A model generated the notes under the pieces. That model was not told the DNA's origin. It saw only the letters and a program-made list of their open reading frames with translations, and did not search any database. DNA of 49,133 bases from Campylobacterales bacterium (lineage in GTDB: Bacteria > Campylobacterota > Campylobacteria > Campylobacterales > QNZT01): the NCBI GenBank assembly GCA_027066435.1, contig JAMONX010000025.1, positions 1-49,133 of the forward strand, read 5' to 3'. The position numbers and the translations under genes are program-made. Of the stretch, positions 1-49,133 are shown piece by piece; positions within the stretch are counted from its first letter, which is position 1; each line of letters opens with the position of its first letter.

Positions 1-37
1 AAATTATTTAAAAATTTAAAGCATCAACAAAAAATAA

Positions 38-52
38 TTTAGATATTCTAAA
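38..52. promoter_or_regulatory. Palindrome upstream of polA
   Basis: TTTAGA-TAT-TCTAAA is a perfect 6+3+6 inverted repeat ending 35 bp before the polA start. It could be an operator or simply a symmetric AT-rich -10 region. Only the symmetry is seen; no regulator is implied. Confidence 0.2.
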
Positions 53-87
53 CTTCTTGTCTATCCCAAAAAACAAAAAGGATATCT

Positions 88-2751
88 TTGAAAACATTAA
101 CTGTCATTGATACATTCGGATTCTTTTTCAGAAACTATTATGCTCTTCCATCTCTAAAAAGCAAATCAGGTTTTCCTACAGGACTTTTAACAGGCTTTGT
201 AAATTTTATTGCAACTTTAAACAAAGAACACGATACTGACTATCTTCTTTTCGCACTTGATTCCAAAGAGAAGACTTGGAGAAAAGAGTTAGACCCTAAC
301 TATAAAGCAAACCGCCCCACTCCACCAGAGGATCTTAAAACTCAACTACCAGTAGCGATTGATTGGATAGAGAAGATGGGTTTTAAACAAATTGTAAAAC
401 CAGGCTTTGAGGCTGATGATGTTATAGCTTCTATAGTTTCATTTGCAAAGAGTAATAATTTGAAAGTAAAAATAGTCTCTCACGACAAAGATCTTTATCA
501 ACTTATTGAAGATGACAAAGTTATAATGTACGATCCTATTAAAAAAATTGAGATTAATGAAGATAGATGTTTAGAAAAATTTGGTGTAGAGTCTAAATAT
601 ATAGTTGATTATCTAGCGATTGTAGGAGATGCAGCTGATAATATACCAGGGGTAAAAGGGGTTGGGGCTAAAGGTGCTAAAACATTAATTAATGAGTTTG
701 GAACTTTGGAAGATATATATAAAAATATAGAAAATATTAGAAACCCAAGAACACAAAAACTTTTATTAGAGAGTCAAGAGAATGCAATTTTAAGTAAAAA
801 ACTAGCCCTACTTCACCATAGTTTGATAGAAAGCTGTGATTTGGATGAGTTTAGATTTCCAGATAAAAACCCTATCTTAAATATCGCAGATGAGTTGATA
901 AAATATGATATGACAGCGATACTAAAAAGAGCTGGTGCAACATATGCAAATAACAATAAAAAAGAAGAAAGTATAAAAAAAGAGAGTTTCAAACCAATTC
1001 TCTTAGATACAAAAAAGAAGCTTCTAGATGCAATCTCAAATATAGAAGAAAATAGTATCGTAGCCTTTGATACAGAGACAAATTCACTAGATGCAAAAAG
1101 TGCAAAGATAGTAGGTTTTTCATTTGCATCCAATGAGAGTGAAGCTTATTATGTTCCCATCTCTCATAACTATCTAGGAGTAACAAAACAAGTTTCAATG
1201 GAAGATGCAAAAATAGCTCTTAATAGACTTATGGGCTTTAAGATTGTAGGACAAAATTTAAAATATGATTTTGCTGTGCTTTATAACAATTTTGATTTTA
1301 AAAAGCTTGAAGTTTTTGCAGATACGATGATAATATCTTGGCTTTTAGATCCCTCTTTAAGTGCAGGACTTGACAATATGGCAAAGAGATACTTCTCATA
1401 TGAGATGGTAAAATTTAAAGATGTTGTAAAAAAAGGAGAAAATTTCTCACATGTTGATATAAGTTCAGCAACAAACTATGCATCTGAAGATGCATGGATG
1501 ACACTAAAACTCTATAACTTTTTAAACTCTAAAATGAGCCAAACTCTTCAATATGAGGCAAAAGAGGTAGAGTACCCTTTTGTCGATACGCTTATAAAGA
1601 TGGAAAGAAGAGGAATAAAGTTAGATATCGATTTTTTTGAGATGCTACTAAAAAAAGCTACAAAAAGTATAGAAGCTCTAACTAAAGATATTTACACTCT
1701 AAGTGAGAGTGAATTTAACATCAACTCTACAAAACAGTTAGGAGTGATACTATTTGAAAATTTAGGACTTAAAACTGGGAAAAAGACAAAGACAGGTTAT
1801 TCAACAGATGAAAAAGTGTTAAATTCATTGATAGAAGATCATGATATCATTCCAAAACTTTTAGAGTATCGAGAGATTTATAAACTTCGCTCAACCTATA
1901 TTGACCCACTTTTAAAATTAGCGAAAAAAGATGAAAATAATCGCATCTATACCTCATTTTTACAAACAGGAACAGCAACAGGAAGGCTTAGTTCTAAAAA
2001 CCCAAATCTTCAAAATATTCCTTCTCGTAGTGAGCTTGGAAGAGAGATTCGTCAAGGTTTTATAGCACAAGAGGAATATCTGCTTGTTGGAATTGATTAT
2101 TCGCAAATTGAGCTTAGGCTTCTTGCTCACTTTTCTCAAGATAAGGCACTTTTAGATGCATTTATAAATGATAAAGATATACACCTTGAAACAGCAGCTA
2201 AAATCTTTGGGGAAGATAAGGCAAAAGAGAAAAGAAATATTGCAAAAAGTATAAACTTTGGTCTTCTTTATGGCATGGGAGCTAGAAAACTATCTCAAAC
2301 GATAAATGTAAGCCAAAAAGAGGCAAAAGAGTATATTGAGAGTTATTTTAACTCATTTCCTACTGTTAAAAATCATATTCAACAGATTCAAAGCGATGCA
2401 AAAGAGAATGGATATGTTGAGACTCTATTAGGAAGACGGCGAATTTTTGATTATGACAAAGCAAATGCTTTTGTCAAAGCTAGTTTTGAAAGGGAGAGTG
2501 TAAATACGCTCTTTCAAGGTTCAGCAGCTGATCTTATGAAGTTGTCTATGAATAAAATTAATTATGAAATTGATGAAAGTGAAGCTAAGATGCTTTTACA
2601 AATTCACGATGAACTTATTTTTGAGATTAAAGAAGATTTAGCCCAAGAGTTTGCACTAAAGATAAAAGATATTATGGAGAATATTTATGAGCTCAAAGTT
2701 CCTCTAAAGTGTTCTATTAGTATCAATAAAAACTGGGGAGGATTGAAATAA
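88..2751 (+). CDS. polA: DNA polymerase I
   Basis: Repair and Okazaki-fragment-processing DNA polymerase of 887 residues, the normal full length. The N-terminal third is a 5'-nuclease (EADDVIAS near residue 110, then the helix-hairpin-helix GDAADNIPGVKGVG). The middle is a 3'-5' exonuclease that keeps its metal ligands (D328 and E330 in FDTETNSLD, and YASEDAW), so proofreading is probably active, unlike in some family A enzymes. The C-terminal third has polymerase motif A (D670 in DYSQIELRLLAH), motif B (RNIAKSINFGLLYG) and motif C (H840-D841-E842). The start is TTG, chosen because AAAAAGGA lies just upstream and MKTLTVIDTFGFFFRNYYA is the expected N-terminus. It is followed by a sigma28-type promoter for the next gene. 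Identification is secure. Confidence 0.97.
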   Translation: MKTLTVIDTFGFFFRNYYALPSLKSKSGFPTGLLTGFVNFIATLNKEHDTDYLLFALDSKEKTWRKELDPNYKANRPTPPEDLKTQLPVAIDWIEKMGFKQIVKPGFEADDVIASIVSFAKSNNLKVKIVSHDKDLYQLIEDDKVIMYDPIKKIEINEDRCLEKFGVESKYIVDYLAIVGDAADNIPGVKGVGAKGAKTLINEFGTLEDIYKNIENIRNPRTQKLLLESQENAILSKKLALLHHSLIESCDLDEFRFPDKNPILNIADELIKYDMTAILKRAGATYANNNKKEESIKKESFKPILLDTKKKLLDAISNIEENSIVAFDTETNSLDAKSAKIVGFSFASNESEAYYVPISHNYLGVTKQVSMEDAKIALNRLMGFKIVGQNLKYDFAVLYNNFDFKKLEVFADTMIISWLLDPSLSAGLDNMAKRYFSYEMVKFKDVVKKGENFSHVDISSATNYASEDAWMTLKLYNFLNSKMSQTLQYEAKEVEYPFVDTLIKMERRGIKLDIDFFEMLLKKATKSIEALTKDIYTLSESEFNINSTKQLGVILFENLGLKTGKKTKTGYSTDEKVLNSLIEDHDIIPKLLEYREIYKLRSTYIDPLLKLAKKDENNRIYTSFLQTGTATGRLSSKNPNLQNIPSRSELGREIRQGFIAQEEYLLVGIDYSQIELRLLAHFSQDKALLDAFINDKDIHLETAAKIFGEDKAKEKRNIAKSINFGLLYGMGARKLSQTINVSQKEAKEYIESYFNSFPTVKNHIQQIQSDAKENGYVETLLGRRRIFDYDKANAFVKASFERESVNTLFQGSAADLMKLSMNKINYEIDESEAKMLLQIHDELIFEIKEDLAQEFALKIKDIMENIYELKVPLKCSISINKNWGGLK

Positions 2752-2773
2752 TTAAATATTTTCCATAAAAAAC

Positions 2774-2800
2774 TAAACTTTTTTCAGAATATTCCGATAC
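2774..2800 (+). promoter_or_regulatory. Sigma28 (FliA)-type promoter before GGDEF-EAL gene
   Basis: TAAACTTT-N11-TCCGATAC matches the flagellar sigma28 consensus TAAAGTTT-N11-GCCGATAA at 7/8 and 6/8 positions with the exact 11-nt spacer. Transcription would begin near 2807, leaving about 24 nt before the ATG at 2831. The same architecture occurs at three other motility loci in this window, which raises confidence. Confidence 0.65.
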
Positions 2801-2830
2801 TTCTATAAGAATAAAGTATTGGAAAAAATA

Positions 2831-4582
2831 ATGAATATTACTAATATATCAAACTGGATTAAAACATCTAACACAATTGGGGGAAGTTCTGTAAGTTTTG
2901 TTATAGAATTTGATAAAAAAAGACCGTATTTAAAAGATATTTCCTCAAATATATTTCAACTTTATGGTTATAAAAAAGAGGACTTATTAAATAAAAAAGA
3001 GTGTGTAGATGATTTAATTTATAAAAATGATCTTAAATTTATCTATCTTTCTATACAAAACTTTCTTCTAAAAAGAGAGAGAACGCATAAAATCTCTTTT
3101 AGAATTTTAACAGCCGATAAAAGTATAAAACTTGTTGAGTGTTTTTTTACTTTCAAAAAAGATAAAAAAAGAGATACTGTAATGTTATTTGGATATATTC
3201 TTGATAATACTATAAAAAAAGCTTATGAAGATGAGATAAACTATCTATACTATTATGACCAATTAACAGATCTTGCAAACCGAAGAAAGATTAAAAATGA
3301 GATAAACAAAGAGATAGAAAGCCATATTTATGCAAATACAAGTTCGGCTGTACTCTTTTTGGGATTAAATAGGTTTAAAAATATCAATGATTCATTAGGG
3401 TATGAAAAAGGTGATAAACTACTCCAACATGTAGCACATAGATTGAAAAGCTGTGTAAAAGATATAGATACACTAGCTAGAATTGGTGGAGATGAATTTG
3501 TAATTTTACTCTCAGGACTAAAAGAAAAAACAATTCGATCACAAATTGAAATAATTGCAAAAAGAATAAATACAATACTAGAACAACCATTTAAAATTGG
3601 TCCAAATTCACTCCATATCACAATAAGTATAGGGGCAGCTATAATAGGAGCTGATGGTAACAATAGTAATAAAATACTTAAAAATGCAGACTCAGCTATG
3701 AAAGAGGCTAAAAAAGATCAAAACATCTATCTAAGTTACTATAAATCAACGATGCAAGATAGAGCTTTGACAAATTTAGAGATAGAAAATGATTTAAGAG
3801 TAGCAATCAAAGAGGGAGAATTTGAGTTATATTACCAACCTCAAGTTGATATAAAAAGTGAACAAATAATAGGAGCAGAAGCATTAATAAGATGGAATCA
3901 TAGTAAAAAAGGTCTTATCTCTCCATTGACTTTTATACCTCTTGCTGAAGAGACTGGACTTATAGTCCCTGTTGGTGAATGGGTACTTCAAGATGCGTGT
4001 AGGAGAATAAAAGAGCTACAAAATGATCCTCTTTTGCCAGCTTCTTTTAAAAAAATATCTGTAAATATAAGCTCAAAACAGTTCAAACAACCAAGTTTTA
4101 CAGATGATGTGATAAAGATTATAAAGGAAAGTAAAATTGAACCCTCTTTTTTAGAACTTGAGGTAACAGAAGGTGCACTTATAAGTGATTTAGATGAAGC
4201 TATAGAAAAAATGGATAAATTAAAAAAGTTAGGGGTTGGGTTTTCTATAGATGATTTTGGTACAGGTTACTCATCATTTACTTATCTTAAAAAATTGCCA
4301 GTTGATATCATAAAAATAGATAAATCTTTTATCACAAATATGCACTCAGATGCAGATGATAGAGTTTTAACTCAAACCATAATCCAAATGTCTCAAAATC
4401 TCCAACTAGGTCTTATTGCTGAGGGTGTTGAAAAGATTGAGCATCTAAACTTCCTCCAAGAGAAGGGATGCCAAAGCTACCAAGGTTACTTCTTTTCAAA
4501 ACCACTCCCTTTTAATAACTTTAAAGAGTTAATTCATCAAAGTAGAGTAAAGCCTCTGGAGCTTTTAAGAGACACTGTTTAA
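2831..4582 (+). CDS. PAS-GGDEF-EAL cyclic-di-GMP turnover protein
   Basis: Cytoplasmic c-di-GMP enzyme of 583 residues with no membrane segment. Residues about 10-130 look like a PAS-type sensor (SSNIFQLYGYKKEDLL). The GGDEF domain keeps GGDEF at residues 219-223, but its product-inhibition site reads KDID instead of RxxD, so feedback inhibition may be lost. The EAL domain has E350 of the EAL motif, NISSKQF, ELEVTEG, DDFGTGYSS, KIDKSFI, AEGVE and QGYFFSKPL, all as in active phosphodiesterases. An in-frame TTG at 2819 is possible, but GGAA six bases before the ATG at 2831 and the promoter position favour the ATG. Whether net activity is synthesis or breakdown cannot be told. The sigma28-type promoter ties it to motility. 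Its stop overlaps that of the convergent lipoprotein gene by 4 bp. Confidence 0.9.
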   Translation: MNITNISNWIKTSNTIGGSSVSFVIEFDKKRPYLKDISSNIFQLYGYKKEDLLNKKECVDDLIYKNDLKFIYLSIQNFLLKRERTHKISFRILTADKSIKLVECFFTFKKDKKRDTVMLFGYILDNTIKKAYEDEINYLYYYDQLTDLANRRKIKNEINKEIESHIYANTSSAVLFLGLNRFKNINDSLGYEKGDKLLQHVAHRLKSCVKDIDTLARIGGDEFVILLSGLKEKTIRSQIEIIAKRINTILEQPFKIGPNSLHITISIGAAIIGADGNNSNKILKNADSAMKEAKKDQNIYLSYYKSTMQDRALTNLEIENDLRVAIKEGEFELYYQPQVDIKSEQIIGAEALIRWNHSKKGLISPLTFIPLAEETGLIVPVGEWVLQDACRRIKELQNDPLLPASFKKISVNISSKQFKQPSFTDDVIKIIKESKIEPSFLELEVTEGALISDLDEAIEKMDKLKKLGVGFSIDDFGTGYSSFTYLKKLPVDIIKIDKSFITNMHSDADDRVLTQTIIQMSQNLQLGLIAEGVEKIEHLNFLQEKGCQSYQGYFFSKPLPFNNFKELIHQSRVKPLELLRDTV

Positions 4583-6252
4583 AATTTTGGTTTATATGAC
4601 TCTGTCATATTTGATGCAAAAAGGAACATGTTTCTTCTATCAATTACATTAGAGACATTCCATGAGCTTATGTCTTGATTAAATGCTTCTGCACCATTAA
4701 ACATATTATACATATCGGTTACACTAGAGACATCCCAAGAACCTATATCTTGATTAAAAGCTTTTGAAGATGTAAACATAAACCTCATAGTTGTTACATT
4801 GGATACATCCCATGAGCTTATGTCTTGATTAAATGTTCCTGTAAGTCGAAACATATTAGCCATACTTGTTACACTAGAGACATCCCAAGAAGCCAAGTCT
4901 AGCTTGTCAAGAGCACCCTCTTTAAATACTCCCCAAAACATGCTATTCATACTAGTTACATTTGTAAGATTTGGTTTATCAGTAGTATCAAATTTCAACT
5001 TAACACAGCCATAAAAAGCGTGGCTCATTGTTTTCCAAGGCTGTGTTCCCCACTGTTTAACAGATATTAACTTTAATGCATCTGTTCTACTTCGACCTGA
5101 TACTATTTTATTTCGACTATTATAAAATCCTGGGAAGACTCCAGATATGCTGATAGTATATGTTCCAGCTTTATCATATTTGCAAAGATAACTGCTAGAA
5201 ACGGCTTTAGCTTCATCTATTCCATCATCATTACAATCTATATTATAACTATACTTTAAACCATAGTGGGTAAGAACACTATACTCTGTATCCAAACTTC
5301 TACCAATATTATCTGTCTTTACCACTATCTTAAAAGGTCTCTCACTCCCAACTACACTACTAACTTTATGATTTATCAAATCAAACTCATTTATCCAATT
5401 CCAATCATTTCCAAGTCCATAAGCTTTAACACCTATTTTATCTCCTAGTGTGATACTGCTTTTTGGTAGTGTTGTTTTAACTGTAGTACTCTTTTCAAAT
5501 TTTAAATACTCTTTTATTTTCCAACTCCAACTATTCCCATCACCTGTATATTCATATAGAGCATCATCTTCTACAAGATACTCAGCACCGCTTGTAGAGT
5601 ATCCACTATTTCTATTTTGGTCACTATTTAAATAGTATAAAAAATGTTTTACATTATCCTCTTGTTTGGTTAAAAAATAGATATTTGAAGCGTCATCTGT
5701 AATTGTCAATTTTATATCTTCGTCATTACTTTCAGCATCTGCATAGGTTATCACCTCTTTATCACTAATATATGCCCTATTCCAATCTTCACCAGCAATA
5801 GCTACTACTTGCATAGCAAAACTATCCCCTAATATATCAAATGATAATCTTGCATCATAATAGTCATCTTTTTCATTAGCATATGAGACTTTCTTCCAAG
5901 ACCATTCATTGTTGGTTCCTGTATATTTATATATTATGTTATCTTCAAACAAAAACTCTGCACCAATGCTATCATCTTCAAACATAGTAAAACCAGTAGC
6001 TGTATTTAGATCACTATCTATATAAACTTGAATATGAGAAGAATCGCTTCCATATTTAAAAAAATATTTTGAATCACTTACCGTTACATCTGCATATGTA
6101 TCATTTGACATATCAAGATCGCCATATGCTCTTGTGACTTTGTGGGGTTGAATATTGTTAGTTAATATTTCTGAGGTTTCTCCTCCTCCACATCCGCTTA
6201 AAATTAGTGTTGTTGTAAGTGTTGATAAAAATAGTATTTTACTTTTTTGCAT
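4579..6252 (-). CDS. BspA-like (DUF285) surface lipoprotein
   Basis: Predicted exported lipoprotein of 557 residues. The signal peptide ends in the lipobox LSGC (Cys21), followed by GGG. Residues about 45-260 contain two copies of one module, each built around an SD-rich strand, a phrase like YxxDxNxxxG(F/Y), then A/G-EFLFED or GAEYLVED and YxYTGxxxxWSWK. A middle segment (about 300-400) includes a Ca-site-like DCNDDGIDEAKA stretch and the PKD-like ending YDKAGTYTISISG. The C-terminal 150 residues are about four 25-residue DUF285 repeats of the type FNQDISSWDVSNVTTMxxMF, the leucine-rich-repeat-like surface modules known from BspA and Mycoplasma proteins. Adhesion or surface display is the family expectation; the ligand is unknown. 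AAGGAA precedes the ATG. Confidence 0.8.
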   Translation of the reverse strand: MQKSKILFLSTLTTTLILSGCGGGETSEILTNNIQPHKVTRAYGDLDMSNDTYADVTVSDSKYFFKYGSDSSHIQVYIDSDLNTATGFTMFEDDSIGAEFLFEDNIIYKYTGTNNEWSWKKVSYANEKDDYYDARLSFDILGDSFAMQVVAIAGEDWNRAYISDKEVITYADAESNDEDIKLTITDDASNIYFLTKQEDNVKHFLYYLNSDQNRNSGYSTSGAEYLVEDDALYEYTGDGNSWSWKIKEYLKFEKSTTVKTTLPKSSITLGDKIGVKAYGLGNDWNWINEFDLINHKVSSVVGSERPFKIVVKTDNIGRSLDTEYSVLTHYGLKYSYNIDCNDDGIDEAKAVSSSYLCKYDKAGTYTISISGVFPGFYNSRNKIVSGRSRTDALKLISVKQWGTQPWKTMSHAFYGCVKLKFDTTDKPNLTNVTSMNSMFWGVFKEGALDKLDLASWDVSSVTSMANMFRLTGTFNQDISSWDVSNVTTMRFMFTSSKAFNQDIGSWDVSSVTDMYNMFNGAEAFNQDISSWNVSNVIDRRNMFLFASNMTESYKPKF

Positions 6253-6282
6253 AGCCTATATTCCTTTTAAAAATTATCTGGA

Positions 6283-6312
6283 ATATTAGCTTTTGTTTAT
6301 TGGTAAAGTCAA
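6283..6312 (-). promoter_or_regulatory. Sigma70 promoter of the BspA-like lipoprotein gene
   Basis: On the minus strand TTGACT (6312-6307), an 18-nt spacer and TAATAT (6288-6283) form a good housekeeping promoter about 30 nt upstream of the ATG. No sigma28 element is present here. Confidence 0.5.
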
Positions 6313-6540
6313 TAAGAATTTAATTTATTTAAATTTATTAACTTTTTATTTAGAATACATATTGAATCCTTATATTTTTTTAGTAGCTAAATTTTAGAGA
6401 AGTTCTTACTTATAAAATTCTAGAAATTGTTCGAAAACAAATCGGCTGGTTGCCCAAATTTATTTCAGCTCATGTACTAAGTTCCTAGCTCCAAACACCA
6501 AAACACTTTGTCCTTTTTAGCCAAAATATTCCCAATACTG

Positions 6541-6553
6541 GGACACTATGTCC
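6541..6553. promoter_or_regulatory. Palindromic operator-like site GGACA-CTA-TGTCC
   Basis: A perfect 5+3+5 inverted repeat, with a half-copy on the same strand 40 bp to the left. It is about 95 bp upstream of the -35 element of the following gene. Regulator binding is only a possibility. Confidence 0.3.
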
Positions 6554-6647
6554 AGATATCGAAATATTTATGGCAAAAAAGAAATTTAATATTGTTAAAT
6601 TGTAATACTTTTTAGTACTATTGGAACACTTTTATATTACTTAAATA

Positions 6648-6676
6648 TTGAATTTAGTTGGTGTTTAGGTTATAAT
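6648..6676 (+). promoter_or_regulatory. Sigma70 promoter of the cold-shock-like/nuclease-like gene
   Basis: TTGAAT (6648-6653), a 17-nt spacer and a perfect TATAAT (6671-6676). Transcription would start near 6683. This leaves only about 11 nt before the TTG at 6694 but about 50 nt before the ATG at 6733, favouring the ATG. Confidence 0.6.
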
Positions 6677-6732
6677 GTTCCTGTATTAAATAGTTGTACA
6701 CTAAATCAATATTAATAAAATATGTAATACAA

Positions 6733-8826
6733 ATGACCGTAAATAAAGGATATTCAATTTTTAAGAAAATCATAAATAAGCTTTTTAAAAATAAAAACTC
6801 TAATAAAGAACAGCCTGAAGAGAATTTGTCACTAATTAGTACAAAAGAGCCTAAGTCATCAAATATTGAGAAAAAAAATGAAAAGAATGTTTCAAAAAAA
6901 GAAAGTTTCCTTAAAACTTTAGATAAATATGAAATAGGAATTATAAAAAACTATGATGAAATAGATGTTAGGACTGAGAGAAAACGAAGCTATGGTTTTA
7001 TCCAAACATTTTCATTTAAAGACTTATATTTTCATAAAAAAAACTTACATAATAAATCAACAAAAAAAGATGATATTGTAATATTTAAATATGGAGAGAA
7101 TGAAAAAGGTCAAGTTGCAGAAAGTATTATAACCCTTAAAAATAATCAAATTTCACTTGATAGTTTAATCTTTCTTATTGAAAAATTTCATAAATCTAAT
7201 TTAGACTTTTTTCAGACTGACCAAGTATCAAAACTTATTTATAGTTTTATATCAGGTACTCTAGCTAAAGATATAAATGAAAATACATATATAAAACTAC
7301 TTGAGATATATCATGGTTTAGATAAATTAAAATTAATTGACAACTATATTACTGCAAACGGTAGTATTTCTAAAGAAATAATTGAAATATTAAAAAATAA
7401 TTTAAATAATGAAAATATTGAACAATTTCTTAATCTAAAAAATAAAGAGCTATTTTTAGGTAGCCAACTTATAATAAATAAACTTGAAACAATTCCTAAA
7501 TATGTTAAATTAAAATATAAATTTTTTTTAGAAGACATTGTTGTATGTCAAAATTATATACATGTAGATGTTAGTTATGAACCCAATGAAATATATAACT
7601 TATTTAAAGACTCTGATTATACACTTGCAAAACAGTGGATAAATAAAACAAAAAATTTCCAATTTGAATATGCTAAGATGATATCAGCAAGAGGTGCTGA
7701 AATAGCCTCTAAAAAATTCTATGAACTTCTTCATTGTAATGTTAGTGATACTGCAATTACACAACTAAATCATAATAATGATAATTGGAAATTTTTTGAT
7801 TTACATGTAGATACTAAAAATATTGATGTTAAGAATTCAAGAGGTGTATTAAATGAAAAACTTTCATATTCTGAGCATTGTATTCCTAGATTTAAAGAAA
7901 CTAGAAATGGAAAACATATTTATATACTTGGGGTAATTTCACCATATTTTAAATTAGAAGAAGATGAAGAAAAATTAAAGTATAATGCATTTTACAGTAC
8001 AACGAATATAGAAAATATGATTACCATATTGGGAGAGACCTCTCTAGATAAAATAAATCAATATTCTAGTAGATTTAGTCAAAAGGAACTGCAAGTTGAT
8101 TTAGATAGGGTAAATTTTACACCTGATTGGATCTTAGAATATCCAAATATTTTTTACATACAACGAGATAATTTAAAAAGTAAATTTCTTAAAGAACATA
8201 CTCAGTTTCCTACTTTAAACGAGTACAAACAACTCAATCAAAATTTAATACCATTTTTCTTAAGCTGTGGACTAGATTTGCTAAGTTCAGGACTTAATAA
8301 AGAACAAGTAAATTTTTACAATAGATTAAAGATTCAAGGTAAACAGACCATTACAAAACCTTTTCTATATTTAGCAATTCTAAAACATTTTTCTGAAAGA
8401 CTTAAACACAATACTAATTCTAGCTACAGACCAATCGATTATAGACAATTAATATACTACGAAGTAAGCTACAAATATCCATTAGGAATTTATGACCCAA
8501 CTTTAATTATAAAAAAACTTATTGACACCTTAGAAACATTATGGCAACAAAAAAATAGAATGAATATGTCAAATTATATTACCTTTAAGTATAATCAAAA
8601 AGGAATATTATTAGCAAAGTCTTCTCTATCTAATTCTTGGGATACATTACTTGCATATTGTGGAGGGTTTATTGAAGGAAAAGGTTCATGTGGATTTAAG
8701 CCATTGATTAAAGGTGAACATGAGACCTGTGCTTATTGTAATAAAATAATTTGTCCAGAATGTAATTTTTGCAGAGATAGATGTAATAGACTAAAAAATC
8801 AAAATACGATAGGTGTCATACTTTAA
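6733..8826 (+). CDS. Unknown protein: cold-shock-like domain, possible PD-(D/E)XK core, C-terminal Cys cluster
   Basis: Not recognised as a named family; 697 residues from the ATG at 6733 (an in-frame TTG at 6694 adds 13; neither has a clear ribosome site). The first 60 residues are Lys/Asn/Glu-rich and probably disordered. Residues 67-132 resemble a cold-shock OB fold: GIIKNY, an RNP1-like YGFIQ (87-91), an RNP2-like LYFHKKNL (98-105) and KKDDIVIF. Mid-protein, ARGAEIASKKFYELL (E323) followed by WKFFDLHVD (D356, D360) and IDVKNSRG (D365, K367) has the order and spacing of a PD-(D/E)XK nuclease core, with a following strand IYILGVIS. The C-terminus has eight cysteines (643, 653, 666, 669, 674, 677, 680, 684) in CxxC-x4-CxxCxxC-x3-C style, suggesting zinc. 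No helicase or ATPase motif is seen. It stands alone with its own promoter and is strikingly AT-rich. Nuclease activity and a defence or RNA role are inferences. Confidence 0.6.
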   Translation: MTVNKGYSIFKKIINKLFKNKNSNKEQPEENLSLISTKEPKSSNIEKKNEKNVSKKESFLKTLDKYEIGIIKNYDEIDVRTERKRSYGFIQTFSFKDLYFHKKNLHNKSTKKDDIVIFKYGENEKGQVAESIITLKNNQISLDSLIFLIEKFHKSNLDFFQTDQVSKLIYSFISGTLAKDINENTYIKLLEIYHGLDKLKLIDNYITANGSISKEIIEILKNNLNNENIEQFLNLKNKELFLGSQLIINKLETIPKYVKLKYKFFLEDIVVCQNYIHVDVSYEPNEIYNLFKDSDYTLAKQWINKTKNFQFEYAKMISARGAEIASKKFYELLHCNVSDTAITQLNHNNDNWKFFDLHVDTKNIDVKNSRGVLNEKLSYSEHCIPRFKETRNGKHIYILGVISPYFKLEEDEEKLKYNAFYSTTNIENMITILGETSLDKINQYSSRFSQKELQVDLDRVNFTPDWILEYPNIFYIQRDNLKSKFLKEHTQFPTLNEYKQLNQNLIPFFLSCGLDLLSSGLNKEQVNFYNRLKIQGKQTITKPFLYLAILKHFSERLKHNTNSSYRPIDYRQLIYYEVSYKYPLGIYDPTLIIKKLIDTLETLWQQKNRMNMSNYITFKYNQKGILLAKSSLSNSWDTLLAYCGGFIEGKGSCGFKPLIKGEHETCAYCNKIICPECNFCRDRCNRLKNQNTIGVIL

Positions 8827-8858
8827 CTTTTCACCTTTTTGCAATTTTTTATCAGTTC

Positions 8859-10829
8859 TTAAGTGATACCGTTTAATCTCAAAAGTGCATCTGCATCTGG
8901 TTTTGTTCCGCTAAAGGCTACAAAACTCTCCATTGCAGGTCTGCTTCCACCTTTTGCCAATACCTCTTCATAGTATCTGCTTGACAAGTTTTCATTAAAA
9001 ATACCTTGGTCTATAAACTTAAAGTATGCATCTGCTGATAAAACCTCTGCCCACTTATAGCTATAATACCCAGCAGCATAGCCACCTGCAAATATATGAG
9101 CAAAGCCCCATTGAAACTTATTGTAACTTGGTGGTTTTATGACTGCATATTTTTGCCTTAAATCATCCAGAGTCTTCTGTACATCATTTGAGGTTAATTT
9201 TTCCATATGTATCTTCATATCAAATAGTGAAAACTCGATTTGTCGCATCATCCCAAGAGCTGATTGAAAGTTTTTAGAGATTTTTAATTTCTCAATCATC
9301 TCATCACTCAAAATCTCTTTTGTCTCATAGTGGTAAGCAAACGATTTTAAAACCTCCTCTTCATAAGCAAAATTCTCCAAAAATTGACTTGGAAATTCCA
9401 CGGCATCCCACTCAACACCATTGATACCACTTACAAAAGGTTCCTCAACTTGACTTAGCATATGGTGAAGTGCATGACCCATCTCATGAAAAAGAGTTAC
9501 AACATCGCTTGGTCTTAGAAGTGATAGACTATTTTCAGATGAGGGAGAGAAATTTGCTACTATATAAGCCACAGGCAATACCTTCTCTCCTTTAGAGTTT
9601 ATATGATGCGTAACCCAGTCATTCATCCAAGCCCCACCTCTTTTCCCTTTTCTAGCCTCTAAATCTATGTAGATTCTTGCAACTGCTTTATCATCTTTAA
9701 ATAGATCATATGCATTTGCTTTTTTGTGCCAAATTTTTGTATCAGCTTTTTTAAATGTAACTCCTAAGAGTCTATTTACAAAATCAAACAACCCTTTTAT
9801 GCACTGATTTTTCTCAAAGTATGGCATATAAGCCTCATCTGCAACATCTAAAGATGCAATTTTAAGCTTTTCACTATAGTAGGCAACATCCCAAGACTCC
9901 AATTCCCCTTTAAAACCATTTGCATTTGCAAACTCTTGTAAAGCCTTAAACTCCTTTTTGGCTTGAGGTTTGCTCTTTGTTGCAATATCCTCTAAAAACT
10001 CTACCACATCCAATGGAGCATCTGCCATCTTCGGAGCTAAACTAAGCTCTGCAAAGTTTTTAAATCCTAAAATTTTTGCCTCTTCATTTCTAAGGGCTAA
10101 AATTTCTTCTATTATCTCATCATTTTCAGGAGCTCTGGTAGTATAAGCTTTATATAACTTCTCTTTTAACTCCCTATTTTTACTATAGGTCATAAACGCT
10201 ACAAAGGAGGGTTGTTGGAGAGTAAATTTATAGACAGTTTTCCCATCTTTCTCCTCTTTTGCTGCTTCTAAATCAGACTTTGGAAGCTCTTTTACATCTT
10301 CAAAATCAAAAACTTCCATCTCATATGCATCTGTAGCTTTTAAAAGATTTTGTGCAAAGTTTGTAGTTTTTTCACTAAGCTTAAGATTTATCTCTGCTAA
10401 TCTATCTTTTTTATCTTTAGAAAGTCCAACACCACTAAGTTCAAAAGATAGTATCGCATCTTGGAGTACTTTATCTTGCTCCTTAGTTAAACTATTTTGT
10501 TCATTTTTCGCTATCTCTTTAAATGTATTGTAGATATCTTCATTTTGGCTCAGTTTAGTACTATACTCTGTTAAAACTGGAAGAAGCTCATTGTAAGTCT
10601 CTTCACTCTCTTTAGTGTTATTAACATAATTTAGATGCGAAATTGGTGTAAAAGCAAACTCCAACTTAAGCGAAAGCTCTTGAAAAGGAGTTAAAAAACT
10701 TTTATAACTCTTTTTCTCCAATCTTAATAACTCTTCACTCTCTTTGGAGTTACTCTCTATGATAGAGAGAACCTCTTCTTTTTTCTCTTTAAGATTCTCA
10801 TTTGTCAATGTAAACTCTTTAAAACTCAT
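8859..10829 (-). CDS. prlC: Oligopeptidase A, M3 family zinc metallopeptidase
   Basis: Cytosolic thimet-type oligopeptidase of 656 residues that cleaves short peptides, including released signal peptides in E. coli. The zinc site HEMGH is at residues 448-452 within TLFHEMGHALHHML, followed by the third-ligand region GVEWDAVEFPSQFLENF, which is characteristic of the PrlC/OpdA branch rather than PepF. No signal peptide is present. AAAGG precedes the ATG. It is the last gene of an apparent operon with the phosphoesterase (24 bp upstream), the DUF89 protein and the DAHP synthase. Confidence 0.93.
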   Translation of the reverse strand: MSFKEFTLTNENLKEKKEEVLSIIESNSKESEELLRLEKKSYKSFLTPFQELSLKLEFAFTPISHLNYVNNTKESEETYNELLPVLTEYSTKLSQNEDIYNTFKEIAKNEQNSLTKEQDKVLQDAILSFELSGVGLSKDKKDRLAEINLKLSEKTTNFAQNLLKATDAYEMEVFDFEDVKELPKSDLEAAKEEKDGKTVYKFTLQQPSFVAFMTYSKNRELKEKLYKAYTTRAPENDEIIEEILALRNEEAKILGFKNFAELSLAPKMADAPLDVVEFLEDIATKSKPQAKKEFKALQEFANANGFKGELESWDVAYYSEKLKIASLDVADEAYMPYFEKNQCIKGLFDFVNRLLGVTFKKADTKIWHKKANAYDLFKDDKAVARIYIDLEARKGKRGGAWMNDWVTHHINSKGEKVLPVAYIVANFSPSSENSLSLLRPSDVVTLFHEMGHALHHMLSQVEEPFVSGINGVEWDAVEFPSQFLENFAYEEEVLKSFAYHYETKEILSDEMIEKLKISKNFQSALGMMRQIEFSLFDMKIHMEKLTSNDVQKTLDDLRQKYAVIKPPSYNKFQWGFAHIFAGGYAAGYYSYKWAEVLSADAYFKFIDQGIFNENLSSRYYEEVLAKGGSRPAMESFVAFSGTKPDADALLRLNGIT

Positions 10830-10853
10830 CTATTACCTTTTTATTTAATATTT

Positions 10854-11612
10854 CTATAATCTAACAACTCTACTACTACCGCCATCAATTTTTAAAAGAT
10901 TTATAAAACCGCTATCATAGATACCACTATCTAACCCTATTCTATCTGATTTTATAAAAGGTTTTTCAAATGGTGTATGACCAAATATTACAGTATAAGG
11001 GAGTTTTTTTGTACTATATATAAACTTTTCTCTAATCCAATATATAAGCCCATTTTTAGCTTGTTCTTTTAGAGATCCAACACTAAAATCAACTCCTGCG
11101 TGTATAAATAAATATCCATTCTCTTTGTCCAAATAGTAAGGAATAAGCTCATCAAGAAATATTTCAAATTTTGAAAAGAGTGAATGGTCATTTTGAAATG
11201 CAAACTCCAACGAATCCACACTCTCTCTAAAGAATGGATATTTATCATAAGGTTTTTGACGCTCTTTTAGAAAATAGTCTTCAAAAAATATCTCATGATT
11301 TCCTCGTAAAAAATATAGAGTTCTATTCTCTTTTTTTGCCCAGTTTTTAAGGGAGAGTAAACCTTTTAAAGTATGATAACTCCCAGCATCATAGAACTCT
11401 TTCCCATATACTGTTCCAGGTTCTCCACGATCGAGATAATCACCTAAAAAGATAATCTTTCGATTCTCTTCGCAATTTTTTTTTATATATTCATCTACTT
11501 TTTGAAAAATTGAGTGAGTACCGTGTAAATCTGGTATTACTATATATTTGCATTGCTCTTTTTGCTCATTAGTATCTTTTTTAGAAAAATGCCATTTTAA
11601 AAATCTTTTCAT
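10854..11612 (-). CDS. PPP-type metallophosphoesterase
   Basis: Calcineurin-like phosphoesterase of 252 residues. All signature blocks are present in order: PDLHG (near residue 28), GDYLDRG, LRGNHE, HAG and FGHTPF. These bind the two-metal centre in bacterial Ser/Thr phosphatases (PrpA type) and in diadenosine tetraphosphatases. The substrate cannot be told from sequence. It has no membrane segment. It lies 15 bp after the DUF89 phosphatase gene and 24 bp before prlC, so the three are probably co-transcribed. Confidence 0.8.
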   Translation of the reverse strand: MKRFLKWHFSKKDTNEQKEQCKYIVIPDLHGTHSIFQKVDEYIKKNCEENRKIIFLGDYLDRGEPGTVYGKEFYDAGSYHTLKGLLSLKNWAKKENRTLYFLRGNHEIFFEDYFLKERQKPYDKYPFFRESVDSLEFAFQNDHSLFSKFEIFLDELIPYYLDKENGYLFIHAGVDFSVGSLKEQAKNGLIYWIREKFIYSTKKLPYTVIFGHTPFEKPFIKSDRIGLDSGIYDSGFINLLKIDGGSSRVVRL

Positions 11613-11627
11613 AACACCAGTTTTCCA

Positions 11628-12422
11628 TCATTTTTGTGAATTTTTACAGATGATATCGCCAAGTTTACTATCGATTGCATTGGCAACAACATTACACTTC
11701 ACTTTTAAAAGATAAAATATTGGATATCCTTTTATCTCACTCAAACACTCAAAATTTCCCATCCCTTTTGAAATTATACAATCGGCTTTATTAAAAAGTA
11801 CCCTAGCCTCATCACTCATATCTTCATACACAAGTCCAGGAGTTTTAACTCCACTATCTATCAATGTTGCTATATCGTTGATTTTATCATTTTCAAGCTC
11901 TTTAAAAGTGATATCATTTATGATAGGTGTGCTTCTTACAAAATAGTAGACTTTTATATCTTTAAAAATAGTTTTTAAAGTCTCTATATAAATTCTATCA
12001 AATACATTTTCCCCTGCATTATCTCCCAAATAGACAACAGTAGAACTTTTTTCTAATTTTTCATAAAGCTCTTTTGTATGGTCTATTGAAAAACTGGTCT
12101 TTAACACTTTTACAAGTTCAGTTTTCAAATCAAATTCAAATCTACTAGCTAGATCTATAACATTTCCAGCGACTGCAATCTTTGTAGCAGTTAAAAATGG
12201 ATTATCACTATTTTCTATTTTTTGATTACAAGAGGGTACAAACTCTTCTGCTTTTTTTATAGAGTTCTCTTTTTCTTTTTTATATAAATCATCTTTTTCT
12301 AAAAGATTTGAAATCATTTGGTACATCGGAGTTGCATTTTGTGGAGGAGTTAAATCCATACGAAATGAGGGGAGCATCTTTGCACTCTCATCAAGTACTT
12401 TTTTGCTTGTTTTTTCATCCAA
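11628..12422 (-). CDS. DUF89 (ARMT1-like) metal-dependent damage-control phosphatase
   Basis: DUF89 proteins are Mn/Co-dependent phosphatases thought to remove damaged phosphometabolites. Seen here are the metal-site motif YLGDNAGENVFD, FVRSTPIINDITF, DSGVKTPG and the SKGMGNFE loop, all typical of the family. The span given begins at the first conventional start, a TTG with no ribosome site. However, the reading frame continues 25 codons further upstream and encodes the family's N-terminal CxxC segment (ECITC), so the true protein is probably 287-289 residues with a non-AUG start (separate entry). Second gene of the DAHP synthase operon. A role in clearing aberrant sugar phosphates made near the DAHP synthase step is only a guess from the neighbourhood. 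Confidence 0.82.
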   Translation of the reverse strand: MDEKTSKKVLDESAKMLPSFRMDLTPPQNATPMYQMISNLLEKDDLYKKEKENSIKKAEEFVPSCNQKIENSDNPFLTATKIAVAGNVIDLASRFEFDLKTELVKVLKTSFSIDHTKELYEKLEKSSTVVYLGDNAGENVFDRIYIETLKTIFKDIKVYYFVRSTPIINDITFKELENDKINDIATLIDSGVKTPGLVYEDMSDEARVLFNKADCIISKGMGNFECLSEIKGYPIFYLLKVKCNVVANAIDSKLGDIICKNSQK

Positions 12423-12497
12423 GCCGAGGGTACAAGTTACCCTATGAGCTTGGTCAAATATACAAGTAATACACTCTGTAGAGATATTGATTTTTAT
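12423..12497 (-). other. Start-less N-terminal extension of the DUF89 gene (candidate AUA/AUC start)
   Basis: In frame with the DUF89 gene these 25 codons read [19 protein letters not shown]..., matching the family's usual beginning (M-x-I...ECIPCI...QA) except that no ATG, GTG or TTG is present before an in-frame TGA. The ATA at 12497-12495 overlaps the DAHP synthase stop as cATAAa, like an ATGA coupling site. The ATC at 12491-12489 lies seven bases after AGAGG. Either could initiate. Confidence 0.55.
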
Positions 12498-13837
12498 GCC
12501 TCTTTTAAACTTTCAGCAATCAAAAATGCTAATTCTAATGCTTGATGAGCATTAAGTCTTGGATCACAATGAGTATGATAACGAGAAGATAAATTTTCCT
12601 CTGTTATCTCTTGTCCTCCACCTACACACTCAGTCACATCTTTTCCAGTCATCTCCAAATGAATTCCACCTGCATGTGTACCTAAGCTCTTATGAATATC
12701 AAAAAAGTTTTTAACCTCTTGAAGCAGTTTATCAAAATCTCTAGTTTTATAGTTTGTTGATGATTTAAATGTATTTCCATGCATCGGATCACACGACCAA
12801 AGTACATTTTTACCCTCTCTTTGAACAGCTTTTATAAGAGCAGGAAGATGGTCTCCAACTTTTTCAGCACCCATTCTTACAATTATATTCATCTTTCCAC
12901 ACTCATTTTCTGGATTTAGAGTATCTATAAGCCTTATTAAATCCTCAGAGTCAGTAGTAGGCCCAGCTTTTATGCCTATTGGATTTTCAACTCCTCTTAA
13001 AAATTCTACATGAGCACCGTCAACCTGTCTAGTTCTATCTCCAATCCAGAGCATATGAGCGGAGCAATCATACCAATTACCTGTCAAGCTATCTTTTCTT
13101 GTAAGTGCCTCTTCATAATTTAAAAGTAGAGCTTCATGTGAGCTGTAAAGTACCGTTTGGTTTATATTTGGTGTATTTTCTGCTTTAATTCCACAAGCTT
13201 CCATAAATGAGAGTGCTTGAGAAATTTTGTTTGAAAGTTTTTCATATTTTTTATTAGATGCTGATCCGCTTGCAAAATCAAGATTCCATCTATGTACTTT
13301 ATGCAAATCTGCAAAACCACCTCTTGCAAATGCTCGAATTAAGTTTTGAGTTGCTGCTGATTGATTATAAGCTTTTAACATTCTATATGGATCAGCTTCT
13401 CTTGCTTCTTTTGTAAACTCGATAGCATTTATAATATCACCTCTATAACTTGGCAATTCAACACCATCAAATGTCTCAAAATCGCTAGAGCGAGGCTTAG
13501 CAAATTGTCCAGCTATTCGCCCTACTTTTACAACAGGTTTACCACCAGCAAATGTAAGAACAACGGACATTTGTAAAAATACTTTGAAAAAGTCTTTTAT
13601 ATTATCTGCATTAAATTCAGAAAAACTCTCTGCACAGTCACCACCTTGGAGTAAAAAAGAGTTACCTTTGGTTGCATCTGCTAACTGTTTTTTCAAACTT
13701 CTAACCTCTTCTGCAAATACTAACGGGGGATAAACACCTAGTTCTTTCTCTACTTTTTTTAAAAGTTCTTTATCACTATATGTTGGCTGTTGTAAAATAG
13801 GTTTACTTCTCCAACTATCAATACTCCAATTATTCAT
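12494..13837 (-). CDS. Class II (plant-type, AroG-II) DAHP synthase
   Basis: Condenses phosphoenolpyruvate with erythrose 4-phosphate in the first step of the shikimate pathway. Length (447 residues) and sequence are those of the class II family: [13 protein letters not shown] at the start, [65 protein letters not shown] and [19 protein letters not shown]. The conserved Cys of GGDCAE and His/Glu/Asp of HLE and the C-terminal CDPR region are the metal ligands in the family. First gene of the operon continuing into DUF89, the phosphoesterase and prlC. A TATAAT element lies on this strand at 13877-13872. Confidence 0.95.
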
Positions 13838-13871
13838 ATACTTACACTCGCTTTGTTTATAAAATTTTGGT

Positions 13872-13877
13872 ATTATA
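13872..13877 (-). promoter_or_regulatory. -10 element of the DAHP synthase operon
   Basis: TATAAT on the minus strand about 35 nt before the ATG at 13837, in the 86 bp gap shared with the divergent membrane-anchored gene. No clear -35 box, as is common in this phylum. Confidence 0.4.
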
Positions 13878-13923
13878 AGTGATATTGTATTAAAATAAGG
13901 TTTTTTAATCGTAAGGAAGTTTA

Positions 13924-14367
13924 ATGGATGTAATGTCAGCAGTAGTAGTAGGAGGGTTAATAACCTATTTTATGTATATGAATATCAATAAAGTAACAAA
14001 AAATATTGATCAAAATAAAAAGGGAAGCTTTGAATCGTATGCTAGTTTTAGTGCCAAAATTCAAGAATATATAAGAACTGTAAAAAAAGATCTTGATGAT
14101 GATATGGATACAGAAAATCCACTCTATATGAAAAATGATAGTTGTGATTCAAAAACTGTAACTAAAGAGCTTACAGACCTTATCAGAAAATCGTCATTTT
14201 ATGAAACCATGCTTGCAAAGAGAAAAGATCCCAAAGATGTAGAAGCTGGATTGATGGAGATTTTGACAAACTTTGATAATATTGTTCGTAAGAACTGTAT
14301 AGACGGTGATACTCTTGCGGATAAACTACAAGATTTACTCTCTCAAGATTATAAAAGACTTGTATAA
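13924..14367 (+). CDS. Membrane-anchored protein of unknown function
   Basis: Not recognised. It has 147 residues. Residues 3-19 ([17 protein letters not shown]) form one N-terminal membrane segment. The rest is charged and probably helical and cytoplasmic, with one Cys near residue 73 and another near 127. AAGGAAG sits five bases before the ATG. The gene lies six bases ahead of bpt, so the two are probably co-transcribed. Good start and ribosome site and codon use like its neighbours argue that it is a real gene. Confidence 0.7.
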
Positions 14368-14373
14368 TTAAAA

Positions 14374-15108
14374 GTGCTCTCGTTAAGTGGTGATATAATT
14401 GAATTCTCAACACTAGAATCAAAATGCGTTTATTTGCCAAATGAACGCATGAAAATGGAGTATAAATATATAAAAAATAGTTCACAAAGCTTTAACTCCG
14501 ATTTAGTAAAAAGAGGATGGAGAAGGTTTGGTGATTATTATTCTAGACCCAACTGCGGAAATTGCAATAAATGTATAAGTCTTCGCATCGACGTAAAAAA
14601 TTTTCAATTTTCTTCATCACAGAGAAAAATCTTAACAAAAAATTCTGATACTAAAATAATTATTAGAAGACCATCTATTTCATTAGAACATCTAAAGCTT
14701 TACGACAAATATCATAGATATATGAAAGATAAAAAAGGCTGGGATTATTATAAAGTTAATGGTGACTCTTATTGTGATTTATATGTAAATGGTTTTTCTA
14801 CTTTTGGAAAAGAGATTTTATATATAAGAGATTCAAAGCTTGTAGGAGTTGATCTGGTTGATTTTGTAGATGATGGATTATCTGCTATATACTTCTATTA
14901 TGATCCCTCATATAACAAACTCTCTTTGGGTAACTACTCTCTTTTTAAACAGATTGAAATTGCAAAAGAGAGAGAACTTGAGTGGATTTATCTTGGGTAC
15001 TATGTAGCAGATTGTGATAGTTTAAACTATAAAGTAAAGTTCAAACCATACCAAACTCTTCAAAATAATCCAGACTTTACAGAAGCTGATATTTGGAGTG
15101 TTAATTAA
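14374..15108 (+). CDS. bpt: Aspartate/glutamate leucyltransferase (Bpt-type arginyltransferase family)
   Basis: Transfers leucine from Leu-tRNA to proteins with N-terminal Asp or Glu, feeding the N-end rule ClpS/ClpAP degradation pathway. The 244-residue sequence has the ATE-family N-terminal cysteine cluster NCGNCNKCISLR, the RRFG and KGWDYY segments, GVDLVDFVDDGLSAIYFYYDP and the C-terminal LGYYVADCDSLNYKVKFKPYQ. The start is GTG without a strong ribosome site, six bases after the preceding stop, so coupled translation is likely. ClpS/ClpA are not in the window. Its stop shares TTAA with the convergent gene. Confidence 0.9.
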   Translation: MLSLSGDIIEFSTLESKCVYLPNERMKMEYKYIKNSSQSFNSDLVKRGWRRFGDYYSRPNCGNCNKCISLRIDVKNFQFSSSQRKILTKNSDTKIIIRRPSISLEHLKLYDKYHRYMKDKKGWDYYKVNGDSYCDLYVNGFSTFGKEILYIRDSKLVGVDLVDFVDDGLSAIYFYYDPSYNKLSLGNYSLFKQIEIAKERELEWIYLGYYVADCDSLNYKVKFKPYQTLQNNPDFTEADIWSVN

Positions 15109-15437
15109 CTCTTTTTATCCTGTTTTTTTCTAAAAATCGTAGGTATATCTAAGTTTTTTAAATCAAGCTTCTCTTCTTTTTTTTTCTCTATTTTCTCTTC
15201 AATTTTTGGTTTGGGTTCTTGTTGTTCAACTTCTCTTTTTTTACCCAGCCCTTGCAATATCTTTTGTGCTTCTTTTTGTGAAAGTATCTTTTGTTCCACA
15301 AGAGAGTATGCTAAACCTTCACAAAACCCTTTTAAGTGTTGTTGATTGTCTCTATCTTTTTTCTGTTTATATTCATAAAAATGGCTCACTGCATCTATAA
15401 GAGAGTTAATAAGCCTTATTTTTATAGAATCATTCAT
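15105..15437 (-). CDS. Small hypothetical protein with a charged tail
   Basis: Not recognised. It has 110 residues. The first 70 are predicted helical (IRLINSLIDAVSHFYEYKQKKD, then a short segment ending ILSQKEAQKILQGLGKK). The last 40 are almost entirely Lys and Glu and end in DIPTIFRKK. No signal peptide or membrane segment is seen. It starts two bases after the stop of the periplasmic-protein gene upstream, implying coupled translation, and its stop overlaps that of bpt by 4 bp. Confidence 0.6.
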   Translation of the reverse strand: MNDSIKIRLINSLIDAVSHFYEYKQKKDRDNQQHLKGFCEGLAYSLVEQKILSQKEAQKILQGLGKKREVEQQEPKPKIEEKIEKKKEEKLDLKNLDIPTIFRKKQDKKS

Positions 15438-15439
15438 TG

Positions 15440-15901
15440 TTATTTAGATAATAAAAACTCAAACTGTTTTGCATCTAATATATTTTTTGTATCATAGATG
15501 CATTTGATATGTGTCATAGTTGCACTAGCTTTAAGTTTAGCAATCTGGTCAACTTTTGCTTTTAAACTTTCTGGGGTTTCACCCGACATTGTGGCGGCTG
15601 AAACATCTTTTTCTAGTGCCAAGATTTCTTTTTTAAGTTTCATAACACTTTTTATAGTTGCTTTTCTTACCTGTATAAGTTTCTCTTTTTGTACATCAGT
15701 AAATGCTAACTCTGGATTATCCCAATTTTTTTTGACTTTTTTTGTTAAATGAGGCATATATCCTGTGATTAAGAAAGGTTTGCTTTTAACTTTTTTTTTG
15801 GCTTTTATAGTTTTATTTATCTCTTTGTTTGGCTGATCCGTGCTTGATGCAGACAGAAGAGATGTGCCAAGCAGTGTAACTACTAATAAACTTTTAATCA
15901 T
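15440..15901 (-). CDS. Periplasmic Spy/CpxP-like helical protein
   Basis: Exported protein of 153 residues with a clear signal peptide (MIKSLLVVTLLGTSLLSASS). The mature part is Lys-rich, then has FTDVQKEKLIQVRKATIKSVMKLKKEILALEKDV, which resembles the LTxxQ helices of the Spy/CpxP family of periplasmic chaperones and metal/envelope-stress sensors. A single Cys (near 137) lies in the last helix. Function by similarity is tentative. AAAAGGAAAA precedes the ATG. It forms a two-gene unit with the small hypothetical protein downstream. Confidence 0.6.
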   Translation of the reverse strand: MIKSLLVVTLLGTSLLSASSTDQPNKEINKTIKAKKKVKSKPFLITGYMPHLTKKVKKNWDNPELAFTDVQKEKLIQVRKATIKSVMKLKKEILALEKDVSAATMSGETPESLKAKVDQIAKLKASATMTHIKCIYDTKNILDAKQFEFLLSK

Positions 15902-16055
15902 AAATTTTCCTTTTAATGGTGATTAGTGGCTAGAAAATATCCACCCAATCGAACGAAGTACTCTAACATATATGAGCTTGAAATGTCCAATACTAAAAAG
16001 AAGCCTTGAGAAAATCACCAAGATAAAAAATTTAAGAATCTAATTCTATTTGGTA

Positions 16056-17036
16056 TTAAAGTAGACTCTGCAACTTTATCAATACAGAAAATGTATAACT
16101 ATTTTTATCTATATTTGCCATCTTTTTTAGTGCATGTTCGGCTTCCAAAAGATGTTTTAGTATCTTTTGATAACTATTTAAATTTATTTTGATACATTGG
16201 GTTGCTCTTTTTTGAGCTAAAACAGGAGGAAGAGGAAATCCTAAAATTTCTAGTACATCGTATCTGCCGTGGACTTTGATATAACTATGAAACATAAAAA
16301 GTTGAACCATATATGCTTGAATAGCATTTACAATTTTTATCTCATCAAAACTTCCAGAATCTAGCAGTTTTTGTAGCTGTTCTCTTATGTCATCTTTTTC
16401 TAGTGTTTTTGATATAAACTCATCCATACTTATCTCACCCATTCCGTAAACATGTTCATCTATATCAGCTACATAAATTTTTTTATTTAATATAGAGAGT
16501 TTTGATAGCTCGTTTACACTGAGAGAGAGATCTTCATTGTGAAGCAAAAAAAGATGTCCAAGTGCATAATTATCAATTTCTAAAGATAACTCTTGTGATT
16601 TTTTGTATAGTACTGCGGTTGCATCTCCTAAGTGAGGTTTAAAAAATCTTACAAAATCGGCTGATTTTTTCTTTGTAAAACTTCTTGTTAACTCTTTTGC
16701 GACTTTATCCTCTCCACTAAATTGAAACAAAAAATAACTTGTAGGATTTTTTTGACAAAGTGTTACGAAAATATCTATCTCTTTTTTTGGTATCTTTTTT
16801 GCACTTCTGATATAGAGAATACTCACATCTCCAAAGAGTGAAGGTTGGGCTATATGGTTTTTTGCACTCTCAAAATTGTACTCATCAAAATAAAACGATA
16901 GTACATTATCGCTCTCCCCAAGGAGGGGCAATATCTCTTTTATATAAGAGGTAGTAAAATACTCTTCGCCATAAAGTAAAAGAGATTTTGGTAAGTTTTT
17001 ACTCTTTATTGCCACATCAAGATGATTTTTATACAT
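16056..17036 (-). CDS. holA: DNA polymerase III delta subunit
   Basis: The delta subunit opens the beta sliding clamp as part of the clamp loader. The 326-residue protein has the usual N-terminal pattern LPKSLLLYGEEYFTTSYIKEI, the strand SLFGDVSILYIRSAKKIPKKE and C-terminal helical regions (IVNAIQAYMVQLFMFHSYIKVHG). As in all delta subunits there is no working Walker A motif. The ATG lies inside the last codons of rnr (8 bp overlap), so the two are translated together. Confidence 0.88.
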   Translation of the reverse strand: MYKNHLDVAIKSKNLPKSLLLYGEEYFTTSYIKEILPLLGESDNVLSFYFDEYNFESAKNHIAQPSLFGDVSILYIRSAKKIPKKEIDIFVTLCQKNPTSYFLFQFSGEDKVAKELTRSFTKKKSADFVRFFKPHLGDATAVLYKKSQELSLEIDNYALGHLFLLHNEDLSLSVNELSKLSILNKKIYVADIDEHVYGMGEISMDEFISKTLEKDDIREQLQKLLDSGSFDEIKIVNAIQAYMVQLFMFHSYIKVHGRYDVLEILGFPLPPVLAQKRATQCIKINLNSYQKILKHLLEAEHALKKMANIDKNSYTFSVLIKLQSLL

Positions 17037-18882
17037 CTTTTATCTCTCTTTCTACTATAGTTCCTATAATCTTTGCTAAAGTTATATGCGATTCTAAAAT
17101 CTCTACTTTTACATGTTCAAATAGCTCTACATCACTATCTATTAAAAAGACTCTAGCTCCTATCATAACACCTTCGTTAAACTTAGCAATAGGAGTTTTT
17201 TCACTCTCAACAATGGTTGCAGTCAAAATAGCTCCTTCATTCTCTTTTGCCCATCTAGCATATTTTCTATCCATATAATCCCAAGCAACTTTAGCACTCT
17301 CTCGTTCTAGTTCACTAACTTTTGATGCAGTTATCTCTATGTTTTTCAAGATATACTCTTGGAGTTTTTTATCTCTGTTTTTGATAGCCTTTAAAAGTCT
17401 ATGCACGATTAAATCACTATATCTTCTTATAGGAGAAGTAAAATGAGTATAGTGTTCAAATCCCAAACCAAAATGCCCTAAGTTTTCATGTGAATAGATA
17501 GCCTGTTTTTGAGCTCTTATAATAAGCTTATCAACCTCTTGTCTTAAATCTTTTTCATCTGCACTCTTTTGCAAAGATTTAATCGTATCATAGATATCAC
17601 CAGAACTCTCCGAATAGATACCGATAATCGCCAAATCATCCATCATCTCTTCTATTCGTTCCGATGAAGGCTCACTGTGAACTCTAAATATTCCCCTCTC
17701 AAATGCATGTGCAGCTGCTTTGTTAGCTAGTAGCATTGCATCTTCTATGAGTGAGTGAGAAGGAGTTTCGTGTTCCTCTTTTATATCTATAAGATTTTGA
17801 TTTGCATCTAGCGTCATACTATAATCAGTTGAGCGAAATTCACATCCATTTTGAAGTCTTAAAAAACGAAATTTTTCTAAAAGTCTATTTAACGGTAGCA
17901 GATACTCTAAAATCTTATCATCAATTACATCTTTTTGGTCAAAATCACCTTCTAAAAAGAGATCTATTTTGTCATAAGTGTATCTTCGTTTTGAGTGGAT
18001 GATGGCTTCTATCATCTCCTCTTTTATAACTTTTACATTTTTTTGATCAATTGTTATCTTATAAACAAAAGCAAGTCTATCAACCTCTGGTTTTAAAGAA
18101 CATATATTTTCACTAAGAGCCCTTGGTAACATAGGTATGCTTTTATGAGGAAAATAGATAGAAAACCCTCTATCTCTAGCTTCTCTATCTATCTGACTTT
18201 TTTCATGTACATACTCACTAACATCAGCAATCGCAACATAAAGAGCCGACTCTTTTTTGTCAAAATAGATAGCATCATCAAAATCTTTAGCAGTAGGAGG
18301 GTCAATCGTGCAAAATGGTAAGTGTGTCAAATCAACACGATTTGGATACATACTTTTATCAACTGCATCTCCATAGCTTTTTGCTTCATCTTCAGCTTTT
18401 TGTGAAAAAAACTCTTTTTTATTGTAGATTGCAAGTGAAATCTTTTCATCTACTTTAGGGTCGCTTAAAACTCCTAAGTTTTCTACTATGATATTGTTAG
18501 TATTGTCAATTTTTAAAACACTACCTTCGGGCAACTCTTTTAGTGCTTTTTGAGATGCAGATAAGGTTATGGGGAGGTCAGTTTTTATATTAAAACCAAT
18601 AACTTGATTTTCTACTGTTTTTGTATAAACAGCTATTGTTTCAAACTCTTTTTTTAAGACTTCAATTACTTTTGCTTTTGGTCTGCCACCTTTTTTGAAA
18701 ACTCTCTTTGCCAGAACGATATCGCCTTTTGTTGCAGAGTTTAAATCAAAAGAGTCGATAATTAAATCTTTTGCATCTGTAGCTGAAAAAGGGCTAAGAT
18801 ACCCAGCCCCACTTCTTGAGACATCTACAACCCCAAAACGATACTTTGAGTCAAGTTTATAGAGTCCATCTTTTAACTTCAA
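17029..18882 (-). CDS. rnr: Ribonuclease R family 3'-5' exoribonuclease
   Basis: Processive 3'-5' RNA exonuclease of the RNB family. The catalytic core shows TIDPPTAKDFDDAIYFD with the metal-binding aspartates, ADVSEYV, RGFSIYFP, SIPMLPRALSENICSL, the LLANKAAA segment, HFGLGFEHYTHFTSPIRRYSDLIVHR, and a C-terminal S1-like region (ILTATIVESEKTPIAKF). The first conventional start is a TTG at 18882 with no ribosome site. The frame is open for 33 more codons upstream to an ATA with a good ribosome site (separate entry), so the protein is probably about 650 residues. Overlaps holA by 8 bp. Confidence 0.93.
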   Translation of the reverse strand: MKLKDGLYKLDSKYRFGVVDVSRSGAGYLSPFSATDAKDLIIDSFDLNSATKGDIVLAKRVFKKGGRPKAKVIEVLKKEFETIAVYTKTVENQVIGFNIKTDLPITLSASQKALKELPEGSVLKIDNTNNIIVENLGVLSDPKVDEKISLAIYNKKEFFSQKAEDEAKSYGDAVDKSMYPNRVDLTHLPFCTIDPPTAKDFDDAIYFDKKESALYVAIADVSEYVHEKSQIDREARDRGFSIYFPHKSIPMLPRALSENICSLKPEVDRLAFVYKITIDQKNVKVIKEEMIEAIIHSKRRYTYDKIDLFLEGDFDQKDVIDDKILEYLLPLNRLLEKFRFLRLQNGCEFRSTDYSMTLDANQNLIDIKEEHETPSHSLIEDAMLLANKAAAHAFERGIFRVHSEPSSERIEEMMDDLAIIGIYSESSGDIYDTIKSLQKSADEKDLRQEVDKLIIRAQKQAIYSHENLGHFGLGFEHYTHFTSPIRRYSDLIVHRLLKAIKNRDKKLQEYILKNIEITASKVSELERESAKVAWDYMDRKYARWAKENEGAILTATIVESEKTPIAKFNEGVMIGARVFLIDSDVELFEHVKVEILESHITLAKIIGTIVEREIKDV

Positions 18883-18981
18883 AGCTTTTAATCTAATTAG
18901 CTTTTGGATTAACTCTGTGTCAAAATCGATGATATCTTTTTCATCAATCCCTTTTTCTATTTTTAGAAGTAACTCTTTTAT
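18883..18981 (-). other. N-terminal extension of RNase R with candidate AUA start
   Basis: In frame with rnr, 33 codons upstream of the TTG read IKELLLKIEKGIDEKDIIDF..., a plausible helical N-terminus, bounded by an in-frame TAA four codons further upstream. No ATG, GTG or TTG occurs. The ATA at 18981-18979 is preceded by AAGAGAG at a 7-nt spacing and overlaps the TAA of a 12-codon upstream frame as cATAAa. Confidence 0.5.
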
Positions 18982-19016
18982 GATAATTCTCTCTTAAAAA
19001 GATTTTTATAAATCAT
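18978..19016 (-). CDS. Possible leader peptide (12 codons) before RNase R
   Basis: A short frame MIYKNLFKRELS starting at an ATG with AGGATTGAATAGG upstream and ending in TAA, which overlaps the candidate AUA start of rnr by two bases. It may serve only to bring ribosomes to the rnr start. It could also be chance, or the remnant of the original rnr start after a one-base change. Confidence 0.3.
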   Translation of the reverse strand: MIYKNLFKRELS

Positions 19017-19222
19017 CCTATTCAATCCTTTTTTTCGACATAATAACACAACTTTTATTGATAAGTAAAAAAAGCTTTATTACGATAAGTAACAATATTG
19101 AATATATTTAATTTTAAATACAAAAAATATACTAATTTAAATTTAATTACAAGATTTTTTTTGATAAAAAAAAATTAAATAAAAAACATAGGAAAACTGT
19201 TCCAAATGTTAACTTTTTATAG
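19017..19222. other. AT-rich divergent intergenic region between rnr and the subtilase gene
   Basis: About 200 bp of very AT-rich sequence carrying divergent promoters. Two ATAAGTAA copies near 19060 and 19092 and a short GGAA-N5-TTCC repeat (19191-19203) are visible. No gene or RNA is recognised. Confidence 0.35.
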
Positions 19223-19228
19223 TATACT
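19223..19228 (+). promoter_or_regulatory. -10 element of the subtilase gene
   Basis: TATACT within TTATAGTATACTTACG, about 39 nt before the GTG start. GAAGGA at 19255-19260 is the ribosome site. Confidence 0.4.
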
Positions 19229-19266
19229 TACGATATTACAAGATAGACCCCAGTGAAGGAAATTAT

Positions 19267-20673
19267 GTGATCAAAAAAGCTCTCTTAATACTTTTAATCT
19301 TAAATGCATCTCTACATGCCGACTTCTATTATAGCAACGGTAAAAAACATGAACTAAAAGCTGAAAAAAACATAAGAGCAGCAACTGAAAACTCTCTAAT
19401 TTTATTTAAAACAAATTTTGGCACAACTGTTGGTGTAGATAATAGATTAATCGTATCATTTAAAGATATAAATATTAAAAAGATTATTGAACAAAAATAT
19501 AACCTTACACTTATCAAAAGCTTAAATGACTCTCTTTTTTTATATAAAATAGAAGATATGAAAAAAACAATTGAAATATCAAATAAAATTTATGAAGAAG
19601 AGGGAGTAAAATTTGCTCATCCAGATTTTCATAGAGAAAAGAGAGCAAGAGTACTTACAAATGACCCTCACTCTGACCTTTTATGGCATTTAGAAGACAA
19701 TGAAGGAACAGCTGATATAAATATAAAAGAGGCTTGGAAGTGGACAAAAGGTGCTGGGGTAAAAGTTGCTGTTTATGATGAAGGAATTGATATAGATCAT
19801 ATTGATTTAAAAGATAATATCTATAAATTTGCAAATTTCAACAATGATAATATAAGCTCTCTTCCTTATAGTGATGACGATAGCTGGCATGGTACTGCTT
19901 GTGCTGGTCTATTAGCATCTTCAGAAAATGGAAAAGGTGGTGTTGGTACTGCTCCAGAAATCAACCTGTATGCTGTTAGATATAGTGATACAAGTGTCTC
20001 TAAAGATATAGAGGCTTATGAATGGATGATGAGTGAAGGTGTGAGTGTTATAACAAATAGTTGGGGAACTTATCAGAACTTGGATGCGTATAATGAGACA
20101 TTTGAAAAATTAGCAACTCAAGGAAGAGATGGAAAAGGGATTATAATAATATTTGCAGCTGGAAATAATGGTCAAGATTTGGATGATGTCAATGAAAATG
20201 GAGCCTCTATAAATGATGAATCAGAATCTCCTTATGTACTCTCAATCGCAGCTTCAACAAGAGACAATACAATTGCATCTTATTCAAATTATGGCTCTGC
20301 TGTAGATTTAACAGCTCCTGGTGGTTCTCAAAATGGAGATGGACTTTTTACAACTGATGCAAGTGGGGTAAAAGGTTATACAGCTGATAATTATAACTAT
20401 AATTTTGTAGGAACTTCTGCATCTGCACCAATAGCAGCGGGAGTTGTAGCACTTATGCTTTCAGTCAACCCAGAACTTGATAGAGATAATATAACTGACA
20501 TTTTAAAACAGACTGCTCAAAAACTTGGAAATTTTGCATACGATGAAAATGGACACAATAACCATTGGGGTTATGGTAAAATAGATGCAGGTCATGCGGT
20601 TAGAATTGCAAGAACATATGGTAAATCAAAGCTAAAAAGTTTTACAAGAACCATGTTTGCAGAGTTATTTTAA
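19267..20673 (+). CDS. Secreted subtilisin-like serine protease (S8)
   Basis: Exported subtilase of 468 residues. Residues 1-18 are a signal peptide (MIKKALLILLILNASLHA). A pro-region of about 110 residues follows (VDNRLIVSFKDINIKKIIEQKY...FAHPDFHREKR), as in many subtilases. The catalytic triad is D171 (VAVYDEGID), H208 (SWHGTACAGLL) and S384 (GTSASAPIAAGVVA), with oxyanion Asn300 in AAGNNG, so it should be active. The acidic loops and the GYGKIDAGHAV ending resemble the kexin-like branch, but no P-domain follows. GTG start chosen for GAAGGA six bases upstream; the overlapping ATG is followed at once by TGA. Substrate unknown; single-gene unit. Confidence 0.9.
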   Translation: MIKKALLILLILNASLHADFYYSNGKKHELKAEKNIRAATENSLILFKTNFGTTVGVDNRLIVSFKDINIKKIIEQKYNLTLIKSLNDSLFLYKIEDMKKTIEISNKIYEEEGVKFAHPDFHREKRARVLTNDPHSDLLWHLEDNEGTADINIKEAWKWTKGAGVKVAVYDEGIDIDHIDLKDNIYKFANFNNDNISSLPYSDDDSWHGTACAGLLASSENGKGGVGTAPEINLYAVRYSDTSVSKDIEAYEWMMSEGVSVITNSWGTYQNLDAYNETFEKLATQGRDGKGIIIIFAAGNNGQDLDDVNENGASINDESESPYVLSIAASTRDNTIASYSNYGSAVDLTAPGGSQNGDGLFTTDASGVKGYTADNYNYNFVGTSASAPIAAGVVALMLSVNPELDRDNITDILKQTAQKLGNFAYDENGHNNHWGYGKIDAGHAVRIARTYGKSKLKSFTRTMFAELF

Positions 20674-20691
20674 TTTATTTTTTGTACTATA

Positions 20692-20719
20692 AGGCTAATC
20701 AGAAATGTGGCTTTAGCCT
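20692..20719 (+). other. Stem-loop upstream of gltX
   Basis: AGGCTAA (20692-20698) and TTAGCCT (20713-20719) pair as a 7-bp stem with a 14-nt loop, ending 26 nt before the gltX ATG and overlapping a TATAAG box (20688-20693). There is no U-tract, so it may be a weak terminator of the subtilase transcript or a 5' leader element. Confidence 0.35.
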
Positions 20720-20745
20720 CACTTCCTAAACCATAAAGGAATTAT

Positions 20746-22041
20746 ATGTACAGATTTGCACCCTCTCCTACTGGAGATATGCATATAGGAAACCTCCGTG
20801 TTGCACTTTTTAACTATATTTGTGCAAAACAATCAAAAGAGAAATTTATAATAAGAGTAGAAGATACGGACAAAGAGAGAAATATCGAAGGAAAAGATCA
20901 AGAGATTTTAGAGATATTAAATCTCTTTGGTATAACTTATGACCAACTTATATATCAAAGTGATAATCTTAAATTTCATAGGCAGTTAGGTAGTAAATTG
21001 TTGATGGATGGAAATGCTTTTTCCTGTTTTTGCAGTGCTAAAACATTAGAAGAGAAAAGAGAACAGGCAAAAAAAGATAAAAAAGCATATCGATATGATG
21101 GAGTATGTAAAAAACTAAGTGACAGTGAAGTTATAGAAAATGAAAACCCTTTTGTAGTTCGCATAAAAGAACCTTCTGAAAAAATAGAGTTTACAGACCT
21201 CATAAAAGGCGATATGAAGTTTGAACCTAAAGATATTGATGATTTTGTGATTTTAAGAGTTGATAAAACACCAACTTATAACTTTGCATGTGCCATTGAT
21301 GATATGTTAAGCAATGTAAGCGTAATTATTAGAGGAGAAGACCACTTATCAAACACTCCAAAACAAGAACTTATTAGAAAATATCTAGGATATAATGAAA
21401 AGGTAAAATATGCACATTTACCTATCATACTAAATGATTCAGGTAAAAAGATGAGCAAAAGAGATGATGAATCAAGCGTAAAGTGGTTGCTCGAAGAGGG
21501 ATTTTTACCAGATACAATTATAAATTATCTAATTTTGATAGGTAACAAAACACCAACAGAGATTTTTTCACTAGATGAAGCTATAACTTGGTTTGATATA
21601 ACAAAAGTCTCAAAAAACCCTGCAAAATTTGATATAACAAAACTAAGGCAATTAAATAGAGAACACATAAAGGCACTTGACCCACTATCTCTTTCAAAAT
21701 TTATAGGATATTCAAGCAAAGATATTGGGAAATTAGCAAAGATATATCTTGAAGAAGCAAGTACAATCAATGAAATAAAAGTTAAAATAGATACAATATT
21801 TAAAACTAAAACATGTGATGAATTTGAGCAAGAGTTTGAACTGCTTAAAGTTGCGACTAAAGATTTACCATACTTTAAAGAGTTTGATGAATTTAAAGCA
21901 TATCTTGGCGAAAAAAGTGGCTTAAAGGGAAAAAAATTCTTTAAACCACTTCGCTCTCTTCTTACAGGAAGTGATAGTGGTCCAAATTTAAGTGATATTT
22001 ATCCACATATAAAAAACTATTTAGGAGAAATAATAAAATGA
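20746..22041 (+). CDS. gltX: Glutamate--tRNA ligase
   Basis: Class I aminoacyl-tRNA synthetase of 431 residues charging tRNA with glutamate. The HIGH signature is HIGN (residues 17-20) in [20 protein letters not shown] and the KMSKS-type loop is [21 protein letters not shown] and a C-terminal helical anticodon-binding domain are present. This phylum often has two GltX proteins, one of which may charge tRNA-Gln for GatCAB amidation. GatB is encoded in this window, but which GltX this is cannot be decided. The stop overlaps the ATG of yggT. AAAGGA precedes the start. Confidence 0.94.
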
Positions 22042-22295
22042 TAGATGCAATCTTTTTTACAATAATACAGATACTTGAACTCTACAAATGGGTTGTTATA
22101 ATCTCAGCTCTTATAACCTGGGTAAATCCAGATCCATCAAATCCAGTTGTTCAAATATTAGGAAGATTAACTCAACCAGTTTATGATTTTATAAAACGAT
22201 ATATTCCTACATCCATAAGTGGTATAGATCTTTCACCTATTATCGTTATATTTGCCATAATCTTTGTGCAACAGGTATTGAGTAATATTGGATAG
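22038..22295 (+). CDS. YggT family membrane protein
   Basis: An 85-residue integral membrane protein with two hydrophobic segments (about 3-24 and 60-82). Between them is the family's signature loop, [34 protein letters not shown]. YggT proteins are linked to osmotic tolerance, division or membrane protein placement in different bacteria, with no settled mechanism. It overlaps gltX by 4 bp and slt by 8 bp, so the three form a translationally coupled operon. Confidence 0.9.
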
Positions 22296-23925
22296 GACGC
22301 AAAAAAGAGTAATCATTTTACTACTCTTTTTTAGCATCTCATTATCAGCAAAAGAGTTATCAATTGATTTTTTTGCTGATAAACCAAGAAGTTTTATAAA
22401 AGATTTTTATATATCACAATATCTTGATACTGATATAAAACCTCAAGATGCAAGAGAACTTTTGACTCAGGTTAATAACTTAAACCTTCGTCTATTTTAT
22501 AAATTTGCAGATAAAGTTGATGATTTTAGTTTTACAAGAGTTAAGTATTGCCTAAAACTTAAGCCTGAGTTTTTTGAAGGCAAAACCCCAGATTGTATAG
22601 CTATGGGATTAACTCCTTTTAAAGCAACAAAATTAGAACCAAAAAAACTTATAAATATCTCAACCTCAATAAAAAATAAATATCCACTACATACACAAAA
22701 GTATAGACTTATCGCAACAAGAAGTTTTGAAAAACTCTTTGAATCTAATAACTCTCTTTTGATAAGTACATTCAACTCTGTTGGAAAAACATTTAGACAA
22801 ACTTACCTTAATCACCCAATACCAGAATCTAAACTTCAAAGTTTAACCCAGACAAAAGCTTTTAGCTCGATGGTTGTTACTATCATAAGAGATCCAAAGC
22901 TAGAGAAACTTCAAAAAAGTATTTTAAAAATTGACTCATCAGCCCTATCTTCAGATGCAAACTTCCTTTTAGCATTAAATGCCATAAATCAAAACAGAGA
23001 TGATATAGCTCTCTGGTATCTAAAACTTGCTCAAAAATATGCAAGATTACAATTTGACAAAGATAAAGCTCTCTTTTGGCAATACCTTTTAAACAAAGAT
23101 AAAGCTCTCTTACAGGAGTTAATAAAAAGCAAATCTATAAATATATATACACTTTATGCTTATGAAACATTAGGACTAAAGCCAAAAGGAATCTTAACAA
23201 CAGTTGGAGCTAAAAATCAAAAAGCTCCATTTGATGCAACAGATCCATTTGCTTGGCTAAAAGTAAAAGCAAACTTTAAAAACCAAAAATATAAAAATTA
23301 TGAAGCGAAAAAAATAGCTGCACTAAAACTAAATTCTAATGACACAGAAGCTCATGTGGCAAGACTTATATATAAATTTAGCTTAAATCAACACTATTTT
23401 TTAATGCCTCATTTTAAATACCTCTCACAACTACCTAAAAATAAAGCCGCTATCATCTTGGCAATTGCAAGACAAGAGAGTAGATTCATTCCAACTGCTG
23501 TATCATATTCATATGCTTTGGGAATTATGCAATTTATGCCTTATGTTGCAAAAGATATAGCTAAAAAGAATGGTTTGAAAGATTTTAAATACGAGGATCT
23601 CTTTGACACAAAAATCGCTTATAAATTTGCGGATATTCACTTAAACTTCCTAGAAAAGTCACTCTATCATCCTCTTTTTATAGCTTATGCATACAACGCT
23701 GGAATTGGTTTTACAAGACGACAAATTTTACAAAAAGAGTATTTTAAAGAGGGTAAATATGAACCATTTTATTCATTAGAGATGATACCAAATTCTCAAG
23801 CTAGAAAATATGGTAAAAAAGTTTTAGCAAATTATGTTGTATATGCAAAAATTTTAGGAGAAGATATAACTCTTAAAGCTCTTTTAGATACTCTAAAACC
23901 ACCTCACCGTAATCATCGCTTTTAA
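22288..23925 (+). CDS. slt: Soluble lytic murein transglycosylase
   Basis: Periplasmic enzyme of 545 residues that cleaves the peptidoglycan glycan chain to anhydro-muropeptides. A signal peptide (RVIILLLFFSISLSA) is followed by a long helical superhelix region (about 25-385) and a C-terminal GEWL-like catalytic domain with AIARQESRF (catalytic Glu near residue 402), YALGIMQFMP, and FIAYAYNAGIGFTRR. TTG start inside the end of yggT. Its last 53 bp overlap the 3' end of the convergent lipoprotein gene. Confidence 0.9.
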   Translation: MDRTQKRVIILLLFFSISLSAKELSIDFFADKPRSFIKDFYISQYLDTDIKPQDARELLTQVNNLNLRLFYKFADKVDDFSFTRVKYCLKLKPEFFEGKTPDCIAMGLTPFKATKLEPKKLINISTSIKNKYPLHTQKYRLIATRSFEKLFESNNSLLISTFNSVGKTFRQTYLNHPIPESKLQSLTQTKAFSSMVVTIIRDPKLEKLQKSILKIDSSALSSDANFLLALNAINQNRDDIALWYLKLAQKYARLQFDKDKALFWQYLLNKDKALLQELIKSKSINIYTLYAYETLGLKPKGILTTVGAKNQKAPFDATDPFAWLKVKANFKNQKYKNYEAKKIAALKLNSNDTEAHVARLIYKFSLNQHYFLMPHFKYLSQLPKNKAAIILAIARQESRFIPTAVSYSYALGIMQFMPYVAKDIAKKNGLKDFKYEDLFDTKIAYKFADIHLNFLEKSLYHPLFIAYAYNAGIGFTRRQILQKEYFKEGKYEPFYSLEMIPNSQARKYGKKVLANYVVYAKILGEDITLKALLDTLKPPHRNHRF

Positions 23926-24364
23926 AAATCATCTTTAAATTTTTATCTTTTACCTTATCAAACTCTACAAGATAATAAGTTGACCATTGGTTTCGCATAG
24001 GTAATACTCTTATAAGCTTATTGTCATACTTTAACTCCTTTATATTAATGGCTTTTTTACCATTTAAAGTAAGAGAGTAAGATTTATTATTTAACCCTCT
24101 CTCTTTGCTATTTTTAGAGTCGTTATCGATAAATATACTCACTAAAAACATCTCATTTGAACTCTTTTTATACTCTGGCAATGCAAGATTTAAATAAGTT
24201 GCTACGATTGTTGCTTTAATCTCTAAAGAGTTATAAATTTGACCTTTTTTACTATTTATCACGGCACTTTGTTCCAACGAATCTTTAGAGAAAAACCCAT
24301 TTTTTACAGAACAACCTGTTAGAAACAGTAGTAAAATAGAGAGTATTGTTAATCTTTTTTTCAT
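23873..24364 (-). CDS. Lipoprotein of unknown function
   Basis: A 163-residue predicted lipoprotein: MKKRLTILSILLLFLTGC with lipobox LTGC and Cys18. The mature part is mixed alpha/beta with no recognised domain (IFIDNDSKNSKERGLNNKSYSLTLNGKKAINIKELKYDNKLIRVLPMRN is the densest stretch). The ATG at 24364 is chosen because AAGGA lies seven bases upstream; a longer frame reaching 24394 has no ribosome site. The 3' end lies inside slt on the opposite strand. Confidence 0.7.
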   Translation of the reverse strand: MKKRLTILSILLLFLTGCSVKNGFFSKDSLEQSAVINSKKGQIYNSLEIKATIVATYLNLALPEYKKSSNEMFLVSIFIDNDSKNSKERGLNNKSYSLTLNGKKAINIKELKYDNKLIRVLPMRNQWSTYYLVEFDKVKDKNLKMIFKSDDYGEVVLEYLKEL

Positions 24365-24392
24365 CAATTTATCCTTCTTGCCTATTTTACAC

Positions 24393-24409
24393 AAAACTAA
24401 TTTAGTTTT
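24393..24409. promoter_or_regulatory. 17-bp palindrome in the mobB/lipoprotein divergent promoter region
   Basis: AAAACTAA-T-TTAGTTTT is a perfect 8+1+8 inverted repeat. It covers the expected -35 zone of mobB, whose -10 is TACAAT at 24413-24418. Its place suggests an operator acting on one or both genes. Confidence 0.35.
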
Positions 24410-24444
24410 TGTTACAATCTATAAAATATCAGCACTGGAAGAAG

Positions 24445-24951
24445 ATGAAAAAAATTGCCGTTGCATTCACAGGTCCCTCAAATAGCGGAAAAACCACCCT
24501 CATAGAAAAAATTTCTTATATCCTCATAAAGAATTATAAAGTAGCAATTATAAAAAATGACCCAAAAGATAAAGCGATATTTGATGTAGAAGGAAAAGAT
24601 AGTTATAAGTTTTCAAAAACTGGAGCTGAGACTGTTGTTCTCTCACCACATAGAACTACATACTTTTCAAAACAAAGCAAAACTCTTGTAGAGATTATAC
24701 AGATGCTAGGAGAATTTGATATACTTCTAGTTGAAGGACTTAAAACTCTTCCTCTTCCTAGGATTGCTATTTTTAGAGATAAACTAGATGAAAGCTATTT
24801 AACATGTAGTGATGCGATAGCAATAGATGAAAGTGTCAATATAGATTTATATGATATACCACCCAAGATAAAAATATTAGACTTAAATAATCCAACAGCA
24901 ATCATAGAGTGGATTAAAATTTATGCAAAAGATGTAAAGGATATAACATGA
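24445..24951 (+). CDS. mobB: Molybdopterin-guanine dinucleotide biosynthesis adaptor MobB
   Basis: P-loop GTP-binding protein of 168 residues that assists MobA in making the Mo-bis-MGD cofactor of enzymes such as nitrate and formate reductases. The Walker A motif is [10 protein letters not shown] (residues 8-17), followed by [20 protein letters not shown] and [18 protein letters not shown], typical of MobB. The ATG at 24445 is preceded by GGAAGAAG at good distance; an upstream in-frame ATG-like start at 24409 would put residues before the P-loop strand that the family lacks. The stop overlaps the fbp start as ATGA. Confidence 0.9.
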
Positions 24952-25790
24952 CCGAAATTTTTGAAGCGATTAAGCGTTCAGCTATAAGAATCAGATATGC
25001 GATAGAAAATGATGATACAGGATACTCACAAAACCAAAACTCCACAGGTGATATACAGCTAAAACTTGATATCAAAAGTGATATGATCATAGAAGAAGAG
25101 TTTTCACTTGTTAAAAGCGTAAAAGAGTTAGCAAGTGAAGAGAAAGAGCATGTTGAAGAGCTTTGTAAAGATGGAAAGTATTTAATAGGTTATGATCCAC
25201 TTGATGGTTCATCACTAGCTGATGTAAATTTGAGTGTTGGCTCTATATTTGGTATATATGAAAATGATTATAGTGGAAAAAATCTCAAAGCCTCTGTCTA
25301 TGTTGTATATGGACCTAGAGTTGAGTTAGTGATAGGATATGAAAATAGAGTTGAGCTTCATAGATTAAATTCAAATAATGAGTTTAAATTTATTCAACTA
25401 CTCAATTTAAATCAAAAAGGAAAGCTAAATTCACCAGGTGGGACGCAAAAGCATTGGGAAAAACACCACAAAGAGATGATAGATGATATATTTGCTGATG
25501 GTTATCGACTAAGATATTCTGGCGGAATGGTTCCAGATTTACATCAGATTCTTTTAAAAGGCGGTGGACTTTTCTCTTATCCTGCCACTACTGATGTTCC
25601 CAAAGGAAAACTTAGAATGACATTTGAAGTATTTCCTTTTGCTCAAATTTATGAGTTGGCAGGAGGATCAGCAATAGATGGAAAAGGGAGACTTTTGGAT
25701 TTAATCCCTGAGCATATACATGATACTACACCTTGTTTTTTTGGTTCAAATGAAGAGATACAGAGAGTGAAAACTGCTTATGGAAAATAG
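24948..25790 (+). CDS. fbp: Class I fructose-1,6-bisphosphatase
   Basis: Hydrolyses fructose 1,6-bisphosphate to fructose 6-phosphate in gluconeogenesis. At 280 residues it is shorter than the typical enzyme of about 330. The metal site [24 protein letters not shown] (near residue 82), ELASEEKE, the substrate loop [22 protein letters not shown] and the C-terminal [27 protein letters not shown] are all present. ATGA-coupled to mobB and overlapping the next small gene by 11 bp. An autotroph making hexoses from pyruvate would need it. Confidence 0.93.
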
Positions 25791-25983
25791 TGAAAAGCCT
25801 GAAAATATTTATAAGATAAAACTACAAGAACAAGTTGAAATCTTACAAAAATGCCAAAAAGAGCATAGTGTAGATTCTTGTACAAAATGCAAAGAGGTAA
25901 TTGGATGTAAAATCCGAAAAAATTACATCAATGCAACATATCAAAGTATGAACAAAGGTGAAGGTGGAGGATTCGAGTTCTAG
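25780..25983 (+). CDS. Small Cys-containing conserved-looking protein
   Basis: Not recognised. It has 67 residues. Four cysteines are arranged [21 protein letters not shown] (Cys39, 48, 51 and 57 region), which could bind a metal or form disulfides, followed by a basic [23 protein letters not shown] tail. No signal peptide. It overlaps the end of fbp by 11 bp and so is probably co-expressed. Its TAG stop is shared, as CTAG, with the convergent chemoreceptor gene. Small size leaves some doubt, but the tight operon fit supports it. Confidence 0.6.
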
Positions 25984-27413
25984 ACAGTCACCTTATATTC
26001 ATCTACAACTTTATCAAGAGAATCAAATATATTATCACAATGAAGTTCAACTTTTTCAAACTCTTTAACTACTTTCTCTACATCAATATCTGCTAAACCG
26101 TTTGAATCTTTAATATATTTCATATTTTGTGCAATATTTTGATGAAATGCACTATGTTCATCTAACAATTTTCTAAAAGAATTAGAGTTACCAAATATAT
26201 CTTTACCTTCAGTCTTTAGCCATGTACCAATTTTACCTGTGTTTTCATCCTCAAAATCACTTAAATCCACTACTCCCTTTGAACTAGCAGCATAAGCTCT
26301 ACTTTTGAAAAATATATAATCAATTTTTATATTTGTTGTTGACATTTTATAGTAACAATATTTAGCTTCTTTAGTTGTTTGAGTAATTTTTGTATCGAGA
26401 TTTTCTAACATATCATCAAAATCTCCAATAGTCCTATGCGTTAAAGTTGAAACTTTATTCATCTTTTCTGAGTTTGATAAAATTTCATTTGATTGTTGTT
26501 GTAGTGAATCAATTGAAAGAGCAATCTCTGTTGTAGCTTTTTGAGTGTTTTCAGCCAACTTCCGTACTTCATCTGCAACTACTGCAAAACCTCTCCCATG
26601 TTCACCTGCCCTTGCTGCCTCAATTGCAGCATTTAGTGCTAGTAAATTTGTTTGATCTGCTATATCTTTGATCAGATTTATTACTGAGGTGATGTTTCCA
26701 ACATTTACATTCAATGATTCAATAAAATTAGTATTTTGTACAATTAAATTATTTAATCCTTCAAGCTCTTTAAAAACATGTTTAACTGAATGTGCTGTAC
26801 CTTTAGAATTTTCAGACACAATGTTCAATTCATTGGCAATATTAGTAGCAATACTGTTTGCTTGTGATACATCAGATGCAAGGATATCAAACCCACCTTT
26901 TAAACCCTCTCTAATTTTGTTAAATTTTTCTAATAATTTACCTTTTACCTGATATTCATAATCTTTACGCATAGTCTCAATTGCACTTGATATTGATTGA
27001 GATGTGCTATAGTACTCATTATGCAATCCCTCCGGGAAAGTAGTTCGATAGAGTTTTCCTTGGTTTATTCCATCTATTGCATTTCTAGTTTCTCTTAAAA
27101 TAACTTCACTCTGATCCAAAAGGTCATTGATTGCCCAAGCTAATTGACCACTTATAGAATTATTATCTGTTACAACTATACGATGTGAAAGTTCACCATT
27201 TGCAGCTTTTTTACTAATATCCAATATCTTAAGTAGACTTACTTTCTCATCTTCACTCTTTTTTATATCAGGTATAAGCAGTGTTGTAACTGCTAAAAGC
27301 AATAGACCAAAACCTAAGAAATAATTTTGAGAAATTATTAAATATATTGAAAGTACAATATTTGATGAAAATAGTAATGTATAATTAAAATTTTGAAATT
27401 TATTTAAAATCAT
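25980..27413 (-). CDS. Methyl-accepting chemotaxis protein with degenerate CZB-like tail
   Basis: Chemoreceptor of 477 residues. Two adjacent membrane segments (about 10-45, [20 protein letters not shown] and [17 protein letters not shown]) leave almost no periplasmic loop, so sensing is probably cytoplasmic. A HAMP-like region (60-115) leads to the signalling hairpin with [38 protein letters not shown]. The last 120 residues resemble the chemoreceptor zinc-binding (CZB) domain ([16 protein letters not shown]...[14 protein letters not shown]), but the first His position is Tyr (KIDY) and the Cys is missing; only the HSAFH pair remains. Zinc binding is therefore doubtful. GAAGGAG precedes the ATG; a weak sigma28-type promoter lies upstream. 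Confidence 0.9.
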
Positions 27414-27438
27414 GCTTGAACTCCTTCGTTATTCAGAA

Positions 27439-27465
27439 ACATCGGCAATTTTAAATATATATTTA
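27439..27465 (-). promoter_or_regulatory. Possible sigma28 promoter of the chemoreceptor gene
   Basis: On the minus strand TAAATATA-N11-GCCGATGT. The -10 part matches GCCGAT perfectly and the spacer is exactly 11, but the -35 part matches at only five of eight positions. It ends about 25 nt before the start codon. Confidence 0.4.
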
Positions 27466-27504
27466 AGGATATTTCCTAAAATTCATAAGGTGTATAATTC
27501 AAAG

Positions 27505-28392
27505 CTATTTTGATAATAAATCTCTCAAACTATCTTGTGGTTTTTTACCCTCTAACACGCTATAAACTTCTATTGCAATTGGTGCATAAATATCATGCTT
27601 TTGAACGATATTGTAAACTGCTTTAGATGTATAGACACCTTCTGCGACTTCTCCAAGTTCTTCTAAAATTGTTTCAAGGCTTTTACCTTCAGAGAGTCCA
27701 AGCCCTACTCTATAATTTCTTGAAAGTTTGCTTGAAGCTGTTAAAAACAGATCCCCCGAACCGCTAAGTCCTATAAAAGTACTTTTTTTTGCACCAAAGC
27801 TTTTTCCAAAACGCATCATCTCAACAAGCCCTCTTGAGATTAGAGATGCTCTTGCATTATTGCCTAGTTCTAAGCCATCACATATACCACTTGCAATTGC
27901 AATAATATTTTTATACGCACCACAGACTTCAGCTCCTATGACATCTTTTGAAGTATATGTTTTTATAAATGAGGGGAAAAGTTTAGAAAATTTAGAGGCT
28001 AATTTCTTATTTTTTGAGCTTATAACTATGGCTGTTGGAAGAGAGTTTATAACTTCAGATGCAAAAGAGGGACCAGATATAAAAGCTAAATTTTTTTCAG
28101 GTATAAATTCAGAAAAGACCTCATTTAAGAACTTCCCGCTACCTACCTCTATCCCTTTAGATGCAACCAAAATCTTTTGATTTTTAAATACAAATTTATT
28201 CTCTAACCAATCTCTTGCATTTTGAGCTGAAATTGCAAAAATAAGATATTCAAATTCCATTATCTCTTCTTGGCTCACAAAGTTTTTAATATCTCTCTTT
28301 GTTCGTGAAGAGATATAAGAGTCTTCATTTTGCGAAATTGCAAAATGAAGTGCCTGTCCCCATTTACCAGCTCCTACGATTCCTACTTTCAT
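27505..28392 (-). CDS. gpsA: Glycerol-3-phosphate dehydrogenase [NAD(P)+]
   Basis: Makes sn-glycerol 3-phosphate from dihydroxyacetone phosphate for phospholipid synthesis. It has 295 residues. The Rossmann motif GIVGAGKWGQAL is at the N-terminus. SGPSFASEV, GAEVCGAYKNIIAIASGICDGLELGNNARASLISRGLVEM, and GLSGSGDLFLTASSKLSRNYRVG with the catalytic Lys region are all present. It overlaps the RCK gene by 4 bp (ATGA type) as the last gene of gatB-channel-RCK-gpsA. Confidence 0.95.
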   Translation of the reverse strand: MKVGIVGAGKWGQALHFAISQNEDSYISSRTKRDIKNFVSQEEIMEFEYLIFAISAQNARDWLENKFVFKNQKILVASKGIEVGSGKFLNEVFSEFIPEKNLAFISGPSFASEVINSLPTAIVISSKNKKLASKFSKLFPSFIKTYTSKDVIGAEVCGAYKNIIAIASGICDGLELGNNARASLISRGLVEMMRFGKSFGAKKSTFIGLSGSGDLFLTASSKLSRNYRVGLGLSEGKSLETILEELGEVAEGVYTSKAVYNIVQKHDIYAPIAIEVYSVLEGKKPQDSLRDLLSK

Positions 28393-29063
28393 CTGTACTG
28401 CTCCTCTTTAAAGTTTTCGATATCCTTACTTTTGCCCATAACAACAAGCACATCATTTTTAGAGATATTATACCCTGTTCTATTTGTATCATAAATAAAT
28501 TCATCTTTGCTTTGCAAACCTACAATCAAAAGATTTTTATCTCCATCAATACTAATATCAGTTAACTCTTTTCCAATAAGATTTGAGTTAGTTTCTATCT
28601 CTATCTCAGCAAATTTAATCTCAGAATTTTGGAATAAAATCTTATCCAATGCAAAAAATAGAGTTGGCTTTCTCATTAGACGAAAAAGTCTTTGGGCTCC
28701 TATTTCATATGGATTTATAACTCTATTTGCTCCTGCCAATAACATCTTTGTTTCATCCTCTTTTGAAGAAGCAGATGAAATTATCACTAAATTTTTATCC
28801 AATGCCCTGCAAGAGAGTGCAACAAAAAGATTGTTATTAAAATCCTCACTCATACAAAATAGTGTTTTTACTGATTTTGATATTCCTGCTTTAATGAGAT
28901 TTTCATCTTCACTTAAATTTGATATATATGCGTTATGTCCATCATCAAGTGCTTTTTGTACATTTTCTTCATTCTCTTCTATGATTGTAAAACTGTACTC
29001 TTTTTCTGATAAAACTGTTGCTACCTCTGATGAAAGTTTTGAATAACCATAAATAATAATCAT
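28389..29063 (-). CDS. TrkA/RCK-domain regulatory protein
   Basis: Cytoplasmic RCK protein of 224 residues. The first 120 residues form a RCK-N (TrkA-N) Rossmann domain. It begins IIYGYSKLSSEVATVL, with the usual GxGxxG reduced to GYSKLS, so nucleotide binding may be altered. Residues about 145-215 form a RCK-C domain (FAEIEIETNSNLIGKELTDI, NDVLVVMGK). Such proteins gate K+ channels or transporters. It starts three bases after the K+ channel gene, which has its own RCK domains, so it is probably a second regulatory subunit for that channel. Direct partnership is inferred from position. Confidence 0.82.
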   Translation of the reverse strand: MIIIYGYSKLSSEVATVLSEKEYSFTIIEENEENVQKALDDGHNAYISNLSEDENLIKAGISKSVKTLFCMSEDFNNNLFVALSCRALDKNLVIISSASSKEDETKMLLAGANRVINPYEIGAQRLFRLMRKPTLFFALDKILFQNSEIKFAEIEIETNSNLIGKELTDISIDGDKNLLIVGLQSKDEFIYDTNRTGYNISKNDVLVVMGKSKDIENFKEEQYR

Positions 29064-29066
29064 AAC

Positions 29067-30608
29067 CTACCCTTTAATCAAAGCAACTTTAAAATAAGCA
29101 ATATCATCACTAAAACCAACAACAATTAAAATATCCAAATTTCTAACCTCAAACTCTTCATTATTTGGATTGAAAATGAATTTTCCTTTTTTTGATATTC
29201 CTAAAAGCTTTAATCCATAAAATGTCAATAACTCTTTTTTTATAATTTTTGTAGAGTTTTTATCATCTAAAAATATCTCTATTTCATCAGCAATTGGTCC
29301 AACTCTATCTTGTAAAATCTTATCAATCGAGTCATAAACAATGGGTTGCAAAAAGTACTCTACAGCAGCTTTACCAGAGCTTTCATAAGGAAAAAGCACT
29401 CTTTTAGCACCTGCTATTTTTAATTTTTTACGACTAGTTATAAGATTTGCTCTTGCGATTATATCTAAATCTGGATTTAAAGATTTCACTGATAAGATTA
29501 TGGATAGATTTAATGCATCAACATTTGTAATAGCCAATACATATTTTGCATTTTTTGAACTATTTAGAGATTTTAAAACCTCTATATCCGATGCATCTGC
29601 ACAAAGTGCTAAATAACCTTTTTCAGTTGCCTTATTTACCGCTTCACGGTTAAGATCAATAACCACAAAATTCTCTTTCTCAAATTGAAGTTCAGATGCA
29701 AATACCTTTCCCATCTTTCCATATCCACATATGAGTACAAAATCTTTTAATTTTGAAGCTTGAGATAAGATATTATTCTCTTTAATCTGCTCTAATTTTT
29801 CAGTCATCGCAGTTGTTACGATTGAAGTGGTAAAAGCAATAATTCCAAGTCCACTCATAATAAGTAAAATCGTAGCAAAACGACCTTCAGGTGTTACAGG
29901 GGAAATATCTCCATAACCAACTGTTGTTATAGTCACAACGGCCCAATATATCGCGTCATAAAAGGTATTTATATTCTTATTTTCTCCAACACCTTCAAAT
30001 ATGTATATAACTGTTGAGCTAAAAAATACTAAAAAAGAGAAAAGTATGATAAGAGTTAAAAACTCAAACTTTTTCTCAACAAAAACTTTCATTAAAAAGT
30101 TCATATTTTGAGTATAACGAAAGATTTTAAAGAGTCTAAAAATCAGAAAAAATCGTAAAAATCGAAGTGGTCTGTAAGCTGGTAATATAGCCAAAAGATC
30201 GATAATTGACATAGGAGAAAACACAAACTTAAGTTTTTTTAATGCTATCTCTTTTATAAGCGAAGCAGTTGTTATCTTTCTGTTTCTCATTTGGGCTTTT
30301 TCATATCTCTCTATTACCATTTGATGAGAATCACTGCTAACCCAAAATCTTCCAAGCCACTCAATGATAAAGATAATTACGGCTATAACTTCTATCGTAA
30401 AAAAGATAGGATGAAGGTCATGTTTGATTTCATATATGAAAATTACGATAGTTGTTAAAACCAACACAATCATAAAAATATCAAAATATCTCTTTTGTGG
30501 AGAGTTTTCCTCCTCCAAAATATCTCTAGCTATATCTTTATATGCTTTATATCTTTTAGACGAAGCTAGAGAGTAAGAGAATGAAACTAGAGATTTTTTA
30601 AAGTCCAT
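29067..30608 (-). CDS. Voltage-gated-like potassium channel with RCK domain
   Basis: Ion channel of 513 residues. After a cytoplasmic N-terminus come several membrane segments including an S4-like basic helix (YRPLRFLRFFLIFRLFKIFRYTQ), then the pore with the K+ selectivity filter TTVGYGD near residue 230 and the inner helix ATILLIMSGLGIIAFTTSIV. The C-terminal half has a TrkA-N domain (VLICGYGKMGKVFA, FVVIDLNRE) and a RCK-C domain. It is joined to gatB (no gap) upstream and to the separate RCK gene (3 bp) downstream. Confidence 0.9.
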   Translation of the reverse strand: MDFKKSLVSFSYSLASSKRYKAYKDIARDILEEENSPQKRYFDIFMIVLVLTTIVIFIYEIKHDLHPIFFTIEVIAVIIFIIEWLGRFWVSSDSHQMVIERYEKAQMRNRKITTASLIKEIALKKLKFVFSPMSIIDLLAILPAYRPLRFLRFFLIFRLFKIFRYTQNMNFLMKVFVEKKFEFLTLIILFSFLVFFSSTVIYIFEGVGENKNINTFYDAIYWAVVTITTVGYGDISPVTPEGRFATILLIMSGLGIIAFTTSIVTTAMTEKLEQIKENNILSQASKLKDFVLICGYGKMGKVFASELQFEKENFVVIDLNREAVNKATEKGYLALCADASDIEVLKSLNSSKNAKYVLAITNVDALNLSIILSVKSLNPDLDIIARANLITSRKKLKIAGAKRVLFPYESSGKAAVEYFLQPIVYDSIDKILQDRVGPIADEIEIFLDDKNSTKIIKKELLTFYGLKLLGISKKGKFIFNPNNEEFEVRNLDILIVVGFSDDIAYFKVALIKG

Positions 30609-32036
30609 TTATACATTTAATTTCTGCTTGAGTAGTTCATTTACTTTTGCTGGATTTGCACTTCCTTTACTAGCCTTCATAGTTTGCCCTACAAAAAATC
30701 CAAAAAGCTTCTCTTTTCCACCTTTGTATTGTGCAACTTTGTCTTCATTTACTAATAAAATCTGGTCAATAATAGCCAAAATTGCACCATCATCACTAAC
30801 TTGTTTAAGACCTAGTTTTTCGATAACTTCATCTACCTCACCCTCATTTTCCATAAGATAATCAAGAACCTCTTTTGCAGCCTTTCCACTAATGGTACTA
30901 TTTTCAATGGACTTAACAATCATAGCAAGCTTCATAGCATCTACTGGAGAAGTTGTTATATCTGCTCCACCTTTTAGCCTTCCTTGAAGCTCAACAGTGA
31001 GCCAAGTGATACTAGTTTTTGCACCTGCTCCCTCATTTATCATAGCTTCAAAAAAGTTTGCCATCTCAAGTGTAGAAGTTATCACAACCGCATCATACTC
31101 TTTTATACCGTGTTCTTTTACAAGTCTAGCTTTTTTTTCATCAGGAAGTTCAGGTATCTTTTTGCCCTCTTCCATCATCTCATCTGTTAAAATTACAGGT
31201 AAGAGATCTGGGTCTGGAAAATAGCGATACTCTGCACTATCCTCTTTTCCTCTCATACTTTTTGTCTCTCCCGTTGCTGTATTAAAAAGTCTAGTCTCTT
31301 GATATACTTCATCTTCATATACACCATCTTCCCAAGCTTCACATTGACGACTATACTCATACTCAATAGCTTTTTGGATAAATCTAAATGAGTTCATATT
31401 TTTAATCTCAACTCTAGTATAAAGCTTTTGGCTTCCCTCTGGTCTTATAGAGATATTTACATCACATCTAAAAGAGCCCTCTTGCATGTTTGCATCTGAA
31501 ATATCTAAATACCTTACAATTGAATGAAGTTTTTTAAGATATAAAATAGCCTCTTTTGCACTTCTCATATCAGGATCACTTACGATCTCTAAAAGCGGAG
31601 TTCCAGCACGGTTTAAATCAACATGACTCTCACTTCCGTGATGTATATTTTTTCCGGCATCTTCTTCAAGATGAGCTCTTGTAATCCCTATTCTTTTATC
31701 TGTCCCATCTTCAAAATCGATTATAAGTTCTCCACCCTCTACAATAGGTATCTCAAACTGAGAGATTTGATACCCTTTTGGAAGATCTGGATAAAAATAA
31801 TTTTTTCTGTTAAAAATAGATTTTTTATGTATGGTTGAATTTACAGCATTTCCAAAATTGATAGCTTTTTTTACAGTTTCGATATTTAAAACTGGCAATG
31901 CCCCAGGGAGGGCCAAACAGACTGGACAGACATTGACATTTTCAGCCTCACCAAAAGAGGTGGGGCAGGAGCAGAATATTTTTGTTTTAGTATTTAGTTG
32001 GATATGAACTTCTAATCCGATTACCATTTCAAACAT
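30609..32036 (-). CDS. gatB: Asp-tRNA(Asn)/Glu-tRNA(Gln) amidotransferase subunit B
   Basis: Kinase and tRNA-binding subunit of GatCAB, which converts Glu-tRNA(Gln) and Asp-tRNA(Asn) to the amides. It has 475 residues. The start [22 protein letters not shown], the zinc-type pair CSC...CPVCLALPG, the catalytic-cradle phrases [20 protein letters not shown]-like [15 protein letters not shown] and [14 protein letters not shown], and a C-terminal YqeY-like tail ([24 protein letters not shown]) are all present. GatA and GatC are not in this window. First gene of the operon with the K+ channel, RCK protein and gpsA. Confidence 0.96.
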
Positions 32037-32084
32037 TAATTAGTACCTTAAGAGTGATTTATGCCATTTTACAATGAATTGGCT

Positions 32085-33686
32085 TTATATCTTAAAAGTC
32101 TCTATATTGTCATCAAGCTTTGACATGTTAGCTTCTAAATCTTTGGCACTGCTACTTACCTCTGCTGTTAGCTTTTCACTATTTTTTGATATTCGTTGTA
32201 CTTTATCCATATTTGATTGTAACTCTTTTATAGAACTTCCAACTTCCTCATTTACTTCAACAACATTTTTGGAATCTTTACTTAAACCATTCATAAGCAC
32301 TGTTATATCTTCTATTGATGTACGAGAACTCTGCATATCTTCTGCAAGTTTGGGTAGTTGTGCACTATTTTTTTCCATATCCAAACTTACATTTGAAATT
32401 GAAGAGACAATTACATTTATAGTTGCCTCTATCTCATATAGACTTTTTTGTGTCTTTTCAGCCAATTGTCTTACTTCATCAGCAACAACAGCAAACCCTT
32501 TTCCATGCTCTCCAGCCCTTGCTGCTTCAATCGCCGCATTTAGTGCCAAAAGGTTAGTTTGATCTGCAATATCTTTTATAACATCAAGTACAGATATAAC
32601 TTGTGCTGTTTCATCACTCACTTGATGAATACGCTGAGACAATTCTATACTTACCTCTAAATTTTCTGTTATATTTTCTGCCATACCTTCTAATTTCAGA
32701 CTAAAGTTATCAATAAATTCTCTTGCATCTGAAATAGAATTCATACCTAGCTTTGAGTTTTTATTTAACATCTCAATTTTCTCTTTGATAGATAGAAGAT
32801 TATTAAATGTTTCATTTATTAATTTATCTTGTACTTGTATCTCATCTAAACTCTTTTTCGAGATATTAACTAAATTGTTACTCTTATCATGTGTACTTGA
32901 AGAGATATTTTTTGCATCAAAAATCAACTCTCTCATACTTCCTACAAGATTATTAAAACTTCTGTTTATCGCATTGATTTCTGAAATATTTGCAGAAGAA
33001 ACTTTTTTTGATAAATCTCTATTTTTAGCCATTATATCTACAACTTTTTGAGTTTCTACCAAAGGTTCTAATATCTTTCGTGAAATAAAAAATGCCATTA
33101 TTTGAAAAAATGCCATTATTGGAATTAACATTTTTAATAAAGAGATTATAATCTCTCCGCCAATTGAATTTAATCTGTTTGAGTCAAAAATTGCTGTTAT
33201 CTCTCCACCATTTGGAATATCAAGTACCATTTTTTCAATAAGATATTTTTTATCATCAGAAAAATAGGATTTTTCACCCTTTGGAAAATTTTTCACAAGG
33301 GTGGATACTAAATTTTCATCAATCTTTTTTAACCCTTTATCATTTTTAAAATAGATATACTCAATCTTTTTAGAAGGTTGTTTTTTTCCAAAAATCTCTT
33401 TTTCATTACTCATCCCTTCAATATGAAGATAAAGAGAACCTGTTGCATCATATAGAGACTTTGCATCTTGATTTTTTAGTTTCATGATATTTCCACCAGA
33501 AACAGAAGAGGTTGAGAGCACAACAATTGGAGTAATAGCAACTTCACCAATCTCTTTTAGATGTTGTTGATATTCACTTACTTTCTTTCCATACAAAAAA
33601 AAGCCAACAGCCATAAATGATATCAGCAATATTGCCGCAACCATTAACTGAATTAAAACTTTTATAGATAACAACTGTTGCTTCAT
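32085..33686 (-). CDS. Methyl-accepting chemotaxis protein with periplasmic sensor
   Basis: Chemoreceptor of 533 residues. A membrane segment (about 8-31) is followed by a periplasmic sensor of roughly 150 residues ([20 protein letters not shown]...SIGGEII) of unknown ligand, a second membrane segment ([19 protein letters not shown]), HAMP, and the cytoplasmic hairpin [41 protein letters not shown]. The ATG at 33686 is preferred over the adjacent TTG because AAGGGG lies five bases before it. It follows a periplasmic c-type cytochrome gene by about 30 bp with a sigma28 promoter upstream of both, suggesting a joint sensing unit. No C-terminal NWETF-like CheR tether is seen. Confidence 0.93.
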
Positions 33687-33717
33687 CAAAACCCCTTATT
33701 ATAAAAATTTATTTAGA

Positions 33718-34227
33718 TTATTTAAATGTTCCCATTTGACCATTAACACCAAATGCATCATATCCGGTATGACATGTTTTACAATCTACAGGATTTAAAC
33801 CTGAACCAGGAGTTGAGCTTACATCTTTTCCACTTTCATCATATACAGAATATACCGGTTTACCACCTTTGTATGATGTAACAAACAAAACTTGAAGATC
33901 TTTAAGATGCAAAATCATCTCATCTCCATCACTAAACTTTCCACTTCTTGATTTATAAGTATCTAATGCACTTGATGAAACCAAAATCTCAACAGCTCCA
34001 GGACCTCCATCTTTTACTGCACAATAAGTTGCAACTGTCTCTTGATAAACTTTTGGCAAAGAGCTAACATCAGCATCGCATCCAGGAAGTGCACCGCCAG
34101 CCTCCATAAGTGGGGTTTTCACACTTGTAAACTCTTTCCATTTTGCTGGAAACGCTGCCTCACTCGCTGCATAAGCACTAACTGAGAGTGCACAAATAAC
34201 TGATATCGCTAATAATTTTTTCTTCAT
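33718..34227 (-). CDS. Periplasmic monohaem c-type cytochrome (P460-like layout)
   Basis: Exported protein of 169 residues: signal peptide MKKKLLAISVICALSVSAYA, one haem-binding CKTCH (Cys149, Cys152, His153) near the C-terminus, and two more cysteines (GCDADV and TYCAVKDG) that could form a disulfide. The segment SALDTYKSRSGKFSDGDEMILHLKDLQ...YKGGKPVYSVYDESG placed before a C-terminal CxxCH recalls the cytochrome P460/cytochrome c'-beta layout, families that bind NO and other small ligands; this is a tentative resemblance. It is the first gene of a two-gene unit with a chemoreceptor, under a strong sigma28-type promoter. Confidence 0.75.
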   Translation of the reverse strand: MKKKLLAISVICALSVSAYAASEAAFPAKWKEFTSVKTPLMEAGGALPGCDADVSSLPKVYQETVATYCAVKDGGPGAVEILVSSSALDTYKSRSGKFSDGDEMILHLKDLQVLFVTSYKGGKPVYSVYDESGKDVSSTPGSGLNPVDCKTCHTGYDAFGVNGQMGTFK

Positions 34228-34260
34228 CTTTTGTCCTTATAATTTTTTCTTATGTTGACA

Positions 34261-34287
34261 ATATCGGCAAAGAGAAAGAAAGCTTTA
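34261..34287 (-). promoter_or_regulatory. Sigma28 (FliA)-type promoter of the cytochrome-chemoreceptor unit
   Basis: On the minus strand TAAAGCTT-N11-GCCGATAT, matching the consensus at 7/8 and 7/8 positions with the exact spacer. It ends 33 nt before the cytochrome ATG. Confidence 0.72.
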
Positions 34288-34299
34288 ATAAAATTTTTT

Positions 34300-35571
34300 T
34301 TAAAAACTAACTTGATTTTTTCCACTATGTTTGGCGTTGTATAGATGCTTATCCACTTGCACTATAAGCTCTTTTCTTGAATAAGATTTTTTATATTCGC
34401 TTACTCCAAAACTACAAGTTATATTTAAATCATCACAAAATGTATGATGTTCAATTTTTAGACGAAGTTTTTCTGCAATTTTGGCAGCAGTTTTGACCTT
34501 TGTTTGAGGAAGGATGATGGCAAACTCTTCTCCTCCCCATCTGGCAAAAGTATCACTTTTTCGCATAACATTTTTAACAAGCACTGCAAGTTCTAAAAGT
34601 ATATTATCACCAACCTGATGACCTAGTGTATCATTGATTTTTTTGAAATTATCAATATCTATCAAAATAAGAGAGAAGCTATGACTATATCTTCTTGACA
34701 TTTCAATTTGCTGCTCTAAAATCATATCAAACTTTAAGCGATTTGCAACACGAGTCAATGCATCTGTTGTAGCTTCAAGCTCAAGTTCTCGTCTTTGATC
34801 TTCAAGTTGGGTAATATTGTGAAAAGTAACAACTGCTTTATAGTCATCACCAATCTCTGCAATCCTTGCATTTACACTAAATATTATCTCTTTTCCATCA
34901 TCTAGAATCTTGACTTTATGTATCTTTAATGGATATAGAGTCATATATCTAATCCAAGTATCACCTTCACATTTAGCTGTTAAATACTCACCATTTTCAC
35001 CAGCAACAAAAAAATCACTAATACATTGGTGATTAATCTTAAACTCTTTTAATCCACCTACTTTCATAAAATTATAAAAAGCTAGGTTAGCTTTCTCTAG
35101 TTTTCCTCGTGATTGTACTATAACTATATCTTTTTGAGCATCAAGAACTGTTTGAAGATATTTTTCATTAAATGCTAACTCAGCTATAATAACATTCTCT
35201 TTTTCAAGTAAATGATTTACAGACCTAGCCATCTCTGCAAACTCTTTAAATTTTAGCTTATCTTCATCAATCATTTTACCTTCATAGGCAGCTGCGTGAA
35301 AAAATTCATTAAATTTACTAAAATTTCCTCTAATATTTGTAGCGATATAGTGAATGACTATTGCAACCATAATATTTGCTGCAAAAAATATAGCGAGTAA
35401 TTCAATTCCACTAATATCTAAAAAATAGTCAAAAAATGAGATGCTATTAAGTGAGTCACTCTTTACAAAGCCTTGATTAAACCATAAAACTAAAATAGCG
35501 GCTACAAAAACAAATGCAATAACTGCAATACTTATTAAAAATGCTCCAACGATACTTGTTCTTTTTTTCAT
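34300..35571 (-). CDS. Membrane-bound PAS-GGDEF diguanylate cyclase
   Basis: Predicted c-di-GMP synthase of 423 residues. Two membrane segments lie at about 7-30 (VGAFLISIAVIAFVFVAAILVLWF) and 45-75 (ELLAIFFAANIMVAIVIHYIA). A linker and a PAS-like domain (YLQTVLDAQKDIVIVQSRGKLEKANLAFYNF) follow, then the GGDEF domain with GGEEF (RWGGEEFAIILPQ). The inhibitory I-site RKSD is intact five residues before it, so product feedback is expected, in contrast to the GGDEF-EAL protein at 2.8 kb. The ATG at 35571 is chosen over a TTG at 35598 because a TATAAT box sits directly on that TTG. Confidence 0.9.
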   Translation of the reverse strand: MKKRTSIVGAFLISIAVIAFVFVAAILVLWFNQGFVKSDSLNSISFFDYFLDISGIELLAIFFAANIMVAIVIHYIATNIRGNFSKFNEFFHAAAYEGKMIDEDKLKFKEFAEMARSVNHLLEKENVIIAELAFNEKYLQTVLDAQKDIVIVQSRGKLEKANLAFYNFMKVGGLKEFKINHQCISDFFVAGENGEYLTAKCEGDTWIRYMTLYPLKIHKVKILDDGKEIIFSVNARIAEIGDDYKAVVTFHNITQLEDQRRELELEATTDALTRVANRLKFDMILEQQIEMSRRYSHSFSLILIDIDNFKKINDTLGHQVGDNILLELAVLVKNVMRKSDTFARWGGEEFAIILPQTKVKTAAKIAEKLRLKIEHHTFCDDLNITCSFGVSEYKKSYSRKELIVQVDKHLYNAKHSGKNQVSF

Positions 35572-35597
35572 ACTATAAATCTTAAATATTTTTAACA

Positions 35598-35603
35598 ATT
35601 ATA
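35598..35603 (-). promoter_or_regulatory. -10 element of the diguanylate cyclase gene
   Basis: Perfect TATAAT on the minus strand 26 nt before the chosen ATG. It lies in the 50 bp gap after thiE and excludes the upstream TTG as a start. Confidence 0.5.
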
Positions 35604-35621
35604 TCATAAAATTAAATATAT

Positions 35622-36179
35622 TTACTTATTTAAGAAATATCTTATAGATGCAAATCCATAAACTCCTGAAGATTTACATTTTTTTACCTCTATCTCATTT
35701 ATAATTCCACCAAGTGCAAAAATTTTTATATCTTGTAATGATACAAGATTTGCAAGTTCTCTCTCTCCTTTAGGCTTTCCCTTGTTTGGAGTCGCAAAAA
35801 TCGGACTAAATGTAACTGCGTCTGCCCCTAAAATCTCTGCTTTTAATACTTCTTCTTTTGAGTGGGTACTTATAATAACAAAAAGATTTTTATTTTTTGC
35901 ACAAGATATTTCATCAAATTGTTTTGAGGATAAATGCACTCCAAAAAAACCTGCACTCTTGGCTAATGATATATCAGAATTTATAAGTATTTTTTTTATT
36001 TTAAATTCTTGTGAAATTTTTAAAAATATATCTGCAAGTTCTTCTATATTTTTATTTTCTTTATCTCTAAAACATGCATAATCAATTTTATGGTTAAGAT
36101 AAATTGTTTTTAGATAATTTTTAAATTTTTCTTTTGAGTTATCATAATATTTTGGATCAGTTATTAGATATTTTTTCAT
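35622..36179 (-). CDS. thiE: ThiE/TenI-family thiamine phosphate synthase-like protein
   Basis: TIM-barrel protein of 185 residues, somewhat short for ThiE (about 210). Family marks are YLITDPKYY at the start, LINSDISLAKSAGFFGVHLSSKQ, STHSKEEVLKAEILGADAVTFSPIFATPNKGKPKG with the phosphate-binding loop, and FALGGI near the end. ThiE joins the thiazole and pyrimidine moieties, while the TenI branch of the same fold aromatises the thiazole. Several first-strand residues typical of ThiE are replaced, so the TenI-like role is possible. It overlaps the small membrane protein gene by 23 bp. Confidence 0.75.
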   Translation of the reverse strand: MKKYLITDPKYYDNSKEKFKNYLKTIYLNHKIDYACFRDKENKNIEELADIFLKISQEFKIKKILINSDISLAKSAGFFGVHLSSKQFDEISCAKNKNLFVIISTHSKEEVLKAEILGADAVTFSPIFATPNKGKPKGERELANLVSLQDIKIFALGGIINEIEVKKCKSSGVYGFASIRYFLNK

Positions 36180-36444
36180 TTTTTTGAAGTAGGATTACCA
36201 TCTGTTCTAACAGCTTTGTGTGCTTTTTTTTCTCTTTATGCATCTCTTGCTTAATATGTGCCATCTCAAAAAAGACAACTAAAAAGAGTCCGATTGTAGC
36301 TCCAAAAAAACCACCTATCAAAGCAATAATCAAACCAAATGGATAAAAAAGGGTAAAAAATAGATAAGCTCCAATAACAACAGTAGCCCAAGATATACCC
36401 TGCATAAAACTCACTATCTTATCAAAATCTCTATTTTTAATCAT
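36157..36444 (-). CDS. Small two-segment membrane protein of unknown function
   Basis: 95 residues with two hydrophobic segments (about 13-30 and 34-60, the second GGFFGATIGLFLVVFFEMAHI Gly-rich) and a charged helical C-terminal tail (IKQEMHKEKKKHTKLLEQMVILLQ) that could form a coiled coil. It lies between atpB and thiE on the same strand, 49 bp after atpB and overlapping thiE by 23 bp. A role with ATP synthase (AtpI-like) is conceivable from size and place but is not supported by sequence. Confidence 0.65.
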   Translation of the reverse strand: MIKNRDFDKIVSFMQGISWATVVIGAYLFFTLFYPFGLIIALIGGFFGATIGLFLVVFFEMAHIKQEMHKEKKKHTKLLEQMVILLQKNEKISNN

Positions 36445-36493
36445 CTTCTCTCCTTGAGGCTAATGTAAAACATCGACCAAAGAGAGAAAATCT

Positions 36494-37192
36494 TTAGTGA
36501 TCTTCATCAATTAAAACTGCACTCGCCAAGTAGACATAAGTAAGTATCATAAAAATAAATGCTTGAAGTACTCCCATAAATGTCAAAAGTGCAAATGGAG
36601 CAAGAGGTACTAAAAATGGAGCTAACATCAACATAACAGCTAAAAATAAATCATCACCTTTGATATTTCCAAATAGTCTAAAAGAGAGTGAAATAATTCT
36701 TGAAGTATGAGAAAGAATTTCAATAGGATACATAAAGATAGACATAAAAAACTTTGCAATTGGATTCATATCACCTAAGTGAACGAAACTTTGTATATAT
36801 TTTAAAGCACCATGTTTTCTAACACCCTCAAGGTTATAATAGACAAAAACGATTAAAGCTAATGAAAGTGTAAAGTTAATATTGCTAGTAGGAGACTCAA
36901 AACCAGGTATAATTCCTATCATATTTGCAATAAACACAACAAAACCTATAGTCGCTATAAGAGGAAGATATTTTTTAGCAAGTTTTTCACCTACCACATC
37001 TTTTCCCATCGATATCACACCATCCAAATAAGCCTCTGCAACATTTTGAGTACCTTTAGGCACTATTTGAAGCGAAGAAGTTGCAAGTTTTGCAATACCT
37101 AAAACTATCAAAGCTACCAAAATTGTATGTGAGACGATGATATATGTGTGGTTATGAGATATTATCCCAAGAAAAGTAAAAAGTTCATTCAC
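36494..37192 (-). CDS. atpB: F0F1 ATP synthase subunit a
   Basis: Integral membrane subunit that forms the proton half-channels against the c-ring. It has 232 residues and about six membrane segments. The essential arginine is in [14 protein letters not shown], and the last helices carry [27 protein letters not shown]. As known in Campylobacterota, it is not next to the other atp genes. It ends near a small membrane protein gene. Identification is firm. Confidence 0.96.
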
Positions 37193-37238
37193 GAAAGAAT
37201 CCTTATATTAGTAAAAATTGCGGTATTTTACAGAATAA

Positions 37239-37994
37239 TCATTTAAAACCTGCTAAATTCTTCTCCTGCCCCAAACGATAAAGTGCAAAATCATATTTTA
37301 TTGGATCTTTTTGATCAAATGTAGAGAGTCTTTTTGTTAACTCTATCACAGCTTTTAAATCATAAGTTTTTCGATTTAAAAGCCCTAAGCTTCTTGATAC
37401 TGCAAATGTATGAGTATCAAGTGGCATAAGTAAATCAGATTTACTAACTCTACTCCAAAGCCCCATATCTATGCTATCTTCTCTTACCATCCACCTAAGA
37501 TACATATTCCATCTTTTATAGGTTGAACTACTCTTTTTAGTTGGAGCTTGACCTAATAAAAATTTATATCCTCTACTACTGTAACTATTTAAGTCCCATA
37601 ATTTTGATATCAAAACCGCTAAACCATCCAATACATTACTCTCTTTTTTATAGCCACTTAAAAAAATATCCTCTAAAGAACTTTCATTTTTTACTCTCTT
37701 TAGAGTGATAAAAAGTTCACTTATGTCATCAGAGTTTTGAAATCTATAGTAATGATTTTTCAACCCATCTCTTATTTCTGCGTCACTTGCATCTAAAAGA
37801 GAAAAATCCAAAGAGGATAAAAATTTAACAATAAGTCTAGCATTTCCATAAGCAAAAAGCGCACATATCAGGCTTATCACCTCATCTTTTTGAATCCTTG
37901 CTACTAACATTGGATCTGGTTTATCATCACTGATTTCACTAAAAGAATCTCTTTTTAATACCTCTGCATCCAATAGTTTTTTTAAATCTCTCAC
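37239..37994 (-). CDS. DUF2400 / TIGR02757 family protein
   Basis: 251-residue member of the TIGR02757 (DUF2400) family, whose function is not established. Recognisable parts are DPMLVARIQKDEVISLICALFAYGNARLI at the start, then YKRWNMYLRWMVREDSIDMGLWSRVSKSDLLMPLDTHTFAVSRSLGLL and the final DPIKYDFALYRLGQ. The RWMVR...MPLDTHT...LGL pattern has a helix-hairpin-helix DNA glycosylase look (HhH-GPD relatives). It starts with GTG overlapping the permease stop by 4 bp, so translation is coupled. Confidence 0.85.
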   Translation of the reverse strand: MRDLKKLLDAEVLKRDSFSEISDDKPDPMLVARIQKDEVISLICALFAYGNARLIVKFLSSLDFSLLDASDAEIRDGLKNHYYRFQNSDDISELFITLKRVKNESSLEDIFLSGYKKESNVLDGLAVLISKLWDLNSYSSRGYKFLLGQAPTKKSSSTYKRWNMYLRWMVREDSIDMGLWSRVSKSDLLMPLDTHTFAVSRSLGLLNRKTYDLKAVIELTKRLSTFDQKDPIKYDFALYRLGQEKNLAGFK

Positions 37995-38794
37995 AAAACT
38001 TTATCTTTTTGGTTTGTAAACTTTTGTAAAAAATCAGAGATATTAACAAGAGAAAATATAACTAAAAATATCATAAGACCTGGGAAAAAACTAAGCCACC
38101 AAGCAATATCAACAACACTCTTACCCTCACTCAAAACACTCCCCCAGCTAATCTGAGGAGGCATGATACCAATACCTAAAAAACTAAGCCCACTCTCAGC
38201 CAATATAGCTCCTCCTACTCCAAAAGTAAATGAGATAAAAAATATAGGAGCCAAAAGTGGTGTAAAGTACTTTACAATAATCTTAAAACGGTTCACTCCT
38301 GCTATCTGCAATACTTTTATAAATGGCTTATTCCCAATGGCAAAACTCTCACTTCTAATGAGTCTTGCCATCCCCATCCACCCAGTGATAGAGATGATAA
38401 AAACCAAAACCCAGATAGATGCACTCATATACGATATAAGAGCCAAAAGAAGAAAAAAGGTTGGAAAAGTTAAGAAAAGGTCTATCAAAACAATAATAAC
38501 TTTGTCACTATTTCCTCTAAAGAAACCAGCTGAAACCCCAACAATAAGCCCCACAAATGAAGCAATCAAGGCAGATGCTATACCGATACTAAGACTAACT
38601 TTCCCACCTTCAATAATTCTAGCTAACACATCTCTACCCAAACGATCAGTTCCCATAAGATGATCAAACGAAGGAGGAAGAAGAATTGCATTTTTGTTAA
38701 GTTCATACGGCGATATTTGATAGAAAAAACTACCAAAAAAACTCATTAATATAATAAACAACAAAAGTAAAATACTAAAGATTGGAATTTTCAA
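37991..38794 (-). CDS. Peptide/nickel-type ABC transporter permease (DppC/OppC family)
   Basis: Inner-membrane permease of 267 residues with about six segments. HLMGTDRLGRDVLARIIEGGKVSLSIGI is the DppC/OppC N-terminal signature, and the EAA loop for ATPase contact is IRSESFAIGNKPFIKVLQIAGVNRFKIIVKYFTPLL. GGAILAESGLSFLGIGIMPPQISWG is also typical. It is an orphan here: no partner permease, ATPase or binding protein is nearby. Substrate could be peptides, nickel or microcin C. TTG start with AAAGGCAG upstream. Confidence 0.92.
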   Translation of the reverse strand: MKIPIFSILLLLFIILMSFFGSFFYQISPYELNKNAILLPPSFDHLMGTDRLGRDVLARIIEGGKVSLSIGIASALIASFVGLIVGVSAGFFRGNSDKVIIVLIDLFLTFPTFFLLLALISYMSASIWVLVFIISITGWMGMARLIRSESFAIGNKPFIKVLQIAGVNRFKIIVKYFTPLLAPIFFISFTFGVGGAILAESGLSFLGIGIMPPQISWGSVLSEGKSVVDIAWWLSFFPGLMIFLVIFSLVNISDFLQKFTNQKDKVL

Positions 38795-38866
38795 ATACTG
38801 CCTTTTAATTTGGATTATATCAAAATAATTTTAGTTCTGTTTTATTTTAAATTAAAATAACATATG

Positions 38867-38872
38867 TATAAT
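38867..38872 (+). promoter_or_regulatory. -10 element of the small lipoprotein gene
   Basis: TATAAT preceded by TG (extended -10) about 33 nt before the ATG at 38905. GAAGGAG at 38891-38897 is the ribosome site. Confidence 0.5.
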
Positions 38873-38904
38873 CTAAACCTTATAATTAAAGAAGGAGTCA
38901 AATT

Positions 38905-39264
38905 ATGACTAAAAATATTATCATATCTTTTCTTGTTGCACTATTATTTTTTATAAGTGGCTGTGAACAAAAAGTCCAAACACAAGAACAAAGTAAAACT
39001 ACTCAAACAGAAGTTCAAGAAGAACTTATCGAAACTGGAATTATTTCAGATGGTGAAATAATATATAGAGATAAGATGCAAAAAGTTTGTAATATGAGTG
39101 GATATTCACTTGCTAGAAAAAATACTAAAAGCCAATGGAAAAAAATTGCAGAAAATGGAAAGCTTGCTCAAACAATAAAAACTATCTGCCCTGGAGTTAA
39201 ATTTAACAATAACTGGACGCCAGATATATATGAGTTTTTACATAAAAATGCTTTAAACTCTTAA
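38905..39264 (+). CDS. Small lipoprotein of unknown function
   Basis: A 119-residue lipoprotein with signal peptide and lipobox FISGC (Cys20). A Gln/Thr/Glu-rich linker (residues 21-42) precedes a compact domain from about 50 with two cysteines (KVCNMSGYSLARKNTKSQW and IKTICPGVKF) that probably form a disulfide, ending NNNWTPDIYEFLHKNA. No named family is recognised. Single-gene unit with its own promoter; only four bases separate its end from the convergent flgK. Confidence 0.72.
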   Translation: MTKNIIISFLVALLFFISGCEQKVQTQEQSKTTQTEVQEELIETGIISDGEIIYRDKMQKVCNMSGYSLARKNTKSQWKKIAENGKLAQTIKTICPGVKFNNNWTPDIYEFLHKNALNS

Positions 39265-39268
39265 AAAG

Positions 39269-41116
39269 TTACTGCTTCATCCCTAGAAGTGTATCGATCA
39301 TCCTATCAACAGTCGTTATTACCTTAGCATTTGCTTGGTAGGCGGCTTGGTACTTCATAAGATTTACAAGCTCTTCATCCATATCAACTCCACTTACAGA
39401 TTTAAATTCGTTAATAACTGTTTTATTTAAAACCTCAGCAGCTGCTTTGTTCACAGAAGATTGATTAGCATCTGATGCAACTCTTGAACTACTATATCGA
39501 TAATATGCCTCAATACTTTGGCTTGACTCTTCTCCGTCAGGTTTTTTAAATGTTAATTTTTCATACTGAAGAGAAACCATATCATTTGCCATATCTGCAT
39601 TTCCATCTGTTGGTGCTTTATGACTTAGTATACTTGTTGGATTTGATAACACAGATGAAGATAATGAAATATTAGAAGCACTATCTCCATTGAAAAGTTT
39701 ATTGACTCCTGTTACTCCCGCAAAGTTAGTGTTATTATCACTAATAGCAATTGTATAATTTTCATCACTTTTAGGCAATATTCTAAGCTTCCCATTTATC
39801 ATTGAAGCTTCAAATAAATCATCTAAATCATTTGTACCATCATTATCACCGTTATCATCACTGTTTTTATTTATTTGTTCTACTATACTATTTGGGTTTG
39901 TAGTGCCATCGGAGTTTTTTTGAAGTGATGTTTGATTATCAATCGTTATACTTCTTGTTGCTACCATACTGCCATTTGAATCATACACTTTTATATCAAA
40001 GCTTCCTTCTTTAATACCACTTAAATTTGTAAGCTTCATACTATCACTAAAATCTCCAAAATCATCAGTTGATATCTTCTCCTGAGCACTACTTGCATAG
40101 ATGCTATTTACTGATGTTATAAAAGTATTTGAAAAAGTATCAAGGTCATCTAAATAGTCTTGAATTTTTGAATCTTTTGCACGACCTGTATTTGAGTCTA
40201 TACTATCTCCTCTTAAATCCAAAATTGCTCCAAGTTTTCCACCAACTATACTTGTTGTAACATCTGCTAACTGTTGATTATGATCTTTATAAAAAGCAGA
40301 ATTAAATTTTGTACTAGTTAGACTATCTTCAACACTTAAAGGGTGAAAAGTTATGCCATCAACTAAATTAAACCCACCTATATTTATGTTGTAATCATTT
40401 CCTTGATCGGTCATGTTTGATTTAGTATATGGTGATGATGAGCCTACTTTTCCTTTTGATACTTCTATATTTAGCATCTTTGAGAGTTCTAACTCTAGGC
40501 TGTCTCGACTATCTCTTAAATCATTTGCATTTGCACTATTGCTGTTTTCAACTTTATTGATATTTTTATTTAACTCTACAATTTCACTTGCAATTTTATT
40601 TACTTCACCTATTCCAGTTTTAAATTCATCATTTAGTCTATCTTGTAAATCTGTAAGCTTTGTACTTGCTTCATTTAAATTTTGTGTTAGAGAGTTCATA
40701 GATTGAAAAAGCACAGTTTTTGGTGAATCATCATTTGGATTTTGTGCAACTTTACTCCATGAAGAGAAAAAATCTTTTAAATCTTTTGCAATCCCTAAAT
40801 TATCTAAATCAGGTGCATAAGTTGTAATTTCTTGAAGTGTCTTTTCCATTTGAGAAGAGTATGCTACATTTGAGCTACTACTTTTAAGCCTTCCATAAAC
40901 AAACTCATCATGACTTCTAACAATAGTATCGACTTTTGCTCCATTTCCTACATCTCCAGGGATATTGTGTATAGGATATTGAGCCTTTTGAGAAATTCTC
41001 TGTTTTGAGTAACCTTCGGTATTTGCATTTGCGATATTGTTACTAGTAGTTCCAATTCCTGATTGAGATACACTTAATCCACTATAACCTATCCCTAAAG
41101 AGTTAAAAAGTCCCAT
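39269..41116 (-). CDS. flgK: Flagellar hook-associated protein 1
   Basis: Forms the first hook-filament junction. It has 615 residues. The N-terminus (FNSLGIGYSGLSVSQSGIGTTSNNIANANTEGYSKQR) and C-terminus (SGVDMDEELVNLMKYQAAYQANAKVITTVDRMIDTLLGM) form the coiled-coil D0 domain typical of axial proteins. The middle is variable and Asp/Asn/Ser-rich, including a run NSDDNGDNDGTNDLDDL (about residue 420) that looks like a calcium-binding-type loop. The ATG overlaps the flgN stop (TAATG). Transcribed with flgN from a sigma28-type promoter. Confidence 0.95.
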   Translation of the reverse strand: MGLFNSLGIGYSGLSVSQSGIGTTSNNIANANTEGYSKQRISQKAQYPIHNIPGDVGNGAKVDTIVRSHDEFVYGRLKSSSSNVAYSSQMEKTLQEITTYAPDLDNLGIAKDLKDFFSSWSKVAQNPNDDSPKTVLFQSMNSLTQNLNEASTKLTDLQDRLNDEFKTGIGEVNKIASEIVELNKNINKVENSNSANANDLRDSRDSLELELSKMLNIEVSKGKVGSSSPYTKSNMTDQGNDYNINIGGFNLVDGITFHPLSVEDSLTSTKFNSAFYKDHNQQLADVTTSIVGGKLGAILDLRGDSIDSNTGRAKDSKIQDYLDDLDTFSNTFITSVNSIYASSAQEKISTDDFGDFSDSMKLTNLSGIKEGSFDIKVYDSNGSMVATRSITIDNQTSLQKNSDGTTNPNSIVEQINKNSDDNGDNDGTNDLDDLFEASMINGKLRILPKSDENYTIAISDNNTNFAGVTGVNKLFNGDSASNISLSSSVLSNPTSILSHKAPTDGNADMANDMVSLQYEKLTFKKPDGEESSQSIEAYYRYSSSRVASDANQSSVNKAAAEVLNKTVINEFKSVSGVDMDEELVNLMKYQAAYQANAKVITTVDRMIDTLLGMKQ

Positions 41117-41544
41117 TATGCCGATACCGAAAAGATTGCTGCACTGCGGAGTCTATTTTTTTCATAGCCATCACCCTCAAGAGTAAACATTTTATCAATC
41201 AATGAGTTATAAAACTCGCTTATTGTTGCTACAAACTTCGCATACTCTTTATTTATATTTTTTAAGATTGAAAGTTTATCTTTAAAAATTTCCAAGGCAT
41301 CTGATTCATTTGAAGTTAAAATCTCTTCCATAGGTTTTCCATCATGGCTATTTACAAGATTTGAAAGCTCACTATTTAAGAGTGCTTTTTTCTGTTCAAA
41401 AGAGCTGATTAACCTCTCTTTATCTGCCAAACGCATACTTAAATTTTCATGCTTAGCCTCTTTTATATCAGCAATATCCTTACTTGTTAACTCTATCAAT
41501 GCATCAATATCTTCAATCGCATTCTCTAATCGTTTGTAAATCAT
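41116..41544 (-). CDS. flgN: FlgN-like flagellar export chaperone
   Basis: Helical 142-residue protein in the position of FlgN, the chaperone that keeps FlgK and FlgL from aggregating before export. It reads LENAIEDIDALIELTSKDIADIKEAKHENLSMRLADKERLISSFEQKKALL near the N-terminus, the usual FlgN pattern. Assignment rests on this pattern and on being directly upstream of flgK. A sigma28-type promoter ends about 35 nt before the start. The usual neighbour flgM is missing between it and flgJ. Confidence 0.8.
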   Translation of the reverse strand: MIYKRLENAIEDIDALIELTSKDIADIKEAKHENLSMRLADKERLISSFEQKKALLNSELSNLVNSHDGKPMEEILTSNESDALEIFKDKLSILKNINKEYAKFVATISEFYNSLIDKMFTLEGDGYEKNRLRSAAIFSVSA

Positions 41545-41579
41545 TTCGCTATCCTTACATCTTATATATACTTATATAT

Positions 41580-41606
41580 AAATCGACATAAATACAAGAA
41601 ACTTTA
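41580..41606 (-). promoter_or_regulatory. Sigma28 (FliA)-type promoter of flgN-flgK
   Basis: On the minus strand TAAAGTTT (perfect -35) -N11- GTCGATTT, with CGAT conserved. It lies in the 102 bp gap between flgJ and flgN and would give a leader of about 30 nt. Confidence 0.7.
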
Positions 41607-41646
41607 ACTTTTTTTATAAATTGAATATATTTAATTTACCATGAGA

Positions 41647-41934
41647 TTATTTTTGATTATTTTCTTTTAGAAAATCAAATAGAAGTTGACTATATCCTAA
41701 ACCTCCACTTAACGCTTTTGACATAGTATCGTTATACATGGAGTTATAAATCTTATCTCCTGGATCTTTTCCAAAGAGAGAGTTTTCTCTTTTTAAAGAG
41801 ATATCCAATATCTTTTTTATCATAAATGCTTCAAAGTTATCAGTCTGTTCTCTTAGCTTTTTATCATCATCTGTTTTTGTGATATCTTTAGGATCAAAGG
41901 CTGTGGATGCAACAACTGAATTATCAATTTTCAT
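41647..41934 (-). CDS. flgJ: FlgJ-type rod-binding protein (muramidase domain absent)
   Basis: 95 residues matching only the N-terminal rod-binding part of FlgJ (REQTDNFEAFMIKKILDISLKRENSLFGKDPGDKIYNSMYNDTMSKALSGGLGYSQLLFDFL). The peptidoglycan hydrolase half of enterobacterial FlgJ is missing, as is usual in Campylobacterota. It caps or scaffolds rod assembly in the periplasm. The ATG at 41934 overlaps the flgI stop by one base (TGATG); an in-frame TTG one codon earlier is less likely. Confidence 0.88.
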   Translation of the reverse strand: MKIDNSVVASTAFDPKDITKTDDDKKLREQTDNFEAFMIKKILDISLKRENSLFGKDPGDKIYNSMYNDTMSKALSGGLGYSQLLFDFLKENNQK

Positions 41935-42956
41935 CAAATAATCTCTAACTTAGCACTAATTCCACCTGCTCTTTTTATAGTCTTCATAACAGAGATAATA
42001 TCTGAAGGTTTTGCCCCTAACTTTTGAAGAACTCTTGCTATATTTGCAACTGTAACTTCACCTTTGGCAAAATTAACAACACTATTTTTTATAGAGATAC
42101 TATTTTTATCGTTTGTTAATACCTCTGCATCTGAGACAATCTTTAGTGTCAAATCCCCATGCGTTATGATAACAGGCTCAACCACTACATTTAACCCAGC
42201 TACCACAGTTCCACTTCTTTGGTCTATAACAACTCTATCAACTCCAACATGTCTTATATCAGTCTCATTTACCCTTGCTAAAAACTCAACCATACTCATA
42301 TTTGACGGGCGTATTAACTCTATCGTTCTTGCATCTATTGCTCTTGCTATAGATGCTCCTAAAGAGCTATTTAGTCTATTTTGAATTTTTGCAGCAACTG
42401 CAAAATCTGATTTTTCCAAACTTAATCTAATTGTATTTTTACTACTGATATCAAAATTCACCTCTTTCTCCACCAGTGCTGCATCAAAAACTTTTACAGT
42501 AGTCTCTTTTTTACTTTTCTTACCTTCACTAAAACCTTTATCAATTGTCCCCTGTGCCAAGGCATACACTTCACCATCAACCGCTTTTAAAGGAGTCAAT
42601 ATCAAAGTACCACCAACAATAGACTTCGCATCACCAATAGACGATATTTCAACATCTAATCTATCTCCATGACGAGAAAAAGCTGGAAGTTTTGCTGTAA
42701 CCATAACCGCTGCTACATTTTTAGACTTTACTCTTTTTGAATCAACCTTTACATTTACACTCTGAAGCATACTAGAAATCGCTTGTCTTGTAAATTCAGA
42801 AGATGAACCATCCCCCGTTCCATTTAACCCCACAACAAGCCCATAACCGATAAGTTGATTATCTCGAACTCCGATAACATTTGTGATATCTTTTATTTTA
42901 GTTGCATTAAGAGCTTGTATTAGTAAAATTAAAATTAAAAAAGCTTTAAGTTTCAA
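41934..42956 (-). CDS. flgI: Flagellar P-ring protein
   Basis: Periplasmic P-ring subunit surrounding the rod. It has 340 residues with signal peptide MKLKAFLILILLIQALNA. Conserved stretches are IKDITNVIGVRDNQLIGYGLVVGLNGTGDG, NVKVDSKRVKSKNVAAVMVTAKLPAFSRHGDRLDV, IGDAKSIVGGTLILTPLKAVDGEVYALAQG, and VVIDQRSGTVVAGLNVVVEPVIITHGDL. TTG start with AAAGGA upstream. A sigma54 promoter lies at the end of rsmD, placing flgI-flgJ in the middle flagellar class. Confidence 0.96.
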   Translation of the reverse strand: MKLKAFLILILLIQALNATKIKDITNVIGVRDNQLIGYGLVVGLNGTGDGSSSEFTRQAISSMLQSVNVKVDSKRVKSKNVAAVMVTAKLPAFSRHGDRLDVEISSIGDAKSIVGGTLILTPLKAVDGEVYALAQGTIDKGFSEGKKSKKETTVKVFDAALVEKEVNFDISSKNTIRLSLEKSDFAVAAKIQNRLNSSLGASIARAIDARTIELIRPSNMSMVEFLARVNETDIRHVGVDRVVIDQRSGTVVAGLNVVVEPVIITHGDLTLKIVSDAEVLTNDKNSISIKNSVVNFAKGEVTVANIARVLQKLGAKPSDIISVMKTIKRAGGISAKLEII

Positions 42957-42991
42957 GTATAATCCTTTAGTTTCATTATAACTAAAACTAA

Positions 42992-43008
42992 AGCAATTTT
43001 TATGCCAA
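42992..43008 (-). promoter_or_regulatory. Sigma54 (RpoN) promoter of flgI-flgJ
   Basis: On the minus strand TTGGCATAAAAATTGCT: GG and GC separated by exactly 10 nt, as in the consensus TGGCAC-N5-TTGC. It overlaps the stop codon of rsmD and puts transcription start near 42981, about 25 nt before the flgI start. Confidence 0.8.
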
Positions 43009-43584
43009 ATAGTAAGTTAGTGAGCTTTTTCCAAATTTTTTAGACTTTTTTTGAGTAAACTTACCAATAGTTTCAGGCAACTTTGTTTTGCTTGAGTGTT
43101 CAACTATAATTGTTTTTACAACCTCTGTTGGCGTATTTTCAATCAAAAATAAAACTTTTTCATAAATATCTTCCATCCCCTCTCTTATATCAAAAGGTGG
43201 ATCAAAATAGAGATAAGCTTTTTCATTCATCTGTAAAAGCTTATTTACAAATTTTGGATAGACCTCAAAACTATCTCCTAAAATTGTTTCTGTATTCTCT
43301 TTGTCAATAGAATCACAATTTTTTGTCAATACCTTAAAAGCCTTTGCATCCTTTTCGATAAAATATGCAAACTTTGCACCACGACTCAAAGCTTCAAGCC
43401 CGATAGAGCCACTCCCACCAAAGACTTCAACAAAGTTAGCGTCTAATATCTCAAACTGCAAAGTATCAAACAATGATCCTTTTAAAATTGACTTTGTGCT
43501 TCTTGTACTTTTAAGTGATGCTGATTGTAGTTTTTTACCTCTATATTTTCCCGCGGTTATTGTTAAGTTAAAATTTTCTTGCAA
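43000..43584 (-). CDS. rsmD: 16S rRNA (guanine966-N2)-methyltransferase RsmD
   Basis: 194-residue SAM-dependent methyltransferase that modifies G966 of 16S rRNA. Seen are ITAGKYRGKKLQ, FDTLQ, the SAM-binding loop FVEVFGGSGSIGLEALSRGA, a C-terminal strand set and the catalytic DPPF (YLYFDPPFD). TTG start overlapping the upstream small gene by 17 bp. Its stop codon is inside the sigma54 promoter of flgI. The same rsmD-flgI adjacency is known from Campylobacter. Confidence 0.92.
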   Translation of the reverse strand: MQENFNLTITAGKYRGKKLQSASLKSTRSTKSILKGSLFDTLQFEILDANFVEVFGGSGSIGLEALSRGAKFAYFIEKDAKAFKVLTKNCDSIDKENTETILGDSFEVYPKFVNKLLQMNEKAYLYFDPPFDIREGMEDIYEKVLFLIENTPTEVVKTIIVEHSSKTKLPETIGKFTQKKSKKFGKSSLTYYLA

Positions 43585-43903
43585 GTTTGGCTATCTTTTC
43601 GTGATGTCTTTTATTTAGTTTTTCGATAAAAGGCTTCATCTGATCTTTTGAATTCAAAGAGATTTCTCTTCCTATCATATCATCATAAAAGTTTTCTAAT
43701 GCTCCAAAAAGCTGTAGTTTTGTAAAAGGAACTCTAAGATGAACTCTTGATGAGTGCCCTATTAAAAATATAGGAGTCTTGCTTGCAACCATTTTGTCAC
43801 AAATAATAAAATCTGCGTCTATGCTTGTCACAATATGACCTCTTAGATAGCTTTGTAATGACTTTTCTAACAAAATAGAATCACATAAAATTGCAATTTT
43901 CAT
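43568..43903 (-). CDS. Conserved-looking small protein upstream of rsmD
   Basis: Not recognised. From the ATG at 43903 (AAGGAG just upstream) it has 111 residues. The N-terminus MKIAILCDSILLEKSLQSYL and following strands DADFIICDKMV and PIFLIGH look like a small Rossmann-like or response-regulator-like fold, but without an aspartate triad. The C-terminus is basic and helical (FIEKLNKRHHEKIAKLARKF). It overlaps rsmD by 17 bp. A longer frame to 43948 lacks a ribosome site. Confidence 0.65.
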   Translation of the reverse strand: MKIAILCDSILLEKSLQSYLRGHIVTSIDADFIICDKMVASKTPIFLIGHSSRVHLRVPFTKLQLFGALENFYDDMIGREISLNSKDQMKPFIEKLNKRHHEKIAKLARKF

Positions 43904-43966
43904 AAAACTCCTTGTAACAAATTGTAAACTATATTTTGATTTTATCAAAAATTACTATAAAACTTA

Positions 43967-43993
43967 TAAAGTTTAACATTTCTTTACCGATGT
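43967..43993 (+). promoter_or_regulatory. Sigma28 (FliA)-type promoter of flaG-fliD-fliS
   Basis: TAAAGTTT (perfect) -N11- ACCGATGT (CCGAT conserved). It ends 28 nt before the flaG ATG; AAAGGAG at about 44010 is the ribosome site. The best sigma28 match in the window. Confidence 0.8.
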
Positions 43994-44021
43994 ACTTTAT
44001 AGAAAAGCTAAAGGAGTAGCG

Positions 44022-44375
44022 ATGGAATCAGCGATGATTACACCAAGCACAAACCTAACGGCAAGTGCAGTGTTTAAACCAAATATAGAGACAAAAATTG
44101 AAACAAAAAATATTGAACCTGTAAAAATTGAAACAAAAGTAGAAAATAATAATGTAGAAGACCCAAAAGTTGTTTCACAAGAGTTAAATAAAATGTCAGA
44201 CTCTCTAAATCTTGATATAAAATTTGCATATAACGAAAAAATAAATACAGTTTATATAAATGTCACAGATAAAAATACTGGAGAGGTTATAAGAAAGCTT
44301 CCAACAGAAGAGGCGATGAAGATAAAAGAGAGTATGCAAGATTTAGTTGGTGTACTATTTGATAAAAAAGGATAA
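44022..44375 (+). CDS. flaG: FlaG family flagellar protein
   Basis: 117-residue FlaG-type protein. The first 60 residues are low-complexity (Lys/Glu/Thr/Asn). The conserved C-terminal half reads SDSLNLDIKFAYNEKINTVYINVTDKNTGEVIRKLPTEEAMKI. In Campylobacter flaG affects filament length, but its biochemical role is not settled. First gene of the sigma28-driven flaG-fliD-fliS unit; three bases before fliD. Confidence 0.9.
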   Translation: MESAMITPSTNLTASAVFKPNIETKIETKNIEPVKIETKVENNNVEDPKVVSQELNKMSDSLNLDIKFAYNEKINTVYINVTDKNTGEVIRKLPTEEAMKIKESMQDLVGVLFDKKG

Positions 44376-44378
44376 AAG

Positions 44379-45701
44379 ATGGCAGGTGCTTTAAGTACTC
44401 TAGGACTTGGAAGTCAAGGAGTTTTAACAAGAGATATCATCGACCAATTAAGAGCGGCAGATGAATCATCTATAGTTAAACCAATTGAGAGAAAAATAGA
44501 AAGCTCTGAGAATAAACAGACAGTTTTAAGTGAAATAAAAACTCTATTAACAGATTTAAATAAACAGACTTTAGCACTCTCAGAACCCTCTTTGTATCAA
44601 AGTAAAAATGCAAATTTGACGGGTGATTCAATATCTGTAGAGAGTACTTCAACTGCAAAAGAGCAAGATTTTGAGATAAATGTTACAACACTTGCAACTA
44701 GAAGTATTCAAGAGTCAGCTACAGGTTATGCATATGATGAAGCTTTAGTTGGAGCTCAAACACTCACAATAAATGGCAAAGATATAGAGATTGGTGTAAC
44801 AGATACACTCAAAACTTTAGTGGAAAAGATAAATGAACAAACTAATGGAGAAGTCGAAGCATCTATCTTAAATGTTGGCGGGAGTGATCCATTTAAACTC
44901 ATTTTAAAATCATCTGATACAGGAGTTGATAGTAAGATTGTAAGTTCAAGTACAGGAGGATTATCATTTAGCACCATTGGTAGTGACCCAGTAGATGCTT
45001 CATTTGAATTAGATGGAGTTACAATAACAAGATCTAGTAATAAAATTGATGATCTAATAGAAGGTGTAACTTTAAATCTCCAAACTGAGGGTAAAACTTC
45101 TGTAAAGATTGAACAGAATAATGACAAACTAATAGAAGAGATGGAAAAATTTGCCACATCTTACAATGAGCTTATTGATAAATTATCAGAAGTTACAAAA
45201 TATGACTCAGAAAATAAAAGTGCAGGTGTTTTCCAAGGAACTAGCGAGATAAGATCTATCACTTCATCTTTTAACAATATTGTAGGTTCAACAATCACAA
45301 GTGAAGGAAAAACAGTTGCTGATTTTGGATTTGAACCACAAAGAGGTGGCAAACTAAATTTTGATAAAGATTCAATAGATGAGATGCTTAAAGCTGACCC
45401 ATTAAAAGTAAAAGATTTTCTTTTAGGAACAGATGGAGAAAATGGCTTTTTTAATAAAATTGAACAAAATATTTTTGATGTTTCAACTAGCTCATCTGGG
45501 GCTATGAAGTCACTAGATGGCTCTATTGAAGAGAGATTAAAGGCTCTTGCAAGTGAACAGACTAAAGCTCAGGAGAGATTGGACGATAGATACTCTATCA
45601 TGACAAAACGATTTGCCTCTTTTGATGCAGTAATTGGCAGATTAAGTAATGAATCAAGCATGTTATCATCAATGATAGATGCACAATATGCAGATAAATA
45701 A
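44379..45701 (+). CDS. fliD: Flagellar filament cap protein (HAP2)
   Basis: Caps the growing filament and helps flagellin fold. It has 440 residues. The N-terminal D0/D1 part is LSTLGLGSQGVLTRDIIDQLRAADESSIVKPIERKIESSE. The hook-IN motif region follows (VGAQTLTINGKDIEIGVTDTLKTLVEKINEQT), and the C-terminal coiled coil (ERLKALASEQTKAQERLDDRYSIMTKRFASFDAVIGRLSNESSMLSSMI) is typical. Located between flaG and fliS, as in Campylobacter. Confidence 0.96.
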   Translation: MAGALSTLGLGSQGVLTRDIIDQLRAADESSIVKPIERKIESSENKQTVLSEIKTLLTDLNKQTLALSEPSLYQSKNANLTGDSISVESTSTAKEQDFEINVTTLATRSIQESATGYAYDEALVGAQTLTINGKDIEIGVTDTLKTLVEKINEQTNGEVEASILNVGGSDPFKLILKSSDTGVDSKIVSSSTGGLSFSTIGSDPVDASFELDGVTITRSSNKIDDLIEGVTLNLQTEGKTSVKIEQNNDKLIEEMEKFATSYNELIDKLSEVTKYDSENKSAGVFQGTSEIRSITSSFNNIVGSTITSEGKTVADFGFEPQRGGKLNFDKDSIDEMLKADPLKVKDFLLGTDGENGFFNKIEQNIFDVSTSSSGAMKSLDGSIEERLKALASEQTKAQERLDDRYSIMTKRFASFDAVIGRLSNESSMLSSMIDAQYADK

Positions 45702-45723
45702 TTAAAAAATATGAAGGGAAAAA

Positions 45724-46104
45724 ATGACAACAAGAGCTTATAGAGCTTATAGCCAAAACCATACAGCTGTACAAACACCTGAAAAACTTATAGAGATGCT
45801 TTATGAGGGTCTATTAAAATTTACTTCTTTAGCAAAAAGAGCTATTGAAGAAGGAGATTTTGAGGCAAAATCTAAGTGGATAAATAGAGCAAGTGATATA
45901 TTTATAGAACTTATAAGCTCATTAAAAAATGACAATAGCGAGATGACAGCATATTTAAGTGGGCTATATATGCACCAGATAAAAACACTCAATAGTGCAA
46001 ATATAAACAATAGTGCAGCAGAATTGAATTCAATCATACATGTTGTCAAAGTACTACTTGAGACTTGGAAAGAGGAGACTAGCATTGAATACGAAGTGGC
46101 TTGA
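45724..46104 (+). CDS. fliS: Flagellin export chaperone FliS
   Basis: 126-residue helical chaperone that binds the C-terminus of flagellin before secretion. RAYRAYSQNHTAVQTPEKLIEMLYEGLLKFTSLAKRAIEEGDFEAKSKWINRASDIFIELISSLK is the normal FliS pattern. It starts 22 bp after fliD with AAGGGAAAAA upstream and overlaps the following small gene by 20 bp. Confidence 0.94.
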   Translation: MTTRAYRAYSQNHTAVQTPEKLIEMLYEGLLKFTSLAKRAIEEGDFEAKSKWINRASDIFIELISSLKNDNSEMTAYLSGLYMHQIKTLNSANINNSAAELNSIIHVVKVLLETWKEETSIEYEVA

Positions 46105-46342
46105 TTTATTTAAAATTGCATCTATTGAAGAAGATGTAAATGCGGTGGAAAAACTCTTAAAAGAGATACCAGAGTTTAAAAAGATAGAGGATATGAAAAG
46201 TGCATTTGCACTCATAAATGATACAAAAGAGAAGTTTGAAAAGAAAAAACTAGAGACAAAAAATAGAATGGATAAAATACAAAAAGCTAAAAAGTTTTTA
46301 GAAACAAAAGAAGATGTAGCCAAATTTGATGAAGTCTATTGA
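46085..46342 (+). CDS. Small helical protein in the FliT position
   Basis: 85 residues from the TTG at 46085, which has AGGAG seven bases upstream; a longer frame beginning at 46040 has no ribosome site and runs through fliS. The sequence is highly charged and helical (VEKLLKEIPEFKKIEDMKSAFALINDTKEKFEKKKLETKNRM). FliT, the FliD chaperone, usually follows fliS and is of this size and character, but no specific signature is seen, so FliT is only suggested by position. It overlaps the convergent CDF transporter gene by 7 bp. Confidence 0.6.
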   Translation: MNTKWLDLFKIASIEEDVNAVEKLLKEIPEFKKIEDMKSAFALINDTKEKFEKKKLETKNRMDKIQKAKKFLETKEDVAKFDEVY

Positions 46343-47205
46343 CTATCATCATATGGATCTAGATGCATATTCATAACCCAATCTCTTTTTGAATCTAGCA
46401 ATCTAATCTGCTCTTCAATACTATCACTCACTCGATGTGCGTCTAAAAGTGATATTTCACTATCAAAAACAAGATGCACATCTACAAAACTATTGTGTCC
46501 TGATGTTCTAGTTTTTAAAAAGTGATAACTTGTAATCCCTTTCTCATTTTCTAAAATATGCTCTATCTGTTCAACTTGTTTTGCATCTAAAGAACCATCA
46601 AGCAGTATATAAACACCCTCTTTGATAATTTTATAAGCTTCACTAATAATATAAATAGCAATGATTCCACCAATGATAGAGTCGAGAATATGCCAAGAAG
46701 TAAAATGAATAAGTACCAAAGATATCAAAATACCTGCATTTGTAAAGATATCAGTTTTATAATGCAATGCATCTGATTTTATAACCAAAGAGTTTGTCTT
46801 TTTTGCTACAAAGTTTAGATAAGAAACAAGCGAAATAGTGATAATCAAAGAGATAAGCATAACCCAAATAGTCACATCAAGAAGTTTAACCTCCTCATAG
46901 TTAAAAGCCTTATGAATTGCCATATAAAAGATATATAGTCCTGACATTGTGATAACTGTACCTTCAATCACAGCAGCTAATGCTTCTATCTTCCCTTTGC
47001 CATAATTAAAAATTTTATCGGCTGGTTGTTCTGATTTTGAAATCGCAAAAAAGTTAAACAGAGATACCATAAGATCAAGCACAGAATCAATAGCACTAGC
47101 AATAACAGCTACAGACCCACTGATAATCCCAATGGTCAACTTAACAATAATCAAAAAAGTAGATGTAGCACTTGCAACAAGTGTCGCTTTTTTTTGTAAA
47201 GTCAT
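46336..47205 (-). CDS. Cation diffusion facilitator (FieF-like) metal efflux transporter
   Basis: 289-residue transporter exporting Zn, Fe, Cd or similar divalent ions against protons. It has six membrane segments, and the transport site is formed by the acidic residues in SAIDSVLDLMVSLF (segment 2) and SDALHYKTDIFTNAG (segment 5), the DxxxD/HxxxD arrangement of zinc/iron CDFs. The C-terminal cytoplasmic domain has TRTSGHNSFVDVHLVFD with metal-binding histidines. ATG start with TTGGAG upstream. Metal specificity cannot be fixed. Confidence 0.9.
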   Translation of the reverse strand: MTLQKKATLVASATSTFLIIVKLTIGIISGSVAVIASAIDSVLDLMVSLFNFFAISKSEQPADKIFNYGKGKIEALAAVIEGTVITMSGLYIFYMAIHKAFNYEEVKLLDVTIWVMLISLIITISLVSYLNFVAKKTNSLVIKSDALHYKTDIFTNAGILISLVLIHFTSWHILDSIIGGIIAIYIISEAYKIIKEGVYILLDGSLDAKQVEQIEHILENEKGITSYHFLKTRTSGHNSFVDVHLVFDSEISLLDAHRVSDSIEEQIRLLDSKRDWVMNMHLDPYDDSQ

Positions 47206-47242
47206 AAAACTCCAATAAATTTTTTCATATTATACATCCATC

Positions 47243-47851
47243 CTACATAATTTTAGGCAATTGCCACTTTTTATAATATGCAACAAATCTAAGAGTCAAG
47301 CCTACTGTAAAAACAACCATAATAGAAAAGATATTTAAAAACCCAATACTACCCAAAAAAAAGATAAAAATACCTATAAAAATAGCAACTGACCCATAAA
47401 ACTCACTATCTAAAATGAGCGGTATTTTATTTAAAAGCATATCCCTAAGGACTCCACCCCCAACTGCAGTAATCAAAGCCAAAAGTACAACACCAAAAAA
47501 ATTAAACTCAGCCTTATATGCAATAAGTGCCCCTGAAATTGCAAAAGATACAAGCCCTAAAGTATCTGCAATCATAAAAAAAGAGCTTTTTTCAATTTTG
47601 GTAAATCTATGCATCTTAAATAAAATAGCAAATAAAACTACTAAGATAACCAAAATAGAAGCAAAGTTATTTGTAAAAGCATACAATTCACGACCTACCA
47701 ACACATCACGAATCACCCCACCACCAAGAGCAGTCAAAAAAGATGCTATAAAAACTCCCAAGATATCAAGCTTACAAGATGAAGCTATAAAAAATCCACT
47801 AAGTGCAAAAGAGATTATCCCAACAATCTCAGCAACTTCAATAAGTGTCAA
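47243..47851 (-). CDS. TRIC/UPF0126 (YicG/YadS-like) membrane protein
   Basis: 202-residue membrane protein with two homologous three-helix halves, each marked by the same motif: FLTALGGGVIRDVLVGRELYAF in the first and LITAVGGGVLRDMLLNKIPLIL in the second. Bacterial members include cation-selective TRIC-like channels and putative glycine transporters. TTG start with AAGG upstream. It lies 37 bp after the start of the CDF gene on the same strand and may be co-transcribed with it. Confidence 0.9.
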   Translation of the reverse strand: MTLIEVAEIVGIISFALSGFFIASSCKLDILGVFIASFLTALGGGVIRDVLVGRELYAFTNNFASILVILVVLFAILFKMHRFTKIEKSSFFMIADTLGLVSFAISGALIAYKAEFNFFGVVLLALITAVGGGVLRDMLLNKIPLILDSEFYGSVAIFIGIFIFFLGSIGFLNIFSIMVVFTVGLTLRFVAYYKKWQLPKIM

Positions 47852-47960
47852 TACTCAACCTTCTTTTAAATTTCATAATATTTCGTATAGACTTTTCCTA
47901 AAATCTAAATTTAATGATATCATAAAATAGCCTTGTGGTAATTTGATAAAAACGACATTT

Positions 47961-48015
47961 AAGTGACGCAAAAGTGATCCAACTTTTTAGATTTTATTTA
48001 TAAATATCACTTTTG
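47961..48015. promoter_or_regulatory. Cluster of AAGTGA boxes
   Basis: AAGTGA occurs at 47961-47966 and 47972-47977, one helical turn (11 bp) apart. The second lies in CAAAAGTGAT (47969-47978), which is repeated inverted as ATCACTTTTG (48006-48015), a perfect 10-bp inverted repeat with a 27-nt gap. It sits 110-165 bp upstream of the TRIC-like gene. Operator or long stem; not identified. Confidence 0.35.
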
Positions 48016-48049
48016 TAAAAATTTTAGAACTTGTTTATGATACTTTAGA

Positions 48050-48310
48050 CTATACATCAAGTAGCTTTTTAGCCTCTTTTTCATCAATAAAATCATTTTT
48101 ATCTATCGTATGAAGGAGTGTTACATCTTCAGTTGTAGGTACAACATACTCTTTTCCCTCATACACCACGATAGTATCACCTAACTCATCAATATATGAG
48201 AACTTAGTATGCTTTTTTTTAGAGAGTTTTTTTAAAAACTCTTTTGTATCTTCAAGCATGGTACTATCTATCTCAAAGATATGATTATTCTGTGTTTGCA
48301 AAACTACCAT
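48050..48310 (-). CDS. Small protein of unknown function
   Basis: 86 residues from the ATG at 48310, chosen for AAAAGGA six bases upstream; a 7-codon longer version starting at 48331 lacks a site. It is acidic, with alternating strands and helices (MVVLQTQNNHIFEIDSTMLEDTKEFLKKLSKK, DELGDTIVVYEGKEYVVPTTED, and a C-terminal FIDEKEAKKLLDV). Size and shape resemble an antitoxin, but no toxin gene adjoins and no family is recognised. Confidence 0.6.
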   Translation of the reverse strand: MVVLQTQNNHIFEIDSTMLEDTKEFLKKLSKKKHTKFSYIDELGDTIVVYEGKEYVVPTTEDVTLLHTIDKNDFIDEKEAKKLLDV

Positions 48311-48634
48311 GTCTATCCTTTTTAATCCCATTCTATCATTTTATCAGGAAAATAGCAATAATCATCAGCTAAATATTCCCTATCAGAGAAAGCAAAATTC
48401 TTGCGCTACTCATAGCAATATAAGGTAAATAAACTCTACTATTTATTATACATAGCAAGACTTGGCACTTTTCACTTATTTTGACTTATATATTTGGTAC
48501 ACAAAATCTTAAAATTGATACTCTTAATATTTTAAGAGGTTATGCACTTTCACCTACTAGGTAGAGAAAAACTAAACTGACCACATTTTGTAGACTGAAG
48601 GTAATATCATATAGAAATTGTGCAAATACCAAAA
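48311..48634. other. Non-coding stretch between the small unknown gene and the TPR remnant
   Basis: About 320 bp with no credible gene. It holds an AT-rich hairpin (48507-48537) and a small palindrome ACCTA-C-TAGGT (48552-48562). I see no promoter I would defend and no RNA gene. Confidence 0.4.
48507..48537 (-). terminator. Possible terminator downstream of the TPR remnant
   Basis: TCTTAAAAT and ATTTTAAGA form a perfect 9-bp stem with a 13-nt loop. Read on the minus strand the stem is followed by TTTTG. The stem is AT-rich and the U-tract short, so it would be weak. It lies about 100 nt after the end of the TPR frame. Confidence 0.3.
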
Positions 48635-49133
48635 CTATGGAGTTGTACTTATCATTCTCAACCCTTTAGCAAATTTCAGTAATTTTTCAACTTGAGGTAT
48701 CTCTTTGTATTTACCCAATATTTTCTCAGCCTCATCTAAGTCACTTTGTGCTTTTTGCAAATAGTACAAACCACTGATAAGTGTTTGTGCATAAACTATC
48801 TCATAAGCATTTGGATTTGTTTTTGCTAAAGCTCTTCTTAAACTCAAAGCTTCATCATAAGCTCTCTCTGCCTCTTTTAGTCTGTTTTGAGCTCCGTAGA
48901 GATTGGCTAAATTATTGAGAGTATCTGCTACATCAGGATTGTAAACATTTGGATTGCTTATGGTAAAGCTCTATATAGACTCAAAGCTTTACCATAAGCT
49001 TTCTCAGCCTCTTTTAGTCTGTTTTGAGCACTGTAAAGAAGACCTAAATTATTTAAAGTATCTGCTACATCAGGATTATAAACATTGGGATTTGTTTTTG
49101 CTAAAGCTCTTCTTAAACTCAAAGCTTCATCAT
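48635..49133 (-). pseudogene. Frameshifted TPR-repeat gene, running off the window
   Basis: C-terminal part of a tetratricopeptide (kinesin-light-chain-like) protein made of 46-residue repeats: NPNVYNPDVADTLNNLGLLY, SAQNRLKEAEKAYGKALSL. The first frame (entering from the right edge) ends at TAA 48960-48958 after SLYRALP. The repeat resumes in another frame as ISNPNVYNPDV and continues through LAKTNPNAYEIVYAQTLISGLYYLQKAQ to the stop at 48635. The DNA repeat period across the break is 137 bp instead of 138, showing that one base is missing near 48961-48970. It may be a true pseudogene, a phase-variable gene or a sequencing error. An internal ATG-like start at 48847 is not a real gene start. 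Confidence 0.75.

Follow-up and report, generated by a model that had tools for sequence, protein, structure and literature searches.

A 697-aa protein is encoded in a Campylobacterales genome between a surface lipoprotein gene and an oligopeptidase gene, and the question raised by this locus is what such a protein does and how its gene came to be there. The window analysed here is a whole stretch of 49,133 nt (contig JAMONX010000025.1). The reading frame had been proposed in a first-pass annotation made from the sequence alone, and it was found to be open and to begin with ATG. The parts of the encoded protein follow one another in the order of cold-shock OB domain, helical linker, PD-(D/E)XK-type core, helical region and eight-cysteine cluster. 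Their positions, with the evidence for each, are as follows.

6733..8826, + strand: coding sequence of 697 aa (open ORF, ATG start, homologues, alignment)
6931..7131, + strand: cold-shock-like OB domain, residues 67–133 (HMM, profile against the PDB, model and Foldseek)
7609..8112, + strand: predicted PD-(D/E)XK core, about residues 293–460 (pLDDT, second model, Foldseek, conservation)
7699..7701, + strand: codon of E323 (helix 309–332; invariant)
7798..7800, + strand: codon of D356 (at strand 357–359; invariant)
7825..7833, + strand: D365-V366-K367, the D-x-K motif (strand 362–370; invariant and followed by invariant N368)
8659..8784, + strand: eight-cysteine cluster, C643–C684 (all eight invariant; weak Pfam treble-clef match)

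The gene has a G–C content of about 23–27%, compared with 29–36% in its neighbours, which bears out the higher AT content ascribed to it earlier. No Shine-Dalgarno-like sequence was seen ahead of the ATG at 6733 (window 6694–6733). Searches of Pfam, NCBIfam, PADLOC and PHROGs revealed no family that spans the whole protein, and outside the cold-shock region none of their models describes it; comparison with PDB sequences gave no match. This agrees with the earlier remark that no named system has this exact chain of domains. A literature search, with subscription journals outside its coverage, found no paper describing the exact CSD-nuclease-cysteine family. The window protein is a member of a rare, previously unnamed bacterial protein family.

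An OB fold of the cold-shock type had been suggested at residues 67–132, and HMM, profile and structure searches all lead to cold-shock proteins there. Residues 67–133 carry the RNP1-like motif SYGFIQ and the RNP2-like motif DLYFH. The Pfam CSD model matches residues 83–133 of the full-length query with an E-value of 0.001, below the curated cut-off, and the isolated domain with an E-value of 3 × 10−5, while the best PADLOC match of the N-terminus is CSD_V at residues 67–133 (E-value, 1.4 × 10−4). A profile built from 11 cold-shock domains of the family retrieved cold-shock proteins from the PDB (best E-values about 10−4 to 10−3), as did Foldseek with the N-terminus of the AlphaFold2 model (probability, 1.00; TM, 0.6–0.7 depending on the target). 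The five strands expected of the barrel are found in the model at 66–77, 84–92, 97–101, 115–121 and 128–134, at low pLDDT. Thus modelled, the region is a five-strand OB barrel with RNP1/RNP2-like motifs, as is characteristic of cold-shock domains. Cold-shock domains (GFGFAxxLTG...FLNExR...) occur as well in the proteins of Solimonas, Lysobacter, Corallococcus and Variovorax. Members from the Alphaproteobacteria, Chloroflexota and Pseudomonadales have a degenerate domain or none, which counts against the reading preferred below.

The array E323...D356...D365-x-K367 had been proposed as the heart of a restriction-endonuclease-like core, and the four residues are indeed found at these positions. 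In the AlphaFold2 models they lie on the expected helix and strands; the model of the full protein has a low overall pLDDT of 62, with block means of 75–93 over residues 281–370. When the core was modelled alone, the best 50 PDB matches in Foldseek were almost only influenza PA endonuclease, together with EcoRV, HindIII and the TSEN complex, so that the structure search proposed earlier returned PD-(D/E)XK nucleases consistently, if weakly in each case. The best PDB match has an E-value of only 0.16 and a TM of about 0.3, which is a point against the preferred reading, and the weight therefore rests on the consistency across the list rather than on single matches. Against BFVD, the best match of the core has an E-value of 1.1 × 10−3; the matches that carry names there include a restriction endonuclease from a phage, PD-(D/E)XK proteins and a Holliday junction resolvase. 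Both the order of secondary structure elements and the fold neighbours agree with the alpha-beta-beta-beta-alpha-beta topology, with PDB E-values of 0.16 or above. A sequence search of the PDB with a core profile gave nothing meaningful. Judged from sequence, E323, D356, D365 and K367 constitute the predicted E/D...D...(D/E)-x-K active-site array of the PD-(D/E)XK superfamily.

Alignment of 17 homologous proteins revealed 33 invariant positions among the 697, including R320, E323, D339, Q344, W352, D356, D365, V366, K367, N368 and the eight cysteines. The four array residues, chosen before any homologue had been aligned, are thus constant in proteins from several phyla. The chance that four preselected residues all fall in invariant columns is about 5 × 10−6, so their invariance is not a matter of luck. 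The C-terminal cysteines noticed earlier are likewise in place and all invariant (C643, C653, C666, C669, C674, C677, C680 and C684). Pfam DUF2116, a treble-clef model, matches the window protein weakly (E-value, 1.9), and the cluster probably forms two zinc sites.

About 16 distinct relatives were found in Pseudomonadota, Myxococcota, Chloroflexota, one cyanobacterium and one unassigned metagenome-assembled genome (MAG). Six were obtained by tblastn against plasmids (Synechocystis, Variovorax, two Roseomonas, Sinorhizobium and Microvirga), and a profile scan of GTDB genomes added nine (two each of Solimonas, Lysobacter and Corallococcus, and a Chloroflexota, a Pseudomonadales and an unassigned MAG); whole-genome profile searches yielded a few further members. 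Members of the family are scarce wherever they were looked for: of 59 relatives of the host, and of 397 genomes of its class, the genome of the window alone gave a match, and in other groups the family occurs in 1 of 369, 2 of 250, 3 of 85, 3 of 117 and 1 of 199 genomes. Single-sequence pattern scans of genome contigs and viral contigs detected no relatives. Five scans of IMG/VR, profile scans among them, three query sequences against phage records, and PHROGs gave no family member, and hence no link to phages is visible from the viral side. In the tree of 17 members, the window protein lies on a long branch with the proteins of the unassigned MAG and the Chloroflexota (support, 100/98), far from other Campylobacterota proteins, since none were found; the long branches make finer placement unsure. 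The copy on plasmid CP101712 of Synechocystis sp. B12 (L002:7773-10247) is broken, with the cold-shock domain, the nuclease and the cysteine cluster as separate ORFs in different frames, and the region also holds VapC, macro-domain and VWA genes.

The DNA around the gene bears on how it reached this site, and the following features were recognised there.

4583..8858, no strand assigned: insert of ~4.3 kb with the lipoprotein and CSD-nuclease genes (absent from two congeners)
4579..6252, − strand: PARCEL/BspA-like surface lipoprotein gene (TIGR02167), in the same insert and divergent from the nuclease gene
6486..6695, + strand: Pc-attI-like repeat, integron-derived (dispersed copies, alignment, copy beside an intact intI)
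6648–6676, + strand: promoter TTGAAT-17-TATAAT, inside the Pc-attI-like repeat

Two congeners have the GGDEF/EAL gene (window 2819–4582) right next to the oligopeptidase gene (window 8859–10829), and relative to these the gene, which had been suspected to be acquired, is part of an insertion. No sign of a functional link between the lipoprotein gene and the nuclease gene was found; the 3' end of the former contains three repeats spaced by 75 bp. A strong promoter of its own had been ascribed to the gene. Taken alone, the −35/−10 pair does not rise above chance (21 promoter-like sites found, 19.7 expected), but it is credible because the six dispersed copies of the repeat that were aligned all keep a promoter of the TTGA-type/TAnnAT form with a spacer of 17 bp. 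Homology of the copies stops at ATAGTT (GTT at 6693–6695), 37 bp ahead of the ATG, and different genes begin there. An alternative TTG start at 6694 overlaps this attI-like GTT.

One copy of the repeat, on another contig, directly precedes the gene of an intact integron integrase and points away from it (TIGR02249, 411 bits; G000:C38, L044:369-1331), and Pc-attI copies occur on at least four other contigs (C25, which is that of the window, C133 twice, C21 and C156), each directly before a different gene. Repeat, promoter and shared end point are arranged as in an integron, with its Pc promoter followed by attI. Most likely, either Pc-attI received the gene as its first cassette, or a remnant of Pc-attI came to lie ahead of it. 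Insertion at attI downstream of Pc is indicated by the match of the upstream repeat to the Pc-attI of the intact integron. A simple R''/R' plus fold scan of 8701–8960 recognised no attC, which leaves membership among integron cassettes incomplete. Degenerate integron-integrase fragments, with a stop codon in each, lie near more pieces of the repeat at G000:C3:55426-55839 and G000:C74:1226-1504 and represent old, dead integrons. On C133, a gene judged by eye to be of DUF4365-like type, with no NCBIfam match (L043:3832-4809), lies between the two repeat copies and is followed by another unnamed gene; both may be accessory cassettes.

A survey of the loci of homologues, proposed earlier with defence islands in mind, showed that known defence genes lie nearby at 7 of 14 independent loci. 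The Sinorhizobium gene is followed after 134 bp by GajA/GajB (Gabija) in the same orientation. The Roseomonas OT10 copy has a DrmA-like helicase (DISARM-like), Vsr, HNH, cytosine methyltransferase and DUF262/NsnA-like genes in its vicinity, that of Microvirga has SspH and a phosphorothioation-associated methyltransferase, and that of Lysobacter A03 has MzaC/MzaE (Mza). DpdB, DpdD and DpdJ (Dpd) and HNH are found near the Solimonas SE-A11 copy; a GmrSD/NsnA-like gene immediately precedes the copy of Lysobacter A6, and Synechocystis has an HmaA-like DUF3883 gene with VapC. With a handful of defence systems per genome, such neighbours would be expected, on a general estimate, at only a few percent of random loci. 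The remaining loci are solitary among ordinary genes (urocanase/malic enzyme, ribonucleotide reductase) or incompletely annotated; the neighbour in the Chloroflexota MAG resembles alanyl-tRNA synthetase by eye. Four copies, those of the window, L008, L009 and L015, are fully solitary, and altogether about half of the loci, the window included, are without a known defence gene nearby, which is a point against a role in defence. The absence of any recurring partner speaks for a protein that acts alone, and a methyltransferase is found neither in the window insert nor consistently beside the relatives.

The features observed are the order of the domains, catalytic and cysteine residues that never vary, a patchy occurrence across phyla, frequent neighbours from defence systems, a site that is empty in congeners and a promoter of integron type just ahead of the gene; together they are best read as those of a probable defence nuclease. 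On sequence and model, we consider it reasonably probable that the protein is a self-contained, horizontally acquired, single-gene nuclease, most likely directed at invading nucleic acid. Binding to single strands of nucleic acid, or to a structured intermediate, would fall to the cold-shock OB domain together with the cysteine (zinc) cluster, and cutting to the PD-(D/E)XK core, with metal-dependent chemistry at E323, D356, D365 and K367. Self and non-self might be told apart by an invader-specific cue, such as exposed single strands, transcripts or a modification; such a cue is preferred to a paired methyltransferase because no methyltransferase travels with the gene. Most PD-(D/E)XK enzymes cut DNA. 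For the window protein, RNA and single-stranded DNA are about equally likely as predicted substrates, RNA being a serious candidate because of the relationship of the cold-shock domain and the precedent of CoCoNuT (PMC11090510). A bolder version, which we offer tentatively, is a novel kind of single-protein immune nuclease that would need no methyltransferase, guide or partner: the cold-shock domain would sense single strands, perhaps phage transcripts, and license the core, the eight cysteines would serve as a second reader, and the gene would have been mobilised between phyla, here to a place behind an integron promoter.

Other explanations have to be weighed against the defence nuclease. 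The protein might be a housekeeping-type nuclease of RNA/DNA processing or repair, with its neighbours merely mirroring hot spots of accessory genes. Ribonucleases can carry cold-shock domains, and 6 of the 11 family cold-shock domains match Pfam OB_RNB weakly (best E-value, 0.0053); the many loci without defence neighbours would also fit. However, the family is absent from almost every relative in the groups that were searched, the insertion occupies a dispensable site, unlike what is expected of a housekeeping enzyme, and the defence neighbours come from six or more unrelated systems, so we regard this explanation as unlikely.

It is still less probable that the protein serves, as accessory subunit or effector, a single known defence system (Gabija, Dpd or Mza, for example) from which the window copy has come apart. 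The close, co-oriented GajA/GajB of Sinorhizobium and the Dpd genes near the Solimonas copy would suit such a subunit, but each locus has a different neighbouring system, and several copies stand entirely alone. The least probable explanation, to which we give very little credence, is a catalytically dead or decaying passenger gene; the Synechocystis copy, split into several ORFs, is an example of such decay, whereas the window ORF is intact, keeps 33 of 33 invariant family positions and is preceded by an intact promoter repeat. If the defence-nuclease reading is true, an undescribed family would be added to single-gene bacterial immunity, and recognition of self and non-self by a cold-shock domain in place of methylation would become a testable idea. 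The conserved active site, the clear empty insertion site and the obvious catalytic-mutant controls make the proposal directly testable.

Among known proteins, the PD-(D/E)XK superfamily (restriction endonucleases, resolvases, influenza PA, McrC) resembles the window protein in a helix with E followed, in the canonical order, by strands with D and D-x-K, and nearly all Foldseek neighbours of the core belong to it. The window protein has no detectable sequence similarity to its named families, and its own family adds invariant D339, Q344, W352 and N368, a fused cold-shock domain and the eight-cysteine cluster. The type V retron effector (Se72-type cold-shock protein; NCBIfam NF038236, PADLOC CSD_V) is alike in having a cold-shock domain in a defence context. 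Such effectors consist of little more than this domain (model length, 62–64) and act with a reverse transcriptase and a non-coding RNA; no reverse transcriptase gene was found among the surrounding ORFs or in the insert, and membership was rejected. A type II restriction-modification system was likewise rejected for want of a cognate methyltransferase in the insert or consistently beside the relatives. TOTE/TALON conflict systems, as described in PMC12458937, have a cold-shock domain fused to helical repeats near nucleases, and are multigene: a gene resembling that of the TATA-binding protein is present, and the effector is encoded separately. Compared with that description, the window protein shares a cold-shock domain and a helical region; it is encoded by a single gene and has no TPR HMM match, so TOTE membership was rejected. 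The retron, restriction-modification and TOTE systems, and CoCoNuT as well, were each set aside because a defining feature is lacking.

Closest in spirit to the three-part combination of the window protein is the McrC-like CnuC of CoCoNuT types I-A/II, a form of type IV restriction. In type I-A, a single defence polypeptide carries a zinc ribbon besides a CSD-like OB fold and a PD-(D/E)XK nuclease; CnuC also contains DUF2357 as well as an Ig-like domain, and its partner is the CnuB GTPase (PMC11090510). The window protein differs in two respects: no McrB-like GTPase with an NxD motif is present in the insert, which consists of the lipoprotein and CSD-nuclease genes only, and no DUF2357/McrC N-terminal domain was matched in Pfam at E-values up to 10 for the window protein and up to 1 for its relatives; membership in CoCoNuT was rejected on these grounds. 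The window protein probably works like other PD-(D/E)XK defence nucleases.
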